Assembly: GCF_000244895.1 (NCBI RefSeq)
Contig: NZ_CM001441.1
Span: forward strand, 2,686,226 to 2,750,225
Direction of reading: 5' to 3'
Source of the DNA: Desulfosporosinus youngiae DSM 17734
Lineage (GTDB): Bacteria; Bacillota; Desulfitobacteriia; Desulfitobacteriales; Desulfitobacteriaceae
Length of the DNA stretch: 64,000 bases
This document shows, one piece after another, positions 1 to 64,000 of this stretch (its first letter is position 1; the number at the start of each line of letters is the position of its first letter). A program made the position numbers and the translations under genes. The notes under the pieces were generated by a model. That model was not told where the DNA came from. It searched no databases and saw only the letters and a program-made list of their open reading frames with translations.

Positions 1-66
1 AACTACTATAAAACAATGGGTGTCTTGATTTGATAGTCTATTACATAGGCATTTAGTCCGAAGTAA

Positions 67-107
67 AACGCACCTCGACATGAACGTTTTTATGTCAGAG
101 GTGCGTT
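67..107 (-). terminator. Hairpin terminator for the downstream end of the MFS gene
   Basis: Arms AACGCACCTC (67-76) and GAGGTGCGTT (98-107) pair perfectly over 10 bp, and GACAT/ATGTC extends the stem. On the minus strand the hairpin follows the stop codon at 128 and is trailed by TTTTAC, as expected for an intrinsic terminator. Confidence 0.7.
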
Positions 108-127
108 ATATTTATATTAAACAACTA

Positions 128-1513
128 TTAATCTGCCTTTTGGTTGGCCATAACCCTGCGATGGGAGGGCAGTAAGGCACTGGTCAGTAAGGTAATAACA
201 GAAGTGGCAAAAACCAGAATAAAGACCATATGCAAGCCTTGGGCCATACCTCTTTGGTTCAGAGTATTGTTAAACACGGTGCCCAGGGCCGCGATGCCTA
301 CAGTTTGTCCAAGTGAGCGGGAAAACGTATTGGAGGCTGTAGCCGCTCCCCGTAAATTCCAGCCAACAGCCGACTGAACCAAGACGGTTAACGGGGTGAA
401 AGAACAACCCATGCCGAAGCCGATGACAACCATGATCCCGACTAAATACCAATAAGGAGACCCGGGATTAATCAGCAGCAGCCAGGCCGACCCCGCCATA
501 ATCATGACCGCGCCGAAGACAGCAGTGGCTTTGGAGCCGATTCGGTACATGAACCTTCCGGCCAAGGTTGAGGCCAAAGGCCAAGCGAAGGACATGGGCA
601 TCAGAGTCAGCCCCGAACTGGTAGCACTATGCCCCAGCAGGCTTTGAATCCAGACAGGCAGGTAAACATTGACGCCGATCAGTACGCCGCTGGCCACAAA
701 ACCAACAGCATTGGATACGGCAATGACCGGAATTTTAAAGAGGGAGAGGGGCAGCATAGGTTCCTTAGCTTTGGTTTCTACAATTAGGAAGGCCAGGAGA
801 AATACCAAGGCCACGATAAAAAGGGAGATGATCTCCACTGAACTCCAGGCGTAGAACTGTCCTCCGCTGATTAGGGCGAAGAGCAGGGAGCCCATGGAAA
901 TGGTAAACAAGGCGGTTCCCAAATAGTCAATAGACTTCTTGGTTTTTTCCAGGGCCGTTTCGTGAAGGAAACTGAAGACTAAGAAAATGGCAATGATGCC
1001 GACGGGAACATTGATATAAAAAATCCAGCGCCAGGAAATGTGATCAACAAACAGTCCTCCTACTAATGGGCCGAGCAGACCGGCAACGCCCCAGACCGAG
1101 CTGAAGACACCCTGCATTCGTGCCCGTTCTTCCCCGGGATAAAGATCGGCGATGATGGTAAAGGTCAGGGGCAGCACGGCCCCGGCACCCAGGCCCTGAA
1201 AGCCGCGGAAGATAATGAGCTGGTGCATGGTTTGGGCCATACCGGACACCATGGAACCGATGACGAAGAGGGCAACTCCAAAGATAAACACGGGCTTTCT
1301 TCCGAACAGGTCGGCAAGCTTGCCGTAAATGGGTGTGGTTACGGAGGATGTCAGCAAATAAATCGCAAACACCCAACTGAGTAAATTCAAGCCGCTTAAT
1401 TGGTCAACGATGTGAGGCATAGCGGTGGTAATGATGGTCGTATCCAGAGCGACCAGTAAAATCGATACAAGCATGGCTAGAGTAACCATCTTGCGCTGGG
1501 TTGTCTTCTCCAT
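128..1513 (-). CDS. MFS multidrug exporter, DHA2 (EmrB/QacA) type
   Basis: A 461-residue, very hydrophobic membrane protein with the landmarks of proton-driven drug efflux pumps: the early LDTTIITTAMP motif (residues 23-33), motif A GKLADLFGRKP (64-74) in the loop between helices 2 and 3, and the antiporter motif C GVAGLLGPLVGG (142-153). Length fits the 14-helix DHA2 group rather than the roughly 400-residue DHA1 group. It would export amphipathic compounds or drugs across the cytoplasmic membrane; the substrate cannot be read from sequence. It is transcribed after the PNPOx-fold gene on the same strand with a gap of about 40 bp, so the two may be cotranscribed and controlled by the divergent HxlR regulator. 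Confidence 0.9.
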   Translation of the reverse strand: MEKTTQRKMVTLAMLVSILLVALDTTIITTAMPHIVDQLSGLNLLSWVFAIYLLTSSVTTPIYGKLADLFGRKPVFIFGVALFVIGSMVSGMAQTMHQLIIFRGFQGLGAGAVLPLTFTIIADLYPGEERARMQGVFSSVWGVAGLLGPLVGGLFVDHISWRWIFYINVPVGIIAIFLVFSFLHETALEKTKKSIDYLGTALFTISMGSLLFALISGGQFYAWSSVEIISLFIVALVFLLAFLIVETKAKEPMLPLSLFKIPVIAVSNAVGFVASGVLIGVNVYLPVWIQSLLGHSATSSGLTLMPMSFAWPLASTLAGRFMYRIGSKATAVFGAVMIMAGSAWLLLINPGSPYWYLVGIMVVIGFGMGCSFTPLTVLVQSAVGWNLRGAATASNTFSRSLGQTVGIAALGTVFNNTLNQRGMAQGLHMVFILVFATSVITLLTSALLPSHRRVMANQKAD

Positions 1514-1552
1514 TTGGTCAATGATCCCCTTTAAAGGCTCTTGAATGGGCAG

Positions 1553-1945
1553 TTAGAATTTTATGGTTCTGGGCTCAGCGGTAAAGGAAGCGATGGTAGC
1601 TGTGGCATCTTTCAAATACAATACCTGGGTGTTGTCATCGCTGGCCGAATACCGGTCCTGAAGGGAAGGATAGTTATCCAGCATACTCTGTTTGGCTTCA
1701 ACCCGGTCATCCTCCATGGCGACGGCCTGAACGCGAATCCATTCCTGACCATTAAAAGCACAGATTTCAATTTTGGGATTGGCCAGCATTTGCTTGGAAA
1801 CATCCTTTGCTTTGCCGGTTTGAATGTAAAGCTTACCCTCAAAAATGTTGACGGTCCCGAAAGGACGGACTCGCGGCTGATCCCCGTCAACGGTTGCTAA
1901 GTAATAAGTCTGGCACTTCTTTAAGAAATCAAAAACCTCTTGCAT
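1553..1945 (-). CDS. Pyridoxamine 5'-phosphate oxidase-fold flavoprotein
   Basis: A 130-residue protein of the PNPOx-like split-barrel family. The N-terminal pattern (YYLATVDGDQPRVRPFG, then FEGKLYIQTGKAKDVSKQM and NPKIEICAF) is typical of small FMN- or F420-binding members. I place the start at the ATG at 1945 because an AAAGGAG lies 7 nt upstream on the minus strand; an in-frame ATG 27 nt further up has no such site. Members act as flavin reductases or bind FMN/heme; the substrate here is unknown. It sits divergent from an HxlR regulator and upstream of an MFS exporter, suggesting a redox- or xenobiotic-responsive unit. Confidence 0.85.
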   Translation of the reverse strand: MQEVFDFLKKCQTYYLATVDGDQPRVRPFGTVNIFEGKLYIQTGKAKDVSKQMLANPKIEICAFNGQEWIRVQAVAMEDDRVEAKQSMLDNYPSLQDRYSASDDNTQVLYLKDATATIASFTAEPRTIKF

Positions 1946-2018
1946 GTGAAAACTCCTTTCAAATTTATACACCTAAATTTACAATACTAGGATTGAAATA
2001 ACAAGTACGATTATTTAT

Positions 2019-2031
2019 GATACATAGTATC
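2019..2031. promoter_or_regulatory. Candidate HxlR operator
   Basis: GATAC-ATA-GTATC is a perfect 5-3-5 palindrome in the 127-bp AT-rich gap between the divergent PNPOx-fold and HxlR genes. HxlR proteins commonly bind palindromes in such gaps; assignment to this regulator is inference. Confidence 0.4.
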
Positions 2032-2072
2032 TAAATATATACCGCTGAATTAAATGCGATGAGGAGAAGATT

Positions 2073-2414
2073 ATGGAATTGGAGAAGGATTTATTTGGGA
2101 AATGCCCTTATACAACTGCCCAGAAGGTTCTGTCCGGCAAATGGTCGATCATGATTCTCTATCACCTCGGGATTAAGACCATGCGCTTCGGAGAATTGCA
2201 GCGGCAGCTGCCGGACTTGACCCAGTCAACGCTGACCAAACAGTTGCGTGCTTTAGAGGATTACGGGTTGATTGAACGAACGATTTACCCCCAAGTCCCC
2301 CCCAAGGTGGAATACTCCTTAAGCGATATCGGCATCAAGTTTCAAAAGGTCTTGGCCGAATTGGCAATTTGGGGCAATGACTACATCAAAACCTTGCAGA
2401 AGAAGGAGCTATAA
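2073..2414 (+). CDS. HxlR-family winged-helix regulator
   Basis: A 113-residue MarR/HxlR-type DNA-binding protein. It starts at the ATG after GAGGAGA and has the family hallmarks: CPYTTAQKVLSGKWSIMILYHL near the N-terminus, the recognition segment LTQSTLTKQLRALEDYGLIER, and a wing ending in PPKVEYSLSDIG. Cys11 in the GKCPY motif is the position used as a redox or quinone sensor in characterised HxlR members (HypR, YodB), so a thiol switch is plausible but not shown. The divergent PNPOx-fold/MFS pair is the obvious target. Confidence 0.9.
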   Translation: MELEKDLFGKCPYTTAQKVLSGKWSIMILYHLGIKTMRFGELQRQLPDLTQSTLTKQLRALEDYGLIERTIYPQVPPKVEYSLSDIGIKFQKVLAELAIWGNDYIKTLQKKEL

Positions 2415-2445
2415 ATTGTATCCGGGGTATAGAAGGAGAGCGGTA

Positions 2446-3735
2446 TTGGACATGGCCATAGACTGGGAAGATATCAAACGGGAAATGATCCGCTACTTAA
2501 GGGACTTAATCCGCATAGATACCTCGGCAGGCCGGGATGGAGAAACCCGGGCGGCTCATTATCTCAGGGCAGTATTGGAGGCAAATAACTTGCCGGCTGA
2601 AGTCAGGGAACCTGTTCCGGGAAAAGGCTCTCTTATCTGCCGCAGACCCGGCCGGGTTCCGGACCAATCTCTGCTCCTCCTCTCCCATCTCGATGCGGCT
2701 CCCGTTGACAACCCGGCGGAATGGCAATATCCTCCCTTCAGCGGCGCTTATCAGGCAGGAGAAATCTGGGGCCGGGGAGCCGTTGATTGTAAAGGCTTGG
2801 CGGTTGTCTGGCTGATGCTGGTCCTGCTGATCCAACGCCAGCGAATCCCTATAAAAAGAGGACTGGTTTACGCGGCCACAGCGGATGAGGAATCAGGAGG
2901 CCGCTGGGGAGTGGAATGGCTGCTGGAACATACCGGGGATTTGCTGGGGTGCCCTTATGCTTTAAACGAAGGCGGCGGGTTTTCATTTCACCATAGAAAA
3001 GGGGAAATCTATACCTGCCAATACGGGGAAAAAGGGAGCTTGGTTTTGGACTGCAGGATTCAATCCCACAACTCCGTCCATCCCTTCTCCGGAGCTGAAA
3101 AGGTACGGATTAAGCCTGAGAATGCCAAGCTGATCCAGCCTGTGCTGGATGCTCTGGGGCGAATAAACAATATCCCCCCTGGACTGATCTCCTGGCTGCC
3201 GTATGGGGGGAAAGCTGCTTTGCTTAAAGGATTTTCCGGCTTGCCCTTTGATTACGCCACCCTGATGTACAATACTCTGAAACTGGAAATTCTTCCGCCG
3301 CCGGACGGCCAAGGCTCCGTCCTCCGGGTACATTTGTCGGCGGTGCCGGGGGAATCCCTGGCGGAGCTGAAAGAAAAGGTTTTTCAGCAAGGCTTGATTT
3401 TGCCTGGCCAAGTGAGTGATGTCCGGACGGTATCCGCTGCAGAGGCGAACAGTTCGCCGCTGGATACCTCTCTTTACCCCTTTATCCGGAGAGCTATTGA
3501 GCAGAAAGGCAGCTCCGGCGGAGTGCTTTTGCCGTTTGTTACCCCGGGGGTGACAGACAGCAGACATTTAAGAGCAAGAGGAATTATCTGTTACGGATTT
3601 TTCCCTACCCCGCCGGAGACGGACATTCGTTTAATCCACAAGGCCAATGAGCGTATTTCCGCTGAGGCGTTAGTGTTTGCCCTGGGGAGATTATATGAGG
3701 TTGTAATACCGTTTCTTACGGCGGATGATTTTTGA
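2446..3735 (+). CDS. M20-family metallopeptidase / amidohydrolase
   Basis: A 429-residue cytosolic dinuclear-zinc hydrolase of the M20 (ArgE/DapE/CPG2) family. Visible metal and catalytic motifs are LLLSHLDAAP (His and catalytic Asp), GRGAVDCKG (bridging Asp), ATADEESGGRWG (catalytic Glu and metal Glu), and a C-terminal VTDSRHLRARGI with the last metal His region. The TTG at 2446 fits the AAGGAG at 2433-2438 (7-nt spacing) better than the ATG at 2452. It lies 31 bp after the HxlR gene, so cotranscription is possible. Substrate (N-acyl amino acid, dipeptide or similar) is not predictable. Confidence 0.9.
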   Translation: MDMAIDWEDIKREMIRYLRDLIRIDTSAGRDGETRAAHYLRAVLEANNLPAEVREPVPGKGSLICRRPGRVPDQSLLLLSHLDAAPVDNPAEWQYPPFSGAYQAGEIWGRGAVDCKGLAVVWLMLVLLIQRQRIPIKRGLVYAATADEESGGRWGVEWLLEHTGDLLGCPYALNEGGGFSFHHRKGEIYTCQYGEKGSLVLDCRIQSHNSVHPFSGAEKVRIKPENAKLIQPVLDALGRINNIPPGLISWLPYGGKAALLKGFSGLPFDYATLMYNTLKLEILPPPDGQGSVLRVHLSAVPGESLAELKEKVFQQGLILPGQVSDVRTVSAAEANSSPLDTSLYPFIRRAIEQKGSSGGVLLPFVTPGVTDSRHLRARGIICYGFFPTPPETDIRLIHKANERISAEALVFALGRLYEVVIPFLTADDF

Positions 3736-3754
3736 TATAATAGGGAGAGGGTAT
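3736..3754 (+). promoter_or_regulatory. -10 box and G-tract dyad upstream of the CsoR-like gene
   Basis: TATAAT (3736-3741) begins right after the M20 stop codon and runs into TAGGGAGAGGGTA. Interrupted G/C-tract elements of this kind are typical operators of CsoR-family repressors, so autoregulation is a reasonable inference. No good -35 box was found. Confidence 0.35.
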
Positions 3755-3802
3755 GTCCAAAGCTGACATAGTCTTATATTATATTTGTTTGGAGGTTAGC
3801 CT

Positions 3803-4075
3803 ATGGGTTCCCATCACAAACATCATAAAAGCGTCATTAATCGTTTGGCCCGTATTGAGGGGCATGTCCGCTCCATTAAGGAAATGGCCTCCAATCATCG
3901 GGATTGCGGCGACTTACTCATCCAAATCGCCGCGGCTCGTTCCGCTCTGGATAATGTGGGCAAGTTAATTTTAAAGGACCATTTGCGGGAATGTGTTGTG
4001 GAGGGCGTGGAATCGGGCAATAAGGATAAGGTGCTGGCCGATTTGGAAGAAGCCCTCAATCAGTTTATTCGTTAA
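3803..4075 (+). CDS. CsoR/FrmR-family metal- or aldehyde-sensing repressor
   Basis: A 90-residue all-helical repressor (metal-sensitive repressor family, formerly DUF156). It keeps Cys35, His60 and Cys64, the C-H-C ligand set used for Cu(I) by CsoR, which argues for a metal sensor rather than the formaldehyde sensor FrmR. The N-terminus is His-rich (GSHHKHHK), an extra possible metal-binding patch. A GGAGG ribosome binding site lies 8 nt before the ATG. No copper ATPase or chaperone is adjacent, so the regulated gene is elsewhere or is itself. Confidence 0.9.
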   Translation: MGSHHKHHKSVINRLARIEGHVRSIKEMASNHRDCGDLLIQIAAARSALDNVGKLILKDHLRECVVEGVESGNKDKVLADLEEALNQFIR

Positions 4076-4173
4076 ATCGCCAGTCCGTTGGGTGAGTTTG
4101 ATTTAGAAAATATTACCACAAACCTTCTTTGGACGAATTTAGCATGATATAATAGGACAAGGGAGGAATGTCT

Positions 4174-4599
4174 ATGCGAAAGATACCTATGACGAAGTTG
4201 AAATCCTGGCAAGAATTTCTTCAGAATCGAGATGAAATAGCAGCTATTTACCTATTCGGCTCATATGGGACAGAATTTGAACATCCACAAAGCGATATGG
4301 ATTTAGGAGTTGTTTTTAATCGACCGGTTACACTTTCCGAAGAATTAGAGCTTGATTGCGCATTAAGCCTCCATATGGGTCATGATCAAATAGATTTGGT
4401 AAATCTGAATCGTGCTCCCATCCCTTTGCAATTCCGCGCTCTTCATGAAGGCTTGCTTTTGTATGAAGGCGATTACTTAAACCATAGCAATTTCATTGAA
4501 CAAGTCATAAAGACTTATCCCGACTATGCTGTAAAGTATGCTATATTCTCTCAGGATTACGAGCAAGCTCTTAAGGAGGAATACGGCCGTGGTCGATAA
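4174..4599 (+). CDS. mntA: MntA-type minimal nucleotidyltransferase antitoxin
   Basis: A 141-residue protein with the minimal nucleotidyltransferase signature: LFGSYGTEFEHPQSDMDLGVVF holds the GS motif and the catalytic DxD pair. In HEPN/MNT toxin-antitoxin systems MntA is the antitoxin that AMPylates and silences the RNase HepT. I chose the ATG at 4174 because GGGAGG lies 7 nt upstream; the ATG at 4168 is too close to it. Its partner reading frame begins inside its 3' end but stops after 14 codons, so this antitoxin appears orphaned. Confidence 0.8.
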   Translation: MRKIPMTKLKSWQEFLQNRDEIAAIYLFGSYGTEFEHPQSDMDLGVVFNRPVTLSEELELDCALSLHMGHDQIDLVNLNRAPIPLQFRALHEGLLLYEGDYLNHSNFIEQVIKTYPDYAVKYAIFSQDYEQALKEEYGRGR

Positions 4600-4633
4600 A
4601 GATATCCTCCAGCGAAAATGTGTGGCATCATGA
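4589..4633 (+). pseudogene. Truncated HepT (HEPN toxin) remnant
   Basis: A GTG start at 4589 lies 8 nt after a perfect AAGGAGGA that is inside the end of the MntA gene, the usual overlapping arrangement of mntA-hepT. It encodes a typical HepT N-terminus (MVDKDILQRK) but reaches TGA after 14 codons, and no HEPN RxxxxxH motif follows. The body of the toxin has been deleted. Confidence 0.6.
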
Positions 4634-4705
4634 GGCTGACAGGAGAAAGCAAAAAAATTAGGAAATAAATTTATAGATTAACTAGGTGTTGAAAGTTCAC
4701 TATGG

Positions 4706-4762
4706 GGCAAAAGGGCCGAACACTGCTTTAAATAAGGCAGTGTTCGGCCCTTTTGCCTCTTT
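4706..4762 (+). terminator. Long perfect-stem terminator
   Basis: A 21-bp perfect stem: the left arm from 4706 contains AAAAGGGCCGAACACTGC and its complement ends at 4757, with a loop of about 10 nt and a following TCTTTT. The flanking A-rich and T-rich ends would allow it to work in both directions. Confidence 0.75.
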
Positions 4763-4846
4763 TAAGTACACCTTGAAGGGGGTGCCACGAGGAGAGCATC
4801 TCGGTGCTGCGGTACTGTCAAACATGGGTGGAGGATGAAAAAGGTA

Positions 4847-4913
4847 TTGACAAACAAGGAGTTAATAGAGATAATTAGATTACTACACAATGTGTAATGT
4901 TACAATGAGTGTA
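4847..4913 (+). promoter_or_regulatory. Promoter with TetR-type operators
   Basis: TTGACA (4847-4852), a 17-bp spacer and GATAAT (4870-4875) form a good sigma-A promoter. Just downstream are the palindromes TACACA-A-TGTGTA (4884-4896) and TTACA-N5-TGTAA (4899-4913). Their place over the start region suggests repression by the TetR protein encoded next. Confidence 0.65.
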
Positions 4914-4971
4914 AAAATATTTCTTTACAATTCTCGGATTGGAAAAGAACAAACACATAGGAGGCGTAAAA

Positions 4972-5595
4972 ATGGAAGCAGGAGATGGATTGTCGGAAGG
5001 CAGGGCAGAGCGCAAGAAAAAGGAAACACGGCAGAAAATCATTAAAGCTGCGCTGGATTTGATTCAGCGCCAGGGGTTTGACAAGACCACTATGGAGCAA
5101 ATAGCCGAAGAAGCTGATGTGGCCAGAAAAACTCTCTATAATCACTTTCCTGTCAAAGAAGCGATTGTTGACGAATATGTCAGAAGCCTTTCCCGGAGGT
5201 TTACTCAGGAGACCTACGCCAAATTGCCCAACCTGCCCGATACCAGGTCGCGTTTACTGGAGACCCTTGACAAAGTATATGAGCAAGTGGAAATTAACCC
5301 GGAGATTATTGGAATTTCCATGGGCTATCGGCTGAAAAATATGCTGCAGGGAGAAGAGTACCAAAGCGGCGGTACGCAAAGCCTTATTGCCGAAATTATC
5401 AGACTGGGCCGGCAGGCGGGTGAAATCAGGCAGGACATTAAGGCCGAACTCCTGGTAAAACAATTGGATATTCTGCGAGGTGCTGTTGTCATGGACTGGC
5501 TGAATAATCCTTCAGGAATAGAGCTTCGCCAAGAGATGGCTTTGCTGGTTGACTTGTTTCTGAACGGAGCTGCCGGGAAAGATGGGAAGAAATAG
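4972..5595 (+). CDS. TetR-family repressor
   Basis: A 207-residue regulator with an N-terminal TetR helix-turn-helix (TRQKIIKAALDLIQRQGFDKTT, then MEQIAEEADVARKTLYNHF) followed by a helical ligand domain. The ATG at 4972 follows TAGGAGG with proper spacing; the upstream in-frame start at 4939 lacks one. It lies about 40 bp upstream of the PEP-synthase/RPH-like gene on the same strand and behind a promoter with two palindromes. An autoregulated operon whose inducer is a substrate of that enzyme is likely. Confidence 0.9.
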   Translation: MEAGDGLSEGRAERKKKETRQKIIKAALDLIQRQGFDKTTMEQIAEEADVARKTLYNHFPVKEAIVDEYVRSLSRRFTQETYAKLPNLPDTRSRLLETLDKVYEQVEINPEIIGISMGYRLKNMLQGEEYQSGGTQSLIAEIIRLGRQAGEIRQDIKAELLVKQLDILRGAVVMDWLNNPSGIELRQEMALLVDLFLNGAAGKDGKK

Positions 5596-5634
5596 AAAAC
5601 TGCGTAAGGAGTATTTAAGCAAGGGGTGGTTTAT

Positions 5635-8301
5635 GTGACAGTATCTTCGGCAACCTTCTTTTTAACCTGGGATGAAGCGGTTCAATCCGGAGTACAAGCG
5701 GCTGGGGGTAAGGGCTGGAATTTGGGGCGGCTGGCTCAGTATGGTTTCAAGATTCCCCTTGGAGGGATTCTCACTACCCGTGCCTATGAGGAGTTTATCA
5801 AATACAACAGCTTACAGGACACGGTGAATAAGATTACCCAGTCGGTAACCGGGGAAAATCTGGATGAAACAAACAATCAGGACAAGTTGAAGCAACTAAG
5901 ACAAAAAATCAAAGAGGGCTCGCTGCCCCCTCTCATTGCGGAAGAACTGAAAACGAAGCTTGACAGGATGGGCATCCTGGCCAAACCACTGGCCGTCAGA
6001 TCTTCCGCTGCAGCGGAAGATTCGGCAAGGGCATCCTTTGCAGGTATTCATGACTCTTTTCTCAATGTTTGGGGTGCGGAAATTTTTGAGTCTGTGAAAG
6101 GGTGCTACGCCTCCCTCTGGTCTAACCGGGCCGTAGCCTACCGCAGGAAATTACAGATCAGAGATGAGGAGGTGATGATTGGTGTCGTTGTGCTGGAGAT
6201 GGTGGAGGCTCAAGCTGCAGGAGTAGGTTTTACCTGCGATCCTCAGACCGGGCGCCAGGATCTTGTAGTTATTAACGCCAACTTTGGCCTGGGTGAAGCG
6301 ATTGTTGCAGGCACCGTGGAACCTGACACCTATTATCTGGATGCCAGTCCCTGGAACTCCGTACCTCATCTGGTTGAGCGGAAAACCGGGCGGAAGGAGG
6401 GAGTGACCTGTCTCAATCAAGAGGGGGGAACTCAATTTGTGCAGACCCCTGAGTCTTCCGGCCGGCAGGTGTTGTCAGAAGCAAACATCAAAAAGCTGGG
6501 TTTGCTTCTCTTAAGGGTTTTCGAAGCTCTGGGGGGTTGTGATCAGCACCAGGATGTGGAGTGGGTTTTCGACGGCCGGGATTTTATTCTGGTCCAGTCC
6601 AGACCGGTAACCGCTTTGCCCAGAAGTACCTTTGCCGCCTTAAAGAACCAAACTGATATTTGGTCCAACGGAAACTACAGGGATGCACTTCCTATGGTTC
6701 TGTCCCCCTTGATCCGGCGTTTAACCATTGCTACCATCGATAAGATTCTCAAATCGAATTATACAGAGATTGGTTACACCCTACCGGAAGGATTACAGTT
6801 CTCCAGGTTTTTCAACGGCCGGCTGTATTGTAATCTATCAGCCCTGCAATGGGCTATGTATGATGCTATGGGTGCCTTGCCCCGCGCTTTCAATATTGGT
6901 TGGGGCGGACACCAGCCCGAAATTGAGTTAGAGGATCCTAAGCCCTATAAAGGGCTAAGGGGTTTGAAACGGTTATGGCGCGGAATGAGAGGTGTGATTT
7001 TGATTAACCGGGCGGTGAAAAAGGCCCCGGAAACCCATGCCCGGGTCTTGAATTCCTTTGAGAGCTTAACTGAAAAGGGGTTTAGCCATTTACAAGATAA
7101 GGATTTAATTCAGTGGTATGATGAACTTAGTAAGATTGCCATGGAATTTACAGGGAAATTTTCCTTTTTAAGCGGAGCTGCTTCCCTACCCGTCGGGGGA
7201 TTAATGAAAATTCTAAGCAAATATTTTGGCGAGAGGGCTCCTATGCTTTTAAATGCTTTAATGGTGGGGGGATCGGCGGGGATAACGAGTGCTGATCACG
7301 GCTACAGACTTGTGGAACTGGCCGAAATTGCCCGGCGGGACAATGATGCGGCTCAATATTTCGGCAGCACGGCCTTCGACCCGATTGATTGGGAGGGATT
7401 ACCGGAACATTCAGCGTTTAAACAAGAGTTCCGTGAGTTTATCAAAGAGTACGGGCATCGGGCGGTCTACGAGCTGGATATTATGAATCCCAGGTGGAAT
7501 GAAGACCCTTCCTATTTGCTGAACATCATAGGCAGCACTATCCATACGGCTGATCTTAGTCAATTCAAGGCCAAGCAAAAAGAAAAATTCGAGCAAGCCT
7601 GGCAGGAAATAGAGAGGATCGTGCCTGCCAATAAACATTCCTCAATTAAAAAACTGATCCGTAAGGCTCAGGAAGGGGCAGCCGTGCGGGAAAAGACGAA
7701 ATCCGTACTGGCCGTGATGATGGAGGCCTACCGGAAAATAGCCCAGGAGCTGGGTTCCCGTTTTTGCAGGCGGGCTGTCATTGAGGAACAGGCCGATATT
7801 TACTTTTGTACCTGGCCTGAACTGGTTTCTCTCTTAAACGGTGAATGGGATGGTGCCGGGCTCAAAGTCCTGATTGCTGGTAGAAAAGTATTTATGAAAG
7901 AAATGGAGTCTATTGCCCCGCCGGACATTATTATGGGGGATACTCCCAAGTATACGGAACCTGTTCCCCGGTCTGCCGGCAATTTTCTGACGGGTGTGCC
8001 TGTTGCTGCCGGAAAGGCCTCCGGTACGGCCCGCTTGGTCCGCCATCCGGCTGAAGGAAACAGGCTGCAGCCGGGAGATATTATGATAGCGCCCTCCACC
8101 GATCCGGGTTGGACGCCCTTGTTTTTAAAAGCCGGTGCCGTGGTTATGGAAACAGGAGGGTTCTTATCCCATGGTGCCATCGTAGCCAGGGAATATGGGA
8201 TTCCTGCCGTGGTGAATATACCCGGTGTCATGGGAGTCATTCAAGAGGGCTGGAAAGTGGATGTCGATGGAGACGAAGGGAAGGTATTCTTAAAGGATTA
8301 G
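5635..8301 (+). CDS. PEP-synthase-like / rifampicin phosphotransferase-like enzyme
   Basis: An 888-residue protein built like rifampicin phosphotransferase (RPH): an N-terminal PPDK-type ATP-grasp domain (about 1-325; GGKGWNLGRL, LAVRSSAAAEDS, QDVEWVFDGRDFILVQSRP), a long substrate-binding middle region, and a C-terminal mobile phosphohistidine domain (about 775-888) with ETGGFLSHGAIVAREYGIPAVV, whose His is the phosphocarrier. The roughly 300-residue C-terminal PEP/pyruvate barrel of true PEP synthase is absent. RPH splits ATP to phosphorylate a drug; the middle domain diverges, so the acceptor is unknown. GTG at 5635 follows AAGGGG; GTG at 5626 is possible. A TetR gene precedes it. Confidence 0.85.
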   Translation: MTVSSATFFLTWDEAVQSGVQAAGGKGWNLGRLAQYGFKIPLGGILTTRAYEEFIKYNSLQDTVNKITQSVTGENLDETNNQDKLKQLRQKIKEGSLPPLIAEELKTKLDRMGILAKPLAVRSSAAAEDSARASFAGIHDSFLNVWGAEIFESVKGCYASLWSNRAVAYRRKLQIRDEEVMIGVVVLEMVEAQAAGVGFTCDPQTGRQDLVVINANFGLGEAIVAGTVEPDTYYLDASPWNSVPHLVERKTGRKEGVTCLNQEGGTQFVQTPESSGRQVLSEANIKKLGLLLLRVFEALGGCDQHQDVEWVFDGRDFILVQSRPVTALPRSTFAALKNQTDIWSNGNYRDALPMVLSPLIRRLTIATIDKILKSNYTEIGYTLPEGLQFSRFFNGRLYCNLSALQWAMYDAMGALPRAFNIGWGGHQPEIELEDPKPYKGLRGLKRLWRGMRGVILINRAVKKAPETHARVLNSFESLTEKGFSHLQDKDLIQWYDELSKIAMEFTGKFSFLSGAASLPVGGLMKILSKYFGERAPMLLNALMVGGSAGITSADHGYRLVELAEIARRDNDAAQYFGSTAFDPIDWEGLPEHSAFKQEFREFIKEYGHRAVYELDIMNPRWNEDPSYLLNIIGSTIHTADLSQFKAKQKEKFEQAWQEIERIVPANKHSSIKKLIRKAQEGAAVREKTKSVLAVMMEAYRKIAQELGSRFCRRAVIEEQADIYFCTWPELVSLLNGEWDGAGLKVLIAGRKVFMKEMESIAPPDIIMGDTPKYTEPVPRSAGNFLTGVPVAAGKASGTARLVRHPAEGNRLQPGDIMIAPSTDPGWTPLFLKAGAVVMETGGFLSHGAIVAREYGIPAVVNIPGVMGVIQEGWKVDVDGDEGKVFLKD

Positions 8302-8413
8302 GTCTGGTGTTTTTTCCATACGTGTATGGTTTTGAAAGTTTGGTGATTGGAAGGAAAAGTAAGATGTTCGGCGAAATAAAGAAGGTATAAATCTAAGTGG
8401 GGAGTGAAGGTTT

Positions 8414-8695
8414 ATGCGTTCATTTTTAACAGGCTTAGTCATTGGAGTTATTGGTTTGGTTATTTCTTTCTTTTCACAGGACACGGACAAAATCATCTAT
8501 ACATTACTGATTATTGGATTTATTCCTATTATAATATCTGGTTTTATGACAGGGGCCTATGTGAGCGGTGATAGAGTCAGAGGCAATTATACTGATTCTA
8601 AGGATTTTTCCGGACGATCAGGCAGGTCAGCCAAATTATTCGTATTTGGCTTACCTTGTGTGTTGTCCGCAATAGTGATTTCCTTTATCGTGTAA
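8414..8695 (+). CDS. Small membrane protein, DUF5316-like
   Basis: A 93-residue protein with about three membrane segments (residues 4-21, 27-48 and 75-92) and a short loop containing SGDRVRGNY, which I associate with the DUF5316 family of small Firmicute membrane proteins. It starts at ATG after GGGGAGTGAAGG. Function unknown; it is separated from the RPH-like gene by about 110 bp. Confidence 0.65.
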   Translation: MRSFLTGLVIGVIGLVISFFSQDTDKIIYTLLIIGFIPIIISGFMTGAYVSGDRVRGNYTDSKDFSGRSGRSAKLFVFGLPCVLSAIVISFIV

Positions 8696-8701
8696 CTGCC
8701 T

Positions 8702-9388
8702 TTATTCATTCATCCGATAGGGTTTTCTGTAAAGCTCCTTTTTTTTCAGCCCATTTTTGCGTGCCATGGTAATCCAGCCCCTGCCGCCCATGAAATAGTA
8801 GAGGGGCCTGGAAAATGGATACTTAGCTTCAATATAAATAGACTCCATCATTGTAGAATTCTCAGCTTGAATATCGGCTGCCATAGAGGCAAAAGCAGAG
8901 TTGAGTTTTTGAACAGCCTTTTTCATAAAAGGTGCTTCTTTGGCGGCAACCATCATGGAACCGCCGCCGATGAGCACGCCGAAGCGGAACTCGGCGTTTA
9001 GATGCCGGCTAAAGCTTTGGATAACCCGGACAGCCTCCAGGTTTATTTCCGGTTCGGGAAACCCGCAATTAACAATAGCATATACTTTGACCTGTTTATT
9101 AAGCTTCCCGCGGGCAGTGCAATAAGTTTGATAATCAACTAAAAAGCGGGTTAACATACCCGGCAAACAAAAATAGTAAAGAGGAAATGAAATAATTATG
9201 ACGTCGGCCCGGGCAAGGGCTGCAAAATCCTCTGCCAAGCTATGAGTTAAGAAGCTTTTTCTGACGTCGATGAATGTTTTGCTAAACAAATCAGAATTGA
9301 TCCGGCTTCCCGCCATTTCCAGGAATTCCTTGGAGGTTGACCGTTCGTTTAGCTTAGGGCTGGCGCTGACTAAAACCACATCTTTCAC
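8702..9388 (-). CDS. Flavodoxin-fold NAD(P)H-dependent oxidoreductase
   Basis: A 228-residue protein with a flavodoxin-like fold: an N-terminal phosphate-loop region (VLVSASPKLNERSTS) followed by ARADVIIISFPLYYFCLPGML, the strand-loop that holds the flavin ring in FMN reductases. It overlaps the preceding flavoprotein gene by 4 bp (ATGA), indicating translational coupling and a two-gene operon. The C-terminal 60 residues are basic and partly hydrophobic. It probably reduces quinones, nitro compounds or a protein partner; the substrate is not predictable. Confidence 0.8.
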   Translation of the reverse strand: MKDVVLVSASPKLNERSTSKEFLEMAGSRINSDLFSKTFIDVRKSFLTHSLAEDFAALARADVIIISFPLYYFCLPGMLTRFLVDYQTYCTARGKLNKQVKVYAIVNCGFPEPEINLEAVRVIQSFSRHLNAEFRFGVLIGGGSMMVAAKEAPFMKKAVQKLNSAFASMAADIQAENSTMMESIYIEAKYPFSRPLYYFMGGRGWITMARKNGLKKKELYRKPYRMNE

Positions 9389-9945
9389 AGCAGTCCACCT
9401 ACCCTTCCAAGTTCAAGGCTATTTAAGGCCCGTATTGTGTTCTCGAATGGTTCCTGATAGATCAGGACTTCAATACTTCTGCGGTGTTTTTTGGTGATAT
9501 CAATGAAAAGCTGTTTATCCTCCTTGGAAATCTCATCTCCGTAACCGATGATAATCTGACTGGGATAGGTGTCATAGCGAGGAGGGTGCATTGTAGAGCC
9601 GTCCGGTCTTTTTTCGAAAAACGGCAGCATATTTGGCAAACCTCTGTCAATAACATTTTTGATGGTTGGGCTGAACTGCCCGAAGATGATTGGACTGAGA
9701 TAAATAACCAGGTCGCTGTTCATTATCTTTCCGTTGATTTGGGCCATTTCGTCGTTGATAACACATTCCCCGGGCTTTTTGATCCAGCAGGCAAAGCAGC
9801 CCATGCAAAAGGTCACCTTATCCGCTTTTAGCTCCATCATCTCTATCTCATATCCCTTTTGTTTGAAGAACTTGCCTGTGAAATCATTGAGCTCTTGATA
9901 GGTATTGGTCAGATACTCCTGATCCGAAATCACCAAGGCTTTCAT
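9385..9945 (-). CDS. NADPH-dependent FMN reductase-like protein with Cys motif
   Basis: A 186-residue flavodoxin-fold protein (MKALVISDQEY, SDLVIYLSPIIFGQFSP, KNVIDRG). It carries the Cys cluster CMGCFACWIKKPGEC seen in iron-sulfur flavoprotein-type FMN reductases, which may bind a [4Fe-4S] cluster or serve as a thiol centre. First gene of the minus-strand pair, with a 4-bp overlap to the second. The upstream gap contains two operator-like palindromes shared with the divergent TetR gene. Confidence 0.8.
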   Translation of the reverse strand: MKALVISDQEYLTNTYQELNDFTGKFFKQKGYEIEMMELKADKVTFCMGCFACWIKKPGECVINDEMAQINGKIMNSDLVIYLSPIIFGQFSPTIKNVIDRGLPNMLPFFEKRPDGSTMHPPRYDTYPSQIIIGYGDEISKEDKQLFIDITKKHRRSIEVLIYQEPFENTIRALNSLELGRVGGLL

Positions 9946-9966
9946 TTAATTCACTTCCTATCAAAT

Positions 9967-10018
9967 TGTTTACAGTGTCAACATAATAATAGCACGCAAT
10001 GTTTACGATGTAAACATT
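9967..10018. promoter_or_regulatory. Two TetR-type palindromes between divergent genes
   Basis: The second site is a perfect 9-3-9 palindrome, AATGTTTAC / GAT / GTAAACATT (9998-10018). The first, TGTTTAC / AGT / GTCAACA (9967-9983), is the same dyad with one mismatch. They lie in the 127-bp gap between the flavoprotein pair and the TetR gene, with TATACT (10033-10038) as likely -10 of the TetR promoter. Confidence 0.7.
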
Positions 10019-10072
10019 TTATTATTTTGTGGTATACTATAGTTATGTTTTGTTGAGAGGAAGTATAGTCGA

Positions 10073-10669
10073 ATGTCAAACGAAAATTACCATCATGAAA
10101 ATTTAAAGGCCGAATTGATTAAAAAGGGTTTAAAGCTTTTAGATGAAGAAGGGTATGAAAACGTTTCCTTGCGCAAGGTGGCGAAAGCCTGCGGTGTAAG
10201 CCACACCGCACCCTATAGGCATTTTGATAGTAAAGACGATCTGATCCTGGCGATTGCTATCGAAGCCCACCATAAATTCAACCAATGCCTGGAGGAAGCC
10301 GTTAATAAATATCCCCAGGACAATAAAAGCCAGCTTAAGGAAATGGGTTATGCCTATGTTAAGTTCTTTGTAGAAAATCCGGAGTATTTGCGGTTGTTTT
10401 TTCTAAGTGACTTTGCTGATAATCTTAAAAAGATGAATCACGAAACTTTGATCAATGGCGAGCAGCCTTTCCATACGTTTTATCAGGCCATCGAACGCTG
10501 CCAATCGGAGATCCAAAACCGGGAAGGGGAGAGTGTTGACCTAAATGCCTTGGCCTTGTCCTGCTGGGGTTTGGTGCACGGTATGGCCATATTGATTGCC
10601 AAAAAGGATTTTTCTTATGATGGTGATTATCTGGAGCTTGTCAGAAAGGTACTTTGGGATACATTTTAA
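10073..10669 (+). CDS. TetR-family repressor (WHG-type C-terminus)
   Basis: A 198-residue regulator. The N-terminal HTH is clear (LKAELIKKGLKLLDEEGYEN, SLRKVAKACGVSHTAPYRHF), and the C-terminal region with ALALSCWGLVHGMAIL resembles the WHG/TetR_C ligand domain. It is divergent from the two FMN-reductase-like genes, and both promoters share the palindromes at 9967-10018, so it very probably represses them and itself. A GAGAGGAAG ribosome binding site precedes the ATG. Confidence 0.88.
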   Translation: MSNENYHHENLKAELIKKGLKLLDEEGYENVSLRKVAKACGVSHTAPYRHFDSKDDLILAIAIEAHHKFNQCLEEAVNKYPQDNKSQLKEMGYAYVKFFVENPEYLRLFFLSDFADNLKKMNHETLINGEQPFHTFYQAIERCQSEIQNREGESVDLNALALSCWGLVHGMAILIAKKDFSYDGDYLELVRKVLWDTF

Positions 10670-10777
10670 TTGGGATTTGCAGATATCCCGGAAAAGTGAG
10701 AGTTGCTAAATCTAATAGAGAATCATACAATCTAAGAGTGATGATAATAACTAGTTTGCGATAATAGGAGGAGCAAC

Positions 10778-11101
10778 ATGAATTGGAACTATGAAAAAGG
10801 ACGGATTTACGGCACGGATGATAAAGGGGAATTGATGTGTGAGACCACGTTTATTCGCAGAGAAAATGGCGATGTGAATATAGATCATACCTATGTTAAC
10901 CCTGCTTTAAGAGGTCAGGGGATAGCCGGTAAAATGATGACTGTAGTGGCTGAGTATTTTAGGAAAGAAGGATATAAAGCTGCGGCTACCTGTTCCTATG
11001 CTAATATTTGGTTGAAACGGCATGAAAAACAGTATCCGGATATTGTTTCCCATGCTATGGATGATCAAGCCGTGGCCTGCAAGATTGACGGCAAACATTA
11101 A
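10778..11101 (+). CDS. YjdJ-like small GNAT acetyltransferase
   Basis: A 107-residue compact GNAT-fold protein of the YjdJ/N-acetyltransf_CG type. The acetyl-CoA pyrophosphate-binding signature RGQGIA is at residues 45-50, followed by a helix (MMTVVAEYFRKEGYKA) and the family's SYANIWLKRHEKQYPD tail. Strong AGGAGGAGC site 8 nt before the ATG. Small proteins of this group are otherwise uncharacterised; substrate unknown. Single gene with its own promoter region. Confidence 0.85.
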   Translation: MNWNYEKGRIYGTDDKGELMCETTFIRRENGDVNIDHTYVNPALRGQGIAGKMMTVVAEYFRKEGYKAAATCSYANIWLKRHEKQYPDIVSHAMDDQAVACKIDGKH

Positions 11102-11119
11102 GACGCCGAGAATGATCTT

Positions 11120-11611
11120 TCAGCTTGAGCCTATAACTTTTTGATGAACATTTTTATGTTTCTTTTCAATATAGTCGTTTAATTTTAGGTAACCCCAGGT
11201 TGCCAAAGTGAACCATAATGTGAAATTTGCCACTCTTAGCAAAAAATTAGGCTCAATGAACATCCCTAAGTTGACTAATACTCTTGAATAAATCATGCTC
11301 ATAACTATCCCTGATGCAGGAAATATATAAACAAAGGGCTTATGCTTAGGTAGAAGATAGAAGTATATAATGTAGAATGCACACCAGGATACGGGTGAGT
11401 CAATTGGCAAATATTCATAGCCAAAGGGAGCAAAGTTAATCCACCTGAAAACATTGGTTAGATGACCAATTGTAAGTCCTATGACATCATAGGTACTGCC
11501 GAATATCATTCCATATATTGTAAGACGACGGATTTCCTTTCTTGGAACAAGTATGACAAGTGCGAGAAGAAATATTGCCAATTTTATGAGATGCATAAAG
11601 CAAAAAGGCAT
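11120..11611 (-). CDS. CBO0543-like polytopic membrane protein
   Basis: A 163-residue hydrophobic protein with about five predicted membrane segments and the conserved-looking loop WINFAPFGYEYLPIDSPVSW. This matches what I recall of the CBO0543 family of Clostridia/Bacilli membrane proteins; function is not known. AAGGAGG lies 8 nt upstream of the ATG. It converges with the GNAT gene (18-bp gap). Confidence 0.65.
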   Translation of the reverse strand: MPFCFMHLIKLAIFLLALVILVPRKEIRRLTIYGMIFGSTYDVIGLTIGHLTNVFRWINFAPFGYEYLPIDSPVSWCAFYIIYFYLLPKHKPFVYIFPASGIVMSMIYSRVLVNLGMFIEPNFLLRVANFTLWFTLATWGYLKLNDYIEKKHKNVHQKVIGSS

Positions 11612-11720
11612 TTATTAAAACCTCCTTGAATTCCGTAGATTCAGTTTTGTTTTAGTCTATCATTTCCATTATTTGTGAAACTATGTGGTGGCCGAATTAT
11701 TGAGGAATGGGAACAGTCTC

Positions 11721-11771
11721 TTGACAAGTGAGGCCAGAGAAAATACAATAAAACTAACCGAACGGTTAGTT
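11721..11771 (+). promoter_or_regulatory. Promoter and operator of the TetR gene at 11788
   Basis: TTGACA (11721-11726), 17-bp spacer and TACAAT (11744-11749) form a near-consensus promoter. Immediately downstream is a 9-2-9 palindrome: AACTAACCG, AA, CGGTTAGTT (11752-11771). A near-identical site occurs at 12475-12494. Confidence 0.8.
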
Positions 11772-11787
11772 AAAAGGCGGGATAAAG

Positions 11788-12402
11788 ATGTCTTCAAAGG
11801 AAAGTTTAAGCACCGTTGAAAAGATCCTTCAGGCAGCGGAAGAACTATTCGCAGAAAGGGGTTTTGATGGTACAAGTGTCAATCTGATCGCGGAAAAAGC
11901 AGACGTTAACAAAGCCATGATCTATTACCATTTTAAAGATAAAAATGACCTTATTAATTCCATGTTTGAACGGATCTTGAGAGAAGCGGAGCACTATTTA
12001 AAACGTGCCTTTGCTGCTCACTCTGATAGCGGCATAGAGGTCAGTCATCTGGATCGTATTGAAGAGGAACTTAACTTTTTAAGTAAACGAAAACGAATTA
12101 TCTCAGTTATGATGATGGAAGCCTTAAAAGGAGATGAGAAAGATAATTATTTCTTCAAATGCGCTGAACGTGTTTTCAAACATGAATTGAAGGGCTTTAA
12201 AAGTGAATCCGGTGAAATTGAGGAGAATTCTTCGGACCGTCAAAGGGATTTAGTTTATGAATTTTTCACCGGTTTTGTCCCAATCATTGCTTTTGTTGTT
12301 TTTAATGAGAAATGGTGCGACTACTTTAAATGTGATTCGGATAAGGCCATGGAGTATTTTTTAGAGTCATTTCGAAAAACCCATTTAGCGTCAAATTTTT
12401 AA
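11788..12402 (+). CDS. TetR-family repressor
   Basis: A 204-residue TetR regulator: HTH region STVEKILQAAEELFAERGFD, then NLIAEKADVNKAMIYYHFKDK, followed by a helical effector domain with several Cys residues. The promoter carries a perfect palindrome right after the -10 box. The same half-sites recur before the following methyltransferase gene, so this repressor most likely controls both transcription units. Confidence 0.9.
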   Translation: MSSKESLSTVEKILQAAEELFAERGFDGTSVNLIAEKADVNKAMIYYHFKDKNDLINSMFERILREAEHYLKRAFAAHSDSGIEVSHLDRIEEELNFLSKRKRIISVMMMEALKGDEKDNYFFKCAERVFKHELKGFKSESGEIEENSSDRQRDLVYEFFTGFVPIIAFVVFNEKWCDYFKCDSDKAMEYFLESFRKTHLASNF

Positions 12403-12474
12403 AGCATCAGGTTTTATAAGCTTAGCTTAAATCTCCCCATAGTCTTACTTTCAAGGGGAAAATCGATAAGGCGT

Positions 12475-12494
12475 ATTAACCGGACGGTTGGTTA
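12475..12494 (+). promoter_or_regulatory. Second operator copy upstream of the methyltransferase
   Basis: The core AACCG-GA-CGGTT, with GGTTA downstream, matches the operator at 11752-11771 in both half-sites and spacing. It lies about 65 bp before the methyltransferase start. Confidence 0.7.
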
Positions 12495-12558
12495 ATTATT
12501 TACGGATCAGAAAATTATACTGAGAAAAAAGGCCTAAATATGTGAGGAGGGCTTAGAT

Positions 12559-13131
12559 ATGAGTAACAGTGTTTGCCCATGGTGGTTAGGTTATTTTCTG
12601 CTGCTGAATCCGATAAGGAGTATGATTCATAGTCCTGAGAAGATACTAAAAAATCACGTTAATAAGGGGATGTTCGTCTTAGACATAGGATGCGGAATGG
12701 GATACTTCAGTTTGCCAATGGCGAAACTGGTGGGGGATAAGGGAAGTGTTTTGGCAATTGATCTCCAAGAGAGGATGTTAACGGCTCTGAACAGGAGAGC
12801 CAGGAAAGCTAATTTGACAAATAACCTGGAAACAAGGCTTTGCTCAAATAACTCACTGAACCTTGATGATGTTGCCGGGAAAATAGATTTTGCCTTAGCC
12901 TTTGCCATGGTTCATGAGGTTCCGGATAAGGATAGGCTTTTAATAGAACTACATAAAGCATTAAAATCGGGCGGGAAGCTCCTAATTGCTGAACCAAAAG
13001 GACATGTTAAGGAAAAAGAGTTTAATGATTGTCTGAATTTGGCCCGAAGTATAGGGTTTAATATTGCAGAGAGACCTGAAATTGGCAAAAGCTTCTCTGC
13101 TCTGCTTACGAAGCAGACGCTGAATTGTTGA
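12559..13131 (+). CDS. Class I SAM-dependent methyltransferase
   Basis: A 190-residue Rossmann-fold methyltransferase. Motif I is LDIGCGMGYF (residues 41-50), the acidic SAM-ribose residue is in VLAIDLQERML, and a post-motif IDFALAFAMVHEV and GGKLLIAEPKG follow in order. The N-terminus VCPWWLGYFLLLNPIRSMIHSPEKIL is typical of an uncharacterised clostridial subgroup. AGGAGGGC precedes the ATG. Shared operator sequence with the upstream TetR gene suggests it is the target of that repressor; the methyl acceptor is unknown. Confidence 0.87.
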   Translation: MSNSVCPWWLGYFLLLNPIRSMIHSPEKILKNHVNKGMFVLDIGCGMGYFSLPMAKLVGDKGSVLAIDLQERMLTALNRRARKANLTNNLETRLCSNNSLNLDDVAGKIDFALAFAMVHEVPDKDRLLIELHKALKSGGKLLIAEPKGHVKEKEFNDCLNLARSIGFNIAERPEIGKSFSALLTKQTLNC

Positions 13132-13220
13132 AATCTGTTTAAGTATCGCCGGCTCTGCCACAGGAAATAGTCATGTTATAATGGAAGACAGTTAAGAAGA
13201 GTTTAGGAGGATTTATTAAA

Positions 13221-13748
13221 ATGGATAATAATGATATCTTAATTCGATTAAGATATGCTCTGAATTTAAGGGATAAAGAAGTGGCAGAGATATTTAAACT
13301 TGGCGGCGTTGAACTAACTGAAGATATGGTGAGAAAACTGCTCATAAAACCAAAGGACACTTATGGTTATAATAATGAGGTTGTGGATCATCAGGAAAGA
13401 GAAGCAAAGGAAGAAACCATTAAATGCAAGAACAGTATGCTGGAGACCTTTTTAAATGGGTTAATAATCTTTAAACGAGGAAAGCAAGATCCAAAACCGG
13501 GGCAGCCTGAGACACCGGCACTAGAGAACAATGAAAATCCTAATAATACTTTGCTTAAGAAGTTGAAAATTGCCCTGACCCTGACTAGTGAAGATATGAT
13601 GGATATCTTCAAAGAAACAGGGGTTATTGTCACGAAAGGGGAATTAAGTGCTCTGTTAAGAAAGAGAGGCCATAAGAATTATAAAGAGTGCGGGGATAAA
13701 TACGCTAGAAATTTTCTGAAGGGATTGACTAAAAAACTTAGGGGATAG
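13221..13748 (+). CDS. DUF1456 (YehS-like) protein
   Basis: A 175-residue protein with two copies of the DUF1456 motif. The first (NNDILIRLRYALNLRDKEVAEIFKLGGVELTEDMVRKLL) spans residues 3-41; the second (LLKKLKIALTLTSEDMMDIFKETGVIVTKGELSALL) spans about 111-146 and ends in KNYKECGDKYARNFLKGL. The family is widespread but has no assigned function. AGGAGG site before the ATG. Monocistronic between a methyltransferase and the convergent MFS gene. Confidence 0.88.
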   Translation: MDNNDILIRLRYALNLRDKEVAEIFKLGGVELTEDMVRKLLIKPKDTYGYNNEVVDHQEREAKEETIKCKNSMLETFLNGLIIFKRGKQDPKPGQPETPALENNENPNNTLLKKLKIALTLTSEDMMDIFKETGVIVTKGELSALLRKRGHKNYKECGDKYARNFLKGLTKKLRG

Positions 13749-13897
13749 ACTGTCCTTTGTCAATTTTAATATTAGTTTTATCAATAGCGAAGTATCTGAA
13801 ATCGTATTAGAAGAAGTTTTATTATCTTGATATAATAACGTCAGGAAACAGCGAAACCGCCAAAAACTCATGTTTTTAGCGGTTGTCGTGAGCAAGC

Positions 13898-15256
13898 TTA
13901 CGAAATTTCTTCAAGGGATCTGCCGCCGGTCTTTAGGCCCCATAATAATAAGACTGCTATGGGGAGGCAAACCAGTATCGCGACCATATTGTAAACACCG
14001 GCGAATTGATATTGAGCAAAAACCACGGGAATATACAATTGCAGCACTGAAGTCGCTAAACGTCCTGAGGCATTGTGAATTCCCGTTGAGGTATTCCGCA
14101 TTTTTGTCGGATAATTCTCAGCAATATAGCTGAAGGTGATGAAATTTAAAGCCATATTAGTTGCGATCATCAGGAATCCGCAAAGTACGATAGGACCAAA
14201 GCCTTGCAGCTTTCCAAAAATCACAGATAAGAATGCCACAGACAGAGCCATTGCTGCCATTGGAATTTTTCGGCCGCCTTTGTCAGCAATCAGAGACGAG
14301 AGATAACATCCGGCGGGAACACCAAACATCAGCAGGGAGGATGCTGTCAAAGCATCATTAACGCTTAACCCTCTTTGGTTGAGAAGGGTCGGTGTCCAGT
14401 TAGTAATAACAAACCCGGCGGGAACCGTCAGGATAACAAAGAGCAGGATGATCAACGTCCGTTTTATATATTTCGGTGACAAAATGCCGATCAGAACATC
14501 CATAGTTTTGACACGAGGTTCAACTTTAGAAGAAGCCTGACTTAAATCAACCTTTACGTTGGCTAATTCTTCGATGATCTTTTCAGCTGCCTCTTTTTTA
14601 CCTTGAGCCACTAACCAGCGAGGGGATTCTTTTAAGTATTTGAGACCCAATATGAACCCAATAAGTCCGACTCCGCCCAAGAAGAAAATGTAGCGCCAGG
14701 CTTCCGGACTTAAGGGAATAACGACCCGGCATAAAAGCCCTACCAAAGGGGCGGCCATAAAGCCGACGGAAGCCGTTAAGCTTTGCCACTTGCCCCGGGT
14801 AGCCGCAGGAGACATCTCTGCAATATAGACTTGGGAAGTGACCATCATACAAAAGATTCCGAAACCCGTTAAGGCCCTGGTTATGGTAAAAACTTCGACC
14901 GTGTTAGCGAAGCCGTTCGCTATTGAGCCGAACGAGAAGAGAAGGATTGCACCTAAAAAGGTTTTTCGCCGTCCGATAAAGTCCGAAATAATACCGCCCG
15001 TTAAGCCGCCGAGGGTCATAGCTACAAAATAGGCAAAGTTTATTTTTCCTACCTCTGCCAAAGTAATGCCCCAGCTTTTCATCAATGCGGGAGCAATGAA
15101 ACCAAAATTCCAATTATCCATCTGTTCAAAGAAGTAGGCTAACATAATGATGAAAAATAACAACTTATGGGTCGATGTAACTTCCAGGTCATCAAAATAA
15201 TTGCTCGGGATTGGTTCATTAGGAAGATTAGATTTCCTCTGCACTTCAGCTGCCAT
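13898..15256 (-). CDS. MFS transporter (sugar/aromatic-acid porter type)
   Basis: A 452-residue, about 12-helix major facilitator. Motif A is GGIISDFIGRRKTF, and RALTGFGIFCMMVTSQVYIAEMSPAATRGKWQSL and KYLKESPRWLVAQGKKEAAEKIIEE are the sugar-porter/AAHS-type signatures before and in the central loop. I use the ATG at 15256, which follows an AGGAGGG; 54 further in-frame codons upstream lack a start signal. The LysR gene lies directly upstream on the same strand, and the aryl-sulfate sulfotransferase operon is divergent from the pair. The transporter may move aromatic or sulfated compounds, which is inference from context. Confidence 0.88.
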   Translation of the reverse strand: MAAEVQRKSNLPNEPIPSNYFDDLEVTSTHKLLFFIIMLAYFFEQMDNWNFGFIAPALMKSWGITLAEVGKINFAYFVAMTLGGLTGGIISDFIGRRKTFLGAILLFSFGSIANGFANTVEVFTITRALTGFGIFCMMVTSQVYIAEMSPAATRGKWQSLTASVGFMAAPLVGLLCRVVIPLSPEAWRYIFFLGGVGLIGFILGLKYLKESPRWLVAQGKKEAAEKIIEELANVKVDLSQASSKVEPRVKTMDVLIGILSPKYIKRTLIILLFVILTVPAGFVITNWTPTLLNQRGLSVNDALTASSLLMFGVPAGCYLSSLIADKGGRKIPMAAMALSVAFLSVIFGKLQGFGPIVLCGFLMIATNMALNFITFSYIAENYPTKMRNTSTGIHNASGRLATSVLQLYIPVVFAQYQFAGVYNMVAILVCLPIAVLLLWGLKTGGRSLEEIS

Positions 15257-15458
15257 ATACACCCTCCTGTATTTTGTGATATATTTCTCAAGGTGAAGGA
15301 CCAAAGACTCAGCTAGTCTTTGCTTAGGTTTAGTGAAACAATCTCCTTTCTTTTGTGTTGTATTTTCTGCTTGTACTTGTTCTCTCAATCGTATTATACA
15401 TAATCCAAATAGCACCATAAAACAGAAGCTTATTGTCCTTGGTCACAACAGAATGTGG

Positions 15459-16394
15459 TTACTCGCCCGTTGTCTGGCAGGAGAGTTCCAGAGAGTTTAA
15501 AAACTTTTGGGCAGCAATTGACATAGGGCTGTGAGCCGAACTTACCCAGGTATAGACAAGCTTTAAGCGCAGAGGGGACTGAACGGTGCATTCTTTTAAA
15601 AGCCGGTGATCACTCAGTTCAAGCGCAGAAATAAGCCCCATAGCCAGACCGTCAATGATTGTCTGACGGAATAACTCATTATTAAGGGTTTTTAAAAATA
15701 CCTTAGGTGATTGATGGACCTCCTGAAAAATGAGAGAGACAATCTCACTGTATTGCTTTGTTGCGAAATAGACCATAGGCAGCTTGACCATTTCCTGGGC
15801 AGAAGCCGTCTGCTGTTTGCTCAGTGCCCAGGTTTTTGGAATACAGAGGATCAGATCATCGCGCAAAAGCTCTTTATAGGCTAACTCAGGATAGGTATAC
15901 AAAACCCGGTTTTGAGGATCTTGATAATAAGCTTCAGGAAAATTTATGAGACCTGCCACTGCAGGATCTTTCTTAATAGCGGCAATGGTTTCTGAAGGCG
16001 AGCTCTCTTTCAAAGACAAATTAACCTTCGGATAGTTTGACTTAAATAGTTTCAAAGCTCTGGGTAAAACTGCCGTACCGGAATTATGGGAATGAAAAAG
16101 GGTCAGATCTCCGCTGACCGGTGAGGTTTGCTGCTGAGCAAGCAGTTCCAGCTCGGCCTTAAGTTCCTCATAGGTTTCAACGATCTCCTTTGCTTTGCGG
16201 ATGGTCTTTTGGCCGGCCTCTGTTATGGTTGTTCCCTGCCGGCTGCGATGAAATAATGTAACATTAAGCTCTTGCTCCATCCGTGTAATTATTTGGCTCA
16301 GACCTTGCTGAGAAATATGCATTTTCTCAGCCGACAGCGTAATCGACCGAGACTTGGACAATTCAATCAGGAGTTTTAAATCGTTGATACGCAT
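15459..16394 (-). CDS. LysR-type transcriptional regulator
   Basis: A 311-residue regulator with an N-terminal winged HTH (NDLKLLIELSKSRSITLSAEKMHISQQGLSQIITRMEQEL) and a C-terminal periplasmic-binding-type effector domain (from about residue 90). ATG at 16394 follows AGGAAG; the GTG nine bases upstream is too close to it. It is divergent from the aryl-sulfate sulfotransferase operon, the classical LysR geometry, and precedes the MFS gene on its own strand. It is the best candidate regulator for both. Confidence 0.9.
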   Translation of the reverse strand: MRINDLKLLIELSKSRSITLSAEKMHISQQGLSQIITRMEQELNVTLFHRSRQGTTITEAGQKTIRKAKEIVETYEELKAELELLAQQQTSPVSGDLTLFHSHNSGTAVLPRALKLFKSNYPKVNLSLKESSPSETIAAIKKDPAVAGLINFPEAYYQDPQNRVLYTYPELAYKELLRDDLILCIPKTWALSKQQTASAQEMVKLPMVYFATKQYSEIVSLIFQEVHQSPKVFLKTLNNELFRQTIIDGLAMGLISALELSDHRLLKECTVQSPLRLKLVYTWVSSAHSPMSIAAQKFLNSLELSCQTTGE

Positions 16395-16510
16395 CCCTGT
16401 CACTTCCTATTCGATAGTATCTTAGTTATTCTAACTTGGTTCCGGCAGGTGTACAAGGCAGAAGATTATCGTCTTTATTCTCAAACTTCAAAGTGGGTAC
16501 AGGCAATAAG

Positions 16511-16553
16511 AAGCGTTCTTCTCTCAGGATAAAATGGGAGAAGGACGCTTTTC
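16511..16553 (+). terminator. Hairpin in the AssT leader region
   Basis: Arms AAGCG(T)TCTTCTC (16511-16523) and GAGAAGGACGCTT (16538-16550) pair with one G-T, followed by TTCT. It lies in the gap between the divergent LysR and sulfotransferase genes, where a terminator is unexpected; it may insulate the two promoters. Confidence 0.45.
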
Positions 16554-16610
16554 TGTTCCGCTAACAACTAATCCTTGTGATAAAGAACAATGAAGTCATG
16601 TTTTATATTG

Positions 16611-16635
16611 TACTATATAGAACTATATAATGTAC
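16611..16635. promoter_or_regulatory. Dyad symmetry upstream of AssT
   Basis: TACTATATAG, AA, CTATATAATGTA forms an imperfect inverted repeat containing a TATAAT-like hexamer (16625-16630), about 60 bp before the sulfotransferase start. It could be its -10 region with an overlapping regulator site. Confidence 0.4.
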
Positions 16636-16692
16636 TGGAAAGAACAAGGAGGAATACCTCTGAAATAAATCTGTTTATAAGGAGTGAACGTT

Positions 16693-18576
16693 TTGAGGAG
16701 CTATTTAGAAACCGAAAAACATTTGATTACCCTGCAATCTGAGTCAGAAGCAACGTTTTTAGCTGAGCTTAGGTCCGGAGGCTATACTTTGGAACAGCCT
16801 TTGGTTGTCGAAAATCCCTATTTAATTAATCCCCTGGCCGCAGTTATTTGTTTTAAGACCGATGAGGAAACTTCAGCCCAAATAACAGTCAAAGGAAAAA
16901 CTGCCGAAGGTGATTTGACCCATACTTTTGCCTCAGCGCAAGAACATGTATTACCGATTTACGGATTATATGACAATTACGAAAACACGGTGGTTATAAC
17001 CCTGGGCAATGGAAAAACCTCAGTGGTTACAATAAAAACCGAAGAACTGGACGTCAATAAAGCTCATTATTGCCATACCACACCGGAGTATTTCGGCAAA
17101 GACCTTATGGTTGTCTCCACGACGACACCGTTAGTGGAATCCGCCAGAACGGCGGGTTTTGATTATGCAGGGGATTTAAGATGGATTATCACCAATAAAC
17201 AGAGCTGGGATATTAAAAAGCTGGCTAACGGAAGACTTCTGTACACAGCCTACCGGACCATGCAAAAACCTTACTATACCGTTGGACTTATGGAAATGGA
17301 CTTCTGCGGTAAAATCTATAAAGAGTTCCGGCTGCCGGGCGGCTATCACCATGATGCCATTGAGTTAGAGAACGGCAATATTTTAGCTGCCTCCGATAAT
17401 GATTTTAATGAATCCGTTGAAGACTATGTGGTCGAAATTGACCGAAAAACGGGGGAAGTCGTTAAATCCTGGGATCTTCTGAATATTTTGCCCAGGGAAA
17501 AAGGGAATGCAGGGGATTGGAACCACCATGATTGGTTCCACAATAACTCTGTCTGGTATGACAAAGCCACGAATTCGATTACTATGTCCGGCAGACACAA
17601 AGATGCCATCATTAACTTCGATTATGATACGGCCAAGCTTAACTGGATCATCGGCGACCCGGAAGGCTGGGGGGAAGAGTGGCAGCAATATTTCTTCAAA
17701 AATGTAACCAAAGGTGATTTCGACTGGCAGTATGAACAACATGCGGCGAGAATTCTGCCCAATGGTGATGTTTTCGTTTTCGATAACGGAACCTATCGCT
17801 CGAAAAACGAGGCCGCCAGAGTTTCACCCGAAGACAACTTTTCCCGAGGGGTTATTTATCGAATCGACACTGCTAAAATGGAAATCGAACAGGTTTGGCA
17901 GTATGGCAAGGAAAGAGGCGCCGAATTCTATTCCCCTTATATTTGCAATGTCGATTACTACAATGAAGGACACTATATGATTCACTCCGGCGGGATTGCT
18001 ACCTATAGGGGAAAACATACCGATGGTTTAGGCGCAATGCTCTTAAACAAATATAAGGATGAGCATATTCATCTGACCTTAGAATCCATCACTGTTGAGG
18101 TTGAAAATGATGACGTAAAATATGAATTGAAGGTTGTGGGCGGTAATTATTACCGGGCCAGAAGGCTTGCCCTCTATGATGAAACGACCAATTTTACCCT
18201 GGGTAAAGGAGAATTCCTCGGTGGATTTGGAGTAACGCCGGAATTTGGTTTGAAGGTTAAATTCAAAGACGCTGGAGAAGAACTGCCGGCAAAACACAAG
18301 CTATCCTTAATTCTTGAGGAAGATCGTCTGGCTCTTCGAGCAAGCTTTAAGGAAGGATCTGAAGTTTTCCTGGAATTGAAGGGTGAAGAGGAAACGAAGT
18401 TCTATTCAGTGCCCACAGTGGTTCATGATGTTACCGCAGCTTGTGTTTCCTTTGAGGAGCAAAGCGATAATGATTTTCAATTTTATGTAAGCCGAGAAGG
18501 GTTGACGGGCGACTTTAAGCTCTATTTAAATATTGACAATAAACGATATGACACTCATTTATCCGTGGCACTCTAG
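16693..18576 (+). CDS. Aryl-sulfate sulfotransferase (AssT family)
   Basis: A 627-residue PAPS-independent aryl-sulfate sulfotransferase, which moves a sulfuryl group from one phenol sulfate to another phenol through a sulfo-histidine. Family landmarks in order: GGYHHDAIELENGNILAASD, WNHHDWFHNNSVWY (HHD near 277-279), EQHAARILPNGD (His350) and DNGTYRS 19 residues later, matching the spacing of active-site residues in E. coli AssT. Unlike that periplasmic enzyme there is no signal peptide. TTG at 16693 lies 8 nt after AAGGAG; GTG at 16684 overlaps that site. Thioredoxin and thioredoxin reductase genes follow. Confidence 0.88.
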   Translation: MRSYLETEKHLITLQSESEATFLAELRSGGYTLEQPLVVENPYLINPLAAVICFKTDEETSAQITVKGKTAEGDLTHTFASAQEHVLPIYGLYDNYENTVVITLGNGKTSVVTIKTEELDVNKAHYCHTTPEYFGKDLMVVSTTTPLVESARTAGFDYAGDLRWIITNKQSWDIKKLANGRLLYTAYRTMQKPYYTVGLMEMDFCGKIYKEFRLPGGYHHDAIELENGNILAASDNDFNESVEDYVVEIDRKTGEVVKSWDLLNILPREKGNAGDWNHHDWFHNNSVWYDKATNSITMSGRHKDAIINFDYDTAKLNWIIGDPEGWGEEWQQYFFKNVTKGDFDWQYEQHAARILPNGDVFVFDNGTYRSKNEAARVSPEDNFSRGVIYRIDTAKMEIEQVWQYGKERGAEFYSPYICNVDYYNEGHYMIHSGGIATYRGKHTDGLGAMLLNKYKDEHIHLTLESITVEVENDDVKYELKVVGGNYYRARRLALYDETTNFTLGKGEFLGGFGVTPEFGLKVKFKDAGEELPAKHKLSLILEEDRLALRASFKEGSEVFLELKGEEETKFYSVPTVVHDVTAACVSFEEQSDNDFQFYVSREGLTGDFKLYLNIDNKRYDTHLSVAL

Positions 18577-18605
18577 AAATAAGGGTTAACAAAGGAGTGA
18601 AGAAA

Positions 18606-18938
18606 ATGTCCTTACCGCTATTAAATGCTGAGCAGTTCGAAGAGCTTATTTATGATAAGGGTGAGTCCTGCTTGGTTATCTTTTCCAGAAAAAGCTGTCA
18701 TGTCTGTCAGGGAGTCGTACCTATCTTAGAAGACTTAAAACCGCAATTTGAAGGTCGGTTTGGTTTTTATTATGTCGATGTTGAGGAAGAGAAGGCTCTA
18801 TATCAACGGTTTTCGTTAAAAGGGGTTCCGCAAATTCTCTTCTTCAAGAATGGTGAATACCAAGGCAAGTTAGCCGGTGCCGTTGAGGAAGAGGATGTCG
18901 AGGAAAGAATCACTGACGTGCTGAATTCAGAATCATGA
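18606..18938 (+). CDS. Thioredoxin-like protein with CHVC active site
   Basis: A 110-residue thioredoxin-fold protein. The active site is C31-H-V-C34 (FSRKSCHVCQGV), not the canonical CGPC, and the cis-proline loop is KGVPQILFF. The CHVC dipeptide is closer to oxidising DsbA-type sites (CPHC) in having a His, so redox potential may differ from ordinary thioredoxin. ATG at 18606 follows AAAGGAG. It lies between the sulfotransferase and thioredoxin reductase genes and ends next to the latter, a probable electron-transfer pair. Confidence 0.88.
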   Translation: MSLPLLNAEQFEELIYDKGESCLVIFSRKSCHVCQGVVPILEDLKPQFEGRFGFYYVDVEEEKALYQRFSLKGVPQILFFKNGEYQGKLAGAVEEEDVEERITDVLNSES

Positions 18939-18952
18939 GGTGGAGTGAGGAA

Positions 18953-20179
18953 ATGGCTGGTAGGTATGATTTACTGATTATTGGCGGCGGACCCGCCGGG
19001 TTGTCCGCCGCGATTTATGGGGGGAGGGCTAAGCTTAAAACTTTGGTTATCAACAAAGGGACCGTTGGCGGCTTAGTGAATACGACCCGTGAAATTGTTA
19101 ATTATCCCGGTTATTCGCAAATCAGCGGTTCTGATCTCATGCTTGACTTTAAGAAACATGCCGAAGGCTTTGGTGTGGAGTTTTTAAGAGATGAAGTTGT
19201 GAGTACCGATTTTTCTCAAGAAACTAAAATAATTAAAACCAAAAAGGGTAAGGAATTTGCTGCTAAGGCTGTGATCATTGCCGGCGGCAGTGAGCCGAGG
19301 CTCCTGAATATCCCCGGGGAAAAAAGACTCCGAGGCAGTGGGGTGGCCTATTGCGCTACCTGTGACGCGGAGTTCTTTAAAGGGGAGGACGTGGTCGTCA
19401 TTGGCAGCGGGGATCAAGCCATTGAGGAAGGTATGTATATCACCAAGTTTGCCCAAAAAGTAACGGTCATCGTACTCCATGATGAAGGGATTCTGGATTG
19501 CAATAAAATCAGTGCCGAACGCGCCTTTCAAAATGAAAAAATGGAGTTTGTCTGGAACTCCACGGTGGAAGAGGTTTTGGGAGATGAGAGTGTTGAGGGA
19601 GTAAAAATTAAAAATATAAAAACAGGGTGTTCTTCAGAATTAGCCTGCCAGGGCGTCTTCTTCTTTGTCGGCATGGTTCCCTCCACTCAATATCTTAAAG
19701 AGAGTGGTGTCGGGATGGACAAGAGGGGATATATCCCCGTCGGCGTGATGATGGAAACCAATCTTGAAGGGGTTTATGCGGCCGGGGATAATCGGGTCAA
19801 ATACTTGAGACAAGTGGTTTCGGCAGCCGGGGACGGGGCTGCGGCCGCCGTTGCGGCCGAGCGCTACATTGAAGAACTGGAGGCCTTTAATAGGAGCGTT
19901 CTTCAGAGTCAGCAAAAGGTTCTAATCCTCTTCTTTAATGCCTTAATCAACGAAAGTCTGGAATTTTGTACTTTATTAGAAGAAGTCAATGGTGAACTGC
20001 AGGCCGCTCAAGCCGAGGGTTACAGGATTGTCAAACTGGATATAGCCACTAAGAAGAATCTTGCTAAGAAATATGGTATAGAAAAAGTCCCTTCGGTTGT
20101 GATATTAGATCATGGTGACGAAATCGGCCGCTTAGAGTGCAGCAGGGATAAAGAAGCCGTTCGCAGGCAGTTGCCTTGA
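18953..20179 (+). CDS. Thioredoxin reductase with extra C-terminal thioredoxin-fold domain
   Basis: A 408-residue flavoprotein. Residues 1 to about 310 are a complete low-Mr thioredoxin reductase: FAD motif GGGPAGLSAAIYGGRA, redox-active C134-A-T-C137, NADPH motif GSGDQAIEEG, and FAD motif GVYAAGDNRVKYLRQVVSAAGDG. About 95 further residues form a thioredoxin-like domain with the VPSVVIL cis-Pro strand, but the CxxC is missing (only a single Cys in ESLEFCTLL). ATG at 18953 follows GGTGGAGTGAGG; ATG 18935 overlaps the thioredoxin stop and is an alternative. It probably recycles the CHVC thioredoxin. Confidence 0.88.
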   Translation: MAGRYDLLIIGGGPAGLSAAIYGGRAKLKTLVINKGTVGGLVNTTREIVNYPGYSQISGSDLMLDFKKHAEGFGVEFLRDEVVSTDFSQETKIIKTKKGKEFAAKAVIIAGGSEPRLLNIPGEKRLRGSGVAYCATCDAEFFKGEDVVVIGSGDQAIEEGMYITKFAQKVTVIVLHDEGILDCNKISAERAFQNEKMEFVWNSTVEEVLGDESVEGVKIKNIKTGCSSELACQGVFFFVGMVPSTQYLKESGVGMDKRGYIPVGVMMETNLEGVYAAGDNRVKYLRQVVSAAGDGAAAAVAAERYIEELEAFNRSVLQSQQKVLILFFNALINESLEFCTLLEEVNGELQAAQAEGYRIVKLDIATKKNLAKKYGIEKVPSVVILDHGDEIGRLECSRDKEAVRRQLP

Positions 20180-20253
20180 ACAAAAAGTTTGGAGCAGCCA
20201 TTATGCTTGACCAAGTTGTCGTTTTGTGTTAAGTTTAATTCGGTAATTTAATA

Positions 20254-20416
20254 AATGAGCAAGTGATTTTTCTCTAGCGGAGAAAGACAGGGGAAGTTCG
20301 GTGAAAATCCGACGCGGTCCCGCCACTGTAAGGGAGAGTTTCTGCCACATTCACTGAGGGAACTTGGGAAGGAGGCAGTAAATGAAGACCCCGAGCCAGA
20401 AGACCTGATTGCTTAT
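20254..20416 (+). promoter_or_regulatory. Cobalamin riboswitch
   Basis: Contains the B12-box landmarks in order: GGGAAGTTCGGTGAAAATCC, GACGCGGTCCCGCCACTGTA, and GAGCCAGAAGACCTG near the 3' end; ATGAGCAA and TTGCTTAT close the outer stem. Adenosyl- or methylcobalamin binding normally turns off the downstream gene. The core match is near consensus. Confidence 0.95.
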
Positions 20417-20456
20417 GCTTTACTCACGATGGATGGGTGAAGGGATTTGTCAATTC

Positions 20457-20480
20457 AGCCCTTCTTTTTGAAGGGCTTTA
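20457..20480 (+). terminator. Riboswitch expression-platform terminator
   Basis: AGCCCTTC (20457-20464), a TTTTT loop, GAAGGGCT (20470-20477) and trailing T residues lie 40 nt after the riboswitch and before the gene, as expected for transcriptional attenuation. Confidence 0.8.
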
Positions 20481-20567
20481 CTTATTTCAATGAAATGAAA
20501 AAGGGTGTGCAATGTTCCCCGGCGTCTTCCTATTCTAGTGAGGAATTCTTGGAAGAAGGTGTTCTCT

Positions 20568-21329
20568 ATGCAGCTGCTTCAGATTTCTAATTTAGAGCAG
20601 CCGGAAGTGCTGCGGCTGAAAAATGTCTGGAAAACCTATCCCGGGGGTTATCAGGCGGTCAAAGGGATTTCATTCTGCATTCGGCGGGGGGAATGCCTGG
20701 GGCTGGTTGGAGAAAGCGGCAGCGGCAAAAGCACGCTGGCCCGTTGTCTGCTGGCCTTGGAACGGATGGATGAAGGGGAGATCTGGTTGAACGGCCGCCC
20801 GCTTCATAAGTTGACCTCTGCTCAGCTTTATCAGGCTCGCCGGGAAATGCAGGCGGTTTTTCAAAATCCGTCAGGTTCATTTAACAGTAAACTGACGATT
20901 ATGGATTCCCTTTTGGAACCCATTCGCTGCCAGAATAAAGGTTGTCCCAGCTTTCTCGGCAGCCCAGGCATGAGTGAGTGGAAAATCGCAAGCAGCTTGC
21001 TGGAACGGGTTCACTTGCCCGCAAGTTACCTGGACCGCTATCCCAGTGAGCTGAGTGGCGGTCAAAAGCAGCGGGTTGCTATCGCCCGGGCAATCAGTGT
21101 GGAGCCTTCCCTGATTGTTTTAGACGAACCAACGGCCAGTCTGGACGTATCCATTCAGGCTAAAGTGCTTAATCTGCTGAAAGACCTCCAGGAAGAGTTG
21201 TGCCTGTCCTATCTTTTCATTTCTCATGATCTTAGTGCCGTTCACTTTATGAGCGAACGTCTGACGGTTATGCAGCGAGGAGAGATGGTGGATGTCTGTG
21301 AGGGGAAAGATCTTTTTGATAGCAGATAG
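20568..21329 (+). CDS. OppF/DppF-type ABC transporter ATPase under B12 control
   Basis: A 253-residue ABC ATPase of the peptide/nickel (OppF, DppF, NikE) group: Walker A GESGSGKST (about 47-55), signature LSGGQKQRVAIARA, Walker B LIVLDEPTASLD and the H-loop ISHDL. It is the final-position ATPase of a two-ATPase importer, yet no binding protein, permease or OppD partner is present on either side. It starts at the ATG at 20568 after GAAGGTG. The cobalamin riboswitch suggests the missing system imported cobalt or a corrinoid, or this ATPase energises components encoded elsewhere. Confidence 0.88.
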   Translation: MQLLQISNLEQPEVLRLKNVWKTYPGGYQAVKGISFCIRRGECLGLVGESGSGKSTLARCLLALERMDEGEIWLNGRPLHKLTSAQLYQARREMQAVFQNPSGSFNSKLTIMDSLLEPIRCQNKGCPSFLGSPGMSEWKIASSLLERVHLPASYLDRYPSELSGGQKQRVAIARAISVEPSLIVLDEPTASLDVSIQAKVLNLLKDLQEELCLSYLFISHDLSAVHFMSERLTVMQRGEMVDVCEGKDLFDSR

Positions 21330-21376
21330 GTATTTCTAAATATTATAGCCTCTAGAATGAGGTAATCCTAAAAACC

Positions 21377-21416
21377 AAAAGCGTCCGGATTGATTTTGAT
21401 CAGTCCGGGCGCTTTT
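21377..21416 (+). terminator. Terminator of the OppF-like gene
   Basis: AAAAGCGTCCGGA pairs with TCCGGGCGCTTTT (one T-G) around a 14-nt loop, giving A-rich and T-rich flanks. Confidence 0.75.
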
Positions 21417-21509
21417 GTGCTAAGGGCTTTTAAAGTTAAACCCCGAAAGGCTAAGACCCGGAAGGCGAGACGAGAACTCGAAGGACCAGATATGCCCTAT
21501 CGCCAAAAA

Positions 21510-21544
21510 TTAGTTGACTAAAGCATCTAATAATAGTTGGCTAA
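21510..21544 (+). promoter_or_regulatory. Twin MarR-type operators
   Basis: TTAGTTGACTAA (21510-21521) is an inverted repeat (TTAGT/ACTAA). A second copy, ATAGTTGGCTAA (21533-21544), follows 23 bp later. They lie 50-85 bp before the MarR-GNAT gene and may overlap its promoter. Confidence 0.5.
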
Positions 21545-21595
21545 GTCAGATAAATATGTTATTTTATAGTGAAATAATTATTGAGGAGGCAACCA

Positions 21596-22531
21596 TTGAA
21601 TTCGATATATACACCATTGGTGCACAGCATTCGAAAATTTAACCGATTTTACACGAACATACTTGGACTTTTAGATCATCATATGCCGGGCAGTGAATTC
21701 TCGTTGTCGGAAGCTCGTGTACTGTACGAAATCGGGCATATGGAGAATTGTACTTCTAAAAAATTAATTGAGGAACTAAGAATTGACTCAGGCTATCTAA
21801 GCAGGATCATAAAACGCTTCGAGAAGCACAATTTAACGTATAGGGTGAAGTCCAGTGAGGATGGCCGGTTGTATTATTTTTACCTTACTGATGTTGGAAA
21901 AGAAACGCTTTCAAGGCTGGATGACCGATCCAATCAACAAATCTATCAGATGATTGTCCAATTACAGGAGCAAAACCAAAAAAGGCTTGTCAAAGGAATC
22001 CAAGCAATTGAAAGTGCTCTGTCAAGAGATTCTGTTTTTGGAAACGAGACGATCAACTTGCGTTGCGAGTTGAAACCTGGAGATGTGGGTCAGCTAATTC
22101 ATCTGCATGGTTGGATATATGCTCAGGAATGCGGGTTTAACCATGTTTTTGAAGGCTATGTTTGTAAGACTTTCTATGACTTCTTTGAAAGCTATAGTCC
22201 GCATAAGGATAGGTTTTGGTTTGCTGAAGTTGATGGAGAGATGATAGGAGCTATTGCAATCGTCGGACATTCGGCGGAAAAAGCTCAGCTTAGATGGTTT
22301 ATACTTCATCCGGAATTTCGAGGAATAGGTCTTGGCAGCAGGCTATTGAATGAAGCCATACAATACTGTAGAGAGAAGGGATATAAAACTATATTTTTGG
22401 TGACCACGGAAGACCAAAAAACAGCTATAAAAATGTACGTAAAAGCTGGATTCAAAAAAGTAGCTGCGCATGAAAATCAGGCATGGGGCAAGGATTTAAT
22501 TGAACAGACCTTTGAATTGAATTTATCGTGA
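21596..22531 (+). CDS. MarR-GNAT fusion protein
   Basis: A 311-residue two-domain protein. Residues about 1-145 are a MarR winged helix (SEARVLYEIGHMENCTSKKLIEEL, DSGYLSRIIKRFEKHNLTYR, SSEDGRLYYFYLT). Residues about 160-311 are a GNAT acetyltransferase with acetyl-CoA motif RGIGLGSRLLNEAI and the C-terminal AIKMYVKAGFKKV. The TTG at 21596 lies 6 nt after AGGAGG. Fusions of this type are common in Firmicutes; the GNAT half may modify a small molecule or the regulator itself. Twin palindromes upstream suggest autoregulation. Confidence 0.9.
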   Translation: MNSIYTPLVHSIRKFNRFYTNILGLLDHHMPGSEFSLSEARVLYEIGHMENCTSKKLIEELRIDSGYLSRIIKRFEKHNLTYRVKSSEDGRLYYFYLTDVGKETLSRLDDRSNQQIYQMIVQLQEQNQKRLVKGIQAIESALSRDSVFGNETINLRCELKPGDVGQLIHLHGWIYAQECGFNHVFEGYVCKTFYDFFESYSPHKDRFWFAEVDGEMIGAIAIVGHSAEKAQLRWFILHPEFRGIGLGSRLLNEAIQYCREKGYKTIFLVTTEDQKTAIKMYVKAGFKKVAAHENQAWGKDLIEQTFELNLS

Positions 22532-22660
22532 TTATGCCTGATAATATCTCCTGCTCTTATATTGTGCTAGAAAAATGCCAATGCATTTAGGTACGGATAA
22601 AGTTCAATTCGCATATGTATGCCGGCAAGCATGGGAATATCGAGATGTCAAGATGTAACG

Positions 22661-22686
22661 TTCCGGGTCCCACGTCAAACGCATGA
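22661..22686. repeat. Left target duplication and inverted repeat of the IS
   Basis: TTCCGGGTCC (22661-22670) is the direct repeat and CACGTCAAACGCATGA (22671-22686) is the left terminal inverted repeat. Confidence 0.9.
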
Positions 22687-23912
22687 GAAATAGCTAAAAG
22701 AGCGAAAGATATGGTAAACTTTCCCCAAGAGAAGAGGGGGGTTTATGATGAAAGAGCTCTTTGCAGAAATCGAACGAATCAATGACCCAAGGCAAGCCTA
22801 TAAAACTAAGCACAAACTGATTGATATCGTAGTCATTGTGTTGATCGGAATGTTAGCCAATGCGGATACCTGGGAGGAAATCCAAATCTTTGCTGTTTCT
22901 AAACAGACCCTTTTGAGGAAGTATCTGGACCTTCCCCATGGTATTCCTTCGCATGATACCCTCCAGCGTGTCATGGCGCTTATTCATCCGGAAGTTATGA
23001 GGCAGATACAAACGGCTTTCAACCAAATGCTAAGCCAAGAAGAAGGAGAAGCCCTTAAGAAGCTCATCAATATCGACGGAAAAACGATGCGTGGCAGTGC
23101 GGTGAATGAAAAGCGTCCTCTGCATGTCGTCTCAGCTTGGTGCAAAGAAGATGGAGTCTGTTTTGGTCAAACCGTCGTCCATGAGAAAGAGAATGAAATC
23201 GTAGCCATTCCAGAACTCCTTAAGACCTTAACGATCAAGGGATCCATTATCACTCTAGACGCGATGGGTACACAAACTAAAATTGCCGAACAAATCATTA
23301 AGCAAAAGGGAGATTATGTGTTAGCCCTCAAAGAGAATCAAGGGAATCTATACAAAGACGTAGTCTTGTATTTTGAAGATGAAGAATTCCAAACAAAAGC
23401 AGCCTATACCCAAACGATAGAAAAAGCACGAAGTCAACTAGAGAAACGCCAATATTATCAGAGTGATGATCTATCGTGGCTGCCGGATCGACAGAAATGG
23501 AAAGGTCTAAAAAGTATAGGAATGGTCGTCAAAACCATTGAAAAGAAAGGTCAAATCAAGAAAGAGAAGAGATATTATATCAGTAGTTTGCCGCTGGATG
23601 TGGAGTCGATGGCGAAAGCCGTGAGAGGACATTGGGCGATTGAAAGTATGCATTGGCAGTTGGATGTGACCTTTCGAGAAGACAGTAACACGACGTTGGA
23701 TAAAAACGCGGCATTAAACCTAAACATCTTACGCAAAATGTGCCTGCCTCTTTTGAAACGATTAGACATAGGAATGAGAGCTTCGTTAAAGGGTAAACGG
23801 TTTGCTTTTTGTTCTGATCCAGTCAAATATATCGAACAATTCATGCAAATGTAGTTTTTAAAATTCTCGTTACAAGCTTTATCAGATTAAGTGTTTTCAT
23901 GCGTTTGACGTG
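22671..23912 (+). mobile_element. Complete ISAs1-family insertion sequence (1242 bp)
   Basis: One transposase gene is bounded by perfect 16-bp inverted repeats (22671-22686 and 23897-23912) and flanked by identical 10-bp direct repeats TTCCGGGTCC. Length, single DDE transposase and duplication size fit ISAs1. Perfect ends and an unbroken gene point to recent insertion between the MarR-GNAT gene and its downstream hairpin. Confidence 0.93.
22745..23854 (+). CDS. ISAs1-family DDE transposase
   Basis: A 369-residue transposase of the ISAs1 (H-repeat-associated) family. Seen in order: the N-terminal domain starting FAEIERINDPRQAYKTKHKLIDIVVIVLIGM, the first catalytic Asp in INIDGKTMRGS, the second in ITLDAMGTQTKIAEQII, and the C-terminal VRGHWAIESMHWQLDVTFREDSN with the catalytic Glu. 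The frame is intact at full family length. Start may be ATG 22745 or the next ATG at 22748, which is better spaced from GAGGGGGG. Confidence 0.95.
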   Translation: MMKELFAEIERINDPRQAYKTKHKLIDIVVIVLIGMLANADTWEEIQIFAVSKQTLLRKYLDLPHGIPSHDTLQRVMALIHPEVMRQIQTAFNQMLSQEEGEALKKLINIDGKTMRGSAVNEKRPLHVVSAWCKEDGVCFGQTVVHEKENEIVAIPELLKTLTIKGSIITLDAMGTQTKIAEQIIKQKGDYVLALKENQGNLYKDVVLYFEDEEFQTKAAYTQTIEKARSQLEKRQYYQSDDLSWLPDRQKWKGLKSIGMVVKTIEKKGQIKKEKRYYISSLPLDVESMAKAVRGHWAIESMHWQLDVTFREDSNTTLDKNAALNLNILRKMCLPLLKRLDIGMRASLKGKRFAFCSDPVKYIEQFMQM

Positions 23913-23922
23913 TTCCGGGTCC
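23897..23922. repeat. Right inverted repeat and target duplication of the IS
   Basis: TCATGCGTTTGACGTG (23897-23912) is the exact complement of the left end and is followed by TTCCGGGTCC (23913-23922). Confidence 0.9.
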
Positions 23923-23976
23923 CAGAGTATGACAAGGGACTCAAGTTTATGATTACAAATATAAGATGTTAAAGAT

Positions 23977-24009
23977 AAGAAGAACCGAGGCGCAGCCCCG
24001 GTTCTTCTT
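23977..24009. terminator. Hairpin between the IS and the Fur-box operon
   Basis: AAGAAGAACCG and CGGTTCTTCTT form an 11-bp perfect stem around an 11-nt GC-rich loop. There is no strong T tract, so it is only a probable terminator, perhaps originally of the MarR-GNAT gene. Confidence 0.5.
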
Positions 24010-24112
24010 AAAATATATCAGGGAGTATAAATTTTTGGGGGGTATCAGTGGGTACACCTTTATTTGTTTTGACGATTACTTTGTCATTACGACAATAATC
24101 GAGAGAAGATTA

Positions 24113-24164
24113 TTGACAAGGATTAGAACATAGTATATAGTTAATGTAAATGATAATCATTATC
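24113..24164 (+). promoter_or_regulatory. Promoter with Fur box
   Basis: TTGACA (24113-24118), 17-bp spacer and TATAGT (24136-24141) form a good promoter. A Fur-box-like site follows at 24146-24164 and matches 17 of 19 positions of the classical consensus, including the whole core AATGATAATCATTATC. It sits over the likely transcription start, a repressing position, so the following operon should be induced by iron limitation. Confidence 0.85.
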
Positions 24165-24218
24165 TATTACCCAACTACATAGATTTACCGACGATTAATC
24201 TAGGAGGGTGAGTTAATA

Positions 24219-24908
24219 ATGGACACAATGAATATTCAGGTTCACTCTACTAAGACAGATATAGAAAATCAAGAAATTCTTAATTGTTTGGCAAAAGAGA
24301 GTATTGAGATTATAACAGAAGAACTAGATTATTTCTATTCAAACAAAGAAAAAATGGTAGAGCTTTTTATAGAGAGGATTCGTACAGACGAAATTAAGGC
24401 TGGTATATTAAATGATTTTTTTGAGAAATGTTATTCGCCGGAAGAAGTGAATACTCTAATTGAAAGAATAGAGAGACAAGTTAAACGACAAGCAGGAATA
24501 ACCCAATTTGCTAATAATTTCTCATTCATGAATGCCACGGATTCTTTGCTTATTGAACCTGAAGCAGTAGATGGTGTAAGGGAAGAAATTAGGACTTTAA
24601 AACTAAATCAGGTCATAGTAAAGCTAGTAGATTTAGCTTGGAAGAACACTTGCAAGACAATCCTGCCCTTGGGATTTTGCAAATATACTTCAAAATATAA
24701 GCCGGGTGAAGCCATATTAGCATCTATAGGGCTTAGTCCCAGAGAGATACGGGATGGTATTAAGGTTAAATTGACCAAGAGGCTTAAAGGTGCATTAAAA
24801 CAACATAAAACTGAACTATCGAACCTGTTAACCCAAAAAATTATCAGTCAAATATTCTTCCAGCAACATTCCGGTAGTATAAATATTGAATTAATTAAAA
24901 CAGCATAA
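24219..24908 (+). CDS. Unknown protein, first gene of the Fur-box operon
   Basis: A 229-residue protein I do not recognise. It is predicted largely helical and charged, with no signal peptide or membrane helix. An acidic N-terminal half (EIITEELDYFYSNKEKMVELF) is followed by a central region with two Cys (KNTCKTILPLGFCKY) and a basic C-terminus (KVKLTKRLKGALKQHKTEL). GGAGGG precedes the ATG. Being first after the Fur box it may have a regulatory or scaffold role; this is inference. A terminator hairpin follows it, so downstream genes may be partly uncoupled. Confidence 0.8.
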   Translation: MDTMNIQVHSTKTDIENQEILNCLAKESIEIITEELDYFYSNKEKMVELFIERIRTDEIKAGILNDFFEKCYSPEEVNTLIERIERQVKRQAGITQFANNFSFMNATDSLLIEPEAVDGVREEIRTLKLNQVIVKLVDLAWKNTCKTILPLGFCKYTSKYKPGEAILASIGLSPREIRDGIKVKLTKRLKGALKQHKTELSNLLTQKIISQIFFQQHSGSINIELIKTA

Positions 24909-24939
24909 GTTTTAGAGTAGGAATTTAATAGCACAATCC

Positions 24940-24970
24940 AAATTCTGGTTGAAAAATCAGAATTTTTTTT
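24940..24970 (+). terminator. Terminator after the 229-residue gene
   Basis: AAATTCTG (24940-24947) pairs with CAGAATTT (24958-24965) and is followed by a run of T, an intrinsic terminator between the first two genes of the Fur-box cluster. Confidence 0.7.
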
Positions 24971-25047
24971 GTTTAAAAAAGGATTTACCGGGCAAGCTAA
25001 AAGCCTAAATGGAAATAGATGGTTTTAAAAGATAAAAGAAGAAGGAA

Positions 25048-26031
25048 ATGAACGAACTCATGAAACCAACAGCACAGAACAACGTTGTTTATGATAAACC
25101 CCCACTCAAAGCAGGGAATAAGAGAATTATAAACACTAAAGGAGTGTTTCGAGACAATAGCCTGCTTACTCTAAGCTCAATCTGTTTAGGTTTAATGCTC
25201 TTAAATCGAATTATTTCAAGAAAAAAGTTTGAGTTGCCCAAAAAACCCCGGCCTTATACCTGCTCAATAAATGGTGTGACCGTATCTTGGCTTGGCCATG
25301 CTTCTATTTTAATTAACTTTTTTGGAAAAGTCATATTAATTGATCCGGTTTTAGAATCCAGGCTCGGAGTTACACTGCCCGGAAATTTAAATATCGGTCC
25401 TAAACGTTACTTAGCGCCTGCATTAACTGTCAATGAGCTAGGCCCTGTCGATTTACTGTTAATGTCCCATGGGCATGTAGACCATTTTGACTATCCAACC
25501 CTAAGGAAACTGCAATCTATAAATACAACTGCGATAACAGCCAAAAATACCTGTTTCTTATGGGACGGTTTAGTGTATCAAGATGTCAGAGAGATCTGGT
25601 GGGGGGAAGCCCTGAATATTGATGGAATCACAATAAAGGCTATTCAGGGAAGACACCGGGCTGCAAGATTACCCTGGCTTACAGATATGACGGCTAACAG
25701 TTATTTGATTTCCTATGGAGGAGTCAATATCTTTTTTGCCGGGGATACGGGGTATACACCTATTATTAGAGAGCAACTACGCGGCATACCCGTGGATATA
25801 TTGATCGTTGGTATCGCTAATTACTTACCCACATCTTTGCAGAAAGACCACTGTTCCCCGGAACAGGCCTGGCAAATAGCCAAAGAAATCGGGGCTGCCC
25901 GGATTATCCCAATGCACTGGGGAACCTTTAAACTATCCGAAGAACCCATGGAGGAACCGCTGCCCAGGTTCCTCCATGCGGCTGGGTCCGAAAGGGGCAG
26001 AATAATAATTCCAATAATTGAGCGGGAATAG
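25048..26031 (+). CDS. MBL-fold metallo-hydrolase (UlaG/NAPE-PLD-like)
   Basis: A 327-residue metallo-beta-lactamase superfamily enzyme. Visible metal motifs: VSWLGHASILINFFGKVILIDPV, the HxHxDH motif in LLMSHGHVDHFDYPTL, FAGDTGYTP (metal-bridging Asp) and IPMHWGTFKL (final His). Order and length fit the Zn-dependent L-ascorbate-6-P lactonase/NAPE-PLD branch. A hydrophobic stretch at about residues 38-50 (SLLTLSSICLGLMLL) may associate with the membrane. Start is ATG 25048 or 25060. Its role within a metal-transport operon is unknown. Confidence 0.85.
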   Translation: MNELMKPTAQNNVVYDKPPLKAGNKRIINTKGVFRDNSLLTLSSICLGLMLLNRIISRKKFELPKKPRPYTCSINGVTVSWLGHASILINFFGKVILIDPVLESRLGVTLPGNLNIGPKRYLAPALTVNELGPVDLLLMSHGHVDHFDYPTLRKLQSINTTAITAKNTCFLWDGLVYQDVREIWWGEALNIDGITIKAIQGRHRAARLPWLTDMTANSYLISYGGVNIFFAGDTGYTPIIREQLRGIPVDILIVGIANYLPTSLQKDHCSPEQAWQIAKEIGAARIIPMHWGTFKLSEEPMEEPLPRFLHAAGSERGRIIIPIIERE

Positions 26032-26119
26032 GGGAGTAATACAGATACTAATATTTGTTTGTATAAATAAGGAGTGCATGGACATACTAAAAAAAGCTTA
26101 AAAAACAAGGAGGAAATAA

Positions 26120-26950
26120 TTGGTGTCGAATGAAAAGATTCCTAATCAGGATACTGAAGATGAATATGGGTATGATCCAGCGTATCGGGAAGATAATGGG
26201 CCAATAATGGCCCCGCCTTTTAGAGGAAACCCTCAGGAAGGCTTTCAGCGTCCCGGTTACCGCCCAAGAATGAGTGCCCCTCAAGACAACTATCAAGCTG
26301 AACCAAGAGGATATAGTTCCAGACGATATCCTATGGACGATCACGTTTATCCCGGAGACTATGGAAATGCCAGAGGGTATGGCGGTGTAAGACGCAATTA
26401 TCCGTATTATTCTTACCATGAGCGTTATCATGAGGGACATCAGGACTATCGCCATAACCGTTATCATGATTATGATGATAACGATTATCGTCATCTGGGC
26501 TACCATGGCCATGGTTACTATCATCGCGGTTATCCCGGTCCCGGTTACTACCATCGCGGTTATCCCGGTCCTGGTTACTATCATCATGGTTACCACCATA
26601 ATGATTACTGCCATAACGATCACTATGATTATCATCATTATGGTCCTTCAAGGGGACGGGGCTGGTTTGATCCGGAATATCTGAGCAGCATCATGAGAAG
26701 TCCGACGACTAATAATTTCTTCAGAGGGGTTGGAGTGGCAACAATTGCCATGCTCCTGGCTCCGCCAATAGCAAAGGCTTTGAAACCGCTGGCTGTTCAG
26801 GCAGTGCATGGAGTTACCAGCATTGTCGATGAACTTAAAGGGGTAGTGTATGAAGCCCGGGAAGATATTGAAGATATTTTTGCAGACGGAAAATGGGCTA
26901 ATATGGAACATGAAGGCGCCATGAAGCAGCCTCCTTTTGACAACCAATAA
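26120..26950 (+). CDS. His/Tyr-rich protein with DUF5132-like C-terminal segment
   Basis: A 276-residue protein in three parts. Residues 1-95 are polar and Pro/Arg/Tyr-rich; about 96-178 are extremely rich in His, Tyr, Asp and Gly (runs such as GYYHRGYPGPGYYHRGY and YHHNDYCHNDHYDYHHY). Residues about 185-260 hold a hydrophobic helix (FFRGVGVATIAMLLAPPIAKALKPLAV) and an acidic helix, like DUF5132. The central part could bind many transition-metal ions. TTG at 26120 (or GTG 26123) follows AAGGAGG. It lies directly upstream of a metal ATPase in the Fur-box cluster. Confidence 0.8.
   Translation: MVSNEKIPNQDTEDEYGYDPAYREDNGPIMAPPFRGNPQEGFQRPGYRPRMSAPQDNYQAEPRGYSSRRYPMDDHVYPGDYGNARGYGGVRRNYPYYSYHERYHEGHQDYRHNRYHDYDDNDYRHLGYHGHGYYHRGYPGPGYYHRGYPGPGYYHHGYHHNDYCHNDHYDYHHYGPSRGRGWFDPEYLSSIMRSPTTNNFFRGVGVATIAMLLAPPIAKALKPLAVQAVHGVTSIVDELKGVVYEAREDIEDIFADGKWANMEHEGAMKQPPFDNQ
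26513..26590 (+). repeat. 30-bp tandem repeat inside the His/Tyr-rich gene
   Basis: Units beginning GGTTACTA at 26513, 26543 and 26573 repeat GGTTACTAYCATCGCGGT then TATCCCGGTCC, giving about 2.6 copies of a ten-residue GYYHRGYPGP module. Near identity shows recent expansion. Confidence 0.85.
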
Positions 26951-27041
26951 TTTAAGCGATTAATTTTTCCGAAGAATGTTTTAGTTATAGATCCCTCTTA
27001 ATTAGGGATAATAAACATAACTAAAATGTGAGGAGGGAAAA

Positions 27042-27245
27042 TTGGTGCTATTAAAAAGTTTTTGGTCTGGCGTAGGCTTAACTTCAGCACTATGGCTGTG
27101 GCGCAGGCAGCTAAGACCTGTAGCTGTTATGGGGGCAAAAGTTGGCTTGTTATTCATTGATGGCATACAGGATAATGTTAGGGCTGCCAAATGCGTTCTA
27201 AAGGATTTGAAACAAGATAGTCAAAAAACAGCCTATAAAGATTAA
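27042..27245 (+). CDS. Small membrane protein of the metal-ATPase cluster
   Basis: A 67-residue protein: N-terminal hydrophobic segment (LLKSFWSGVGLTSALWLW), then LRPVAVMGAKVGLLFIDGI, then a charged helical tail. The LRPVAV segment resembles the LKPLAV segment of the His/Tyr-rich protein upstream and the pattern of DUF5132-type small proteins found beside P1B ATPases. It may be an accessory or scaffold subunit of the ATPase, by analogy with the PacL-CtpC pair of mycobacteria; that is inference. GGAGGG precedes the TTG (or GTG 27045). Confidence 0.75.
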   Translation: MVLLKSFWSGVGLTSALWLWRRQLRPVAVMGAKVGLLFIDGIQDNVRAAKCVLKDLKQDSQKTAYKD

Positions 27246-27291
27246 ACCATGAATGCAACACAAATCCCTTAAACGGAAAGGGGAAGAAAAT

Positions 27292-29589
27292 GTGGATCGG
27301 TGGAAAGTAGAAATTGTTCATTCCTTGCCTGGCAGGGTGAGAGTAAAGATAAGGGGACTAAAGAATAATCCTCAATTCACCGGCTTATTGGAAAATACGA
27401 TAAAATTTAACCGGCACATATCAATATTTAAGGCTAACTCCCTCACTGGGAGGGCCTTAATTATTTTTGATGCGCAGGAAATACCAACCAATCAACTAAT
27501 TGATGACATCAATCAAGTTGTCGCTAAGATAGCCGGCAAATTAATGCCTGACAGGGGGAGGCGCAAAGAAACCCCTTGTCAGGGAACAAGTAACCTGAAA
27601 TCTATCTCTGAACCGGAAGATCTGGCTATAAAGACGCAATTTATTCAGGTTGTGGGAACAGGAGTATTTTTGGCTTGTCTGGTATTAAAGAGGCTATTGT
27701 GGGGCAAATCCTTCATGTCCGCCTCTTCCAAGGTACAAGGTCTTGCAGCAGCAACAACCATAGTTACAGGTTATCCAATTTTACGCAGCGGACTGGAAAG
27801 TCTAATGAATAAAAAGAAGCTGAACAATGATTTTCTCATCAGCGCCGCTACCATTGTTTCCCTGCTTTTAAAAGAGAGTGTAACTGGTTTGGTAGTGGTG
27901 TGGCTGGTAAATTTGAGCACCTTGTTCCAGACGTTAACCCTGGAAAAATCACGCAAGGCTATTAAGGATATGCTCCAAGGTAAGGAAGAAATTGCCTGGC
28001 TGGAAGTGGATGGCACTTTAATTTCAGTACCTATTGAATCATTGGAAAAGGGAGATATAATAGGCAGTCATCTGGGAGAAAAAATCCCTGTTGATGGGGA
28101 AGTAATTAGTGGTCAGGCTGCCGTCAGTCAAGCTATCATTACCGGGGAATCGATGCCAATCCCTAAAAAGGCGGGGGATAAGGTCTTTGCCGGTTCAATT
28201 GTGGAACAGGGCGAATTGCGGATTAGAGCTGAAAAAGTGGGGGAGGATACATCTGTAGCCCGGATTATCGATTTAGTAGAAAAAGCCAGTGAAGTACGGG
28301 CCCCCATTGAGAACCTGGCGGATCGTTATGCCGATAGAATAGTTCCTTTGTCTTTTGGGCTGGCTGCTTTAGTGTATCTGTTAACCAAAGATTTCAAAAG
28401 AAGTATGACGATGTTGATAGTGGCCTGTCCCTGTGCCGCAGGTTTGGCTACTCCTACTGCCATCAGCGCCGCTATGGGGAATTCGGCTAAAAAGGGCATT
28501 TTGATCAAAGGCGGGTGCCACCTGGAGAAAGTCGGTAAGGCGGAGGTGGTTTTATTCGATAAAACGGGCACTCTTACTGAAGGCAAGCCATCTGTGCGGA
28601 AGATAATTCCTTTGCAAAATACTGTGTCTGAAGAGAGATTGCTGCAATTAGCTGCTTCTGTGGAAGTTCATACGAATCATCCTTTAGCAAAAGCAATTGT
28701 GCAGCATGCCTCGGCTTTAGAAATACCGTTGTTAGAAGTCACAGATAAGGAAGTCATAATTGGTCAAGGGATCAAAGGCCTGCACAAAGATAAGCTCATT
28801 TTAGTAGGCAATGAACAGTTGATGCTTGAACACAATGTAAATATGGCAAAAGGCAACGTAATGGCTTCCACCCTGAATATATTAGGTCAGACTGCTTTGT
28901 ATGTAGCTCAAGGCAAGATACTGCTGGGTATCATTGGGGTTTCAGACAAGCTGAGACAGGAAAGTTATAGCGCTATAAAGAAACTGCGGCTGGAAGGTAT
29001 CGAAACTATTGGTCTGATTACCGGCGACTGTGCTGAAACTGGTCAAATAGTTGGCAAGGAACTTGGCTTAGACCAAATCTGGACTCAGACCTTACCTGAA
29101 GAAAAGGTTCGGATTGTGGAAAACTTCCAAGAAACATCCAAGGTTGTAATCATGGTAGGGGAAGGGATTAATGATTCTCCCGCCTTGGCTAAAGCCGATG
29201 TGGGAATTGCCATGGGTACAGGCGGAACGGATGTGGCAATCGAGACAGCGGATGTAGTTTTGGCTAATGATAACCCTGAAAAGGTCGCCTACCTGGTTAA
29301 TTTGAGCAATCACACTATGCAGGTGGTCAAGCAAAATTTCGGATTTGCTGTAGGAATCAATGCTCTGGGACTGGTATTAGGGGCAGGCAAGCTCATTTCC
29401 CCGCTTACAGCCGCCATTTTGCACAATTTAAGTACCTTTGGAGTAGTTCTGAATTCTTCACGACTCTTGAACTATAATAATTTGAAGAAAGGACGAAGGC
29501 GAGATGTCAGACATCAAAGCATTAGAGGATCAACTAAAATCAATAATGGTTCAATTAAAGCAAAGTCTGGATTTAAGCTTAGAAATTAA
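27292..29589 (+). CDS. P1B-type heavy-metal-transporting ATPase
   Basis: A 765-residue metal pump. An N-terminal HMA_2-like domain (HSLPGRVRVKIRGLKNN to SLTGRALIIFD) lacks the CxxC metal site. Then come the actuator ITGESMPIP, the membrane metal motif C379-P-C381 in ACPCAAGLATPTA, phosphorylation site DKTGT (Asp423), nucleotide-binding HTNHPLAKAI and hinge GEGINDSPALAKADVGIAMG. CPCAAG instead of CPCALG separates it from copper pumps. GTG at 27292 lies 8 nt after AAAGGGG. Metal is unproven; the Fur box suggests iron. The last 28 codons overlap the next ORF. Confidence 0.93.
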   Translation: MDRWKVEIVHSLPGRVRVKIRGLKNNPQFTGLLENTIKFNRHISIFKANSLTGRALIIFDAQEIPTNQLIDDINQVVAKIAGKLMPDRGRRKETPCQGTSNLKSISEPEDLAIKTQFIQVVGTGVFLACLVLKRLLWGKSFMSASSKVQGLAAATTIVTGYPILRSGLESLMNKKKLNNDFLISAATIVSLLLKESVTGLVVVWLVNLSTLFQTLTLEKSRKAIKDMLQGKEEIAWLEVDGTLISVPIESLEKGDIIGSHLGEKIPVDGEVISGQAAVSQAIITGESMPIPKKAGDKVFAGSIVEQGELRIRAEKVGEDTSVARIIDLVEKASEVRAPIENLADRYADRIVPLSFGLAALVYLLTKDFKRSMTMLIVACPCAAGLATPTAISAAMGNSAKKGILIKGGCHLEKVGKAEVVLFDKTGTLTEGKPSVRKIIPLQNTVSEERLLQLAASVEVHTNHPLAKAIVQHASALEIPLLEVTDKEVIIGQGIKGLHKDKLILVGNEQLMLEHNVNMAKGNVMASTLNILGQTALYVAQGKILLGIIGVSDKLRQESYSAIKKLRLEGIETIGLITGDCAETGQIVGKELGLDQIWTQTLPEEKVRIVENFQETSKVVIMVGEGINDSPALAKADVGIAMGTGGTDVAIETADVVLANDNPEKVAYLVNLSNHTMQVVKQNFGFAVGINALGLVLGAGKLISPLTAAILHNLSTFGVVLNSSRLLNYNNLKKGRRRDVRHQSIRGSTKINNGSIKAKSGFKLRN

Positions 29590-29743
29590 GATGCAAGATA
29601 AAGAATCCGGAAAAAGAGTTGATAAATACTGGAACGATTTTATAAAGCATTTCTTTACATATATTAGAATGAGAGAAAAGGAAACCAGAGAAGAGATCGT
29701 CGGGGGGATTTCTTTAACTAAGTTAATGAATATGATTAAATAA
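29504..29743 (+). CDS. Small charged helical protein overlapping the ATPase gene
   Basis: A 79-residue, probably all-helical coiled-coil-like protein (LEDQLKSIMVQLKQSLDLSLEIKMQDKE). I do not recognise a family. Its ATG follows AAGGACGAAGGCGAG inside the ATPase gene, and 86 bp are read in both frames. Such a long overlap implies translational coupling, or that the ATPase once ended earlier. A clear terminator 30 bp after its stop closes the operon. Confidence 0.65.
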   Translation: MSDIKALEDQLKSIMVQLKQSLDLSLEIKMQDKESGKRVDKYWNDFIKHFFTYIRMREKETREEIVGGISLTKLMNMIK

Positions 29744-29772
29744 ATCCTTGCAAGCCGCCTTCGCAGAACTTT

Positions 29773-29800
29773 AGCAGCTACTTCAGTGGCTGCTTTTTTC
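29773..29800 (+). terminator. Terminator of the Fur-box metal operon
   Basis: AGCAGCTACT and AGTGGCTGCT form the stem, followed by seven T residues. Confidence 0.85.
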
Positions 29801-30367
29801 ACAGGATATTCAGGAAATTCAGCAGATTCAGGGGTGAAAAGAGAAGTTATAGTTAAAGTAAGGGACTAGTTTGGAGAATTTACATAATTTTCAGAAGAGC
29901 GGATGATGCCCATTTTCAGAAACGACATTCCTTCAGCTCAAAGACAATGATCGTTTAGTTGAAAGTGATGTTTATGACTTTATAAAAGGATCTTTGGGCC
30001 TTTTTAAATTACAAGTTTGAAATTCGTTAACAGTTTCATAACCTTCTAAATGTTTTATTTACCGATTAAAAAATTTTCTTTATTTACATAAACGTGACAA
30101 ATGATATTCCGATATTTAAACTAAAAGAGCTGCAAGTTAACTCAACAAATAGTTTGAAAGAAAGGAGTATTAAATCTTAAACTCAAAAATTAATCGAAGG
30201 TTCCCGGTCATTATGCTTCAATAAAGTTATTGCTTATTCAGAATTAGTTTGACAAATCATTTTTAATTGGTTCTGCTCGTGTGAGTAATTGTGTTTTTCC
30301 TTGAGGGGAAACTCGTAACTCCACGATTAAATTTTGCCAGACTCTAGAGAATTAAGCAGTGACTGTT
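29801..30367. other. Long gene-free leader upstream of the hydrogenase operon
   Basis: About 570 bp of AT-rich DNA without a credible ORF or strong hairpin. It contains an AGGAG-like site (GAAAGGAGT near 30160) followed by no significant frame. Together with the palindromes just downstream it is probably promoter and regulatory sequence for the hydrogenase operon. Confidence 0.4.
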
Positions 30368-30407
30368 AAGTGTAAAATTTCACAACAATAAGTGAACACT
30401 TTCACTT
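30368..30407 (+). promoter_or_regulatory. Two CRP/FNR-type palindromes upstream of the hydrogenase
   Basis: AAGTGT-N6-TCACAA (30368-30385) and AAGTGA-N6-TCACTT (30390-30407) have the half-site length and 6-bp spacer of CRP/FNR-family sites, and their centres are 22 bp apart (two helical turns). They lie about 120 bp before the hydrogenase start. Activation by a CRP/FNR-family protein is inference. Confidence 0.55.
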
Positions 30408-30528
30408 ATAAGACAATTCTAAAATTTTTTATGCACTGGTTCAATTAAAGGTAAAGAAAGCCATTGAAACAGCTGAGATTTCATAGTGATTTTTGCAAAG
30501 AGAGTTTACTAAAAAGGTGGTAGAACAC

Positions 30529-32112
30529 ATGGCAAGCAAAGCGGGACAAGTTAAGAATTTGTCCAGACGTTCTTTTCTTAAGTTTGTCGGAGGAGCAGCG
30601 AGTTTAGTTGGTGTCTCGTTAAACTTGGCAGGTTGCGGCAAACCGCTTACAGCCGATAAGGCTGTTGGTGGAAAGGGCTGGATGCCAACCCAATACAATG
30701 CACCAGGCAACTGGCCGACCAATGTTCGTGGCCGAGTTCCCATTGATCCGGCAAATCCCTCAATTATCCGGGATGACCAAAAGTGTATTCTTTGTGGTCA
30801 ATGCATTGAAGTATGTGAGAAGATTCAATCGGTGTTTGGAAATTACGAACTGCCAATTAAGAAGGAATTTGTTTGTGTAAATTGTGGACAGTGTATTCAA
30901 TGGTGTCCTTCCGGGGCGATTTCAGAACGGGATGATATTGATAAAGTATTAAAAGCTATCTCAGATCCCAATATCACAGTTGTCGTGCAGACCGCACCGG
31001 CAACACGTATTGGCCTTGGTGAAGAATTTGGCATGCCTGTGGGGACTAATGTCCAGGGCAAACAAGTTGCGGCCTTAAGAAAATTAGGATTTGACGTAAT
31101 TTTTGATACCAACTTCACAGCTGACCTGACCATTATGGAAGAAGGCACAGAACTTGTTAAGCGTGTTAAAGGCGAATTGAAAATGCCTATTCCACAGTTA
31201 ACATCCTGCTGTCCTGGCTGGGTCAAGTTTGTTGAATACTTTTATCCTGATCTTATTCCTAATTTATCAACTGCGAAGTCTCCTCAACAGATGGAAGGAA
31301 CTTTAATGAAAACCTATTATGCCGAAACGAATAATGTAGACCCTAAAAAAATCTTTTCAGTAGCCATCATGCCTTGTACAGCCAAGAAATTTGAATGTCA
31401 GCGTCCTGAAATGGTTTCGGCCAGAAAGGATTTAAACGACAGTAATGTTTCCCCTGATGTGGATGTTGTTCTGACAACAAAAGAACTTGCCAGAATGATC
31501 AAGAGAGCCGGTATCGATTTTACCTCTCTTCCCGACGACCAGTATGATCAGCTGATGGGTTCAGGCACAGGGGCAGGGGCAATATTCGGTACCACAGGTG
31601 GTGTTATGGAAGCTGCAGTTCGTTCCGCCTATTATCTTATAACCGGCCAACAGCCGCCCTCAGCACTTTGGGCTTTAACGCCTGTAAGAGGAATGCAGGG
31701 TGTTAAAGAAGCGGCAGTTAATATTCCCGGTGTTGGTGATATAAAAGTTGCTGTAATTTCCGGTCTGGCCAATGCCAGAATGGTTATGGATCAGATTAGA
31801 GCCGGTAATACTTCCTGGGCTTTCATTGAAGTTATGGCTTGTCCCGGAGGCTGTGAATATGGCGGCGGACAACCCCGTGCCTCGTCTCCTCCTTCAGATG
31901 CGGATCGCAACAGGCGCGCTGCATCCTTATATACCATTGATGCTAAGGCAAAACTGCGCAACAGTCATGATAATCCCCAAATCAAACAAGTCTATGCCGA
32001 TTTCTTAACCTCTCCCATGAGCGAAAAAGCAGAAGAACTTCTGCATACACATTATATTTCCAGGGCCGAAGAGTTTGTTCCGAAAAAGACCGAAGAAAAC
32101 AAATTATATTAA
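30529..32112 (+). CDS. Tat-exported [FeFe] hydrogenase catalytic subunit
   Basis: A 527-residue iron-only hydrogenase. A Tat signal (SRRSFLK at 12-18, hydrophobic stretch, then LAGCG) precedes a two-cluster ferredoxin domain (CILCGQCIEVC and CVNCGQCIQWC) and the H-cluster domain with L1 TSCCPGWVKF (from 225), L2 MPCTAKKFECQRPE (from 281) and L3 ACPGGCEYGGGQPR (from 437). The Cys after LAG could alternatively be a lipobox. ATG at 30529 follows AAAGGTGG. It heads an operon with a ferredoxin and an NrfD-like subunit, so it should take up or evolve H2 outside the membrane and exchange electrons with quinones. Confidence 0.95.
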   Translation: MASKAGQVKNLSRRSFLKFVGGAASLVGVSLNLAGCGKPLTADKAVGGKGWMPTQYNAPGNWPTNVRGRVPIDPANPSIIRDDQKCILCGQCIEVCEKIQSVFGNYELPIKKEFVCVNCGQCIQWCPSGAISERDDIDKVLKAISDPNITVVVQTAPATRIGLGEEFGMPVGTNVQGKQVAALRKLGFDVIFDTNFTADLTIMEEGTELVKRVKGELKMPIPQLTSCCPGWVKFVEYFYPDLIPNLSTAKSPQQMEGTLMKTYYAETNNVDPKKIFSVAIMPCTAKKFECQRPEMVSARKDLNDSNVSPDVDVVLTTKELARMIKRAGIDFTSLPDDQYDQLMGSGTGAGAIFGTTGGVMEAAVRSAYYLITGQQPPSALWALTPVRGMQGVKEAAVNIPGVGDIKVAVISGLANARMVMDQIRAGNTSWAFIEVMACPGGCEYGGGQPRASSPPSDADRNRRAASLYTIDAKAKLRNSHDNPQIKQVYADFLTSPMSEKAEELLHTHYISRAEEFVPKKTEENKLY

Positions 32113-32131
32113 GGTTTAGGAGGTGGAAAAA

Positions 32132-32908
32132 ATGGCAAAGGGAGTACTCGTAGATATACCCAAATGTATAGGTTGTGAAAGCTGTTCGGTAGCCTGCAAA
32201 TTATGGAATGAACTGGAATGGGATCCCCAGGAAAAGACCAAAACTGCTGCAGACAGAGCCAAGGAACCCAACAATGGCTTGTGGCCTGAAGAATGGACAT
32301 CAATCAATCGTTATGACTTACAGAAGAACGGTTCATCAGTGGGGAGATATGTCAAAGCTCAATGTTTTCACTGTGAAGATCCTGCCTGTGTATCATCCTG
32401 TTTCTCCAAGGCATTTCAGAAGCTTCCCGAAGGACCGGTCATCTATGATCAGAGTCTGTGCGTAGGCTGCCGCTACTGTATGATGGCCTGCCCGTTTGAC
32501 ATACTGAGATACGAATGGAAGAAAGCTATTCCCGGAGTAAGGAAATGCCAGATGTGCGCCACAAGAGTCGCCAATAACATGGAAACGGCATGTACCTCAG
32601 TGTGCCCGACAGGAGCCATAATTTTTGGAGACAGAGACCAATTGCTGGCAGAAGCCAAAAAGAGAATCGGAGAAAAGGGTTATGTAGACAGAGTCTTTGG
32701 CGAGAAAGAAGCAGGGGGAACATCCTGGCTTTATATCTCGGACACGCCATTTGAGCAGATGAGATTCAGAACGGATGTAACGACCAAGCCCTTGCCTTCT
32801 TACACAGAAGGATATATGAAAGCTACACCATTTGTAGGAGTCAGCTGGGCGGCCATATTAGCCGGATTGTATATATTTAATAATAAAGGCAAAGAACCTC
32901 TGGATTAA
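32132..32908 (+). CDS. HybA/FdnH-like four-cluster ferredoxin subunit
   Basis: A 258-residue electron-transfer protein with four Cys groups typical of the DMSO reductase/HybA type: CIGCESCSVAC, CFHCEDPACVSSC, CVGCRYCMMAC and CQMCATRVANNMETACTSVCP. A C-terminal hydrophobic segment (FVGVSWAAILAGLYIF) may anchor it. There is no signal peptide, so export, if it occurs, would rely on the Tat signal of the catalytic subunit. ATG at 32132 follows AGGAGGTGG. It should pass electrons between the hydrogenase and the NrfD-like subunit encoded next. Confidence 0.93.
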   Translation: MAKGVLVDIPKCIGCESCSVACKLWNELEWDPQEKTKTAADRAKEPNNGLWPEEWTSINRYDLQKNGSSVGRYVKAQCFHCEDPACVSSCFSKAFQKLPEGPVIYDQSLCVGCRYCMMACPFDILRYEWKKAIPGVRKCQMCATRVANNMETACTSVCPTGAIIFGDRDQLLAEAKKRIGEKGYVDRVFGEKEAGGTSWLYISDTPFEQMRFRTDVTTKPLPSYTEGYMKATPFVGVSWAAILAGLYIFNNKGKEPLD

Positions 32909-32937
32909 TACAACAATAACAGAATGGAGGGAAATGT

Positions 32938-34161
32938 ATGGAACTCGTCACTACCTTCGTAAGCCGAGCAGGAGATAAAATGTCCAGCGTGAGATGGAAG
33001 TTCAGAATGACCCCTATGAGATGGGTGTTTACGGGCATAGCGGCTGCAGCTATAGCAGTAATTCTGGTGCGTTTTGTCTTAGGCTTGGGTGCGACAACCA
33101 ACCTTAACGACCAGTGGCCCTGGGGACTATGGATTTCATTTGACGTTTTGTTAGGGGTAGCTCTGGCAGGAGGCGGATATGGAACAGCCCTTATAGTATA
33201 CGTACTTCGCCGGGATAAGTTTTATCCCATCGCCAGAAGTGCAATGCTGACATCATTATTAGGTTATATTGTAGTTGTATTAGGGTTATTGATTGAAGTA
33301 GGGCAATGGTTCAACTTCTGGAGACCTTATGTATCATGGGGACATGCCAGCGTATTGTTTGAAGTTTTCTGGTGCATTTCCTGTTATACAGTGATTCAAG
33401 TATTAGAATTCTGCGAAGTGGCAACGGAGAAAGTATTTAAAGGGGCACATAAATACCTGAAGAAAGCAATGCCGGTAATGTTGATAATCGGTATTACTCT
33501 GCCAACCCTGCACCAATCATCGCTGGGCCAACTGTTTTACTTAATGGTAGGCAAAGTGAACCCGCTTTGGTGGACAGCATTTCTGCCGGTGTTCTTTCTG
33601 TTATCTTCATTCTTTGTCGGGGCAGGCATGATTGTTATCGAAAGCACTCTGGCTGGGAAGGCACTCAATCATAAAGTTGAAATCCCTGTCTTAAGAGGGT
33701 TAATCAGAATATCCGCTGGAGCCATGATCCTGTATCTGATCTTAAAGATCACAGATATAGTGGTAAGAGGAACCTTTGCCAATGTTTTTGCCTTTGATTT
33801 ACCCAGTATTTTGTTCTTATGCGAACTGGGTTTTGGTGTACTAGTACCCATCATCATAGCCTTCAGTTCCTTGTCCAGCACTCGTAAAGGCTTGATCTGG
33901 TTTGGATTACTATCTGTAAGCGGAGTAATTCTGAATAGGTTTGATGTATTGTTCACAGGAATGGGAAGCTATCTGAACCAACACGGCGGATCTTATTTCC
34001 CTGCCTTGACCGAGGTTATAGTCAGCTTAGGACTAGTGTCAATAGCTTGTTTAGCCTACCTGTTCATAGCTGAAAACTTCAATATTTTGGGCCATCAGGA
34101 ATCAGAACATGCCGATGATATAACGATTAAAGATGGTTCTTACGCTTCCACCGCGAAATAA
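32938..34161 (+). CDS. NrfD/HybB-like quinone-interacting membrane subunit
   Basis: A 407-residue polytopic protein with about ten membrane helices, of the NrfD/PsrC/HybB family. Typical features are the early helix after KFRMTPMRWVFTGIAAAAIAVILVRF, LNDQWPWGLWISFDVLLGVALAGGGY, and WGHASVLFEVFWCISCYTVIQVLEF. These proteins exchange electrons with menaquinone without a heme. GGAGGG precedes the ATG. It links the extracytoplasmic hydrogenase to the quinone pool. Confidence 0.93.
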   Translation: MELVTTFVSRAGDKMSSVRWKFRMTPMRWVFTGIAAAAIAVILVRFVLGLGATTNLNDQWPWGLWISFDVLLGVALAGGGYGTALIVYVLRRDKFYPIARSAMLTSLLGYIVVVLGLLIEVGQWFNFWRPYVSWGHASVLFEVFWCISCYTVIQVLEFCEVATEKVFKGAHKYLKKAMPVMLIIGITLPTLHQSSLGQLFYLMVGKVNPLWWTAFLPVFFLLSSFFVGAGMIVIESTLAGKALNHKVEIPVLRGLIRISAGAMILYLILKITDIVVRGTFANVFAFDLPSILFLCELGFGVLVPIIIAFSSLSSTRKGLIWFGLLSVSGVILNRFDVLFTGMGSYLNQHGGSYFPALTEVIVSLGLVSIACLAYLFIAENFNILGHQESEHADDITIKDGSYASTAK

Positions 34162-34182
34162 GTATTTTAGCCTCAGCCATTT

Positions 34183-34231
34183 GTCATCCGCTCAATCCCT
34201 CTGATTAAGTCAGAGGGATTGAGTGGATGAC
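34183..34231. terminator. Long hairpin after the NrfD-like gene
   Basis: Arms GTCATCCGCTCAATCCCTC (plus TGA) and the complementary sequence ending TGGATGAC pair over 22 bp with one mismatch around a 5-nt loop. There is no T tract. It may be a processing or partial-termination point within the operon. Confidence 0.6.
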
Positions 34232-34291
34232 ATGAACAATTAACTACTTGCCAAATTGATAAGAAGATAACCGTTCAAAAGAGGTGTCTTA

Positions 34292-35302
34292 ATGATATAT
34301 AATTGTCAAATTGTATATAATCATAATAATTGTCTCAATACCAAAAAGGCATCTGATAATCTTTGCCGGTTATGTATCGACTCCTGTCCCCATCAAGCCA
34401 TTTCCGTATATCGTGAACTCGATGCTAAACGCTGTACGGAATGCGGGATTTGCATGGCTGTATGTCCCAGCAACGGATTTGTCTACCGCAATTCCGATAA
34501 GCTCTATAAGTATCTTGAAAATTCAGAGAAAGTTGTTTTGAACTGCCCGCAAGCAATTCCGGCGGGTCATGAAATTCTTTGTCTGGGGATTTTTGACTGG
34601 GATTTATGGATGACTCTAATGTTGTATGCCCGGGAGAAGGAATTGACGATATTCACCGGAGTATGTGTAGATTGTCCGGATAGAAAAGCTTGCGGAATGA
34701 GTGTGCAGATTTTTAAAGAATTGCATAAAACATGGAAAGATCATCCGCCGGTATTGATTAGAGTTGCGGCTGATGATGGGAACAGTGAATCAGCGCTGTC
34801 AGTTCAAGCCCGGAACGGGAGAAGGGGCTGGCGGGACATCGGTCGTGAGACATTTGAAGCTATGAGATCGGGGAACACTTCCGGTGAAACATATATTATT
34901 CCGAAGACAAGGCAGTTCTTGGAGGAAACCTGGAAATCCCAAAAATCCGGGATTGAGGTACTCCCTATACCGGCATTAAACGTGGACGAAAGTTGTACAA
35001 ATTGCGGTGAATGTTCAGAGATTTGTCCGCAAGGAGCTTTGACGAAAACGGACACTAAAGAACAATTGACCTTGATATATGAACCAATAAAATGCGCCCG
35101 CTGTCAAAGATGTGTCAGCATATGCCGCTCGAAAGCTTTAAGTATGGAAATTAAGTTCTTATCTTATCGTCTGCTAACTGGCAAAGTTCTTTTGTATCAG
35201 GGAAAACGACGGTTTTGCTCCCGGTGTGACAAGCAAGTGTTTGATAACATAGAGCCACCATTGTGTATGGCTTGTGCAACAAGTGATTCTGGTTTTATTT
35301 AA
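34292..35302 (+). CDS. Polyferredoxin-like 4Fe-4S protein
   Basis: A 336-residue soluble iron-sulfur protein. An N-terminal pair of 4Fe-4S motifs (CRLCIDSCPHQAI, CTECGICMAVCPSNG), a middle region with CVDCPDRKACG, a second pair (CTNCGECSEICPQGAL, CARCQRCVSICRSKAL) and a C-terminal rubredoxin-like CSRCDKQ with CMACAT are visible. No signal peptide. Its position after the hydrogenase genes suggests an additional electron carrier or maturation helper on the cytoplasmic side. The long hairpin upstream may lower its expression relative to the hydrogenase. Confidence 0.85.
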   Translation: MIYNCQIVYNHNNCLNTKKASDNLCRLCIDSCPHQAISVYRELDAKRCTECGICMAVCPSNGFVYRNSDKLYKYLENSEKVVLNCPQAIPAGHEILCLGIFDWDLWMTLMLYAREKELTIFTGVCVDCPDRKACGMSVQIFKELHKTWKDHPPVLIRVAADDGNSESALSVQARNGRRGWRDIGRETFEAMRSGNTSGETYIIPKTRQFLEETWKSQKSGIEVLPIPALNVDESCTNCGECSEICPQGALTKTDTKEQLTLIYEPIKCARCQRCVSICRSKALSMEIKFLSYRLLTGKVLLYQGKRRFCSRCDKQVFDNIEPPLCMACATSDSGFI

Positions 35303-35526
35303 ATATAATTTGAAACCATAATAATAATAGTATAGAAGATTAAGGATGCGATGATTATACCCGCCGAAATAATCCCTCTTTTCTTATCTTCCTGGGCTTC
35401 TTTTGCCGCAGCATAGCCGTTTGGTGTTCGTAAGTAGATGATAGCGGCAGTTCCTCTTACTTCGGAATTAAAATTCTTTTTTATGGTTTTGTTTCGGTTA
35501 TCAATTACATAATATCTTCCACTCAT
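35299..35526 (-). CDS. Small single-span membrane protein, unknown
   Basis: A 75-residue protein with a basic N-terminal half (SGRYYVIDNRNKTIKKNFNSEVRG) and a C-terminal membrane helix (GIISAGIIIASLIFYTIIIMVS). AAGGAGAG lies 8 nt upstream of the ATG. Its stop codon overlaps the end of the convergent polyferredoxin gene by 4 bp. No family recognised. Confidence 0.7.
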   Translation of the reverse strand: MSGRYYVIDNRNKTIKKNFNSEVRGTAAIIYLRTPNGYAAAKEAQEDKKRGIISAGIIIASLIFYTIIIMVSNYI

Positions 35527-35704
35527 AAGATTCTCTCCTTTTTAGGTAATATGTAATAGAATTGCTTTGTTTTAGTCTTATTTTGAATAGATTATTTCTT
35601 CTTTCTCAATACATAGGAATTTCACGAATAATTCTGAATTTCCTGCTTATCAACAATATTAATTGTTGATCGACACTAATTATTTTTAAAATGAACGTTT
35701 GCGG

Positions 35705-35725
35705 GGTACCATAGGGTACCTTTTT
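35705..35725 (+). terminator. Short hairpin upstream of cbiD
   Basis: Two GGTACC hexamers separated by ATAG can pair and are followed by TTTTT. The stem is only 6 bp, so its activity is doubtful. Confidence 0.3.
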
Positions 35726-35873
35726 CTTGTCAATCTATATAGCAAAGAAGGTTGAACTGGGGCCCAACATGACATATACTTTCATTTAGGTAATTATGTA
35801 ACTGGTTTAGAAAATTACCGATAAAACTTTTTTAATTAATTTTTTGGATAAATATGAATGTAGGGGAGAAACA

Positions 35874-37001
35874 ATGGCACGAGATAAAGACAGACATACT
35901 TGGCGTGAAGGATATACCACAGGAAGCTGCGCAGCCGGTGCAGCCAAAGCAGCATGTTTGTTCCTTAGAGGAGACAGTTCAGCTAAGAAGGTTGAGATTC
36001 CTCTGCCGAATTCCGCCCGCCTGACGATACCCGTCCAGGGGGGAGAAACAAGATATCCGGAAGCAAGGGCAATTATTATCAAAGATGGCGGAGATGATGC
36101 AGATATCACCCATGGGCTTGAAATCCATGCGACAGCACGATTCCTTTCCCCTCAAGGAGAGGTTCATATCCGGGGAGGCAAAGGAGTTGGGACCGTTACT
36201 AAAAAAGGCTTGGCTATCTCAGTTGGAGAAAGTGCCATTAACCCGGTGCCAAGGAAGATGATCCGTGAAGCGGTTCGAGAGGTTTTTCCTGAGGAAGAAC
36301 TTGAGATTATTATCGAAGTTCCCGATGGAGAAACTACCGCCTTGCGCACGCTTAATCCCAGACTAGGGGTAATGGGAGGAATCTCAATACTCGGGACAAG
36401 CGGGATCGTCCGGCCAATGTCTGAAGAAGCGTTTAAAACGTCCATCCTGCCGGAGCTAGATCAGGCAATAGCCTATGGGCATAAAACTATTGTGCTCACT
36501 CCGGGGCATTATGGCTATAGGGTAGCAACTGAACGGTTTAAAGTTCCGGCGGAAGCCATAATCCAGATGAGTAATTTTGTAGGCTATATGTTAGAAGAGG
36601 CAGCCTATCGGGGAATTGAAAAGGTGATTCTCTTGGGGCATATTGGCAAGCTCATTAAAGTTTCAGGCGGTATTTTCCATACCCATAATCGTGTTGCGGA
36701 TGCCCGCATGGAAGTCTTAGTGGCCCATGCCGCATTAGCAGGGCTTAATATTGAAACCTTAAAACATCTGGCGGAGTTTCCAACAGCCGAAGGGGCTACC
36801 ATAGAACTATTAAACCTTGGAGAACAAAAACTCCTTCATCATCTCGCTCACTTGGCAAGTGAAAGAGCCAAAGCCTTTACCTTTGATCGTCTGAGTGTAG
36901 GAACGGTTATGACCTTATTAAATGGTCGTCCTGTGGGTTGGGATCAAAAAGCTCTTAAAATGATTGAGGAACAAGGGTGGGAGTGGTCGCTTGAGCCTTA
37001 A
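35874..37001 (+). CDS. cbiD: Cobalt-precorrin-5B (C1)-methyltransferase CbiD
   Basis: A 375-residue enzyme of anaerobic cobalamin synthesis that methylates C1 of the corrin ring from SAM. The N-terminal YTTGSCAAGAAKAA and central motifs (GGKGVGTVTKKGL, NPVPRKMI, TPGHYGYRVA) are CbiD hallmarks. ATG at 35874 follows GGGGAG. It stands alone here: no other cbi gene and no B12 riboswitch precede it, so the rest of the pathway must be elsewhere. A terminator follows. Confidence 0.93.
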   Translation: MARDKDRHTWREGYTTGSCAAGAAKAACLFLRGDSSAKKVEIPLPNSARLTIPVQGGETRYPEARAIIIKDGGDDADITHGLEIHATARFLSPQGEVHIRGGKGVGTVTKKGLAISVGESAINPVPRKMIREAVREVFPEEELEIIIEVPDGETTALRTLNPRLGVMGGISILGTSGIVRPMSEEAFKTSILPELDQAIAYGHKTIVLTPGHYGYRVATERFKVPAEAIIQMSNFVGYMLEEAAYRGIEKVILLGHIGKLIKVSGGIFHTHNRVADARMEVLVAHAALAGLNIETLKHLAEFPTAEGATIELLNLGEQKLLHHLAHLASERAKAFTFDRLSVGTVMTLLNGRPVGWDQKALKMIEEQGWEWSLEP

Positions 37002-37033
37002 TAGCAGGCAATTCACAAGCTTTATTTTCATAC

Positions 37034-37079
37034 AGAAGACAGGTTCGTTGATTTTGAGACAATGAACCTGTCTTCTTAA
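37034..37079 (+). terminator. Terminator of cbiD
   Basis: AGAAGACAGGTTC (37034-37046) pairs perfectly with GAACCTGTCTTCT (37064-37076); T residues are few. Confidence 0.7.
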
Positions 37080-37321
37080 TTTCTTAGCAAAGATCTTTAA
37101 GGTCACTCGTTATACTACGGGATACAGAAAGGGCAACTAACGGATTTGGGTTTTTACAGTTTATTGTAAAGATTGTGCCGGAACCGAGGCTTAGTGTAAT
37201 TTCAGGGGGATGGATGTATTCCCCACACAGGAATGCTATAATAACAATAATAGTGGTATGGCGATTAAGGCAGGCTATTTGAGGTGCTAATTTATATGCG
37301 TAACTCCAGGATAAAATGCAA

Positions 37322-37918
37322 TCAAGAGTGTTGAGGCTGGAAAGGGATTTCGAAGGAGACCGTGGTTCCTTCATTAAGTACAGCATTGATATCTAAGTTG
37401 CTAAACCCCACTGTTTTCAGAGTATAATTGATCTTGCCGATAGAATGGTGTTCATGTTCACTACATCCCTTGAATAAGGAAACAACCTGTTCCATAGTCA
37501 TGCCTACACCATCGTCTTGCACACGAACCTGGACAGAATGGGACAATTTTTTAATGGATAGGCTTACAGTACCACCATACTTTCGTTTTAAAACCCCGTG
37601 AATGATCGCATTGTCAATAATAGGCTGCAGTGTGAACGCCGGTATCAGACATTGAATGTTGTCTTCTATATTTAACCTGATATTTAAGCGACCTGCGAAC
37701 CTTGCTTTCTGAATATTAAGATAAGCAGAGACATGCTCCAGTTCTTCATCTAAGGTAATCAAAGGAGCCTTGTCTTCCAGGCTTCTTTGCAGATACGTAC
37801 TGATTTCAATAACCAATTCGGCAGCTGCTTCAGGATTTTTACGGCACAATGAGGCGACAGCGTTTAATGAGTTAAATAAAAAATGTTGGGATACTCTGTT
37901 TTCAAATGAATTCTTCAT
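37322..37918 (-). CDS. LytS/YehU-type histidine kinase core without sensor
   Basis: A 198-residue kinase fragment-sized protein: the His_kinase (LytS-type) domain with QHFLFNSLNAVASL, where His is the phosphoacceptor, then an HATPase domain (DNAIIHGVL as N-box, DDGVGM as G1). No sensor or membrane segment exists. It overlaps the upstream CheY-like gene by 4 bp, so the two are translationally coupled. It presumably takes its input through the receiver protein or another sensor. The transcript reads away from the propeller kinase gene. Confidence 0.9.
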   Translation of the reverse strand: MKNSFENRVSQHFLFNSLNAVASLCRKNPEAAAELVIEISTYLQRSLEDKAPLITLDEELEHVSAYLNIQKARFAGRLNIRLNIEDNIQCLIPAFTLQPIIDNAIIHGVLKRKYGGTVSLSIKKLSHSVQVRVQDDGVGMTMEQVVSLFKGCSEHEHHSIGKINYTLKTVGFSNLDINAVLNEGTTVSFEIPFQPQHS

Positions 37919-38298
37919 GCGCGGAACACTTTATTCACTACATCTATAATTACTTTTGGTTTAAAAGGCTTTGTAATGTACATATCTGCTTTGACATCCA
38001 GAGCTTTTCTTCGATCAGCAGCCTGGCTTTTTGCCGTAAGCATCGCAAAAAATATGTTTTGAAGACCAAGCTTAGATTTTACGGTGTGGCAGACTTCAAA
38101 CCCATCCATTTCGGGCAGCATGATATCAAGAAAAACTAAAGCCGGCATTTCTGATTGGATAATAGCCAATGCTTCAGCCCCATCCGCGGCAAAAAGCAGC
38201 TGGGTTCCATCTTCTTCAAAGTCTTCCAGCATTTCTTGTAATAGCAGCCGGTTATTGAGTTCGTCGTCTACAATCAATATTTTATTCATATGCTCCAA
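37915..38298 (-). CDS. CheY-like stand-alone response regulator
   Basis: A 127-residue receiver domain with no output domain: acidic pair in ILIVDDELNNR, phosphoacceptor Asp in LVFLDIMLPEMDG, switch Thr in MLTAKSQ, and Lys in YITKPFKPK. First gene of a two-gene operon with the LytS-type kinase (ATGA overlap). Divergent from the propeller kinase gene, 159 bp away. Confidence 0.92.
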   Translation of the reverse strand: MEHMNKILIVDDELNNRLLLQEMLEDFEEDGTQLLFAADGAEALAIIQSEMPALVFLDIMLPEMDGFEVCHTVKSKLGLQNIFFAMLTAKSQAADRRKALDVKADMYITKPFKPKVIIDVVNKVFRA

Positions 38299-38457
38299 AT
38301 TCCTTCGAGTTTCTTCATTTAGCTTCGTATTTATATATTATAAGCGGGAGATATGCTTGTCAACCAATACCTTGGGTACTCTTTATCACTCCTCAGTATC
38401 TTTACTCGTCATCATATCAATTAAAATATGAGCTTATCATTAACTGGAGAGAAGATT

Positions 38458-41400
38458 GTGAAGATAAGGATGAAAAAAATCATAAAAAGAAAATCATTTA
38501 GCATAATCACGATGTTCATACTTTTTTTCGTAGGGATTCTTCCTCACGCATCAGCGCAATCTGCTCCTGACTTATACAACAGTGATCCAATTAATAAGGA
38601 ATTGTCAGGGACGGTTGTAAACTGTATTTTTCTGGACAGCAGCGGATTTTTGTGGTTTGGAACCCAAATCGGTCTTTATCAGTATAACGGCTATAGCTTG
38701 AAGCCCCAGAGCTTTAATACTAATCTTTCCAATAGATTTATGTCAAACTTCATAACCAGTCTTTGCGAAGATAAGGACAAGAATATCTGGATAGGTACTT
38801 TTGGCGGCGGCTTAATCAAGTTTAACCCACAAACTGCGGAATACACTAATTTTGATAGCAGTTCAAAGAAACCTAATAACCTTAGTGATAATTTTATCAG
38901 AGCACTGTACAGAGATGATGACGGGAATATTTGGATAGGAACACAGAATAAAGGACTCGATTGCCTTGACCCGGTTTCAGGACTATTTACACATTATGAA
39001 AATAGGACAGATAGTGCAGAAAGTATAAGTTCAAATACAATCACCTCTATTTGCAAAGATAAAGCCGGGGCTTTGTGGATTGGAACGACCGAAGGCTTAA
39101 ACAAATTTGATTCACAGTTAGGTAAGTTCCTTCGCTTCGAAAAGCAGACCGGTGTTTATAGCAGTAGACAGGACAATAATATTTCTAAACTTTATCTGGA
39201 TAAGACAAACGTATTATGGATAATAACAAGTGATGGCAGGCTGAACAAGTTCGATACTGCTTCAGGCGAGTTTATGAATAGCGGTCCTCAGGAATTGGAG
39301 GGCATTAAAGTTACCACTGTTGGCGAGGATAATTTGGGCACTCTCTGGGTTGGTACTTATGGAAAAGGTGTTAGAATGCTGAACAAAGATAATGGGAAAT
39401 TTACGACCTCTGGCTTCGATGCTCCTCAAAACATGTTTTTAGGCAATTACAGGGTGGTATCTCTTCAGGCTGATCACTCGGGTAACTTATGGATTGGAAC
39501 TGAAGGAAATGGTATAGATAGAATCAATACAAACCTGAACTTTATATCAAATAATAACAACCTGAATCCCGATCTGAGTTTTAGTGATGATGTTATTCTA
39601 TCAATTTACAAGGACCATTCCGGAGTCATCTGGCTGGGAACAGCAAGGGGGGGAATTAACCGTTTTGATACCAAAAACAATCGGGTCAGCTATTTTAAAA
39701 ATGACCCGAAGAATAGCGGCAGTATAAGCAGCAACGCGGTAAGCTCTATTTATGAGGACAGCCAGGGAGTCCTATGGTTCGGCACCATCGACGGAACATT
39801 GAACAGGTTTGAACCTGTTTCGGGCAAGTTTGTCCGTTACAAGATAAATAATCTTGAAAACCCGAACATTATGGATAATGGGATTATGAGGATGCAGGAG
39901 AGCAAGGATGGCATGTTATGGGCCTGCGCTGCAAATGGAGGTTTAGTCAGGCTCAACAGAAGTACAGGCCAAGTTACCCAATTCACCAGTAACCCACGAG
40001 ATCCTTACAGTATAAGCAGCAATCATGTGATGTCAATTGCAGAAGATGAATCCGGCCTATTATGGATCGGAACCTTTGGAGGCGGCCTGAACAAGTTGGA
40101 TTCCGCGACGAATCAGTTTAGTCATTATGGCATCAATGAACCCGGTTCATTGACACAAGCTTTTAATTATAACGTTAATGCCATTGTTAACGATCATGAC
40201 ATACTATGGCTGGCTACGGACAGGGGGTTATATAAATTTGATAAAAACAGCGGAACGTCTGTTTTCGTTGCAGATCCTCAGGAAGCTGCCAATACTATTA
40301 TTTTTGGTTTGCTTAAGGATGGGAAGGATAACCTATGGTTAAGCACTGCCAAAGGGTTAATAAGATATAATATTCAAGCGGATAAGTTTAAAAAGTATGA
40401 CTTCAATGGAGGGCTGCAAAGAAATCAATATATCCCTGGAGCATACTATAAAAGCTCTGATGACGAGATGTTTTTTGGAGGAAATAATGGCTTCCTTTCC
40501 TTTTACGCCGATAAAATTATGGATAATAACCATAAACCACCGGTAGTAATAACCGACTTTAAAGTATTTGATAAATCAATCAAGCTAACTGATACAGGCC
40601 AGGTTTCACTAACCTATAAAGATAATTACATTTCCTTTGAGTTTGCTGCCTTAGATTATGCCAACCCTCTTAAAAATCAATATGCCTATAAGCTTGAAGG
40701 CTTTGATACTGATTGGCAATACAGCGGTTCAAGAAATTATGCCAGCTATACAAACTTGAATGGCGGAGACTATGTTCTGAAGATAAAAGCCTCAAACAAT
40801 GATGGCTTATGGAATGAGCAGGGCGCACAAATCAAGCTTTCCATCGCCCCTCCGTTTTGGAAAACAACCTGGTTTAGTATGATGGCCTTTATTTTTATGA
40901 CATCTTCCATCATAGCCCTGATAAAAATCAGGACAAGATCCATAAAACTAAAAAATGTAGCACTTGAATCTATGGTTCTGGAAAGAACAAAGGAGTTAGA
41001 TCGGGCCAATGCTCAACTGCGTCAGGCCGACGAGATGAAAAGCAACTTTATATCGATGGTCTCCCATGAGATTAGAACCCCTTTAGGCGCAATACTAGGT
41101 TTTGCAGAGTTGATAAGCGATAAAATCGAAAGAATTGTTTTACCCAATCTTGATTTAAATGATAAGAAAGTTCAAAAAGCTACGGAAAGGATCGGCCGAA
41201 ATTTAAATATCATCCTTGCTGAAGGAGATCGTCTCTCAGCCCTTGTCGATAATCTGCTGAATATATCAAAAATCGAGTCGGGGAAAATGGACTGGAGAAA
41301 CGAATTACTGGATATTTCCGAACTAATTGAACAAATATTACTGATCACAAAACCAATCGTCACCAAAGCGGGGCTTACAATCCAGGCAGACGTTGAGGCT

Positions 41401-41787
41401 GATTTGCCTAAAGTTACCGGTGACAAGGATATGCTGACCCAGGTATTTGTAAATTTAATTTCTAATGCAGTGAAATTTACAAAAGCCGGCTGGATCAAGA
41501 TATGTGCCAAACGTTCAGGCCATGAAATTCTCGTTTCCATTGAGGATACAGGTGCCGGTATCCCGGAAGCCCACTTGCCAAAGGTTTTTGACAGGTTTTA
41601 TAAGGTAGAACCCTCTCCTGCGGGGAATAAAGGGAATACCGGCATTGGTCTTGGTCTCTATATATGCGCACAGATCATTGAAAAGCATAAGGGCAAAATT
41701 TGGGCAGAAAGTCAAGTAGGCAAAGGAAGCACTTTTTATTTTACCTATCAGATCCCCATGCCGCTGCGCGACACCACTGATGAATGA
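38458..41787 (+). CDS. Two-component regulator propeller histidine kinase
   Basis: A 1109-residue membrane sensor. After a signal peptide (IITMFILFFVGILPHASAQS) come about 14 Reg_prop repeats (LWIGT-type blades, residues about 40-680, two seven-blade propellers), a Y_Y_Y domain (about 695-765), one membrane helix (FSMMAFIFMTSSIIALI), then HisKA with SMVSHEIRTPLGAILGFAEL (His870) and HATPase (DTGAGIPEAHLPKVFDRFY, GIGLGLYI). GTG 38458 follows GGAGAG. In gut Bacteroidetes such sensors see oligosaccharides; the ligand here is unknown. A LytTR regulator follows. Confidence 0.92.
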   Translation: MKIRMKKIIKRKSFSIITMFILFFVGILPHASAQSAPDLYNSDPINKELSGTVVNCIFLDSSGFLWFGTQIGLYQYNGYSLKPQSFNTNLSNRFMSNFITSLCEDKDKNIWIGTFGGGLIKFNPQTAEYTNFDSSSKKPNNLSDNFIRALYRDDDGNIWIGTQNKGLDCLDPVSGLFTHYENRTDSAESISSNTITSICKDKAGALWIGTTEGLNKFDSQLGKFLRFEKQTGVYSSRQDNNISKLYLDKTNVLWIITSDGRLNKFDTASGEFMNSGPQELEGIKVTTVGEDNLGTLWVGTYGKGVRMLNKDNGKFTTSGFDAPQNMFLGNYRVVSLQADHSGNLWIGTEGNGIDRINTNLNFISNNNNLNPDLSFSDDVILSIYKDHSGVIWLGTARGGINRFDTKNNRVSYFKNDPKNSGSISSNAVSSIYEDSQGVLWFGTIDGTLNRFEPVSGKFVRYKINNLENPNIMDNGIMRMQESKDGMLWACAANGGLVRLNRSTGQVTQFTSNPRDPYSISSNHVMSIAEDESGLLWIGTFGGGLNKLDSATNQFSHYGINEPGSLTQAFNYNVNAIVNDHDILWLATDRGLYKFDKNSGTSVFVADPQEAANTIIFGLLKDGKDNLWLSTAKGLIRYNIQADKFKKYDFNGGLQRNQYIPGAYYKSSDDEMFFGGNNGFLSFYADKIMDNNHKPPVVITDFKVFDKSIKLTDTGQVSLTYKDNYISFEFAALDYANPLKNQYAYKLEGFDTDWQYSGSRNYASYTNLNGGDYVLKIKASNNDGLWNEQGAQIKLSIAPPFWKTTWFSMMAFIFMTSSIIALIKIRTRSIKLKNVALESMVLERTKELDRANAQLRQADEMKSNFISMVSHEIRTPLGAILGFAELISDKIERIVLPNLDLNDKKVQKATERIGRNLNIILAEGDRLSALVDNLLNISKIESGKMDWRNELLDISELIEQILLITKPIVTKAGLTIQADVEADLPKVTGDKDMLTQVFVNLISNAVKFTKAGWIKICAKRSGHEILVSIEDTGAGIPEAHLPKVFDRFYKVEPSPAGNKGNTGIGLGLYICAQIIEKHKGKIWAESQVGKGSTFYFTYQIPMPLRDTTDE

Positions 41788-41851
41788 ACTATTCCGGGAT
41801 CATAACTTAATAGAGCAGAGAAGATTACTCGGTTGTTCTGGAGGATGAAAG

Positions 41852-42652
41852 ATGAAGGATAAGCCTAAAAAACAAGTAAAGACTATGGGGGTTCTGAAAG
41901 CGGTCCTGGTGGATGATGAAGAACTAGGTTTGGAGCAGATGCAGTATGTATTTAAGGGGTGTAATGATCTAAAGATTGTCGGCTCTTTTAGTGACTCAGA
42001 AACAGCCTTGGCGGAGATAAAGGTGCTGAAACCGGATGTGTTGTTCTTGGATGTATCCATGCCCGATAAGGATGGTTTCCAGATGGCAAAGGAAATCAGG
42101 GAAACAGGGGATTCAGGATTTTATCCCTATATTGTCTATATTACCGCCCATAACGAATACGCCTGGAAAGCGTTTGAAGTGGAGGCCCTTGATTACATAC
42201 TGAAACCCGTATCCAAGGAAAGAGTTTACACAGTCGTAGAGAGAATAAAGAAGAGAATCGATTTAAGCAAACGAGTGGGAAAGGGTGATTCCACCAGGCT
42301 AAGAGAGGCTTCAACAACTTCTCCTAACTGGGTCGCGGCCGAAGAAAGAGGCTGTATCGTTATCATTCCCATCGCAGAAGTTCACTATTTTTCTGCCCAA
42401 GGTAAAAGCACAATAGTCTATACATCTCGAAAATCACTGCCTACTGATAATACTCTTTCCGCGATTGAAGATAAATTCGGAGCAAGGAATTTTTTCAGGT
42501 GTCATAAAAGTTATATAGTGAATCTGGACTATGTGGACAGGATAATTCCCATGTTTAACCAGAACTATATTATCAAACTGAGAGACAGGAGCGAAGAGAT
42601 ACCTGTAAGCCGTCATTACTCCAAGGAATTGAAAGCTATCTTTGGAATGTAG
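41852..42652 (+). CDS. LytTR-family response regulator
   Basis: A 266-residue regulator: receiver domain (VDDEELGLEQM, phosphoacceptor in VLFLDVSMPDKDG, YILKP) at about 13-135 and a LytTR DNA-binding domain (about 160-266; IPIAEVHYFSAQGKSTIVYTS, FRCHKSYIVNLDYVDRI). LytTR proteins bind paired imperfect direct repeats. GGAGG precedes the ATG. It is 64 bp after the propeller kinase and probably its partner, although LytTR regulators usually pair with LytS-type kinases, one of which is encoded divergently nearby. Confidence 0.93.
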   Translation: MKDKPKKQVKTMGVLKAVLVDDEELGLEQMQYVFKGCNDLKIVGSFSDSETALAEIKVLKPDVLFLDVSMPDKDGFQMAKEIRETGDSGFYPYIVYITAHNEYAWKAFEVEALDYILKPVSKERVYTVVERIKKRIDLSKRVGKGDSTRLREASTTSPNWVAAEERGCIVIIPIAEVHYFSAQGKSTIVYTSRKSLPTDNTLSAIEDKFGARNFFRCHKSYIVNLDYVDRIIPMFNQNYIIKLRDRSEEIPVSRHYSKELKAIFGM

Positions 42653-42660
42653 AGTGATTA

Positions 42661-42690
42661 AAACCCGGTGCAAGCCGGGTTTCTTTTTTT
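42661..42690 (+). terminator. Terminator of the propeller-kinase operon
   Basis: AAACCCGG and CCGGGTTT around a TGCAAG loop, followed by seven T residues. Confidence 0.9.
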
Positions 42691-42955
42691 CATCTACCGG
42701 AAGGGAAGGATATTCCCTGTACTTTATATTGCTGGAGAGCATCTTATATCCTGAAAACAACCACTTATCCCTAAAACAATGATATTTCTACGGGCTGAAA
42801 TAGAATTAAGTTTGAGGTCATAATTCATCTTGCGAACCATTAATCAGAGGGGGGTAGTGCCGAATTCACAGCAGGCTGCGGTATTCCAAATTTTTTTAAA
42901 AAAAGCCTTAAAGTTTTGCAGCAATCTTACGATATTATAGATAGGAGGAACAATC

Positions 42956-43156
42956 GTGCTGGTGTTGGGAAGAAAACCTGGCGAATATGTGATGATTGGT
43001 GAGGACATCATGGTCAAAGTTGTCAGAAGTGACACAGGTGATTTGAGACTCGCAATCGCTGCTCCTAAAAGTACAATAATTACGCGTGGAGAATTATATA
43101 GAGATCAAAATAACTCTTTCGCGGTCAATATGCCCCAAAGCGGGATCAAGGACTAA
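42956..43156 (+). CDS. csrA: CsrA translational regulator (copy 1)
   Basis: A 66-residue CsrA: MLVLGRKPGEYVMIGEDIMVKVV, DLRLAIAAPKSTIITRGELY. It has the conserved N-terminal RNA-binding strand (LxRKxGE) and the C-terminal RGELY region. GTG start after AGGAGG. CsrA dimers bind GGA motifs in hairpin loops; in Bacillus they repress flagellin synthesis and are antagonised by FliW, which is not found here. A structured AGGAC-loop element follows directly. Confidence 0.95.
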   Translation: MLVLGRKPGEYVMIGEDIMVKVVRSDTGDLRLAIAAPKSTIITRGELYRDQNNSFAVNMPQSGIKD

Positions 43157-43220
43157 TAGTGTTTATAGCCTAACTGATTGCCCATATACCATAACTGATT
43201 CCACATTATTTTAAGCCATT

Positions 43221-43294
43221 GCAGGGACGAGCAAATAAGCCAAATTACTCTTACAGGACGTAGGGGAGGATTTGGAATATTTGCTCGTTTTTTT
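43221..43294 (+). ncRNA. CsrA-motif hairpin element E1
   Basis: Outer stem ACGAGCAAATA / TATTTGCTCGT, inner stem CCAAAT / ATTTGG, and an apical UAC-AGGAC-GUA hairpin that puts AGGAC (43255-43259) in the loop. A T tract follows, so it can also terminate. A second GGA motif (GCAGGGACGAG) opens the element. ACAGGACGU is close to the CsrA SELEX consensus. Function is inference. Confidence 0.65.
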
Positions 43295-43306
43295 ATTTAA
43301 GGGATC

Positions 43307-43352
43307 AAGGAGGAGAAATTAAATGAAGTCATGTTATCCCAACGGCACATAA
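43307..43352 (+). other. Nine-codon ORF with strong ribosome binding site
   Basis: AAGGAGGAG (43307-43315) lies 7 nt before ATG at 43323, which encodes MKSCYPNGT and stops at 43352. The preceding sequence (GGGATCAAGGAGGAG) matches that before csrA copy 2 (GGAATCAAGGAGGAG). It looks like the leader of a third, lost csrA unit or a leader peptide. Confidence 0.5.
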
Positions 43353-43388
43353 TATGAAGCAAACTTAAGACAAGGAAAAAGAACAGGT

Positions 43389-43465
43389 ACAGGGACGAGC
43401 AAATAAACCCAACCCCCTTACAGGACGCAGGGGGAGAATTTGGGATAGTTTGCTCGTCTTTTTTT
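43389..43465 (+). ncRNA. CsrA-motif hairpin element E2
   Basis: Outer stem GACGAGCAAA / TTTGCTCGTC (43394-43403, 43449-43458), inner stem CCCCCT / AGGGGG, loop TACAGGACGC. The 5' edge again carries ACAGGGACGAG, and T residues follow. Closely related to E1 in sequence and layout. Located 30 nt upstream of csrA copy 2. Confidence 0.65.
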
Positions 43466-43496
43466 AGTTAATTCAGGAATCAAGGAGGAGTTAATA

Positions 43497-43673
43497 ATGC
43501 TGGTGTTAGGCAGGAAACCTGGGGAATACGTGATGATTGGCAATGACATCATGGTTAAAGTCGTCAAAAGTGACTATGGTGATTTGAGATTGGCCATCGA
43601 TGCCCCTAAAGACACACCTATTATCCGCGGAGAATTATTTGAAGAGCAAAACAAGCCTCCCAAAACCAGTTAG
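43497..43673 (+). CDS. csrA: CsrA translational regulator (copy 2)
   Basis: A 58-residue CsrA paralogue (MLVLGRKPGEYVMIGNDIMV, LRLAIDAPKDTPIIRGELF), highly similar to copy 1 but shorter at the C-terminus (EEQNKPPKTS). ATG 6 nt after AAGGAGGAG. Flanked by elements E2 and E3 and located directly upstream of the giant flagellin gene. Having two adjacent csrA genes suggests dosage or heterodimer effects on flagellin translation. Confidence 0.95.
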   Translation: MLVLGRKPGEYVMIGNDIMVKVVKSDYGDLRLAIDAPKDTPIIRGELFEEQNKPPKTS

Positions 43674-43718
43674 CTGTACGTTCTCAAAGCTTGAAAAGCA
43701 ACCCTTAATTTAATATTT

Positions 43719-43788
43719 CAAGGACGATTACCTTTGCTCATTTCCGGCAGGACGCCGGGATAGATGAAGCCGGGATCGTCCTTTTTTA
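43719..43788 (+). ncRNA. CsrA-motif hairpin element E3
   Basis: Outer stem AAGGACGAT / ATCGTCCTT (43720-43728, 43775-43783), and an apical perfect hairpin CCGGC-AGGAC-GCCGG (43744-43758) with AGGAC as the loop, ending in TTTTTT. Sequence differs from E1 and E2 outside the loop, so the AGGAC loop and the 5' GGACGA are conserved while stems covary. It is also the likely csrA2 terminator. Confidence 0.7.
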
Positions 43789-43850
43789 TAGTTTCCAGAT
43801 ATCAACTATGGTAATAAGCCGAGTGGCCATCAGGCTTGTTATATAAATGT

Positions 43851-43883
43851 GAACACGGAAGTTCATAAAAAAATACACGGAGG
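43851..43883 (+). promoter_or_regulatory. Flagellin mRNA leader with two CsrA-type sites
   Basis: GAAC-ACGGAA-GTTC (43851-43864) is a small hairpin with GGA in the loop, and the Shine-Dalgarno ACACGGAGG (43875-43883) is a second GGA site 24 nt later. This mirrors the BS1/BS2 pair by which CsrA blocks hag translation in Bacillus. Confidence 0.65.
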
Positions 43884-43891
43884 TTTTATTG

Positions 43892-46800
43892 ATGATTATC
43901 AACCATAATATTGCGTCATTGAACATCTACAACAAGTTGGCGACCAATACGGCTAATTCAGCTAAATCCCTGGAAAAGCTGTCTTCCGGTCTGCGCATCA
44001 ACAAAGCCGGCGATGATGCCGCCGGTCTGGCCATCAGTGAAAAAATGCGCGCTCAAATCCGTGGCTTGAACCAAGCTTCAAGAAATGCTCAAGACGGTAT
44101 TTCTCTGATTCAGACCGCTGAGGGTGCCTTGAGTGAAACCCAAAGCATTCTGCAAAGAATGAGGGAACTGGCTACCCAAGCTTCCAACGACACCAATACC
44201 GATTCTGACCGTGGTGAAATCCAGAAGGAAGTCAACCAGTTAACTTCGGAAATTAACCGTATTGGTAACACCAGTGAATTTAATGCCATTAAATTACTGA
44301 AGGGCGATTTAAACGCCACCGCTACCCAAACTGCTAAAGTAACCGGGGCCCAAGTAGTGGGCAATATCGATATTATTGCCGCTTCCACTAATGCCAGTGC
44401 CACTGGAGATGCTTTAACCACGGCAGAAATCAGCGCCATAGGAGGAGCCTCTGCTACCGGAGATGTAGCTTACGATGCTAATCTAGCCAACGGCGGGCCG
44501 AAGGTTGAATTAACCAGCGCCACCGCAACCGGAACAGGTTTAGGGGATGTGGCGATATCCGAACTGAGCGGGATTACGGTGACCGGCACTAAGGATGTAA
44601 GTGGGCCGACAGTAGTAGGGAAGACAGTAGCGGTATTGACAGGAACAGGTGAAGGGGTAACCCTCGACGTCAATCAGCGAAATGATTATACCTTAACAGG
44701 GACGAAAGACATGAAAGCTGCATTAGCCCCAGTATTGACCGGAGTTTCTGCAGGTCCATTAACCAGTGATTTGGATGCCATTGCTACTGATTTAAAACTC
44801 AATGGAGTGGATGTAGCACTAACTAATGTTAAATTACTTGATGGCTCTGGTACTCCAATTGAGATGGACGACTTAGTAGATGGTCTGCAGGCAGATATTG
44901 ACGCAGTATTCGACGGCGCAGATCATAATGGCGTAACATTTACTGTAGGAAATGACAACGGTAAATTAACCATCACATCTTCCGAGCAATATGCGTCAGC
45001 ACAAGTCGCGATTGAAGCCACAGCTGCTTCAGCAACATTAGGATTAACCGTCAATGCTGTAACTGATAGAACAGCAACCGGCGGTATCGAAGTCTCCCGG
45101 ACAGACGCGATAGCCGTAGGCGGCGTAATTCCAGAAAGGTTCGAAATATTTAACACCAACTACAAAGCTGCAACAACAGATCAAGTGTTTGCCGGCGGAT
45201 TAGGCGATGCTGTTGGGAATATATCGGCAGGACTTAATGAAATCAGCATCAGCTTAAACGGTGATCTCGCAAAAACCGTCTCCGTTACTGCAAAAAATTA
45301 TGATGGGGCTGCCGGAAATGAAGTGATTGATTTTCTGGACGACTTAAACGCTTCACTTGATACTGAATTCGGTGCTGGAAAAATTGAAGCAGTACTAAAC
45401 TCAGCGAACAAAATTGAGTTTCGCACAAAGGAAACGAGCATCGAGATTACGGGTGGAGGTTTATTAACCAACCATCTTGGCAATGCTGCAACCTATAGTG
45501 ACATTACAGCCAACAACCAGCTTACAGTGAATGCCAACGGGCTGGAAAAAACTATAACCCTAAATACAGGAGTCTACACTGACGCTGATGTAAACACTGC
45601 TGCTTCGAGAACTTTTACAAATGATGCTGGTACAGATTCACTAGTTATAGCTGCAACTGCTGGTCAAGGAAGAGACGCTAATGCAGTAAGCGTTGAGTTT
45701 ACGGCTGGTGCTGGTGCACTTACAGCAGAGTGGGACGGAACCAGTAATAAGATTACTGTAAGACTATCAACTACTGCAGCTCAGAACACTGCGGCATTGA
45801 TAGAAGATGCAATCCAAGGCTTGGGTACAGCAGGAATAGTGGCGTTAACAGATGGCTCAGAGCTTGATTTATCGGGATGGACTGTGACAGGTACAGGTGC
45901 TTATGTTGCAGGTAATATTACTGACACCGATTTAGATCAAGCCGCACTATCACTTCGCGGTGGTACCACTGCCGCTGCCACAGCCTTTCAATCAGCTTTT
46001 GACAAAGCCTTTGGTGGCGATGTGGCAGTAACTTGGAATGCTGCAACAGACAAAATCTCAATTGAAGATCAATATGGCTCGGTACGCAGCACCCTTGAGA
46101 TCGTTGGCGGATCAGCTGTCGATACACTGGGGCTCGGTGCTGGAGACGTAGATATCACCCAGGGAACAGGCAATGAACTAACCCTAACCATTGGGACGAA
46201 GACAGAAACTGTCTATCTGACAGAGACAAATCACGCTAGTGCTGAAGCATTTGCCGCAGATCTCCAAACCAAAATCCAAGCAAAAGGCGGAGATTTTGGG
46301 AATGTCACTGTATCTGTTGAAGACAACAAACTTGTCTTTTCCACAGGCGATAGCGCTAAGGAACTTGAAATTTCAGGAGCGTCAACGAGTGCTGTGAAGC
46401 ATATGTTAAGTGATCCTTCTGACCCTGATACGTTTGCGGATGCTACGTATACGGCGAAGGCAAATACGATTAATCTAACGATCAACGGAACTACCAGAAA
46501 TGTAACCATCAGCGAGGGCACCAGCGAAGCAGCAGCATTAACAGGGGCGAACAATGCTACATTAAATGAAGATCTTAGTTCTCTTGCTGTTGACTTAACG
46601 CTTAATGGTCAGGCAGTTGCGCTTAATGAAGTTAAAAAACTTGATGGAAGTGGAACTCCGATTGATATTGGACAACTTACTCAACGGCTGCAGGCTGATA
46701 TTGATGCTGTATTTGATGGTACAGCCCATGACGGAGTCCAATTCACTGTCGGTAATAATGGAAATAAATTAACTATCACATCGATACAAAAAGGCACGGA

Positions 46801-49789
46801 GGCAGAAGTAGCGATTACCGCAAATGCTGCATCAGCAAAACTGGGATTAACCGCAGACGCTCTTACGGATAACTCAGCAGCGGGAAGCGGTTTAAATGGT
46901 GCTAACGGCGCCTATGATTTAAGCGTTGCTGCAGACCAAGCCGCTTTCTTAACAGTACTCCAGGCCGAACTAAATGCGAAATTCGGGGAAAACACGACTA
47001 TTGCTTCATTTGATGGGGATGACCAGCTGGTGCTCACCAATAATGATGAGTCGAGAGGCACAGGCAGCACGATTGTTGTTAACAATGGTACTGTAGCAAC
47101 TGCGCTGGGAGCTGCCGGCCTATCAGCCCAAGGCGGGGAAAACACCGATCTTACAGTAACCTTTAATGGGAATACTATAAACATTATGCTTGACGAAGGG
47201 AATTACACTGCGACAGAATTAGCTGCGGAATTACAGACTAAGATCAATAATCCAGCTATCACTGTAGTAATAGAGAATGACAAAGTAGCTTTTAAAACTA
47301 ACGGAGTAGGTGACACCCTAACCATCCAAAGCGGTGGAGCTCTTGCACACCTGGTCAACACTGCTGCGGAGCCCGATTTCGTCACCACGCAGATTGGTAC
47401 CGGCAACAATGAGTTGGAGCTTAAAGTAGGAACGACTACTGGGACCATCAGTCTGTCAAATGAAACGTATGACTTGACCCGTTCTGCTGGTAAGGACGCC
47501 TTCCTTACCGACATTAATACTCAACTTGACGAGGTATTTGGTGCGAACAACGTTGTTGCCTCTTTCGGCGGAGAAGCTGCAGGCGCCGTAAATCCAGTTG
47601 AAGTGATTACACAGAGCGTACGTGAAGAACGGGGTATATATACCTTAAACATCGCCGAGGCTTTCACAACGAATAATACCCAAATCAATATCGGTGGTGT
47701 ATTGGACGGAGTCGGCGTCGTTCAAGGTGGAGTAGACATAGCAATTGGCAGCGGAGTAATAGGAGGTATTGACACTGATACCGCTATCACCACCCAACAA
47801 CAGGCACAGGCGATTGAAGCGGCCTTATTGTTGGATAGTGATTTTACCGACAGATTCGAAGTAGCTCGCACAGGCAGTACACTTACCTTTACCGAAAAAG
47901 AAGCCCAAGCAACAGGAGTGAATTTGCAAGTAAAATTAGACACTACTATTAATACAGTTGGTGGTGCTTATGACTTAGATGTAGTGAACAATAGTGCGGT
48001 AGAGGTAAGAGGTGAATATAATCTCACATTAACCAAACAGTTTGCAGCTGGTGATCAACTGACAATCAACGGTACCACTTACCATGCTGTGGCAAATGAC
48101 GCTATATTAGGTGATAATGAATTTAAGGTAGGCACTACGTTAGAGAACCAGAGAGATAATCTGATAACTGCAATCAATCTTGCAAATCCTGACCCGGATG
48201 ATCAGTTAGATGCTTCACCTCGTTTAGGTTTACAACACACCATCGTGCTTAAAGAAAAGTCAGGTCAGGCAACGGGTGTAAAACTCGAAAATGCAGTCAC
48301 TGCTGGCAACAGCCTAGTATTGACTAATAGCCTGGAAGGCAAAGACAGCACGATAGAGGTCGTCGGCGGCAGCGCAGAATCATTCCTTAACCTTGCTGAT
48401 ACCGTACATGTGCAGGGCACGGAAAACAACGAACTCACCCTGACTCTTAACGGCGATACCCAAACGATTGCTTTGGATATAGCAGATTACAGTACTGGCG
48501 GGAAAACAGCCCAAGACTTCCTTAATAACATTAATACCAAACTGGAGGATGCCTTTGGTGCCGGTAAAATTTCAGCATCATTTAATGGCCAAAACCAAAT
48601 TACGTTTACAACTACCAATGTAGGGGATAGCTTATCCGTGGACGGCGGTGGAGCGGTAAGTCATCTCGTAGCCAGTAACGACGCGAGCGACTTTACAATT
48701 GCAGTCGATGGCTCGGACAATAATAAGCTTAATATTACAGCTGGTGGCTTGACGAAAGAGATTACCTTGGCAAATGGGAATTATGACTTTTCAGTATCTG
48801 CTGACCGTGAAACATTCCTAGCGGATATGAACACCAAATTAAGCGCAGCCTTTGGTGACGGCAACATTGAAGCAGCCTTTGATGGGGATAACAAGCTGGT
48901 ACTCACAAATAGCCTTACTGGTTCCATAAGTACCTTGACTGCTGTAACCGGTACCGCTCAGGCAGCGTTGGGTCTACAAACTGCAGCTTATGTCCAGGGC
49001 AGAAATGCCAATAACACTTCCACTCTGGAGATTGACGGCATCCAGGCTGACATTACCTTAAATGCAGGCACTTATACAGTGGGAGGTATGGCCTCAGATC
49101 TTCAGAATCAGATCCGTGCGGTTGCTGGCTTGGAAAATGCCACAGTTAATTACACAGACGGTTCATTTGTTATTACCTCAGGCCAGGATGGATCAGCTGG
49201 ATCAGTCAAAGTAACGGCAGATGAAATGGCTAAGACACTTGGTCTAGACAGGGCAACAACAACTGCCGGAGCAGACTCTGTGGGGCAGGGTATAAGACTT
49301 CAGGTGGGAGCCAACTATAACCAGAGCATGACGGTGGATATCTCTGATATGCGTAGTGTGGCATTGAAAGTCAGTGGAGGCGCTGCCCAAGCTGGGGCAG
49401 AAGTAGAAGCCAGTGATGGTGCTAAAGCAAAGTATGTTGCCATTACCAACGTAACCGACGGTACCGACAATACAAACATAGAATTTGCTTTAGATGTTTC
49501 CTCTTTTGAAAGTGCAACAGCAGCCATCAGTGTACTCAATGATGCAATTGCTGCAGTATCGAGTGAAAGGTCTAAACTGGGTGCTTTTCAGAACCGTTTG
49601 GAGCACACCATTGCCAACCTCTCAACTACCTCCGAAAACATGACCGGTGCTGAATCCCGTATCCGCGATGTAGATATGGCTAAAGAGATGATGGAGTTCC
49701 AAAAGAACAACATTCTCGCTCAAGCCGCTACTGCGATGCTGGCTCAAGCCAACCAACAACCCCAGGGCGTATTGCAGCTTTTGCGTTAA
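43892..49789 (+). CDS. Giant flagellin (1965 residues)
   Basis: Flagellar filament protein. Residues 1 to about 145 are a standard flagellin D0/D1 N-terminus ([52 protein letters not shown]) and the last 90 residues the matching C-terminus ([53 protein letters not shown]). Between them lie about 1730 residues of Thr/Ala/Gly/Asn-rich beta-type repeats, many resembling Flagellin_IN modules ([29 protein letters not shown]). No Cys seen. Typical flagellins are 250-550 residues. ATG 43892 lies 8 nt after GGAGG. Two csrA genes precede it. Confidence 0.95.
44757..45062 (+). repeat. About 100-residue flagellin repeat, copy A
   Basis: Encodes a module (residues about 289-390) with [20 protein letters not shown] and [17 protein letters not shown] that recurs with clear similarity at 46559-46870. 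Confidence 0.8.
46559..46870 (+). repeat. About 100-residue flagellin repeat, copy B
   Basis: Encodes the second copy (residues about 890-993): [20 protein letters not shown] and [17 protein letters not shown], followed by a KLTITS and AASAKLGLT segment as in copy A. Evidence of internal duplication. Confidence 0.8.
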
Positions 49790-49808
49790 TTACCGATTAT
49801 ACAGCAGT

Positions 49809-49840
49809 GGGGCCTCAGGTTTTCTTGAGGCCCCTTTCTT
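49809..49840 (+). terminator. Flagellin terminator
   Basis: GGGGCCTCA and TGAGGCCCC around a GGTTTTCT loop, followed by TTTCTTT. Confidence 0.9.
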
Positions 49841-50268
49841 TGCCTAACCGGTTAATGAGGAATATCCATAGAAAACTAGCTTATATTTTTACAAGTCTAG
49901 CCGCTCAAAATTGAATAAACCGGAACTGAGGTTGCCGACTTTATAGCTTGGAATCAAGCAAAGGGAAGTCAAACACCATATTATATATTTGAAAAATCTT
50001 ATAACAAAGGGCCCTTTACCTCTAAAGGTATATGTAGTACACGATAAAATCTATCTTAACCCTCTATGAATTACTTCTAAAATCTAAGGTGTTTTTGCTA
50101 AAATGATTGTTGACAGTATATAAATTCTCAAGTGTAAATACAAAACAGTGTAATACATGCGTTTGCGATAATACGAATTTTATAGTTCTGCCGGTTCGAC
50201 GATCTTAGACAAAAAAATGTTTGATGACTGTGTTATACTTAAAATGATAAAAAGGGTGGGGCGAGCTG
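49841..50268. other. Gene-free stretch
   Basis: About 430 bp of AT-rich sequence without a credible ORF, tRNA or strong hairpin. Only the promoter region of the following small gene can be expected here. Confidence 0.4.
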
Positions 50269-50565
50269 ATGGATAATGAAAAGTTTCAAGAGTTAGTCTT
50301 AAAACATTTAGAGGACAACGCTAAACGTTTAGGTGAAATTAGTGAAAAGCTCGCCGAGCATGATAGGCGTTTTGATAGCTATGATAAGCGCTTCGACGGC
50401 TATGATAAGCGCTTTGATGGCTATGATAGACGCTTTGATAGCCTTGAAGCTTTAGGCAAGCAGCATCACGAAGAACTCGAAAAGATCGCTTCTCAAGTGG
50501 AAAAATTAATTCAAAATGAAGACGAAATAACGGATTTCTTGCTTAAAAGACGTAGAAGGATGTAG
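50269..50565 (+). CDS. Small coiled-coil protein with heptad repeats
   Basis: A 98-residue, highly charged, helical protein. Four consecutive seven-residue units of the type RFDxYDK (residues about 34-61) lie between flanking helices (LVLKHLEDNAKRLGEISEKLAEHD and EELEKIASQVEKLIQNEDEIT). The tail is RRRRM. The heptads predict a parallel coiled coil. Similar small proteins occur in Firmicutes without known function. GTGGGGCGAGC precedes the ATG. Confidence 0.8.
   Translation: MDNEKFQELVLKHLEDNAKRLGEISEKLAEHDRRFDSYDKRFDGYDKRFDGYDRRFDSLEALGKQHHEELEKIASQVEKLIQNEDEITDFLLKRRRRM
50368..50450 (+). repeat. 21-bp tandem repeat encoding the heptads
   Basis: Four units with period 21 bp: starts at 50368, 50389, 50410 and 50431, consensus CGCTTTGATGGCTATGATAAG with few changes. 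The repeat keeps frame and adds one heptad per unit. Confidence 0.9.
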
Positions 50566-51154
50566 GCAATGCCTGCGTATTATTTCTTCTGAAAGTTAGA
50601 CAAAACTAACAAACTTGATGATGTGCTGACTGTTGCCGGCCGGATTCTGAAGGAAATTATCCTGCCTCTTCCGAATTGACGGAAATCAGGAAGGAGATCA
50701 TAGCCACTATTACGGAATAAGAAAAAACCTTTTGTCTCAATCAGAGTCGAAAGGTTTTTATTTCTCGTTATTTAGGATATAGGATCATATCCTTAGGAAA
50801 AACATCTTGAAAAAAGCGCATAAACTGTAATCTTAGAAATTTTAAGGATTTCTGCGGCTTCTTCAACGTATAAGAAACATTATTGGATATAGTGAGCCTC
50901 CAGACTATTCTAATGGAGATAATAAAAACTATAATTATATTGCTAAGTTATTATAACCTATTGTATAATGACATTGCAGTTGGGTCTTGTTGGTTGACGT
51001 TAGTTAGTATTATATTATGTTAATCTATATAAATCTGAAATATATGAATTCATTGCACAAATGTATAGATTGAGTAATATAAACGAACTTAGACTAATTT
51101 GGACTAATATAAATCAACTGAAATATAAATTTACATATGTTAGGAGGAGTTCGA
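50566..51154. other. Gene-free region upstream of modA
   Basis: Contains a terminator (50722-50765) and a long AT-rich leader before modA, with near-repeats of ACTAATTTGGACTAATATAA around 51090-51115. A TGTATAATG sequence near 50960 is a possible -10 region. A short decayed reading frame may exist at 50640-50720 but is not supported. Confidence 0.4.
50722..50765 (+). terminator. Terminator in the gap before modA
   Basis: AAAAACCTTT and AAAGGTTTTT form a 10-bp stem, with a following TATTTCT. Confidence 0.65.
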
Positions 51155-51958
51155 ATGAAAAAGGTTTCATGGATGTTAGTGTTTAGTTTTCTTTTAATTT
51201 TAACTACGATTGGCTGCAGTTCGGGAAATAATGCCCCATCGGCAAACACTCCCAAGGCTGAACCCACAGAGATCATGGTGTCTGCCGCAGCCAGCCTGAA
51301 GGATTCATTGACCGAAATCCAGAAAGAGTATGCCGCAAAGGTTCCCGAAGTTAAGCTTACCTTCGTCTTTGGAGCTTCAGGTACACTGCAGCAACAAATT
51401 GAACAAGGAGCCCCGGCAGACCTTTTTATTTCTGCAGGAAAAGCTCAGATGGATGCTTTGGAACAAAAGGATTTGTTGGTTAAAGAGAGTAGGCTCGACT
51501 TAGTAGGCAATGAATTAGTCTTGGTTGCAGGGAAGGATAACAGTAAGGTTACATCCTTTGAAGATCTGACTAAGGCAAATGTTCAAAAGATCGGTATTGG
51601 AACACCTGAGTCTGTACCCGCCGGAAAATATGCCCAGGAAGCCTTGACAAGTCTTAAACTTTGGGATACATTACAGCCTAAGTTTGTAATGGCTAAGGAT
51701 GTGACCCAGGTTCTGAATTATGTGGAAACAGGTAATGTAGAGGCAGGACTCGTATACCGGTCCGATGCTTTAGGGTCATCGAAAGTCAAAGTCGTAACGG
51801 CAGCTCCGGAGAGCAGTCATAAGCCTATTACTTACCCGGCAGCGGTTATTTCGGCAACTAAAAATAAACAACTTGCCGAAGACTTTTTAAAATACTTACA
51901 GGGTTCGGAAGCTCAACAGTTATTTGTAAACTATGGATTTAAAACATTAGCTAAATAA
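51155..51958 (+). CDS. modA: Molybdate/tungstate-binding lipoprotein ModA (copy 1)
   Basis: A 267-residue binding lipoprotein. Signal MKKVSWMLVFSFLLILTTIG with lipobox Cys21; then the oxyanion-binding landmarks AASLKDSL, FGASGTLQQQIEQGAPADLFIS, SVPAGKYA and AGLVYRSDAL, where Ser, Ser, Ala and Tyr correspond to the molybdate ligands of E. coli ModA. ATG at 51155 follows TTAGGAGGAG. First gene of a modABC operon; the protein is anchored outside the membrane and delivers molybdate or tungstate to ModB. Confidence 0.95.
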   Translation: MKKVSWMLVFSFLLILTTIGCSSGNNAPSANTPKAEPTEIMVSAAASLKDSLTEIQKEYAAKVPEVKLTFVFGASGTLQQQIEQGAPADLFISAGKAQMDALEQKDLLVKESRLDLVGNELVLVAGKDNSKVTSFEDLTKANVQKIGIGTPESVPAGKYAQEALTSLKLWDTLQPKFVMAKDVTQVLNYVETGNVEAGLVYRSDALGSSKVKVVTAAPESSHKPITYPAAVISATKNKQLAEDFLKYLQGSEAQQLFVNYGFKTLAK

Positions 51959-51998
51959 CTAAAACGTTGGCCAAATAATTACTTTCCGGGGGAATCCA

Positions 51999-52685
51999 AT
52001 GGAATTTAGCGTTATTCCCATTATTCTATCTTTGAAAGTTGCCTTTGCTGCCGTCGTTATTGTCGCATTCTCTTCTATACCAATAGCCGCCTTTATGGCT
52101 AAGCGCGAGTTTTGGGGCAAAGATATTGTAGAGTCAATCATTACTTTGCCCCTGGTGCTCCCTCCCTCAGTTGTTGGCTTTATGCTGTTGTTTGTTTTTG
52201 GGAAGAATGGCCCGTTAGGCAAGTTATTCGAACATTGGTTTAATGTCAGGATAGTCTTTACTTTGGCGGGGGCCGTAATAGCAGCCGCCGTTGTGGCTTT
52301 TCCCTTAATGTATCAATCCGTAAAGGTTGCTATTGAAAGTGTTGATCAAAACCTGGAGAAAGCGGCGCGTACTCTGGGGGCTGGAGAACTAAGGGTGTTT
52401 TTCACCATAACTCTTCCCTTAGCCTTGAATGGCATTATAGCGGGCTTAGTTTTAGCCTTTGCCCGGTCTCTGGGGGAGTTTGGAGCGACGCTGATGATTG
52501 CCGGGAATATTCCTGGTAAGACGCAAACTATGCCCATTGCTATTTATTTCGCTAATGAGGCCGGCGACACAGGGGAAGCAGGCATATTGGTTGTCATTAT
52601 GACTATTTTTAGTTTTCTGGTCATTTATGGATTAAACCGATGGGGGAAAGGATCACGACGAGACTCCCGAGGAGGTGGAGCGTAA
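51999..52685 (+). CDS. modB: Molybdate ABC transporter permease ModB (copy 1)
   Basis: A 228-residue permease with five to six helices. PLVLPPSVVGFMLL and the coupling (EAA) loop AARTLGAGELRVFFTITLPLALNGIIAGLVLAFARSLGEFGATLMIAGN are ModB hallmarks. GGGGGA precedes the ATG. Its stop codon shares one base with the modC start (TAATG), indicating tight coupling. It forms the membrane channel of the ModABC importer. Confidence 0.95.
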   Translation: MEFSVIPIILSLKVAFAAVVIVAFSSIPIAAFMAKREFWGKDIVESIITLPLVLPPSVVGFMLLFVFGKNGPLGKLFEHWFNVRIVFTLAGAVIAAAVVAFPLMYQSVKVAIESVDQNLEKAARTLGAGELRVFFTITLPLALNGIIAGLVLAFARSLGEFGATLMIAGNIPGKTQTMPIAIYFANEAGDTGEAGILVVIMTIFSFLVIYGLNRWGKGSRRDSRGGGA

Positions 52686-53338
52686 TGCTAAAGGCTCATT
52701 TTAAAAAGAAGCTGCCTTCCTTTGAGCTGGAAGCCGATATCACCTTAAAGAGCGGTATTCTCGCCCTGGTCGGTCCTTCCGGTGCCGGCAAGACGACGAT
52801 CCTGCAATGTATAGCAGGCCTCCAGACTCCTTCATGGGGGGAAATTAATATCAATGATAAAATCATCTTCTCTTCTGAGCATAGGGCAGATATTCCTATC
52901 AGAAAGCGGCGCATAGGGTATGTTTTCCAAGACTATGCTCTCTTTCCCCACATGTCGGTGGAAAAGAATGTGATGTACGGTAAGCCTCAAAAAGGAAGTA
53001 TTCCCAATAAGGTTCTTGCCGTTTCCAATGTTCTGGAGATGTTGAAAATTGCTCATCTCAGAAATCGCTATCCCAATCAGATTTCGGGAGGAGAAAAGCA
53101 ACGGGTTGCTCTCGCTCGTGCCTTAATGACTGAGCCGGAACTTTTGCTGCTTGATGAACCTCTTTCCGCTCTGGATCAGGACACGCGGAGTACCCTCCAG
53201 CAGGAGTTGCTTAAGCTTCAAACCCAATGGCAGATTCCTTTTATTTTGGTCACTCATGATGCCCGGGAGGCGGAAATGCTTGGCAGTCAGATCATTAAGC
53301 TGGATAAGGGCAAACAAGAGGAAATTAAGAAACTTTAG
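52685..53338 (+). CDS. modC: Molybdate ABC transporter ATPase ModC (copy 1, short)
   Basis: A 217-residue ABC ATPase: Walker A GPSGAGKTT, Q-loop FQDYALFPHMSV, signature ISGGEKQRVALARAL, Walker B LLLDEPLSALD and H-loop VTHDAREAE. It lacks the C-terminal TOBE/molbindin domain of classical ModC (about 350 residues), so feedback by bound oxyanion is not expected. ATG at 52685 overlaps the modB stop. Energises the first ModABC importer. Confidence 0.93.
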   Translation: MLKAHFKKKLPSFELEADITLKSGILALVGPSGAGKTTILQCIAGLQTPSWGEININDKIIFSSEHRADIPIRKRRIGYVFQDYALFPHMSVEKNVMYGKPQKGSIPNKVLAVSNVLEMLKIAHLRNRYPNQISGGEKQRVALARALMTEPELLLLDEPLSALDQDTRSTLQQELLKLQTQWQIPFILVTHDAREAEMLGSQIIKLDKGKQEEIKKL

Positions 53339-53399
53339 ACAAAAAAATTACCAGGAAGTACTTTACAGATAACTGAAGCGGATTAATTGGTCCGAAAAA

Positions 53400-53546
53400 T
53401 TGAAGAATGACCTCCGAGCCAGAATGACCTAAAGAGCAATTCCAAGGTCACTGGACAGGATCGCAGATCCTCAGGGTATTCCGGGAAACTGGTATGCCTT
53501 CACAGTTTGAAGAGGAGTAGTTCGGGTTAGACTGGGATACCAGTTT
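53400..53546 (+). promoter_or_regulatory. Moco (molybdenum/tungsten cofactor) riboswitch
   Basis: Contains the segments I recognise from the Moco RNA motif: ATGACCTCCGAGCCAG, AAGGTCACTGGACAGG, a GGATC-GCA-GATCC hairpin, CAGGGTATTCCGGGAAACTGG and TATGCCTTC. AAACTGGTAT (53486-53495) and ATACCAGTTT (53537-53546) can pair over 10 bp. Location before a molybdate/tungstate transporter and a terminator hairpin right after support it. Covariance search not run. Confidence 0.8.
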
Positions 53547-53550
53547 ATTT

Positions 53551-53580
53551 AGCTCCCTTTTCGGGAGCTTTATTTTTTAT
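53551..53580 (+). terminator. Riboswitch expression-platform terminator
   Basis: AGCTCCC and GGGAGCT around TTTTC, followed by TTATTTTTTAT, five bases after the riboswitch. Confidence 0.85.
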
Positions 53581-53629
53581 ACCATACTATTTACTAATAT
53601 CATAACTAGATAAGGTAAGGGGGGTTGCG

Positions 53630-53647
53630 GTGTTTATAATGATTTAA
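53630..53647 (+). other. Possible five-codon leader ORF coupled to modB2
   Basis: AAGGGGGG lies a few bases before GTG (53630), which opens a five-codon frame (MFIMI) whose TAA shares its last A with the modB2 ATG. The modB2 start has no strong site of its own, so reinitiation is plausible. Confidence 0.4.
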
Positions 53648-54333
53648 TGGGAATGGACTTTGCCCCGCTGCTAATTTCCCTAAGAGCAGCCACCATTTCA
53701 ACGATTGTGACTTTTTTCTCAGGAATTGCGGCTGCCTGCTTTGTTTCAGGCTACAGGGGGAAATTCAAAGGGCTGATTGACGGTGTACTTACTCTGCCTT
53801 TAGTTTTACCGCCTACAGTTGTCGGGTTCCTGCTCCTGGTACTGTTTGGCAAGAACGGCCCCTTGGGAAGACTCCTGATGGCAGTTGGGCAAACGGTTAT
53901 ATTTTCCTGGCCGGCAACGGTTATTGCAGCTTCAGTGGTTGCCTTTCCCTTAATGTATCGAACGGTTAGAAGCGCCTTTGAACAAATTGATCAAAATATT
54001 ATTAATGCTGCACGTACACTGGGTGTCTCAGAGTGGAAAATCTTTTGGAAGATAACCATCCCGCTTTCCTGGCCGGGGGTGGCGGCCGGTACTGTCTTAG
54101 CTTTCGCCAGGGCTTTAGGGGATTTTGGGGCTACGCTTATGATTGGCGGCAACATACCCGGAAAAACACTGACCATTCCTGCGGCGATTTTCTTTGCAGC
54201 CGAAAGCGGAGAAATGAGAAGGGCTCTGATATGGGTGATACTTATTTTTATAATTTCCTTGATCGTTATGACGTTAATGAACTATTGGACGGATTACCAG
54301 CGCAAGATGACTGCTGTTACTGGCAGGAAGTAA
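53647..54333 (+). CDS. modB: Molybdate/tungstate ABC permease ModB (copy 2)
   Basis: A 228-residue permease closely similar to copy 1: PLVLPPTVVGFLLL and the coupling loop AARTLGVSEWKIFWKITIPLSWPGVAAGTVLAFARALGDFGATLMIGGN. It opens the second mod operon (modB-modC-modA-modD), behind the Moco riboswitch and terminator. ATG 53647 or 53653; both lack a strong ribosome binding site, see the overlapping leader ORF. Confidence 0.93.
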   Translation: MGMDFAPLLISLRAATISTIVTFFSGIAAACFVSGYRGKFKGLIDGVLTLPLVLPPTVVGFLLLVLFGKNGPLGRLLMAVGQTVIFSWPATVIAASVVAFPLMYRTVRSAFEQIDQNIINAARTLGVSEWKIFWKITIPLSWPGVAAGTVLAFARALGDFGATLMIGGNIPGKTLTIPAAIFFAAESGEMRRALIWVILIFIISLIVMTLMNYWTDYQRKMTAVTGRK

Positions 54334-54334
54334 T

Positions 54335-55396
54335 ATGAAATTATGGGTGGATATTCAAAAGAAACTTCCGGGTTTTACCTTAGATGTTAAGTTTGAGACA
54401 GATGGGGAGATTCTTGGACTTTTAGGGGCTTCCGGGTCAGGTAAAAGTATGATTTTGCGCTGTATCGCTGGCATCGATACGCCTGATACAGGAAGGATTA
54501 TTCTCAACGACCGAACGTTGTTCGACTCCAAGCGAAGAATTGATCTCCCTTGCCGCAAGAGAAAAGTGGGTTATTTATTCCAGAATTATGCCCTTTTCCC
54601 TAATATGACGGTGGAAGATAATATTGGATTTGGCATTGAAGACAGAAAGCGCGCAGATAGAATAGCCATAATCGAGGAAAAAGTGAAGATGATCAAGCTG
54701 GAGGGTTTAGAAAAGAGGTATCCAAATCAACTTTCCGGGGGACAACAACAGCGGGTTGCTCTGGCCAGGGCTTTAGCTATTGAGCCGGAGGCGCTGCTCT
54801 TAGATGAACCATTTTCCGCACTTGACGACTATTTAAGAAACCACATGGTCAAACAATTGACCGAAACCTTATCAGGCTATCAAGGAGTTACCCTGTTCGT
54901 GACCCATAACATGGATGAAATCTATAGCATTTGCCATAGATTAGTCGTATTGTCTTCAGGGAAGATTGAAGCAAAAGGGGGGACAGAGGAGGTATTCAGC
55001 TCTCCGCCTTCACTCGTATCCGCACAATTAACAGGCTGCAGAAATTTCTCTCCGGCCATCTACAAATCGCCCTTTGAGTTGGAGGCAACGGATTGGGGGA
55101 TAAACTTAAAAACCAAGAGAGAAATCCCGAAACAGATTGAGTTTGTAGGTATTCATGCTCATGCTCTTGAATTGGCGTTAACGGAAAAAGAGGACAATGT
55201 GTTTGAAGGCCGGCTTAATTTCATCAGTGAGACTCCTTCCCGGGTGACAGTCTATCTCGTTACGGAAAAGGAAGCCCGGAGACAGGAGAATCACCAAATT
55301 CAGTGGGAGATCACCAAACAAATGTGGTCTGAATTGAAGGATAAACCACAGCCCTGGAAGCTGAAGATGAATCCGGAAAAGCTGATAATTATCTGA
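54335..55396 (+). CDS. modC: Molybdate/tungstate ABC ATPase ModC (copy 2, long)
   Basis: A 353-residue ATPase: Walker A GASGSGKSM (the usual S/T after K is present, then Met), Q-loop FQNYALFPNMTV, signature LSGGQQQRVALARAL, Walker B LLLDEPFSALD, H-loop VTHNMDE. An additional region of about 120 residues after position 230 fits a TOBE/molbindin-type regulatory domain absent from copy 1. Starts one base after the modB2 stop. The different architecture suggests separately regulated importers. Confidence 0.93.
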   Translation: MKLWVDIQKKLPGFTLDVKFETDGEILGLLGASGSGKSMILRCIAGIDTPDTGRIILNDRTLFDSKRRIDLPCRKRKVGYLFQNYALFPNMTVEDNIGFGIEDRKRADRIAIIEEKVKMIKLEGLEKRYPNQLSGGQQQRVALARALAIEPEALLLDEPFSALDDYLRNHMVKQLTETLSGYQGVTLFVTHNMDEIYSICHRLVVLSSGKIEAKGGTEEVFSSPPSLVSAQLTGCRNFSPAIYKSPFELEATDWGINLKTKREIPKQIEFVGIHAHALELALTEKEDNVFEGRLNFISETPSRVTVYLVTEKEARRQENHQIQWEITKQMWSELKDKPQPWKLKMNPEKLIII

Positions 55397-55438
55397 TGCC
55401 GCGTTACCGGCAAGTACAAAAGAAAGAGGGGAGATTCA

Positions 55439-56290
55439 ATGAGACTATCTAATCTAATTAGGAAAACTGATAAAACCCGGGCTGCCCTGGGGCGGATGGC
55501 TTTTTCCCTGGTATTGCTTGTTTTATTTATTTCCGGGTGTTCAAGTGCTGTCAATGAAACCCCAAAACCGGAAGTCAGTCAAGCTGACCAGGCTAAGCCT
55601 ATTGAGCTTTTGGTATCCACTGCTCCCAGTTTGAAAGGTTCTCTTGAGGAAATAAAAAGCCTGTATTCGGCGAAAAATGCTCAGGTTAAATTGGTTTATA
55701 ATTATGGGCCGTCAGGCTCCCTCCAAACCCAAATCGAGCAAGGGGCCGCTGCCGATATTTTTATTTCTCAAGGTAAACCGCAGATGGATGCTTTAGAGCA
55801 AAAGGGACTGATTAAGCAGGACTCCAGAGTGAATCTCCTAGGGGATGAACTTGTCCTGATCGTCAATAAAAACAACACTTCCATTAACAGCTTTGAAGAT
55901 TTAGCCAAACCGGAGGTTAAGAAAATCGGAATCGGCGAAGCCGGGTCAGTTCCGGCAGCTAAAACTGCGCAAGAAACCCTGGAGACCCTTAAATTATGGG
56001 ATACCTTACAACCTAAATTCGTTATTGGCAAGGATCTGATGCAAATAATGACCTATGTAGAGACAGACAATGCCGAAGCAGCGTTTGTTTGGGATACCAT
56101 CGCGATCCTTTCCGATAAAGTGAAAATTGTGGCCGCGGCACCGGCAAACTCCCATAAACCGGTTGTATTGCCTGCAGCGGTGGTAGCTGCCTCGAAAAAC
56201 AGTGATGAAGCTTCGAAGTTTTTGGAGTATTTACAGAGTGATGAGGCTATGAAAATCTTTGAAAAGAATGGATTCATAAGAGGAGAGTAA
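55439..56290 (+). CDS. modA: ModA-like oxyanion-binding lipoprotein (copy 2)
   Basis: A 283-residue paralogue of ModA copy 1 with lipobox ISGC (Cys34). Shared landmarks: APSLKGSL, YGPSGSLQTQIEQGAAADIFIS, SVPAAKTA. The segment that contains the molybdate-ligand Tyr in copy 1 (LVYRSD) reads FVWDTI here, so the Tyr is replaced by Trp. Ligand specificity (molybdate or tungstate) may therefore differ. GAGGGGAG precedes the ATG. Third gene of the riboswitch-controlled operon. Confidence 0.92.
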   Translation: MRLSNLIRKTDKTRAALGRMAFSLVLLVLFISGCSSAVNETPKPEVSQADQAKPIELLVSTAPSLKGSLEEIKSLYSAKNAQVKLVYNYGPSGSLQTQIEQGAAADIFISQGKPQMDALEQKGLIKQDSRVNLLGDELVLIVNKNNTSINSFEDLAKPEVKKIGIGEAGSVPAAKTAQETLETLKLWDTLQPKFVIGKDLMQIMTYVETDNAEAAFVWDTIAILSDKVKIVAAAPANSHKPVVLPAAVVAASKNSDEASKFLEYLQSDEAMKIFEKNGFIRGE

Positions 56291-56316
56291 GTTAAAGCGA
56301 ATTTGAGGTGGAGGCT

Positions 56317-57168
56317 ATGATTTACATTAGTGATGAAACCATTGACCGCTGGATCAAAGAGGATGTTCCTTATCTGGATCTAACAACACTAACTCTTGGT
56401 ATCGGCGGAACTAAAGGAACGATTACATTTAAAGCCAGAGAATTTACGGTTTTATCCGGGGTAGAGGAAGTATTAAGGATCTTTAACAGGCTGGGGATTA
56501 GGCAGATTCGCTCCTTGCCATCGGGCTCTATCGTTAACAAGGGAGATATCTTTATCGAAGCCGAAGGGTTGGCCTCGAACCTGCATATAGCCTGGAAAGT
56601 CTCCCTGAATATACTTGAATACTGTTCAGGTATTGCCACAAGGACCAAACGGATGGTGGATAAGGCTAAATCAGTGAATCCACAGGTGGCTGTTGTCGCT
56701 ACCAGAAAATCATTTCCCGGTACTAAAGAGCTCTCCATAAAGTCAATTATCGCTGGGGGCGCTTTTCCCCATCGCTTGGGCTTGTCTGAAACTATCTTAA
56801 TTTTCAAGCAGCATGTCAATTTCCTGGGAGATATTCATAATCTGGCTCAGGTGATGAAAGAAGTTAAGGGAAATGCCTGTGAAAAGAAAATTATTGTTGA
56901 AGTAGAACGGATTGAAGATGCCCGCCTTTTAGTAGAAACCGGCGTTGATGGATTGCAATTTGACAAGATTCCTGCCCATGACTTAAAAGTCATCGTTGAA
57001 GAAATCCGAAGCCTTAACCCCAATGTTACACTTCTTGGGGCAGGCGGCATTAATGAAGGCAATATCCAAGACTATGCTGATACGGGCATTGATGCCATTG
57101 TCACCACGGCCATGTATTTTGGAAAACCGTCTGACCTTGGAGTGACTATAGAACCGTTTAAAGATTAG
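56317..57168 (+). CDS. modD: ModD (nicotinate-nucleotide pyrophosphorylase-like)
   Basis: A 283-residue protein of the ModD family, related to quinolinate phosphoribosyltransferase (NadC). Seen: DVPYLDLTTLTLGI near the N-terminus, LEYCSGIATRTKRMVDKAK, VATRKSFPGTKELSIKSIIAGGAFPHRLGLSETILIF, and the barrel-end VTLLGAGGINEGNI. ModD is found in molybdate transport operons but its reaction is not established. ATG at 56317 follows GAGGTGG; the GTG at 56308 lies within that site. Last gene of the operon before a terminator. Confidence 0.93.
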   Translation: MIYISDETIDRWIKEDVPYLDLTTLTLGIGGTKGTITFKAREFTVLSGVEEVLRIFNRLGIRQIRSLPSGSIVNKGDIFIEAEGLASNLHIAWKVSLNILEYCSGIATRTKRMVDKAKSVNPQVAVVATRKSFPGTKELSIKSIIAGGAFPHRLGLSETILIFKQHVNFLGDIHNLAQVMKEVKGNACEKKIIVEVERIEDARLLVETGVDGLQFDKIPAHDLKVIVEEIRSLNPNVTLLGAGGINEGNIQDYADTGIDAIVTTAMYFGKPSDLGVTIEPFKD

Positions 57169-57179
57169 TAAATCCACAC

Positions 57180-57213
57180 AGCTCCTTGGCGCACATCGTC
57201 AAGGGGCTTTTTA
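57180..57213 (+). terminator. Terminator of the mod operon
   Basis: AGCTCCTTG and CAAGGGGCT (one T-G) around an 11-nt loop, followed by TTTTT. Confidence 0.8.
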
Positions 57214-57244
57214 ATGGGTAAAAATGAGAACCGGCAGCGGGGGG

Positions 57245-58153
57245 TTACCTATAGAGTTTCGGGGAGGAGAATTTTAGATCGAGACTCAGCCATGTATTAT
57301 AGATGTCCTCAATTAGTTCATGCTGAATTTGGATTCGAGGCAAATTCAGCGAATAATGAAGAGAATCATTCGGGGGATCTTCTAAGGTTAGTTCACCATG
57401 CTCCAGCTCTGCCAAACGCAGGTTGAACGAGAAAATTCGGTCTTCAAATAAGGTAGGGTTAGCGACGTATGCTGCGGCAACGACATCCCAATTATAAAAA
57501 CCATCCAGATTAAATAAGAACATCATGTACTTAAACCAGTAGGATGTTTTTTTGAGAAGGTAGCGGGCGATGGGCTTGTTCTCGGATGAGAGCCGGGCAA
57601 AGAATGCTTCCTTAGGAAAAAACGCGTCCAAACAAGTATTTCCAGTGATGACAGAAACATTGTTTCCAAGCTTCAAGACGGTTTCAGTGGCTAACGAATC
57701 GCATGAAAAATTCAGTTCATTAAGGGGGCGGCCATTAATGATCAGGGGTTCAGTGGTTCCTCCCATGACAACAATGCGTTTTACCTTTGCCAAAAAGCTA
57801 GGGTCCGAACGGTAAGCTGCATAGAGATTGGTTAGTGATCCTGTGGCCAGAATGGTGATTCTTCCCGGATTGGAGTTCACGGACTCAACCAAAAAATCCG
57901 TGGCTTCGCTTTGGTAATGATGCTTGTCTTCACACCCTTTAAGCAGCGGAATATCCGGTTTGCCGATTTCCTTCAGCATGGTCAAGGTGTTCTGGTAGAC
58001 TGTATTGAGGTCACTGTTGCCATAGGTTGTCGTAACACCACAGAGATCGATGTGTTCTTTGCCTAAGAGATAGAGGAGTGCTAAACCATCGTCTACATCG
58101 CACCCGGCGACTCCCATAGTATTATCACAGTCGAAAATAATTTTTTCGGTCAT
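57245..58153 (-). CDS. Inosine-uridine nucleoside hydrolase family protein
   Basis: A 302-residue IunH-family N-ribohydrolase that would cleave nucleosides to base and ribose in the cytosol. The Ca-binding N-terminus is FDCDNTMGVAGCDVDDGLALLYLL, an expanded form of the canonical DxDxxxDD; ATGSLTNLY and VVMGG are the next landmarks, and ELNFSCDSLA carries the NxxxD pair. GGAGAGG lies 8 nt before the ATG. Convergent with modD; single gene. Confidence 0.9.
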   Translation of the reverse strand: MTEKIIFDCDNTMGVAGCDVDDGLALLYLLGKEHIDLCGVTTTYGNSDLNTVYQNTLTMLKEIGKPDIPLLKGCEDKHHYQSEATDFLVESVNSNPGRITILATGSLTNLYAAYRSDPSFLAKVKRIVVMGGTTEPLIINGRPLNELNFSCDSLATETVLKLGNNVSVITGNTCLDAFFPKEAFFARLSSENKPIARYLLKKTSYWFKYMMFLFNLDGFYNWDVVAAAYVANPTLFEDRIFSFNLRLAELEHGELTLEDPPNDSLHYSLNLPRIQIQHELIEDIYNTWLSLDLKFSSPKLYR

Positions 58154-58219
58154 AAGTAAATCCTCTCCAAAAAGATTTTTTTAGTAGCCGCCCATGCCGC
58201 TAAGGCGTCACTAGCAGAG

Positions 58220-58460
58220 GATGAAAAAGAGAGTGCTCTCGGGTCGGGCAGCTTCGCCACATCCGCTCACCGCAGCATTCCGAGGCTTGCCCACTCGCCG
58301 GTGCGGGACTTCGCCAAACCTCTGGGTAATACCTGATGTGAACCCGTGGCTCAGTCTTCCCCCACCGTCTTGTGGGCTTTTACTGCCTCTCCATGCAATG
58401 GGTTCGCTTCTGTGGGCGAAGCTGCCCTGCTTGCGGGTCTGGGGATTCTTCCGCATGTCT
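58220..58460 (-). other. GC-rich structured island, possible RNA element
   Basis: About 240 bp at about 60% G+C between AT-rich flanks. A 13-bp inverted repeat, GGGCAGCTTCGCC (58246-58258) and GGCGAAGCTGCCC (58415-58427), encloses about 155 bp with further pairing potential (GAGGCTTG, CAAACCTC; GAGAGTGCTCTC at the edge). Both strands have open frames of 81-88 codons without ribosome binding sites or recognisable products, so I do not call a protein. Confidence 0.45.
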
Positions 58461-58515
58461 TTAGAGTTTTTTTACAGGATAGTATAACCAGGTAGTTTTT
58501 AAACGTTTTTAATAA

Positions 58516-58528
58516 TAGACTTGGTCTA
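58516..58528. promoter_or_regulatory. Palindrome upstream of the PadR gene
   Basis: TAGAC-TTG-GTCTA is a perfect 5-3-5 inverted repeat in the AT-rich region about 160 bp before the PadR start. Possible operator; binding factor unknown. Confidence 0.3.
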
Positions 58529-58689
58529 CTAGATGTGATAATCTTATCATAAAGATTGGATTTTTACATAAAAACACAGGATACACTTTTGAGTCATCCT
58601 GGTATTGTAACCTGATTCGGATCAAGAAAAGCTTTAACATCGCAAAGTGTTTTCGGCGCGTGACGTGCTTGCGAAATGGAGGTGACTAT

Positions 58690-59106
58690 ATGATAGAAGA
58701 TATGATTGAAAATGCTGATTGTCCATGCCATGGAACCAATCTTGAAAAGTTGATTCATCCGGCTATTCTTACGCTTTTAATGGCTGAAGAACTGCATGGG
58801 TACAGCATAGTGAAAAAACTGCCCGAAAACTGTATGCTGCAAGGCAGGAAACCTGATCCTTCCGGTGTTTACCGCTGCTTAAAGTCCATGGAACAGCAGG
58901 GGTATGTCACTTCTGTGTGGAATATATCGAATCCGGGACAAGCTAAAAGACTCTATAGAATAACGGATGATGGAATTAGATGCCTTCAAACTTGGATAAA
59001 CACTCTAGAGGACTATTATCGCTCTTTGGGATTATTTCTGTCTTTTGCCAAAAATGCAGTGTTAAATAATACAGCAGACAATAATAAAGAAGATCATCCT
59101 CATTAA
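58690..59106 (+). CDS. PadR-family transcriptional regulator
   Basis: A 138-residue winged-helix regulator: LIHPAILTLLMAEELHGYSIVKKL, DPSGVYRCLKSMEQQGYVTSVW, and the wing GQAKRLYRITDDGIRCL are PadR signatures. Two N-terminal Cys (DCPCHG) could bind a metal. ATG at 58690 follows GGAGGTG. It sits 98 bp before an ABC importer operon, and a palindrome lies in that gap, so it is likely the operon's repressor. Confidence 0.9.
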   Translation: MIEDMIENADCPCHGTNLEKLIHPAILTLLMAEELHGYSIVKKLPENCMLQGRKPDPSGVYRCLKSMEQQGYVTSVWNISNPGQAKRLYRITDDGIRCLQTWINTLEDYYRSLGLFLSFAKNAVLNNTADNNKEDHPH

Positions 59107-59164
59107 ATCAACCTCGAATTTTTGAGTTATAAAAATGAAGGTACTTATTTTTGTGCTTTTTATC

Positions 59165-59179
59165 ACTAAGAATCTTAGT
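59165..59179. promoter_or_regulatory. Candidate PadR operator
   Basis: ACTAAG-AAT-CTTAGT, a perfect 6-3-6 palindrome 25 bp before the binding-protein start. Assignment to PadR is inference. Confidence 0.5.
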
Positions 59180-59204
59180 TAACCATGTGAAAGGGTGAGG
59201 ATGA

Positions 59205-60440
59205 ATGAAAAAAGTCTTATCCATTGTAATGCTTTTGCTGCTTATTTTTAGTGGAATTGGGTGTTCACAGACACCGGTTCCGGCACCGTCCAGTCCCGAA
59301 ATTCAAAGCTTTGAAAGTGTTTTAATCAAGGCCAAAGGTACGACGGTCAATTTCTACGGCTGGGGCGGAGATGAGCGAATTAACCGATGGATTGATACCC
59401 AGCTTGCGCCACACGTCAAAGAGAACTATGAGATAACCTTAAAAAGAGTCCCCATGGATATCGACCAGATCCTGAACAAGTTGCTCGGGGAAAAACAGGC
59501 GGATAAGAGCAAGGGCTCCATTGATATGGTCTGGATTAATGGAGAGAATTTCTATACCGCCATGAAAAACCAGCTGATCTATGGTCCGTTTACCCAGGAA
59601 CTGCCAAACTACCAAAAATACATTGACCCTGATTCGAAAGAGGTTCAATATGATTTTGGCTATGAAATCAAAGGGTATGAAGCTCCTTATGGAAAAGCCC
59701 AATTCGTGCTGATCAATGATTCTGCCATAACCTCGGAAACCCCTAAGGATACTCAAGAGCTCCTTGGGTTTGCTAAGCAATACAAAGGAAAGGTTACCTA
59801 TCCGGCCCCGCCCGATTTTACCGGAAGTGCCTTTGTCCGCAACATCATCTATGATATCGTCGGCTATGAAAACGTTGTCGGTATCGGGAACGATAAGGAA
59901 AAACTCAAAGCCGCGATTCAGCCAGCGATGGATTATCTTAAAGAATTAAGCCCTTACCTCTGGCAAGAAGGAAAAACCTATCCGTCTTCTATTGCTCAGG
60001 TGGACAACATGTTTGCGGACGGAGAACTGGTGATGACCATGTCCTACAATCCAAATTCAGTGGCCGGTATGATTGAGACCGGACAATTCAAGGAGACTGC
60101 CCGTTCCTTCATTTTTGATAAAGGGATGATTGGAAATACGCATTACCTGGCGATTCCCGCCAATGCTTCCAACCTTGAGGGGGCTCTGGTCGTGATTAAT
60201 GCAATTTTAAGCCCTGAGATCCAGGCCTCAAAATATGATCCGAAAAATTGGGGAGATTTGCCGGTGCTTGATAATGCCAAGCTGAATTCTCAGGAAAAGG
60301 AACTTTTCAGCAAGATTCCTTTGGGCAAAGGAGTCATCCCGCAGGATCGGCTTCTATCCAAACGGCTTCCGGAGCTGCCGGCTGATTTGATTCCAGTCAT
60401 CGAGGAAGTCTGGCAGTCCCAGATTCCCGGAAATAAATAG
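59205..60440 (+). CDS. ABC transporter substrate-binding lipoprotein (YnjB-like)
   Basis: A 411-residue binding lipoprotein: signal MKKVLSIVMLLLLIFSGIG with lipobox Cys20, then a type-II binding-protein fold. VNFYGWGGDERINRWIDTQLAPHVKENY, MVWINGENFYTAMKNQLIYGP and the C-terminal NASNLEGALVVINAILSPEIQ resemble the YnjB/thiamine- and iron-binding protein cluster. It is the first gene of a five-gene run that ends in a radical SAM protein. The ligand is unknown. Confidence 0.88.
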   Translation: MKKVLSIVMLLLLIFSGIGCSQTPVPAPSSPEIQSFESVLIKAKGTTVNFYGWGGDERINRWIDTQLAPHVKENYEITLKRVPMDIDQILNKLLGEKQADKSKGSIDMVWINGENFYTAMKNQLIYGPFTQELPNYQKYIDPDSKEVQYDFGYEIKGYEAPYGKAQFVLINDSAITSETPKDTQELLGFAKQYKGKVTYPAPPDFTGSAFVRNIIYDIVGYENVVGIGNDKEKLKAAIQPAMDYLKELSPYLWQEGKTYPSSIAQVDNMFADGELVMTMSYNPNSVAGMIETGQFKETARSFIFDKGMIGNTHYLAIPANASNLEGALVVINAILSPEIQASKYDPKNWGDLPVLDNAKLNSQEKELFSKIPLGKGVIPQDRLLSKRLPELPADLIPVIEEVWQSQIPGNK

Positions 60441-60445
60441 AAAAA

Positions 60446-61321
60446 ATGCATTATTCGAGATTAAAGCCGTATCTGATGGTTCTCCCGGTCGTCGTATTTA
60501 TGGGAGTCTTCATCTATGCTCTCTTGAACACCTTAGTCCAGAGTTTTGGCATTCTGCCTGCAGCCGGGTTAAATGAATGGACCTTATCCTATTATCAAGC
60601 CCTGCTTTTAAGGGGGGATTTGCTTCCCTCTTTATGGCTGAGTCTCTATTATTCCTCAGTCTCATCATTACTTGCCGTGTTCATGGGGGTTTTGATCAGT
60701 GCGCTGGCCGTCAGCAGCGGGTTCACCCGGATGAAAATCTTTCAGATCTTTAAAGTCCCGATCATTGTGCCCCATCTTGCGGCGGCGCTCCTGATTCTTA
60801 ATCTCTTTTCCCAGAGCGGTATCATTTCGCGTGTCCTTTATCAGCTTAACTGGGTCCAAAGCCCCCAGCAATTCCCCGCCTTGCTCTTTGATCCCTATGC
60901 CTTGGGGATTATACTTGCCTACTTATGGAAGGAAGTCCCCTTTGTGATCATGATGGTAGTGACCATCATGGCAAAGATCGATGGTTCAATCGGGGAAGCG
61001 GCTGTCAATCTAGGGGCTTCCAAATTCAAAACCTTTCACAGCATTACTCTGCCCCTCTGCCTTCCTACCATCTACACATCCTTTCTGCTGGTTTTCGCGT
61101 ACTCCTTCGGGGCCTTTGAGATTCCGTTTCTCTTGGGAATGACGTCACCGAAAGCCCTGCCCGTTTTAGCCTATCTCGAATATACCCATCCGGATCTGGC
61201 TCATCGTCCCTATGCGATGGCTTTGAACGGGGTTATGGTTGTTCTGTCGGTCATGCTGACCTATGTCTATTACCGGATTATCAAAGGAGACCGGCAGGTA
61301 AAGGCAGGTGGAGACTATTAA
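60446..61321 (+). CDS. ABC transporter permease (first)
   Basis: A 291-residue inner-membrane permease with about six helices and the coupling loop EAAVNLGASKFKTFHSITLPLCLPTIYTSFLLVFAYSFGAFEIPFLLG. Begins 5 bp after the binding-protein stop, without a strong ribosome binding site, so it may depend on translational coupling. It pairs with the next gene as a heterodimeric channel of the YnjC/CysT-like type. The terminal ATGA-like overlap continues the operon. Confidence 0.88.
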   Translation: MHYSRLKPYLMVLPVVVFMGVFIYALLNTLVQSFGILPAAGLNEWTLSYYQALLLRGDLLPSLWLSLYYSSVSSLLAVFMGVLISALAVSSGFTRMKIFQIFKVPIIVPHLAAALLILNLFSQSGIISRVLYQLNWVQSPQQFPALLFDPYALGIILAYLWKEVPFVIMMVVTIMAKIDGSIGEAAVNLGASKFKTFHSITLPLCLPTIYTSFLLVFAYSFGAFEIPFLLGMTSPKALPVLAYLEYTHPDLAHRPYAMALNGVMVVLSVMLTYVYYRIIKGDRQVKAGGDY

Positions 61322-62132
61322 TCATATGGCATTCAAGGTCCTGGCAAAGACCATTTTTTATAGCGCTATTTTTTCTGTGCTTTTGCCTTTAGGAATTCTT
61401 CTGATCTGGAGTTTCGCAGGGAGCTGGCCCTGGCCGAACCTCCTTCCCGAGACACTTTCAGCCAGGGTATGGGGTGAATTCTTTGGCGGTTATTCCGGCG
61501 CACTGCGGGTTCTCTTTTCCAGTATTCTGATCTCGATGGCAGCAGCCCTGGCCTCGATTCTGATCAGTATTCCTGCGGCCCGGGCGGTTGCTTTCTATAA
61601 TTTTTGGGGGAAGGGTCTGATTCAGTTTATCATTCTTTTACCCGTGATCGTACCGGTAACCGCCTTTGCGATGGGCATCCAGATTTTGTTCATCCGCTTA
61701 AACCTAAGTGACACGGTGCCGGGAGTGATCATTGTGCATATCATTCTTTGTTTGCCCTATACCATGAAAATCCTGACGGAGGTCACCAAAGCCACAGGGC
61801 ACAAGCTGGAGAGCCAGGCCCGGGTCCTCGGGGCGACACCCTTTCAGACCTTCCGCTATATCACCCTGCCTCTGGCGATGCCCGGAATTATTGCCGCCGG
61901 GAGTATGGCTTATATTATCTCCTTTAGTCAATACTTTTTAACGTTTTTAGTCGGAGGAGGAAAGGTGATCACCTTTTCGATGCTGATGTTTCCGTATATC
62001 CAAAGCGGGGACCGGACGATCTCTTCCGGTTACAGTATCTTATTTATAGCGACCTCTCTCCTGGTTTTTATCCTTTTTGAATCCTTAATGAAAAAATATT
62101 ATCAGGTAAAAGAGGTTTACTTTTTTAACTAA
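61308..62132 (+). CDS. ABC transporter permease (second)
   Basis: A 274-residue permease with about six helices and a coupling loop (SQARVLGATPFQTFRYITLPLAMPGIIAAGSMAYIISFSQYFLTFLVG). It overlaps the first permease gene by 14 bp. The GTG at 61308 fits the overlap; ATG 61326 is a shorter alternative. Together with the first permease it would form the membrane channel. Confidence 0.88.
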   Translation: METINHMAFKVLAKTIFYSAIFSVLLPLGILLIWSFAGSWPWPNLLPETLSARVWGEFFGGYSGALRVLFSSILISMAAALASILISIPAARAVAFYNFWGKGLIQFIILLPVIVPVTAFAMGIQILFIRLNLSDTVPGVIIVHIILCLPYTMKILTEVTKATGHKLESQARVLGATPFQTFRYITLPLAMPGIIAAGSMAYIISFSQYFLTFLVGGGKVITFSMLMFPYIQSGDRTISSGYSILFIATSLLVFILFESLMKKYYQVKEVYFFN

Positions 62133-62140
62133 GAGGGATA

Positions 62141-63172
62141 ATGATGCATGAACTTTTCATCCGGAATTTACATGTCCGGTTATCCGGAAAAGAAATTTTA
62201 AAGGGAATTGATCTGAATATCCGAAAAGGTGAGTTTATCTCCCTGCTGGGTCCATCCGGCTGTGGGAAGACCACCTTGATAAAAACCATTGCCGGACTTT
62301 TGCCCATCGATTACGGAGAGATTTTTATCCGGGGGCAGAATGCCCAGCCCCTGGCCCCAGAAAAAAGAGGGACCGTGATTGTCTTTCAGGATTTGAGATT
62401 ATTTCCCAACCTGAATGTGGTTGAGAATGTGGAATTCGGCCTGCGCGTGAGGGGGATTTCGAAGAGCTTAAGGCGGCAAAAAGCCATGAGTTTGCTGGAA
62501 AGGGTTGAAATGATCGGTTTTGAGAAACGACGAGTTAATGCCCTCTCCGGAGGCCAGAAACAACGGGTTGCCTTGGCGCGGGCGATTGCAGCCGAACCTT
62601 CTATTCTGCTGCTGGACGAACCATTTACCAGCCTGGATGTGCTTACTAAAGAAAAAATGATCGAATTGGTCCTCCGTCTCCATCAGGAGTTAACCATGAC
62701 AACGGTTATGGTTACCCATGATCAACGGGATGCGCTGCTGATGTCCGCCCGGATTGCGGTTATGTCCGATGGACAGATTCTTCAGTATGACTTCGCCAAG
62801 AGGGTTTATGAAGCTCCGGCATCTCCTTATATTGCCGATTATTTTGGCAAAACCAATTATCTGGAAGGGACGGTTGCAGGAGGAATGTTTCGGAGCATGT
62901 TGGGTGAGTTCCCCGCGTCCTTGCCGGATGGACCTTACCGGATGATGCTTAGGCCCAATCATCTCCGGATTTTAACGAAACCGGGTGATTTTCAAATCTT
63001 AGCGGTCAGCTTTTTAGGAGATTGGTATAATGTTCTGCTCCGTTATCAGGATCAGGATTTTTGGGTGACAGCGGGTCCTGAAGTCGAGCTGACTGTCGGG
63101 GATCTGGTTAATCTGGAAATTGATTTTTCTAAAGGGGTATTCTACAAAAGGGAGATAAAAAATGCAATTTAA
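62141..63172 (+). CDS. ABC transporter ATPase (PotA/YnjD-like)
   Basis: A 343-residue ATPase: Walker A GPSGCGKTT, Q-loop FQDLRLFPNLNV, signature LSGGQKQRVALARAI, Walker B LLLDEPFTSLD, H-loop VTHDQRDAL. A C-terminal TOBE-like domain (about 240-343) follows. Its last 11 bases overlap the next gene. Starts at ATG 62141 or 62144. It completes a full importer with the three genes before it. Confidence 0.92.
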   Translation: MMHELFIRNLHVRLSGKEILKGIDLNIRKGEFISLLGPSGCGKTTLIKTIAGLLPIDYGEIFIRGQNAQPLAPEKRGTVIVFQDLRLFPNLNVVENVEFGLRVRGISKSLRRQKAMSLLERVEMIGFEKRRVNALSGGQKQRVALARAIAAEPSILLLDEPFTSLDVLTKEKMIELVLRLHQELTMTTVMVTHDQRDALLMSARIAVMSDGQILQYDFAKRVYEAPASPYIADYFGKTNYLEGTVAGGMFRSMLGEFPASLPDGPYRMMLRPNHLRILTKPGDFQILAVSFLGDWYNVLLRYQDQDFWVTAGPEVELTVGDLVNLEIDFSKGVFYKREIKNAI

Positions 63173-64000
63173 TCAACGACTGATAGAAATCCTGGATAAA
63201 GTTCAGAATTATGAAAGCCTGACGAAAGAAGACTGTCTCCACTTGCTTAATTTCAAGGAAACATCCTTGGAAGCCTCAATGATCAGGACGGTGGCGGACC
63301 ATCTTTCCAGGCAAAAGTCGGAAAATTCCGGAGTGATTATCGGGCAGATTGGGGTCGAAGTCTCGGAATGCGAGGGGAACTGCCGGTTCTGTGTTTTCGG
63401 AAAAGGGCATACTCAGTTTTCTCCAAGAAGGACAACGGATGAAGAGATTGCCTTGAAAGCACAAGAATTCGCGGGTCAAGGGGACTTGTATGGACTGTTC
63501 CTGATGACAATGCACTCCTATAACCTGGATGTCGTTTTAAATTCAGTTGAGATTGTCAAAAAGAATATCCCTGATCATACGCAGATCTGGGTGAATATCG
63601 GGGATGCCGATATCAAGACTTGGCAAGAATTAAAAAAAGCAGGTGTAAGAGGGGCTTATCATGTTAATCGCCTGAGGGAAGGCATCGATACAGATCTCAG
63701 TCCGAAGGTCAGGCGTTCGACCATGGAAGCCATTGTTGCCGCCGGCCTCGATTTATATACCTGCTGCGAACCCATTGGACCAGAGCACTCCAATGAAGAA
63801 ATTATTGATAATTTCTTCATTGGAATTGAACTTGGCTGTTTTCAACATGCGGCTATGCGAAGGATAGCTGTACCGGGTGTTCCATTGTCTGTCCATGGAC
63901 AAATTACGGAATTGAGACTGGCCCAGATTGTGGCGGTCATTACTTTAGCCACTTTAAATCTGAAGAGTTTGCGTTATATGTCCGTACATGAGCCTAACCA
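63162..64000 (+). CDS. Radical SAM protein, biotin-synthase-like (partial, runs off window)
   Basis: A frame of at least 279 codons that is still open at the window edge. It starts at ATG 63162 inside the end of the ATPase gene, with GGGAGAT just upstream. The iron-sulfur motif is CEGNCRFC (CX3CX2C, around residue 68), as in BioB, HydE, ThiH and related enzymes, and a TIM-barrel pattern follows (GLFLMTMHSYNLDVVLNSVEIV, VRGAYHVNRLREGID, YTCCEPIGPEHSNEEI). The YHVNRLREGID and CCEPIGPEHS segments recall the biotin synthase branch. Substrate unknown; physically tied to an ABC importer and PadR regulator. Confidence 0.9.
   Translation, partial: MQFNQRLIEILDKVQNYESLTKEDCLHLLNFKETSLEASMIRTVADHLSRQKSENSGVIIGQIGVEVSECEGNCRFCVFGKGHTQFSPRRTTDEEIALKAQEFAGQGDLYGLFLMTMHSYNLDVVLNSVEIVKKNIPDHTQIWVNIGDADIKTWQELKKAGVRGAYHVNRLREGIDTDLSPKVRRSTMEAIVAAGLDLYTCCEPIGPEHSNEEIIDNFFIGIELGCFQHAAMRRIAVPGVPLSVHGQITELRLAQIVAVITLATLNLKSLRYMSVHEPN

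Follow-up and report, generated by a model that had tools for sequence, protein, structure and literature searches.

The window, a stretch of 64,000 nucleotides from the Desulfosporosinus youngiae genome, contains a gene for a flagellin of 1965 residues (computed mass 201 kDa, pI 4.2), which is preceded by two short csrA genes, the scar of another, three structured RNA elements and a leader with candidate CsrA sites (Table 1). The frame opens with an ATG at 43892, with GGAGG 8 nt ahead of it, and its stop codon ends at 49789. By both its ends the predicted product is a bacterial flagellin, in which the helical D0/D1 regions are present at the N- and the C-terminus: Flagellin_N (PF00669; E 4e-46) and Flagellin_C (PF00700; E 3.4e-29) match residues 3-138 and 1880-1964, each above the Pfam cut-off. 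The giant flagellin with normal ends proposed in a sequence-only reading of this DNA is thereby borne out.

Table 1. Features of the giant flagellin locus, in positions of the window.
Feature	Positions	Strand	Basis
Promoter-like site of sigma-D/sigma-28 type, TAAAG-N16-CGATAT, ahead of first csrA	42909..42935	+	Pattern search, function inferred
csrA-array gene 1, 66 aa, without FliW-binding N55 helix	42956..43156	+	CsrA family match, residue check
GGA-hairpin RNA element 1, then T-run	43223..43293	+	R1 model match, fold z-score -9.9, covariation
Scar of lost middle csrA (ribosome-binding site and 3' flank left, coding part gone)	43294..43390	+	Aligns to both flanks of G029 second csrA
GGA-hairpin RNA element 2	43391..43462	+	R1 model match, fold z-score -5.8
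csrA-array gene 2, 58 aa, without FliW-binding N55 helix	43497..43673	+	CsrA family match, residue check
GGA-hairpin RNA element 3	43720..43787	+	R1 model match, fold z-score -4.4
Leader: conserved hairpin TAATAAGCC..GGCTTGTTA, ACGGAA-loop hairpin (43848-43867), ACACGGAGG over ribosome-binding site (43875-43883); candidate CsrA sites	43808..43891	+	Six-species alignment, fold
Giant flagellin, 1965 aa	43892..49789	+	Single intact frame, Flagellin_N/Flagellin_C at ends
D0/D1 N-terminal region, residues 3-138	43898..44305	+	Pfam Flagellin_N
Module block 1, nine diverged ~95-aa modules, residues 296-1247	44777..47632	+	Self-trained profile, second profile
Different module, residues 1371-1462, related to part of 843-aa main flagellin	48002..48277	+	phmmer, tblastn
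Module block 2, three modules, residues 1512-1798	48425..49285	+	Profiles, fold
D0/D1 C-terminal region, residues 1880-1964	49529..49783	+	Pfam Flagellin_C

With about four times the usual size, the protein exceeds the limit of 1000 residues above which flagellins are called giant, a class that has already been published (PMC6248924). It is the largest flagellin measured here, followed within the genus by flagellins of 1652, 1438, and 1190 aa. Flagellins above 1000 aa occur in 4 of 45 family genomes, and UniProt held 92 such PF00669 sequences in 2017 (PMC6248924), which within the scope of this survey supports the earlier expectation of a rare protein near the upper end of known sizes. A search of the phylum (398 genomes, 322 with a match) provides no ranking by size, because it covers best matches only; the largest frame among those listed is 1447, and the 1965-aa giant itself is absent. 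That the gene is an assembly artefact or silent is highly improbable. The frame is unbroken across 1965 codons, TRF detects no DNA tandem repeats in the sequence and the genome forms one contig of 5.66 Mb, which speaks against misassembly driven by repeats, and three sibling species carry long flagellins as well. Codon use does not discriminate, since its correlation is 0.85 with the main flagellin and 0.83 with six other genes of the window.

The insert between the ends consists of 11-13 diverged copies of a module of about 95 residues with the order beta-beta-alpha-beta-beta-beta. Its repeat-rich character, as claimed before, is evident at the protein level, where the best internal pairs score 133, 97, 82, and 78 bits; only strong pairs count, because composition-matched shuffles of the insert yield weak matches too (48 at E<=1e-3 over 20 shuffles). 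By fold the modules are alpha/beta, and the insert is therefore not purely of beta type as had been supposed. The same module type occurs 3-5 times in some Paenibacillus and Bacillus flagellins, and the stretch that holds block 2 shares 52-54% identity with the last part of the module region in Paenibacillus flagellins. Module profile A5 matches the interval between FliD_N and FliD_C in eight of nine regions fetched from its best matches (best E 4e-17), the ninth being a flagellin. By profile, the modules are related to the middle (D2) domain of the filament cap FliD, with a comparable order of strands and helix, but here the module is strung 11-13 times within one flagellin. In fold comparison, the highest-ranking rows include FliD and flagellin chains (Z 4-6) together with chains of phage tail sheaths, which reach the top Z of 6.6. 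Foldseek gave no match at E<=0.001 for models of one and of three modules, and a sequence search of solved structures gave none at E<=1 with the insert and weak matches to unrelated proteins with the module profile (best E 0.004, Nucleoprotein TPR). The profile relation to FliD and the fold type speak for the earlier description of the modules as Flagellin_IN-like; the Pfam name itself was rejected, as the PF07196 model has no match in the giant flagellin even at E<=10.

A genome search for a second flagellin, as proposed earlier, succeeded: a main flagellin of 843 aa is encoded elsewhere, grouped with csrA, fliW, fliD, and fliS. The ends of the two proteins are 77.5% (N) and 84.4% (C) identical, and the genome was found to encode one FliS only. 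We regard the giant gene as probably the structural gene of a second flagellin locus, far from the main locus in the D. youngiae genome. Its subunit would rely on the shared export machine and on the one FliS, and would assemble into a filament with the modules pointing outwards. The thick or decorated filament suggested by the sequence-only reading is plausible, because filaments of at least 30 nm are found in species with 1020- and 1190-aa flagellins (PMC6248924), and so is a high cost of synthesis. The shared ends mean that both flagellins could also co-polymerise, and this, together with the single FliS and the likeness of the modules to the outer domain of FliD, would suit a product that decorates the surface or acts as an adhesin, either mixed into filaments of the 843-aa flagellin or as their cap, without a filament of its own. 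We consider this somewhat unlikely, as the Bermanella filament is built from its giant flagellin (PMC6248924). The module counts of 3, 5, and 11-13 offer a natural size series for relating filament thickness to subunit size.

The putative promoter ahead of the first csrA gene resembles the sigma-D/sigma-28 consensus; its pattern has one match in the window against 0.13 expected, and 12 of 100 shuffles contain at least one. One to three extra csrA genes precede a flagellin in 9 of 45 family genomes, while CsrA is present in 35 of the 45, and a CsrA-like match is also found in G017 (C2:119030). The FliW-binding asparagine 55 is conserved in all 31 main CsrAs examined, including that of D. youngiae, which also carries the C-terminal extension, versus none of the 16 array CsrAs, which likewise lack the extension. 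According to two studies, FliW binding in Campylobacter and Bacillus depends on both features, and CsrAs under small-RNA control have no such extension (PMC7829508, PMC13407953). As judged from their residues, the array CsrAs make up a class of paralogues that has no FliW site. The sequence therefore supports the CsrA-type control upstream that had been claimed, and in a more specific form.

Long hairpins, each followed by a T-run, lie between these genes, and AGGA(C/T)-loop hairpins precede the second csrA and the giant flagellin. R1, an RNA model with five genomes as its training set, detected copies beside array csrA genes in G020, G010, and G011. In 82 genomes it gave 18 matches at E<=1.4e-8, all within nine array loci, and no others below E 1e-4; weak matches occurred in G008, G022, and G031 (E 0.016-0.097) and also in G026, G007, and G093. 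Five of 23 R1 matches in the scanned loci read the hairpin, a palindrome, in antisense. The loop C-AGGA(C/T)-G and a 5' GGA(C/T)GA are conserved in all 18 model-matched elements, and the loop in 18 of 20 candidates; the two extra candidates, in G028 and G030, lack it, and there no element stands directly before the flagellin. Paired cells amount to 94.0%, against 78.0% in shuffled and 41-52% in slid alignments, and 11 of 20 hairpin pairs have changed on both sides in a compensating manner. Rfam has no match to the three elements of D. youngiae; in the window it detects two riboswitches only, far from the locus, and its sub-threshold matches on 42640-43900 (E 0.014 and 2.1) fall outside the elements and were taken as chance.

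The elements might simply insulate the genes as intrinsic terminators or processing sites, with a loop GGA that does not bind CsrA. Each is indeed a long hairpin with a T-run, but loop and 5' motif are kept in 18/18 while the stems vary by compensating pairs, the 82 genomes contain no other match below E 1e-4, and a full terminator within the transcript would block the flagellin unless a further promoter follows. We judge this reading unlikely. In the preferred reading they would be CsrA-responsive RNAs. Decoy RNAs of the CsrB/RsmZ type in gamma-proteobacteria consist of repeated hairpins with GGA in the loop, and a covarying hairpin of this kind is present in every model-matched element. The case for attenuation rests on the long imperfect hairpin and the T-run, since a simple terminator scan flagged none of the three elements.

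In the six-species alignment, CACGGA occurs twice in the leaders of all six MII-type flagellin loci, the upstream copy in G017 being without the surrounding stem. The fold of the D. youngiae leader is moderately supported (z-score -2.0; 5 of 200 shuffles fold as well). On the strength of their GGA motifs, leader and elements are candidate CsrA targets.

The anatomy of the protein is read directly from the gene; its regulation we infer. A giant flagellin that adjoins its own CsrA-type regulators and repeated RNA hairpins suggests a circuit apart from normal flagellin control. Sigma-D would start the csrA-flagellin transcript, and the array CsrAs would repress the giant flagellin via the two CACGGA sites of the leader, one of which lies over the ribosome-binding site. 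FliW binding of the known kind is not expected of the array CsrAs, and they may therefore be relieved or balanced by the GGA-hairpin RNAs, acting as CsrA-switched attenuators or as short decoys, with the outcome that the giant flagellin would be controlled apart from the main one. Such a FliW-blind circuit at a second flagellin locus is, in our view, the probable explanation. Flagellin size and CsrA control appear as separable traits, because three array loci (G010, G011, G018) have flagellins of just 415-423 aa and no csrA match lies within 2.5 kb upstream of the 1652-aa flagellin in G023. The array locus is not separate everywhere, since in G020 the array comes immediately after fliW and the main csrA, and in G029 it lies about 7 kb away from them.

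The G020 arrangement would also agree with one more flagellin of the ordinary kind, governed by the usual FliW-CsrA-flagellin partner switch, in which case the extra csrA genes would be redundant duplicates; the main locus of D. youngiae itself has csrA beside fliW and flagellin, and the C-terminal ends of its two flagellins are much alike (84%). Against this stand the array CsrAs, 0 of 16 with FliW-binding asparagine or extension, the window, without a fliW-like match at E<=1e-4, and the giant-flagellin leader, which is unlike the main-flagellin leaders compared, and we deem it improbable. More tentatively than for the D. youngiae locus, we suggest that a second, often enlarged flagellin may have a private post-transcriptional circuit, made up of a FliW-blind subfamily of CsrA and a new family of structured RNA. 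If so, one Firmicute genome would combine both known controls of CsrA, FliW for the main flagellin and an RNA attenuator or decoy for the second. Among the literature matches listed, which cover subscription journals thinly, there were no flagellin-linked csrA arrays and no such RNA.

Compared to known systems, the locus shares with CsrB/RsmZ-type decoys the repeated loop-GGA hairpins and CsrAs without C-terminal extension, but here single hairpins stand between the genes of a flagellin locus, FliW is also encoded in the genome, Rfam gives no match and sequestration is only proposed. With the FliW-CsrA-Hag switch of Bacillus subtilis, as far as it is covered by the part of PMC6529632 used here, it has in common a csrA adjoining the flagellin and a candidate site for CsrA that covers the ribosome-binding site of the flagellin gene. 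It differs in its 1-3 array CsrAs, none of which has the FliW-binding helix, in the absence of an adjoining fliW from the D. youngiae locus, and in its recurrent GGA hairpins. FliW and BarA-UvrY, the maker of CsrA-decoy RNAs, were almost mutually exclusive in a survey (340 of 346 genomes), whose six possible exceptions include three Desulfosporosinus species in which only the BarA part seemed present; in the portion of the survey considered, the existence of inhibitory RNAs in FliW-bearing species is left as an open question (PMC4682653). If the genus is right, the present locus is a concrete candidate for RNA control in such a species, with both RNA and protein parts. Bermanella marisrubri and Oleibacter marinus have giant flagellins (1020 and 1190 aa, two DE regions) that likewise combine normal D0/D1 ends with an insert enlarged by internal domain duplication to more than 1000 aa (PMC6248924), but that of D. 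youngiae reaches 1965 aa with 11-13 modules, is encoded by a second flagellin gene and is linked to csrA genes. Giant flagellins are known, and the largest in this survey is accompanied by candidate regulators of its own.

The giant flagellin gene is an open frame of 1965 codons with an ATG start 8 nt past GGAGG, and its acidic product of 201 kDa matches both flagellin end domains strongly, in agreement with the normal ends described in the sequence-only reading. Since the genome assembly is a single contig of 5,660,978 bases and TRF found no tandem DNA repeats within the gene, repeat-driven misassembly is unlikely. Codon use correlates similarly with the main flagellin (0.85) and with six other genes of the window (0.83) and is therefore non-discriminating; the window as a whole has a G+C of 0.436. 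A genome search for a second flagellin, proposed as a check in the same reading, did find one: Flagellin_N has three matches in the genome, namely the giant flagellin, a FlgL-like gene and a flagellin of 843 aa. The last of these is part of the main flagellar cluster, which also contains csrA and fliS (FliS has one match in the genome), as well as fliW, flgL, flgK, and fliD, which were assigned by reading their translations. The giant and main flagellins are 77.5% identical at the N end and 84.4% at the C end.

Features of the window and their coordinates
Feature	Position	Strand	Description
Cobalamin riboswitch	20248-20426		
Sensor kinase and response regulator	38428-42652		Large kinase with two-component regulator propeller repeats, then LytTR response regulator; the pair immediately precedes the csrA array
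RNA element, first copy	43223-43293		GGA-hairpin
csrA scar	43294-43390		Deleted middle csrA
RNA element, second copy	43391-43462		GGA-hairpin
RNA element, third copy	43720-43787		GGA-hairpin
Giant flagellin	43892-49789	+	1965 aa
Small ORF	50269-50565		98 aa, downstream of flagellin; repeated YDKRFDG-like heptads; no family match above cut-off
Molybdenum/tungsten-cofactor riboswitch	53400-53533		Just behind solute-binding/permease/ATPase transporter gene set

Flagellin_N has a match in 37 of 45 Desulfitobacteriaceae genomes, and the longest open frames that contain it (1978 in D. youngiae, then 1692, 1460, 1203, 992, and 988) correspond to proteins of 1965, 1652, 1438, 1190, 983, and 979 aa. 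Among 114 two-ended ORFs in 121 loci, several sibling loci being incomplete, the next largest after the giant has 1137 aa, and the largest frame among the best matches listed in the phylum search is 1447. Long flagellins as such have been described before: UniProt contained 92 PF00669 sequences above 1000 aa in 2017, and the filaments of two species with long flagellins measure at least 30 nm (PMC6248924).

The size of the giant flagellin resides in an insert with repeated modules. In a self-comparison the strongest internal pairs scored 133, 97, 82, and 78 bits; because of their composition, shuffled insert sequences likewise yield weak internal pairs, so that only strong pairs count. Two module profiles, both trained on the giant flagellin itself, recognize 13 stretches in it (the first, grown from three clear copies; one stretch weak and partial) and 11 stretches at E<=1e-5 (the second). 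Beyond the sequences it was trained on, the first profile hits 8 of 86 flagellin ORFs taken from loci fetched by similarity to the giant flagellin gene. Three Paenibacillus flagellins of ~906 aa hold five modules apiece, two flagellins of 656-668 aa hold three apiece, and three others have four, two, and one mostly weaker matches. Over the stretch that holds the last three modules, identity to Paenibacillus amounts to 52-54%. Within the family, the insert is matched at E<=1e-10 in its own genome only (1/45), and 14 other flagellins of the genus gave no match to the first profile. Shorter, weaker similarities in relatives are concentrated in residues 1239-1465, where a second module type is located; in two genomes (G028, G030) the module proper is matched over ~63 residues (44-45% identity at E 1e-7 to 1e-8). 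The insert may have been transferred between lineages before it multiplied.

AlphaFold2 predicts a beta-beta-alpha-beta-beta-beta order for one module (mean pLDDT 73.8, pTM 0.70); the model of a piece with three modules (pLDDT 66.7) shows a similar order three times over. Foldseek returned no significant match for the predicted models; a second structure aligner placed outer domains of FliD and of flagellins at Z values of 4-6, interspersed with domains of phage tail sheath proteins (best Z 6.6). By sequence, 38 of 398 phylum genomes, D. youngiae included, match the module profile at E<=1e-5, and in eight of nine regions fetched from its best hits the matched part is flanked by FliD_N and FliD_C, the ninth being a 1042-aa flagellin. 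Pfam Flagellin_IN has no match in the giant flagellin gene.

Upstream of the giant flagellin lie two csrA genes, which encode proteins of 66 and 58 aa, and the scar of a third, which retains the ribosome-binding site and 3' flank; both flanks match a csrA that a relative (G029) has intact. Such arrays of one, two or three csrA genes stand just before a flagellin in 9 of 45 family genomes, the flagellins being 1965, 1438, 1190, 983, 979, 684, 423, 417, and 415 aa long. Three of these genomes (G010, G011, G018) have a second fliS between array csrA and flagellin. In the sibling loci L183, L184, and L185, array csrA and a small MRV/MRI-type flagellin occur together with a second fliS, flanked by RNA-element copies. 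The array follows fliW and the main csrA directly in G020 and lies ~7 kb from them in G029, so only some array loci are remote from these genes. Large flagellins and arrays are not strictly linked, since three array loci have small flagellins and the large flagellin of G023 has no csrA nearby. This 1652-aa flagellin (locus L122), whose leader is of the main type, is preceded by 2.5 kb without a csrA match, at which point the contig ends; we regard it as an independent way of arriving at a giant flagellin. All 16 array CsrAs (54-66 aa) lack asparagine 55 and the following helix, which are present in all 31 main CsrAs inspected (75-84 aa; from 30 loci and G020, CsrA occurring in 35 genomes). FliW binding is described as requiring this asparagine and the C-terminal extension (PMC7829508, PMC13407953).

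An intergenic hairpin recurs between these genes, with GGA(C/T)GA on its 5' side, C-AGGA(C/T)-G as the apical loop of a long, imperfectly paired stem, and a T-run after it. Trained on ten copies from five genomes, a model of this hairpin found further copies among the 45 genomes in G020, G010, and G011, with weak matches in G008, G022, and G031 (E 0.016-0.097); those of G018 turned up on scanning its locus. Antisense readings of the palindromic hairpin make up 5 of 23 model matches in the scanned loci. The loop is present in 18 of 20 candidate elements from nine loci and absent in two (G028, G030), where no element immediately precedes the flagellin. In the 18 elements 94.0% of cells are paired vs 78.0% on shuffling (0/500) and 41-52% in slid versions, over which the structure is favoured because it was derived from the same alignment. 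Both sides changed in 11 of the 20 pairs, a number that shuffled versions (mean 8.4) reached in 6/500, and a separate apical-stem count gave 69/75 paired cells vs 57.3 shuffled (0/2000). Among 82 class genomes the only matches at E<=1.4e-8 were these 18 elements, which are also the training set, with three weaker matches beyond them. Rfam gave no match to the three D. youngiae copies. The elements are absent from the output of a simple terminator scan, so that terminator action is putative.

Six loci have a flagellin leader in common, in which the TAATAAGCCGAGTGGCCAT segment hardly varies and CACGGA occurs twice, with the second site overlying the ribosome-binding site; the G017 leader has no stem around the first. 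Six of seven other leaders (five main flagellins and G023) show a different pattern, GGGCAAGGA(T/C)GCC. GGA motifs are reported to mark CsrA sites (PMC4894983). Array CsrA would repress the giant flagellin at its leader, and the RNA hairpins would relieve or balance array CsrA. The sensor kinase/LytTR pair may feed into the locus.

A partner switch made up of FliW, CsrA, and cytoplasmic flagellin has been described in Bacillus subtilis (PMC6529632). FliW and the BarA-UvrY system, which makes CsrA-decoy RNAs, were almost mutually exclusive in one survey, with three Desulfosporosinus species among its six possible exceptions (PMC4682653). The giant-flagellin locus is a candidate case of the two kinds of control, by FliW and by RNA, coexisting in one cell.
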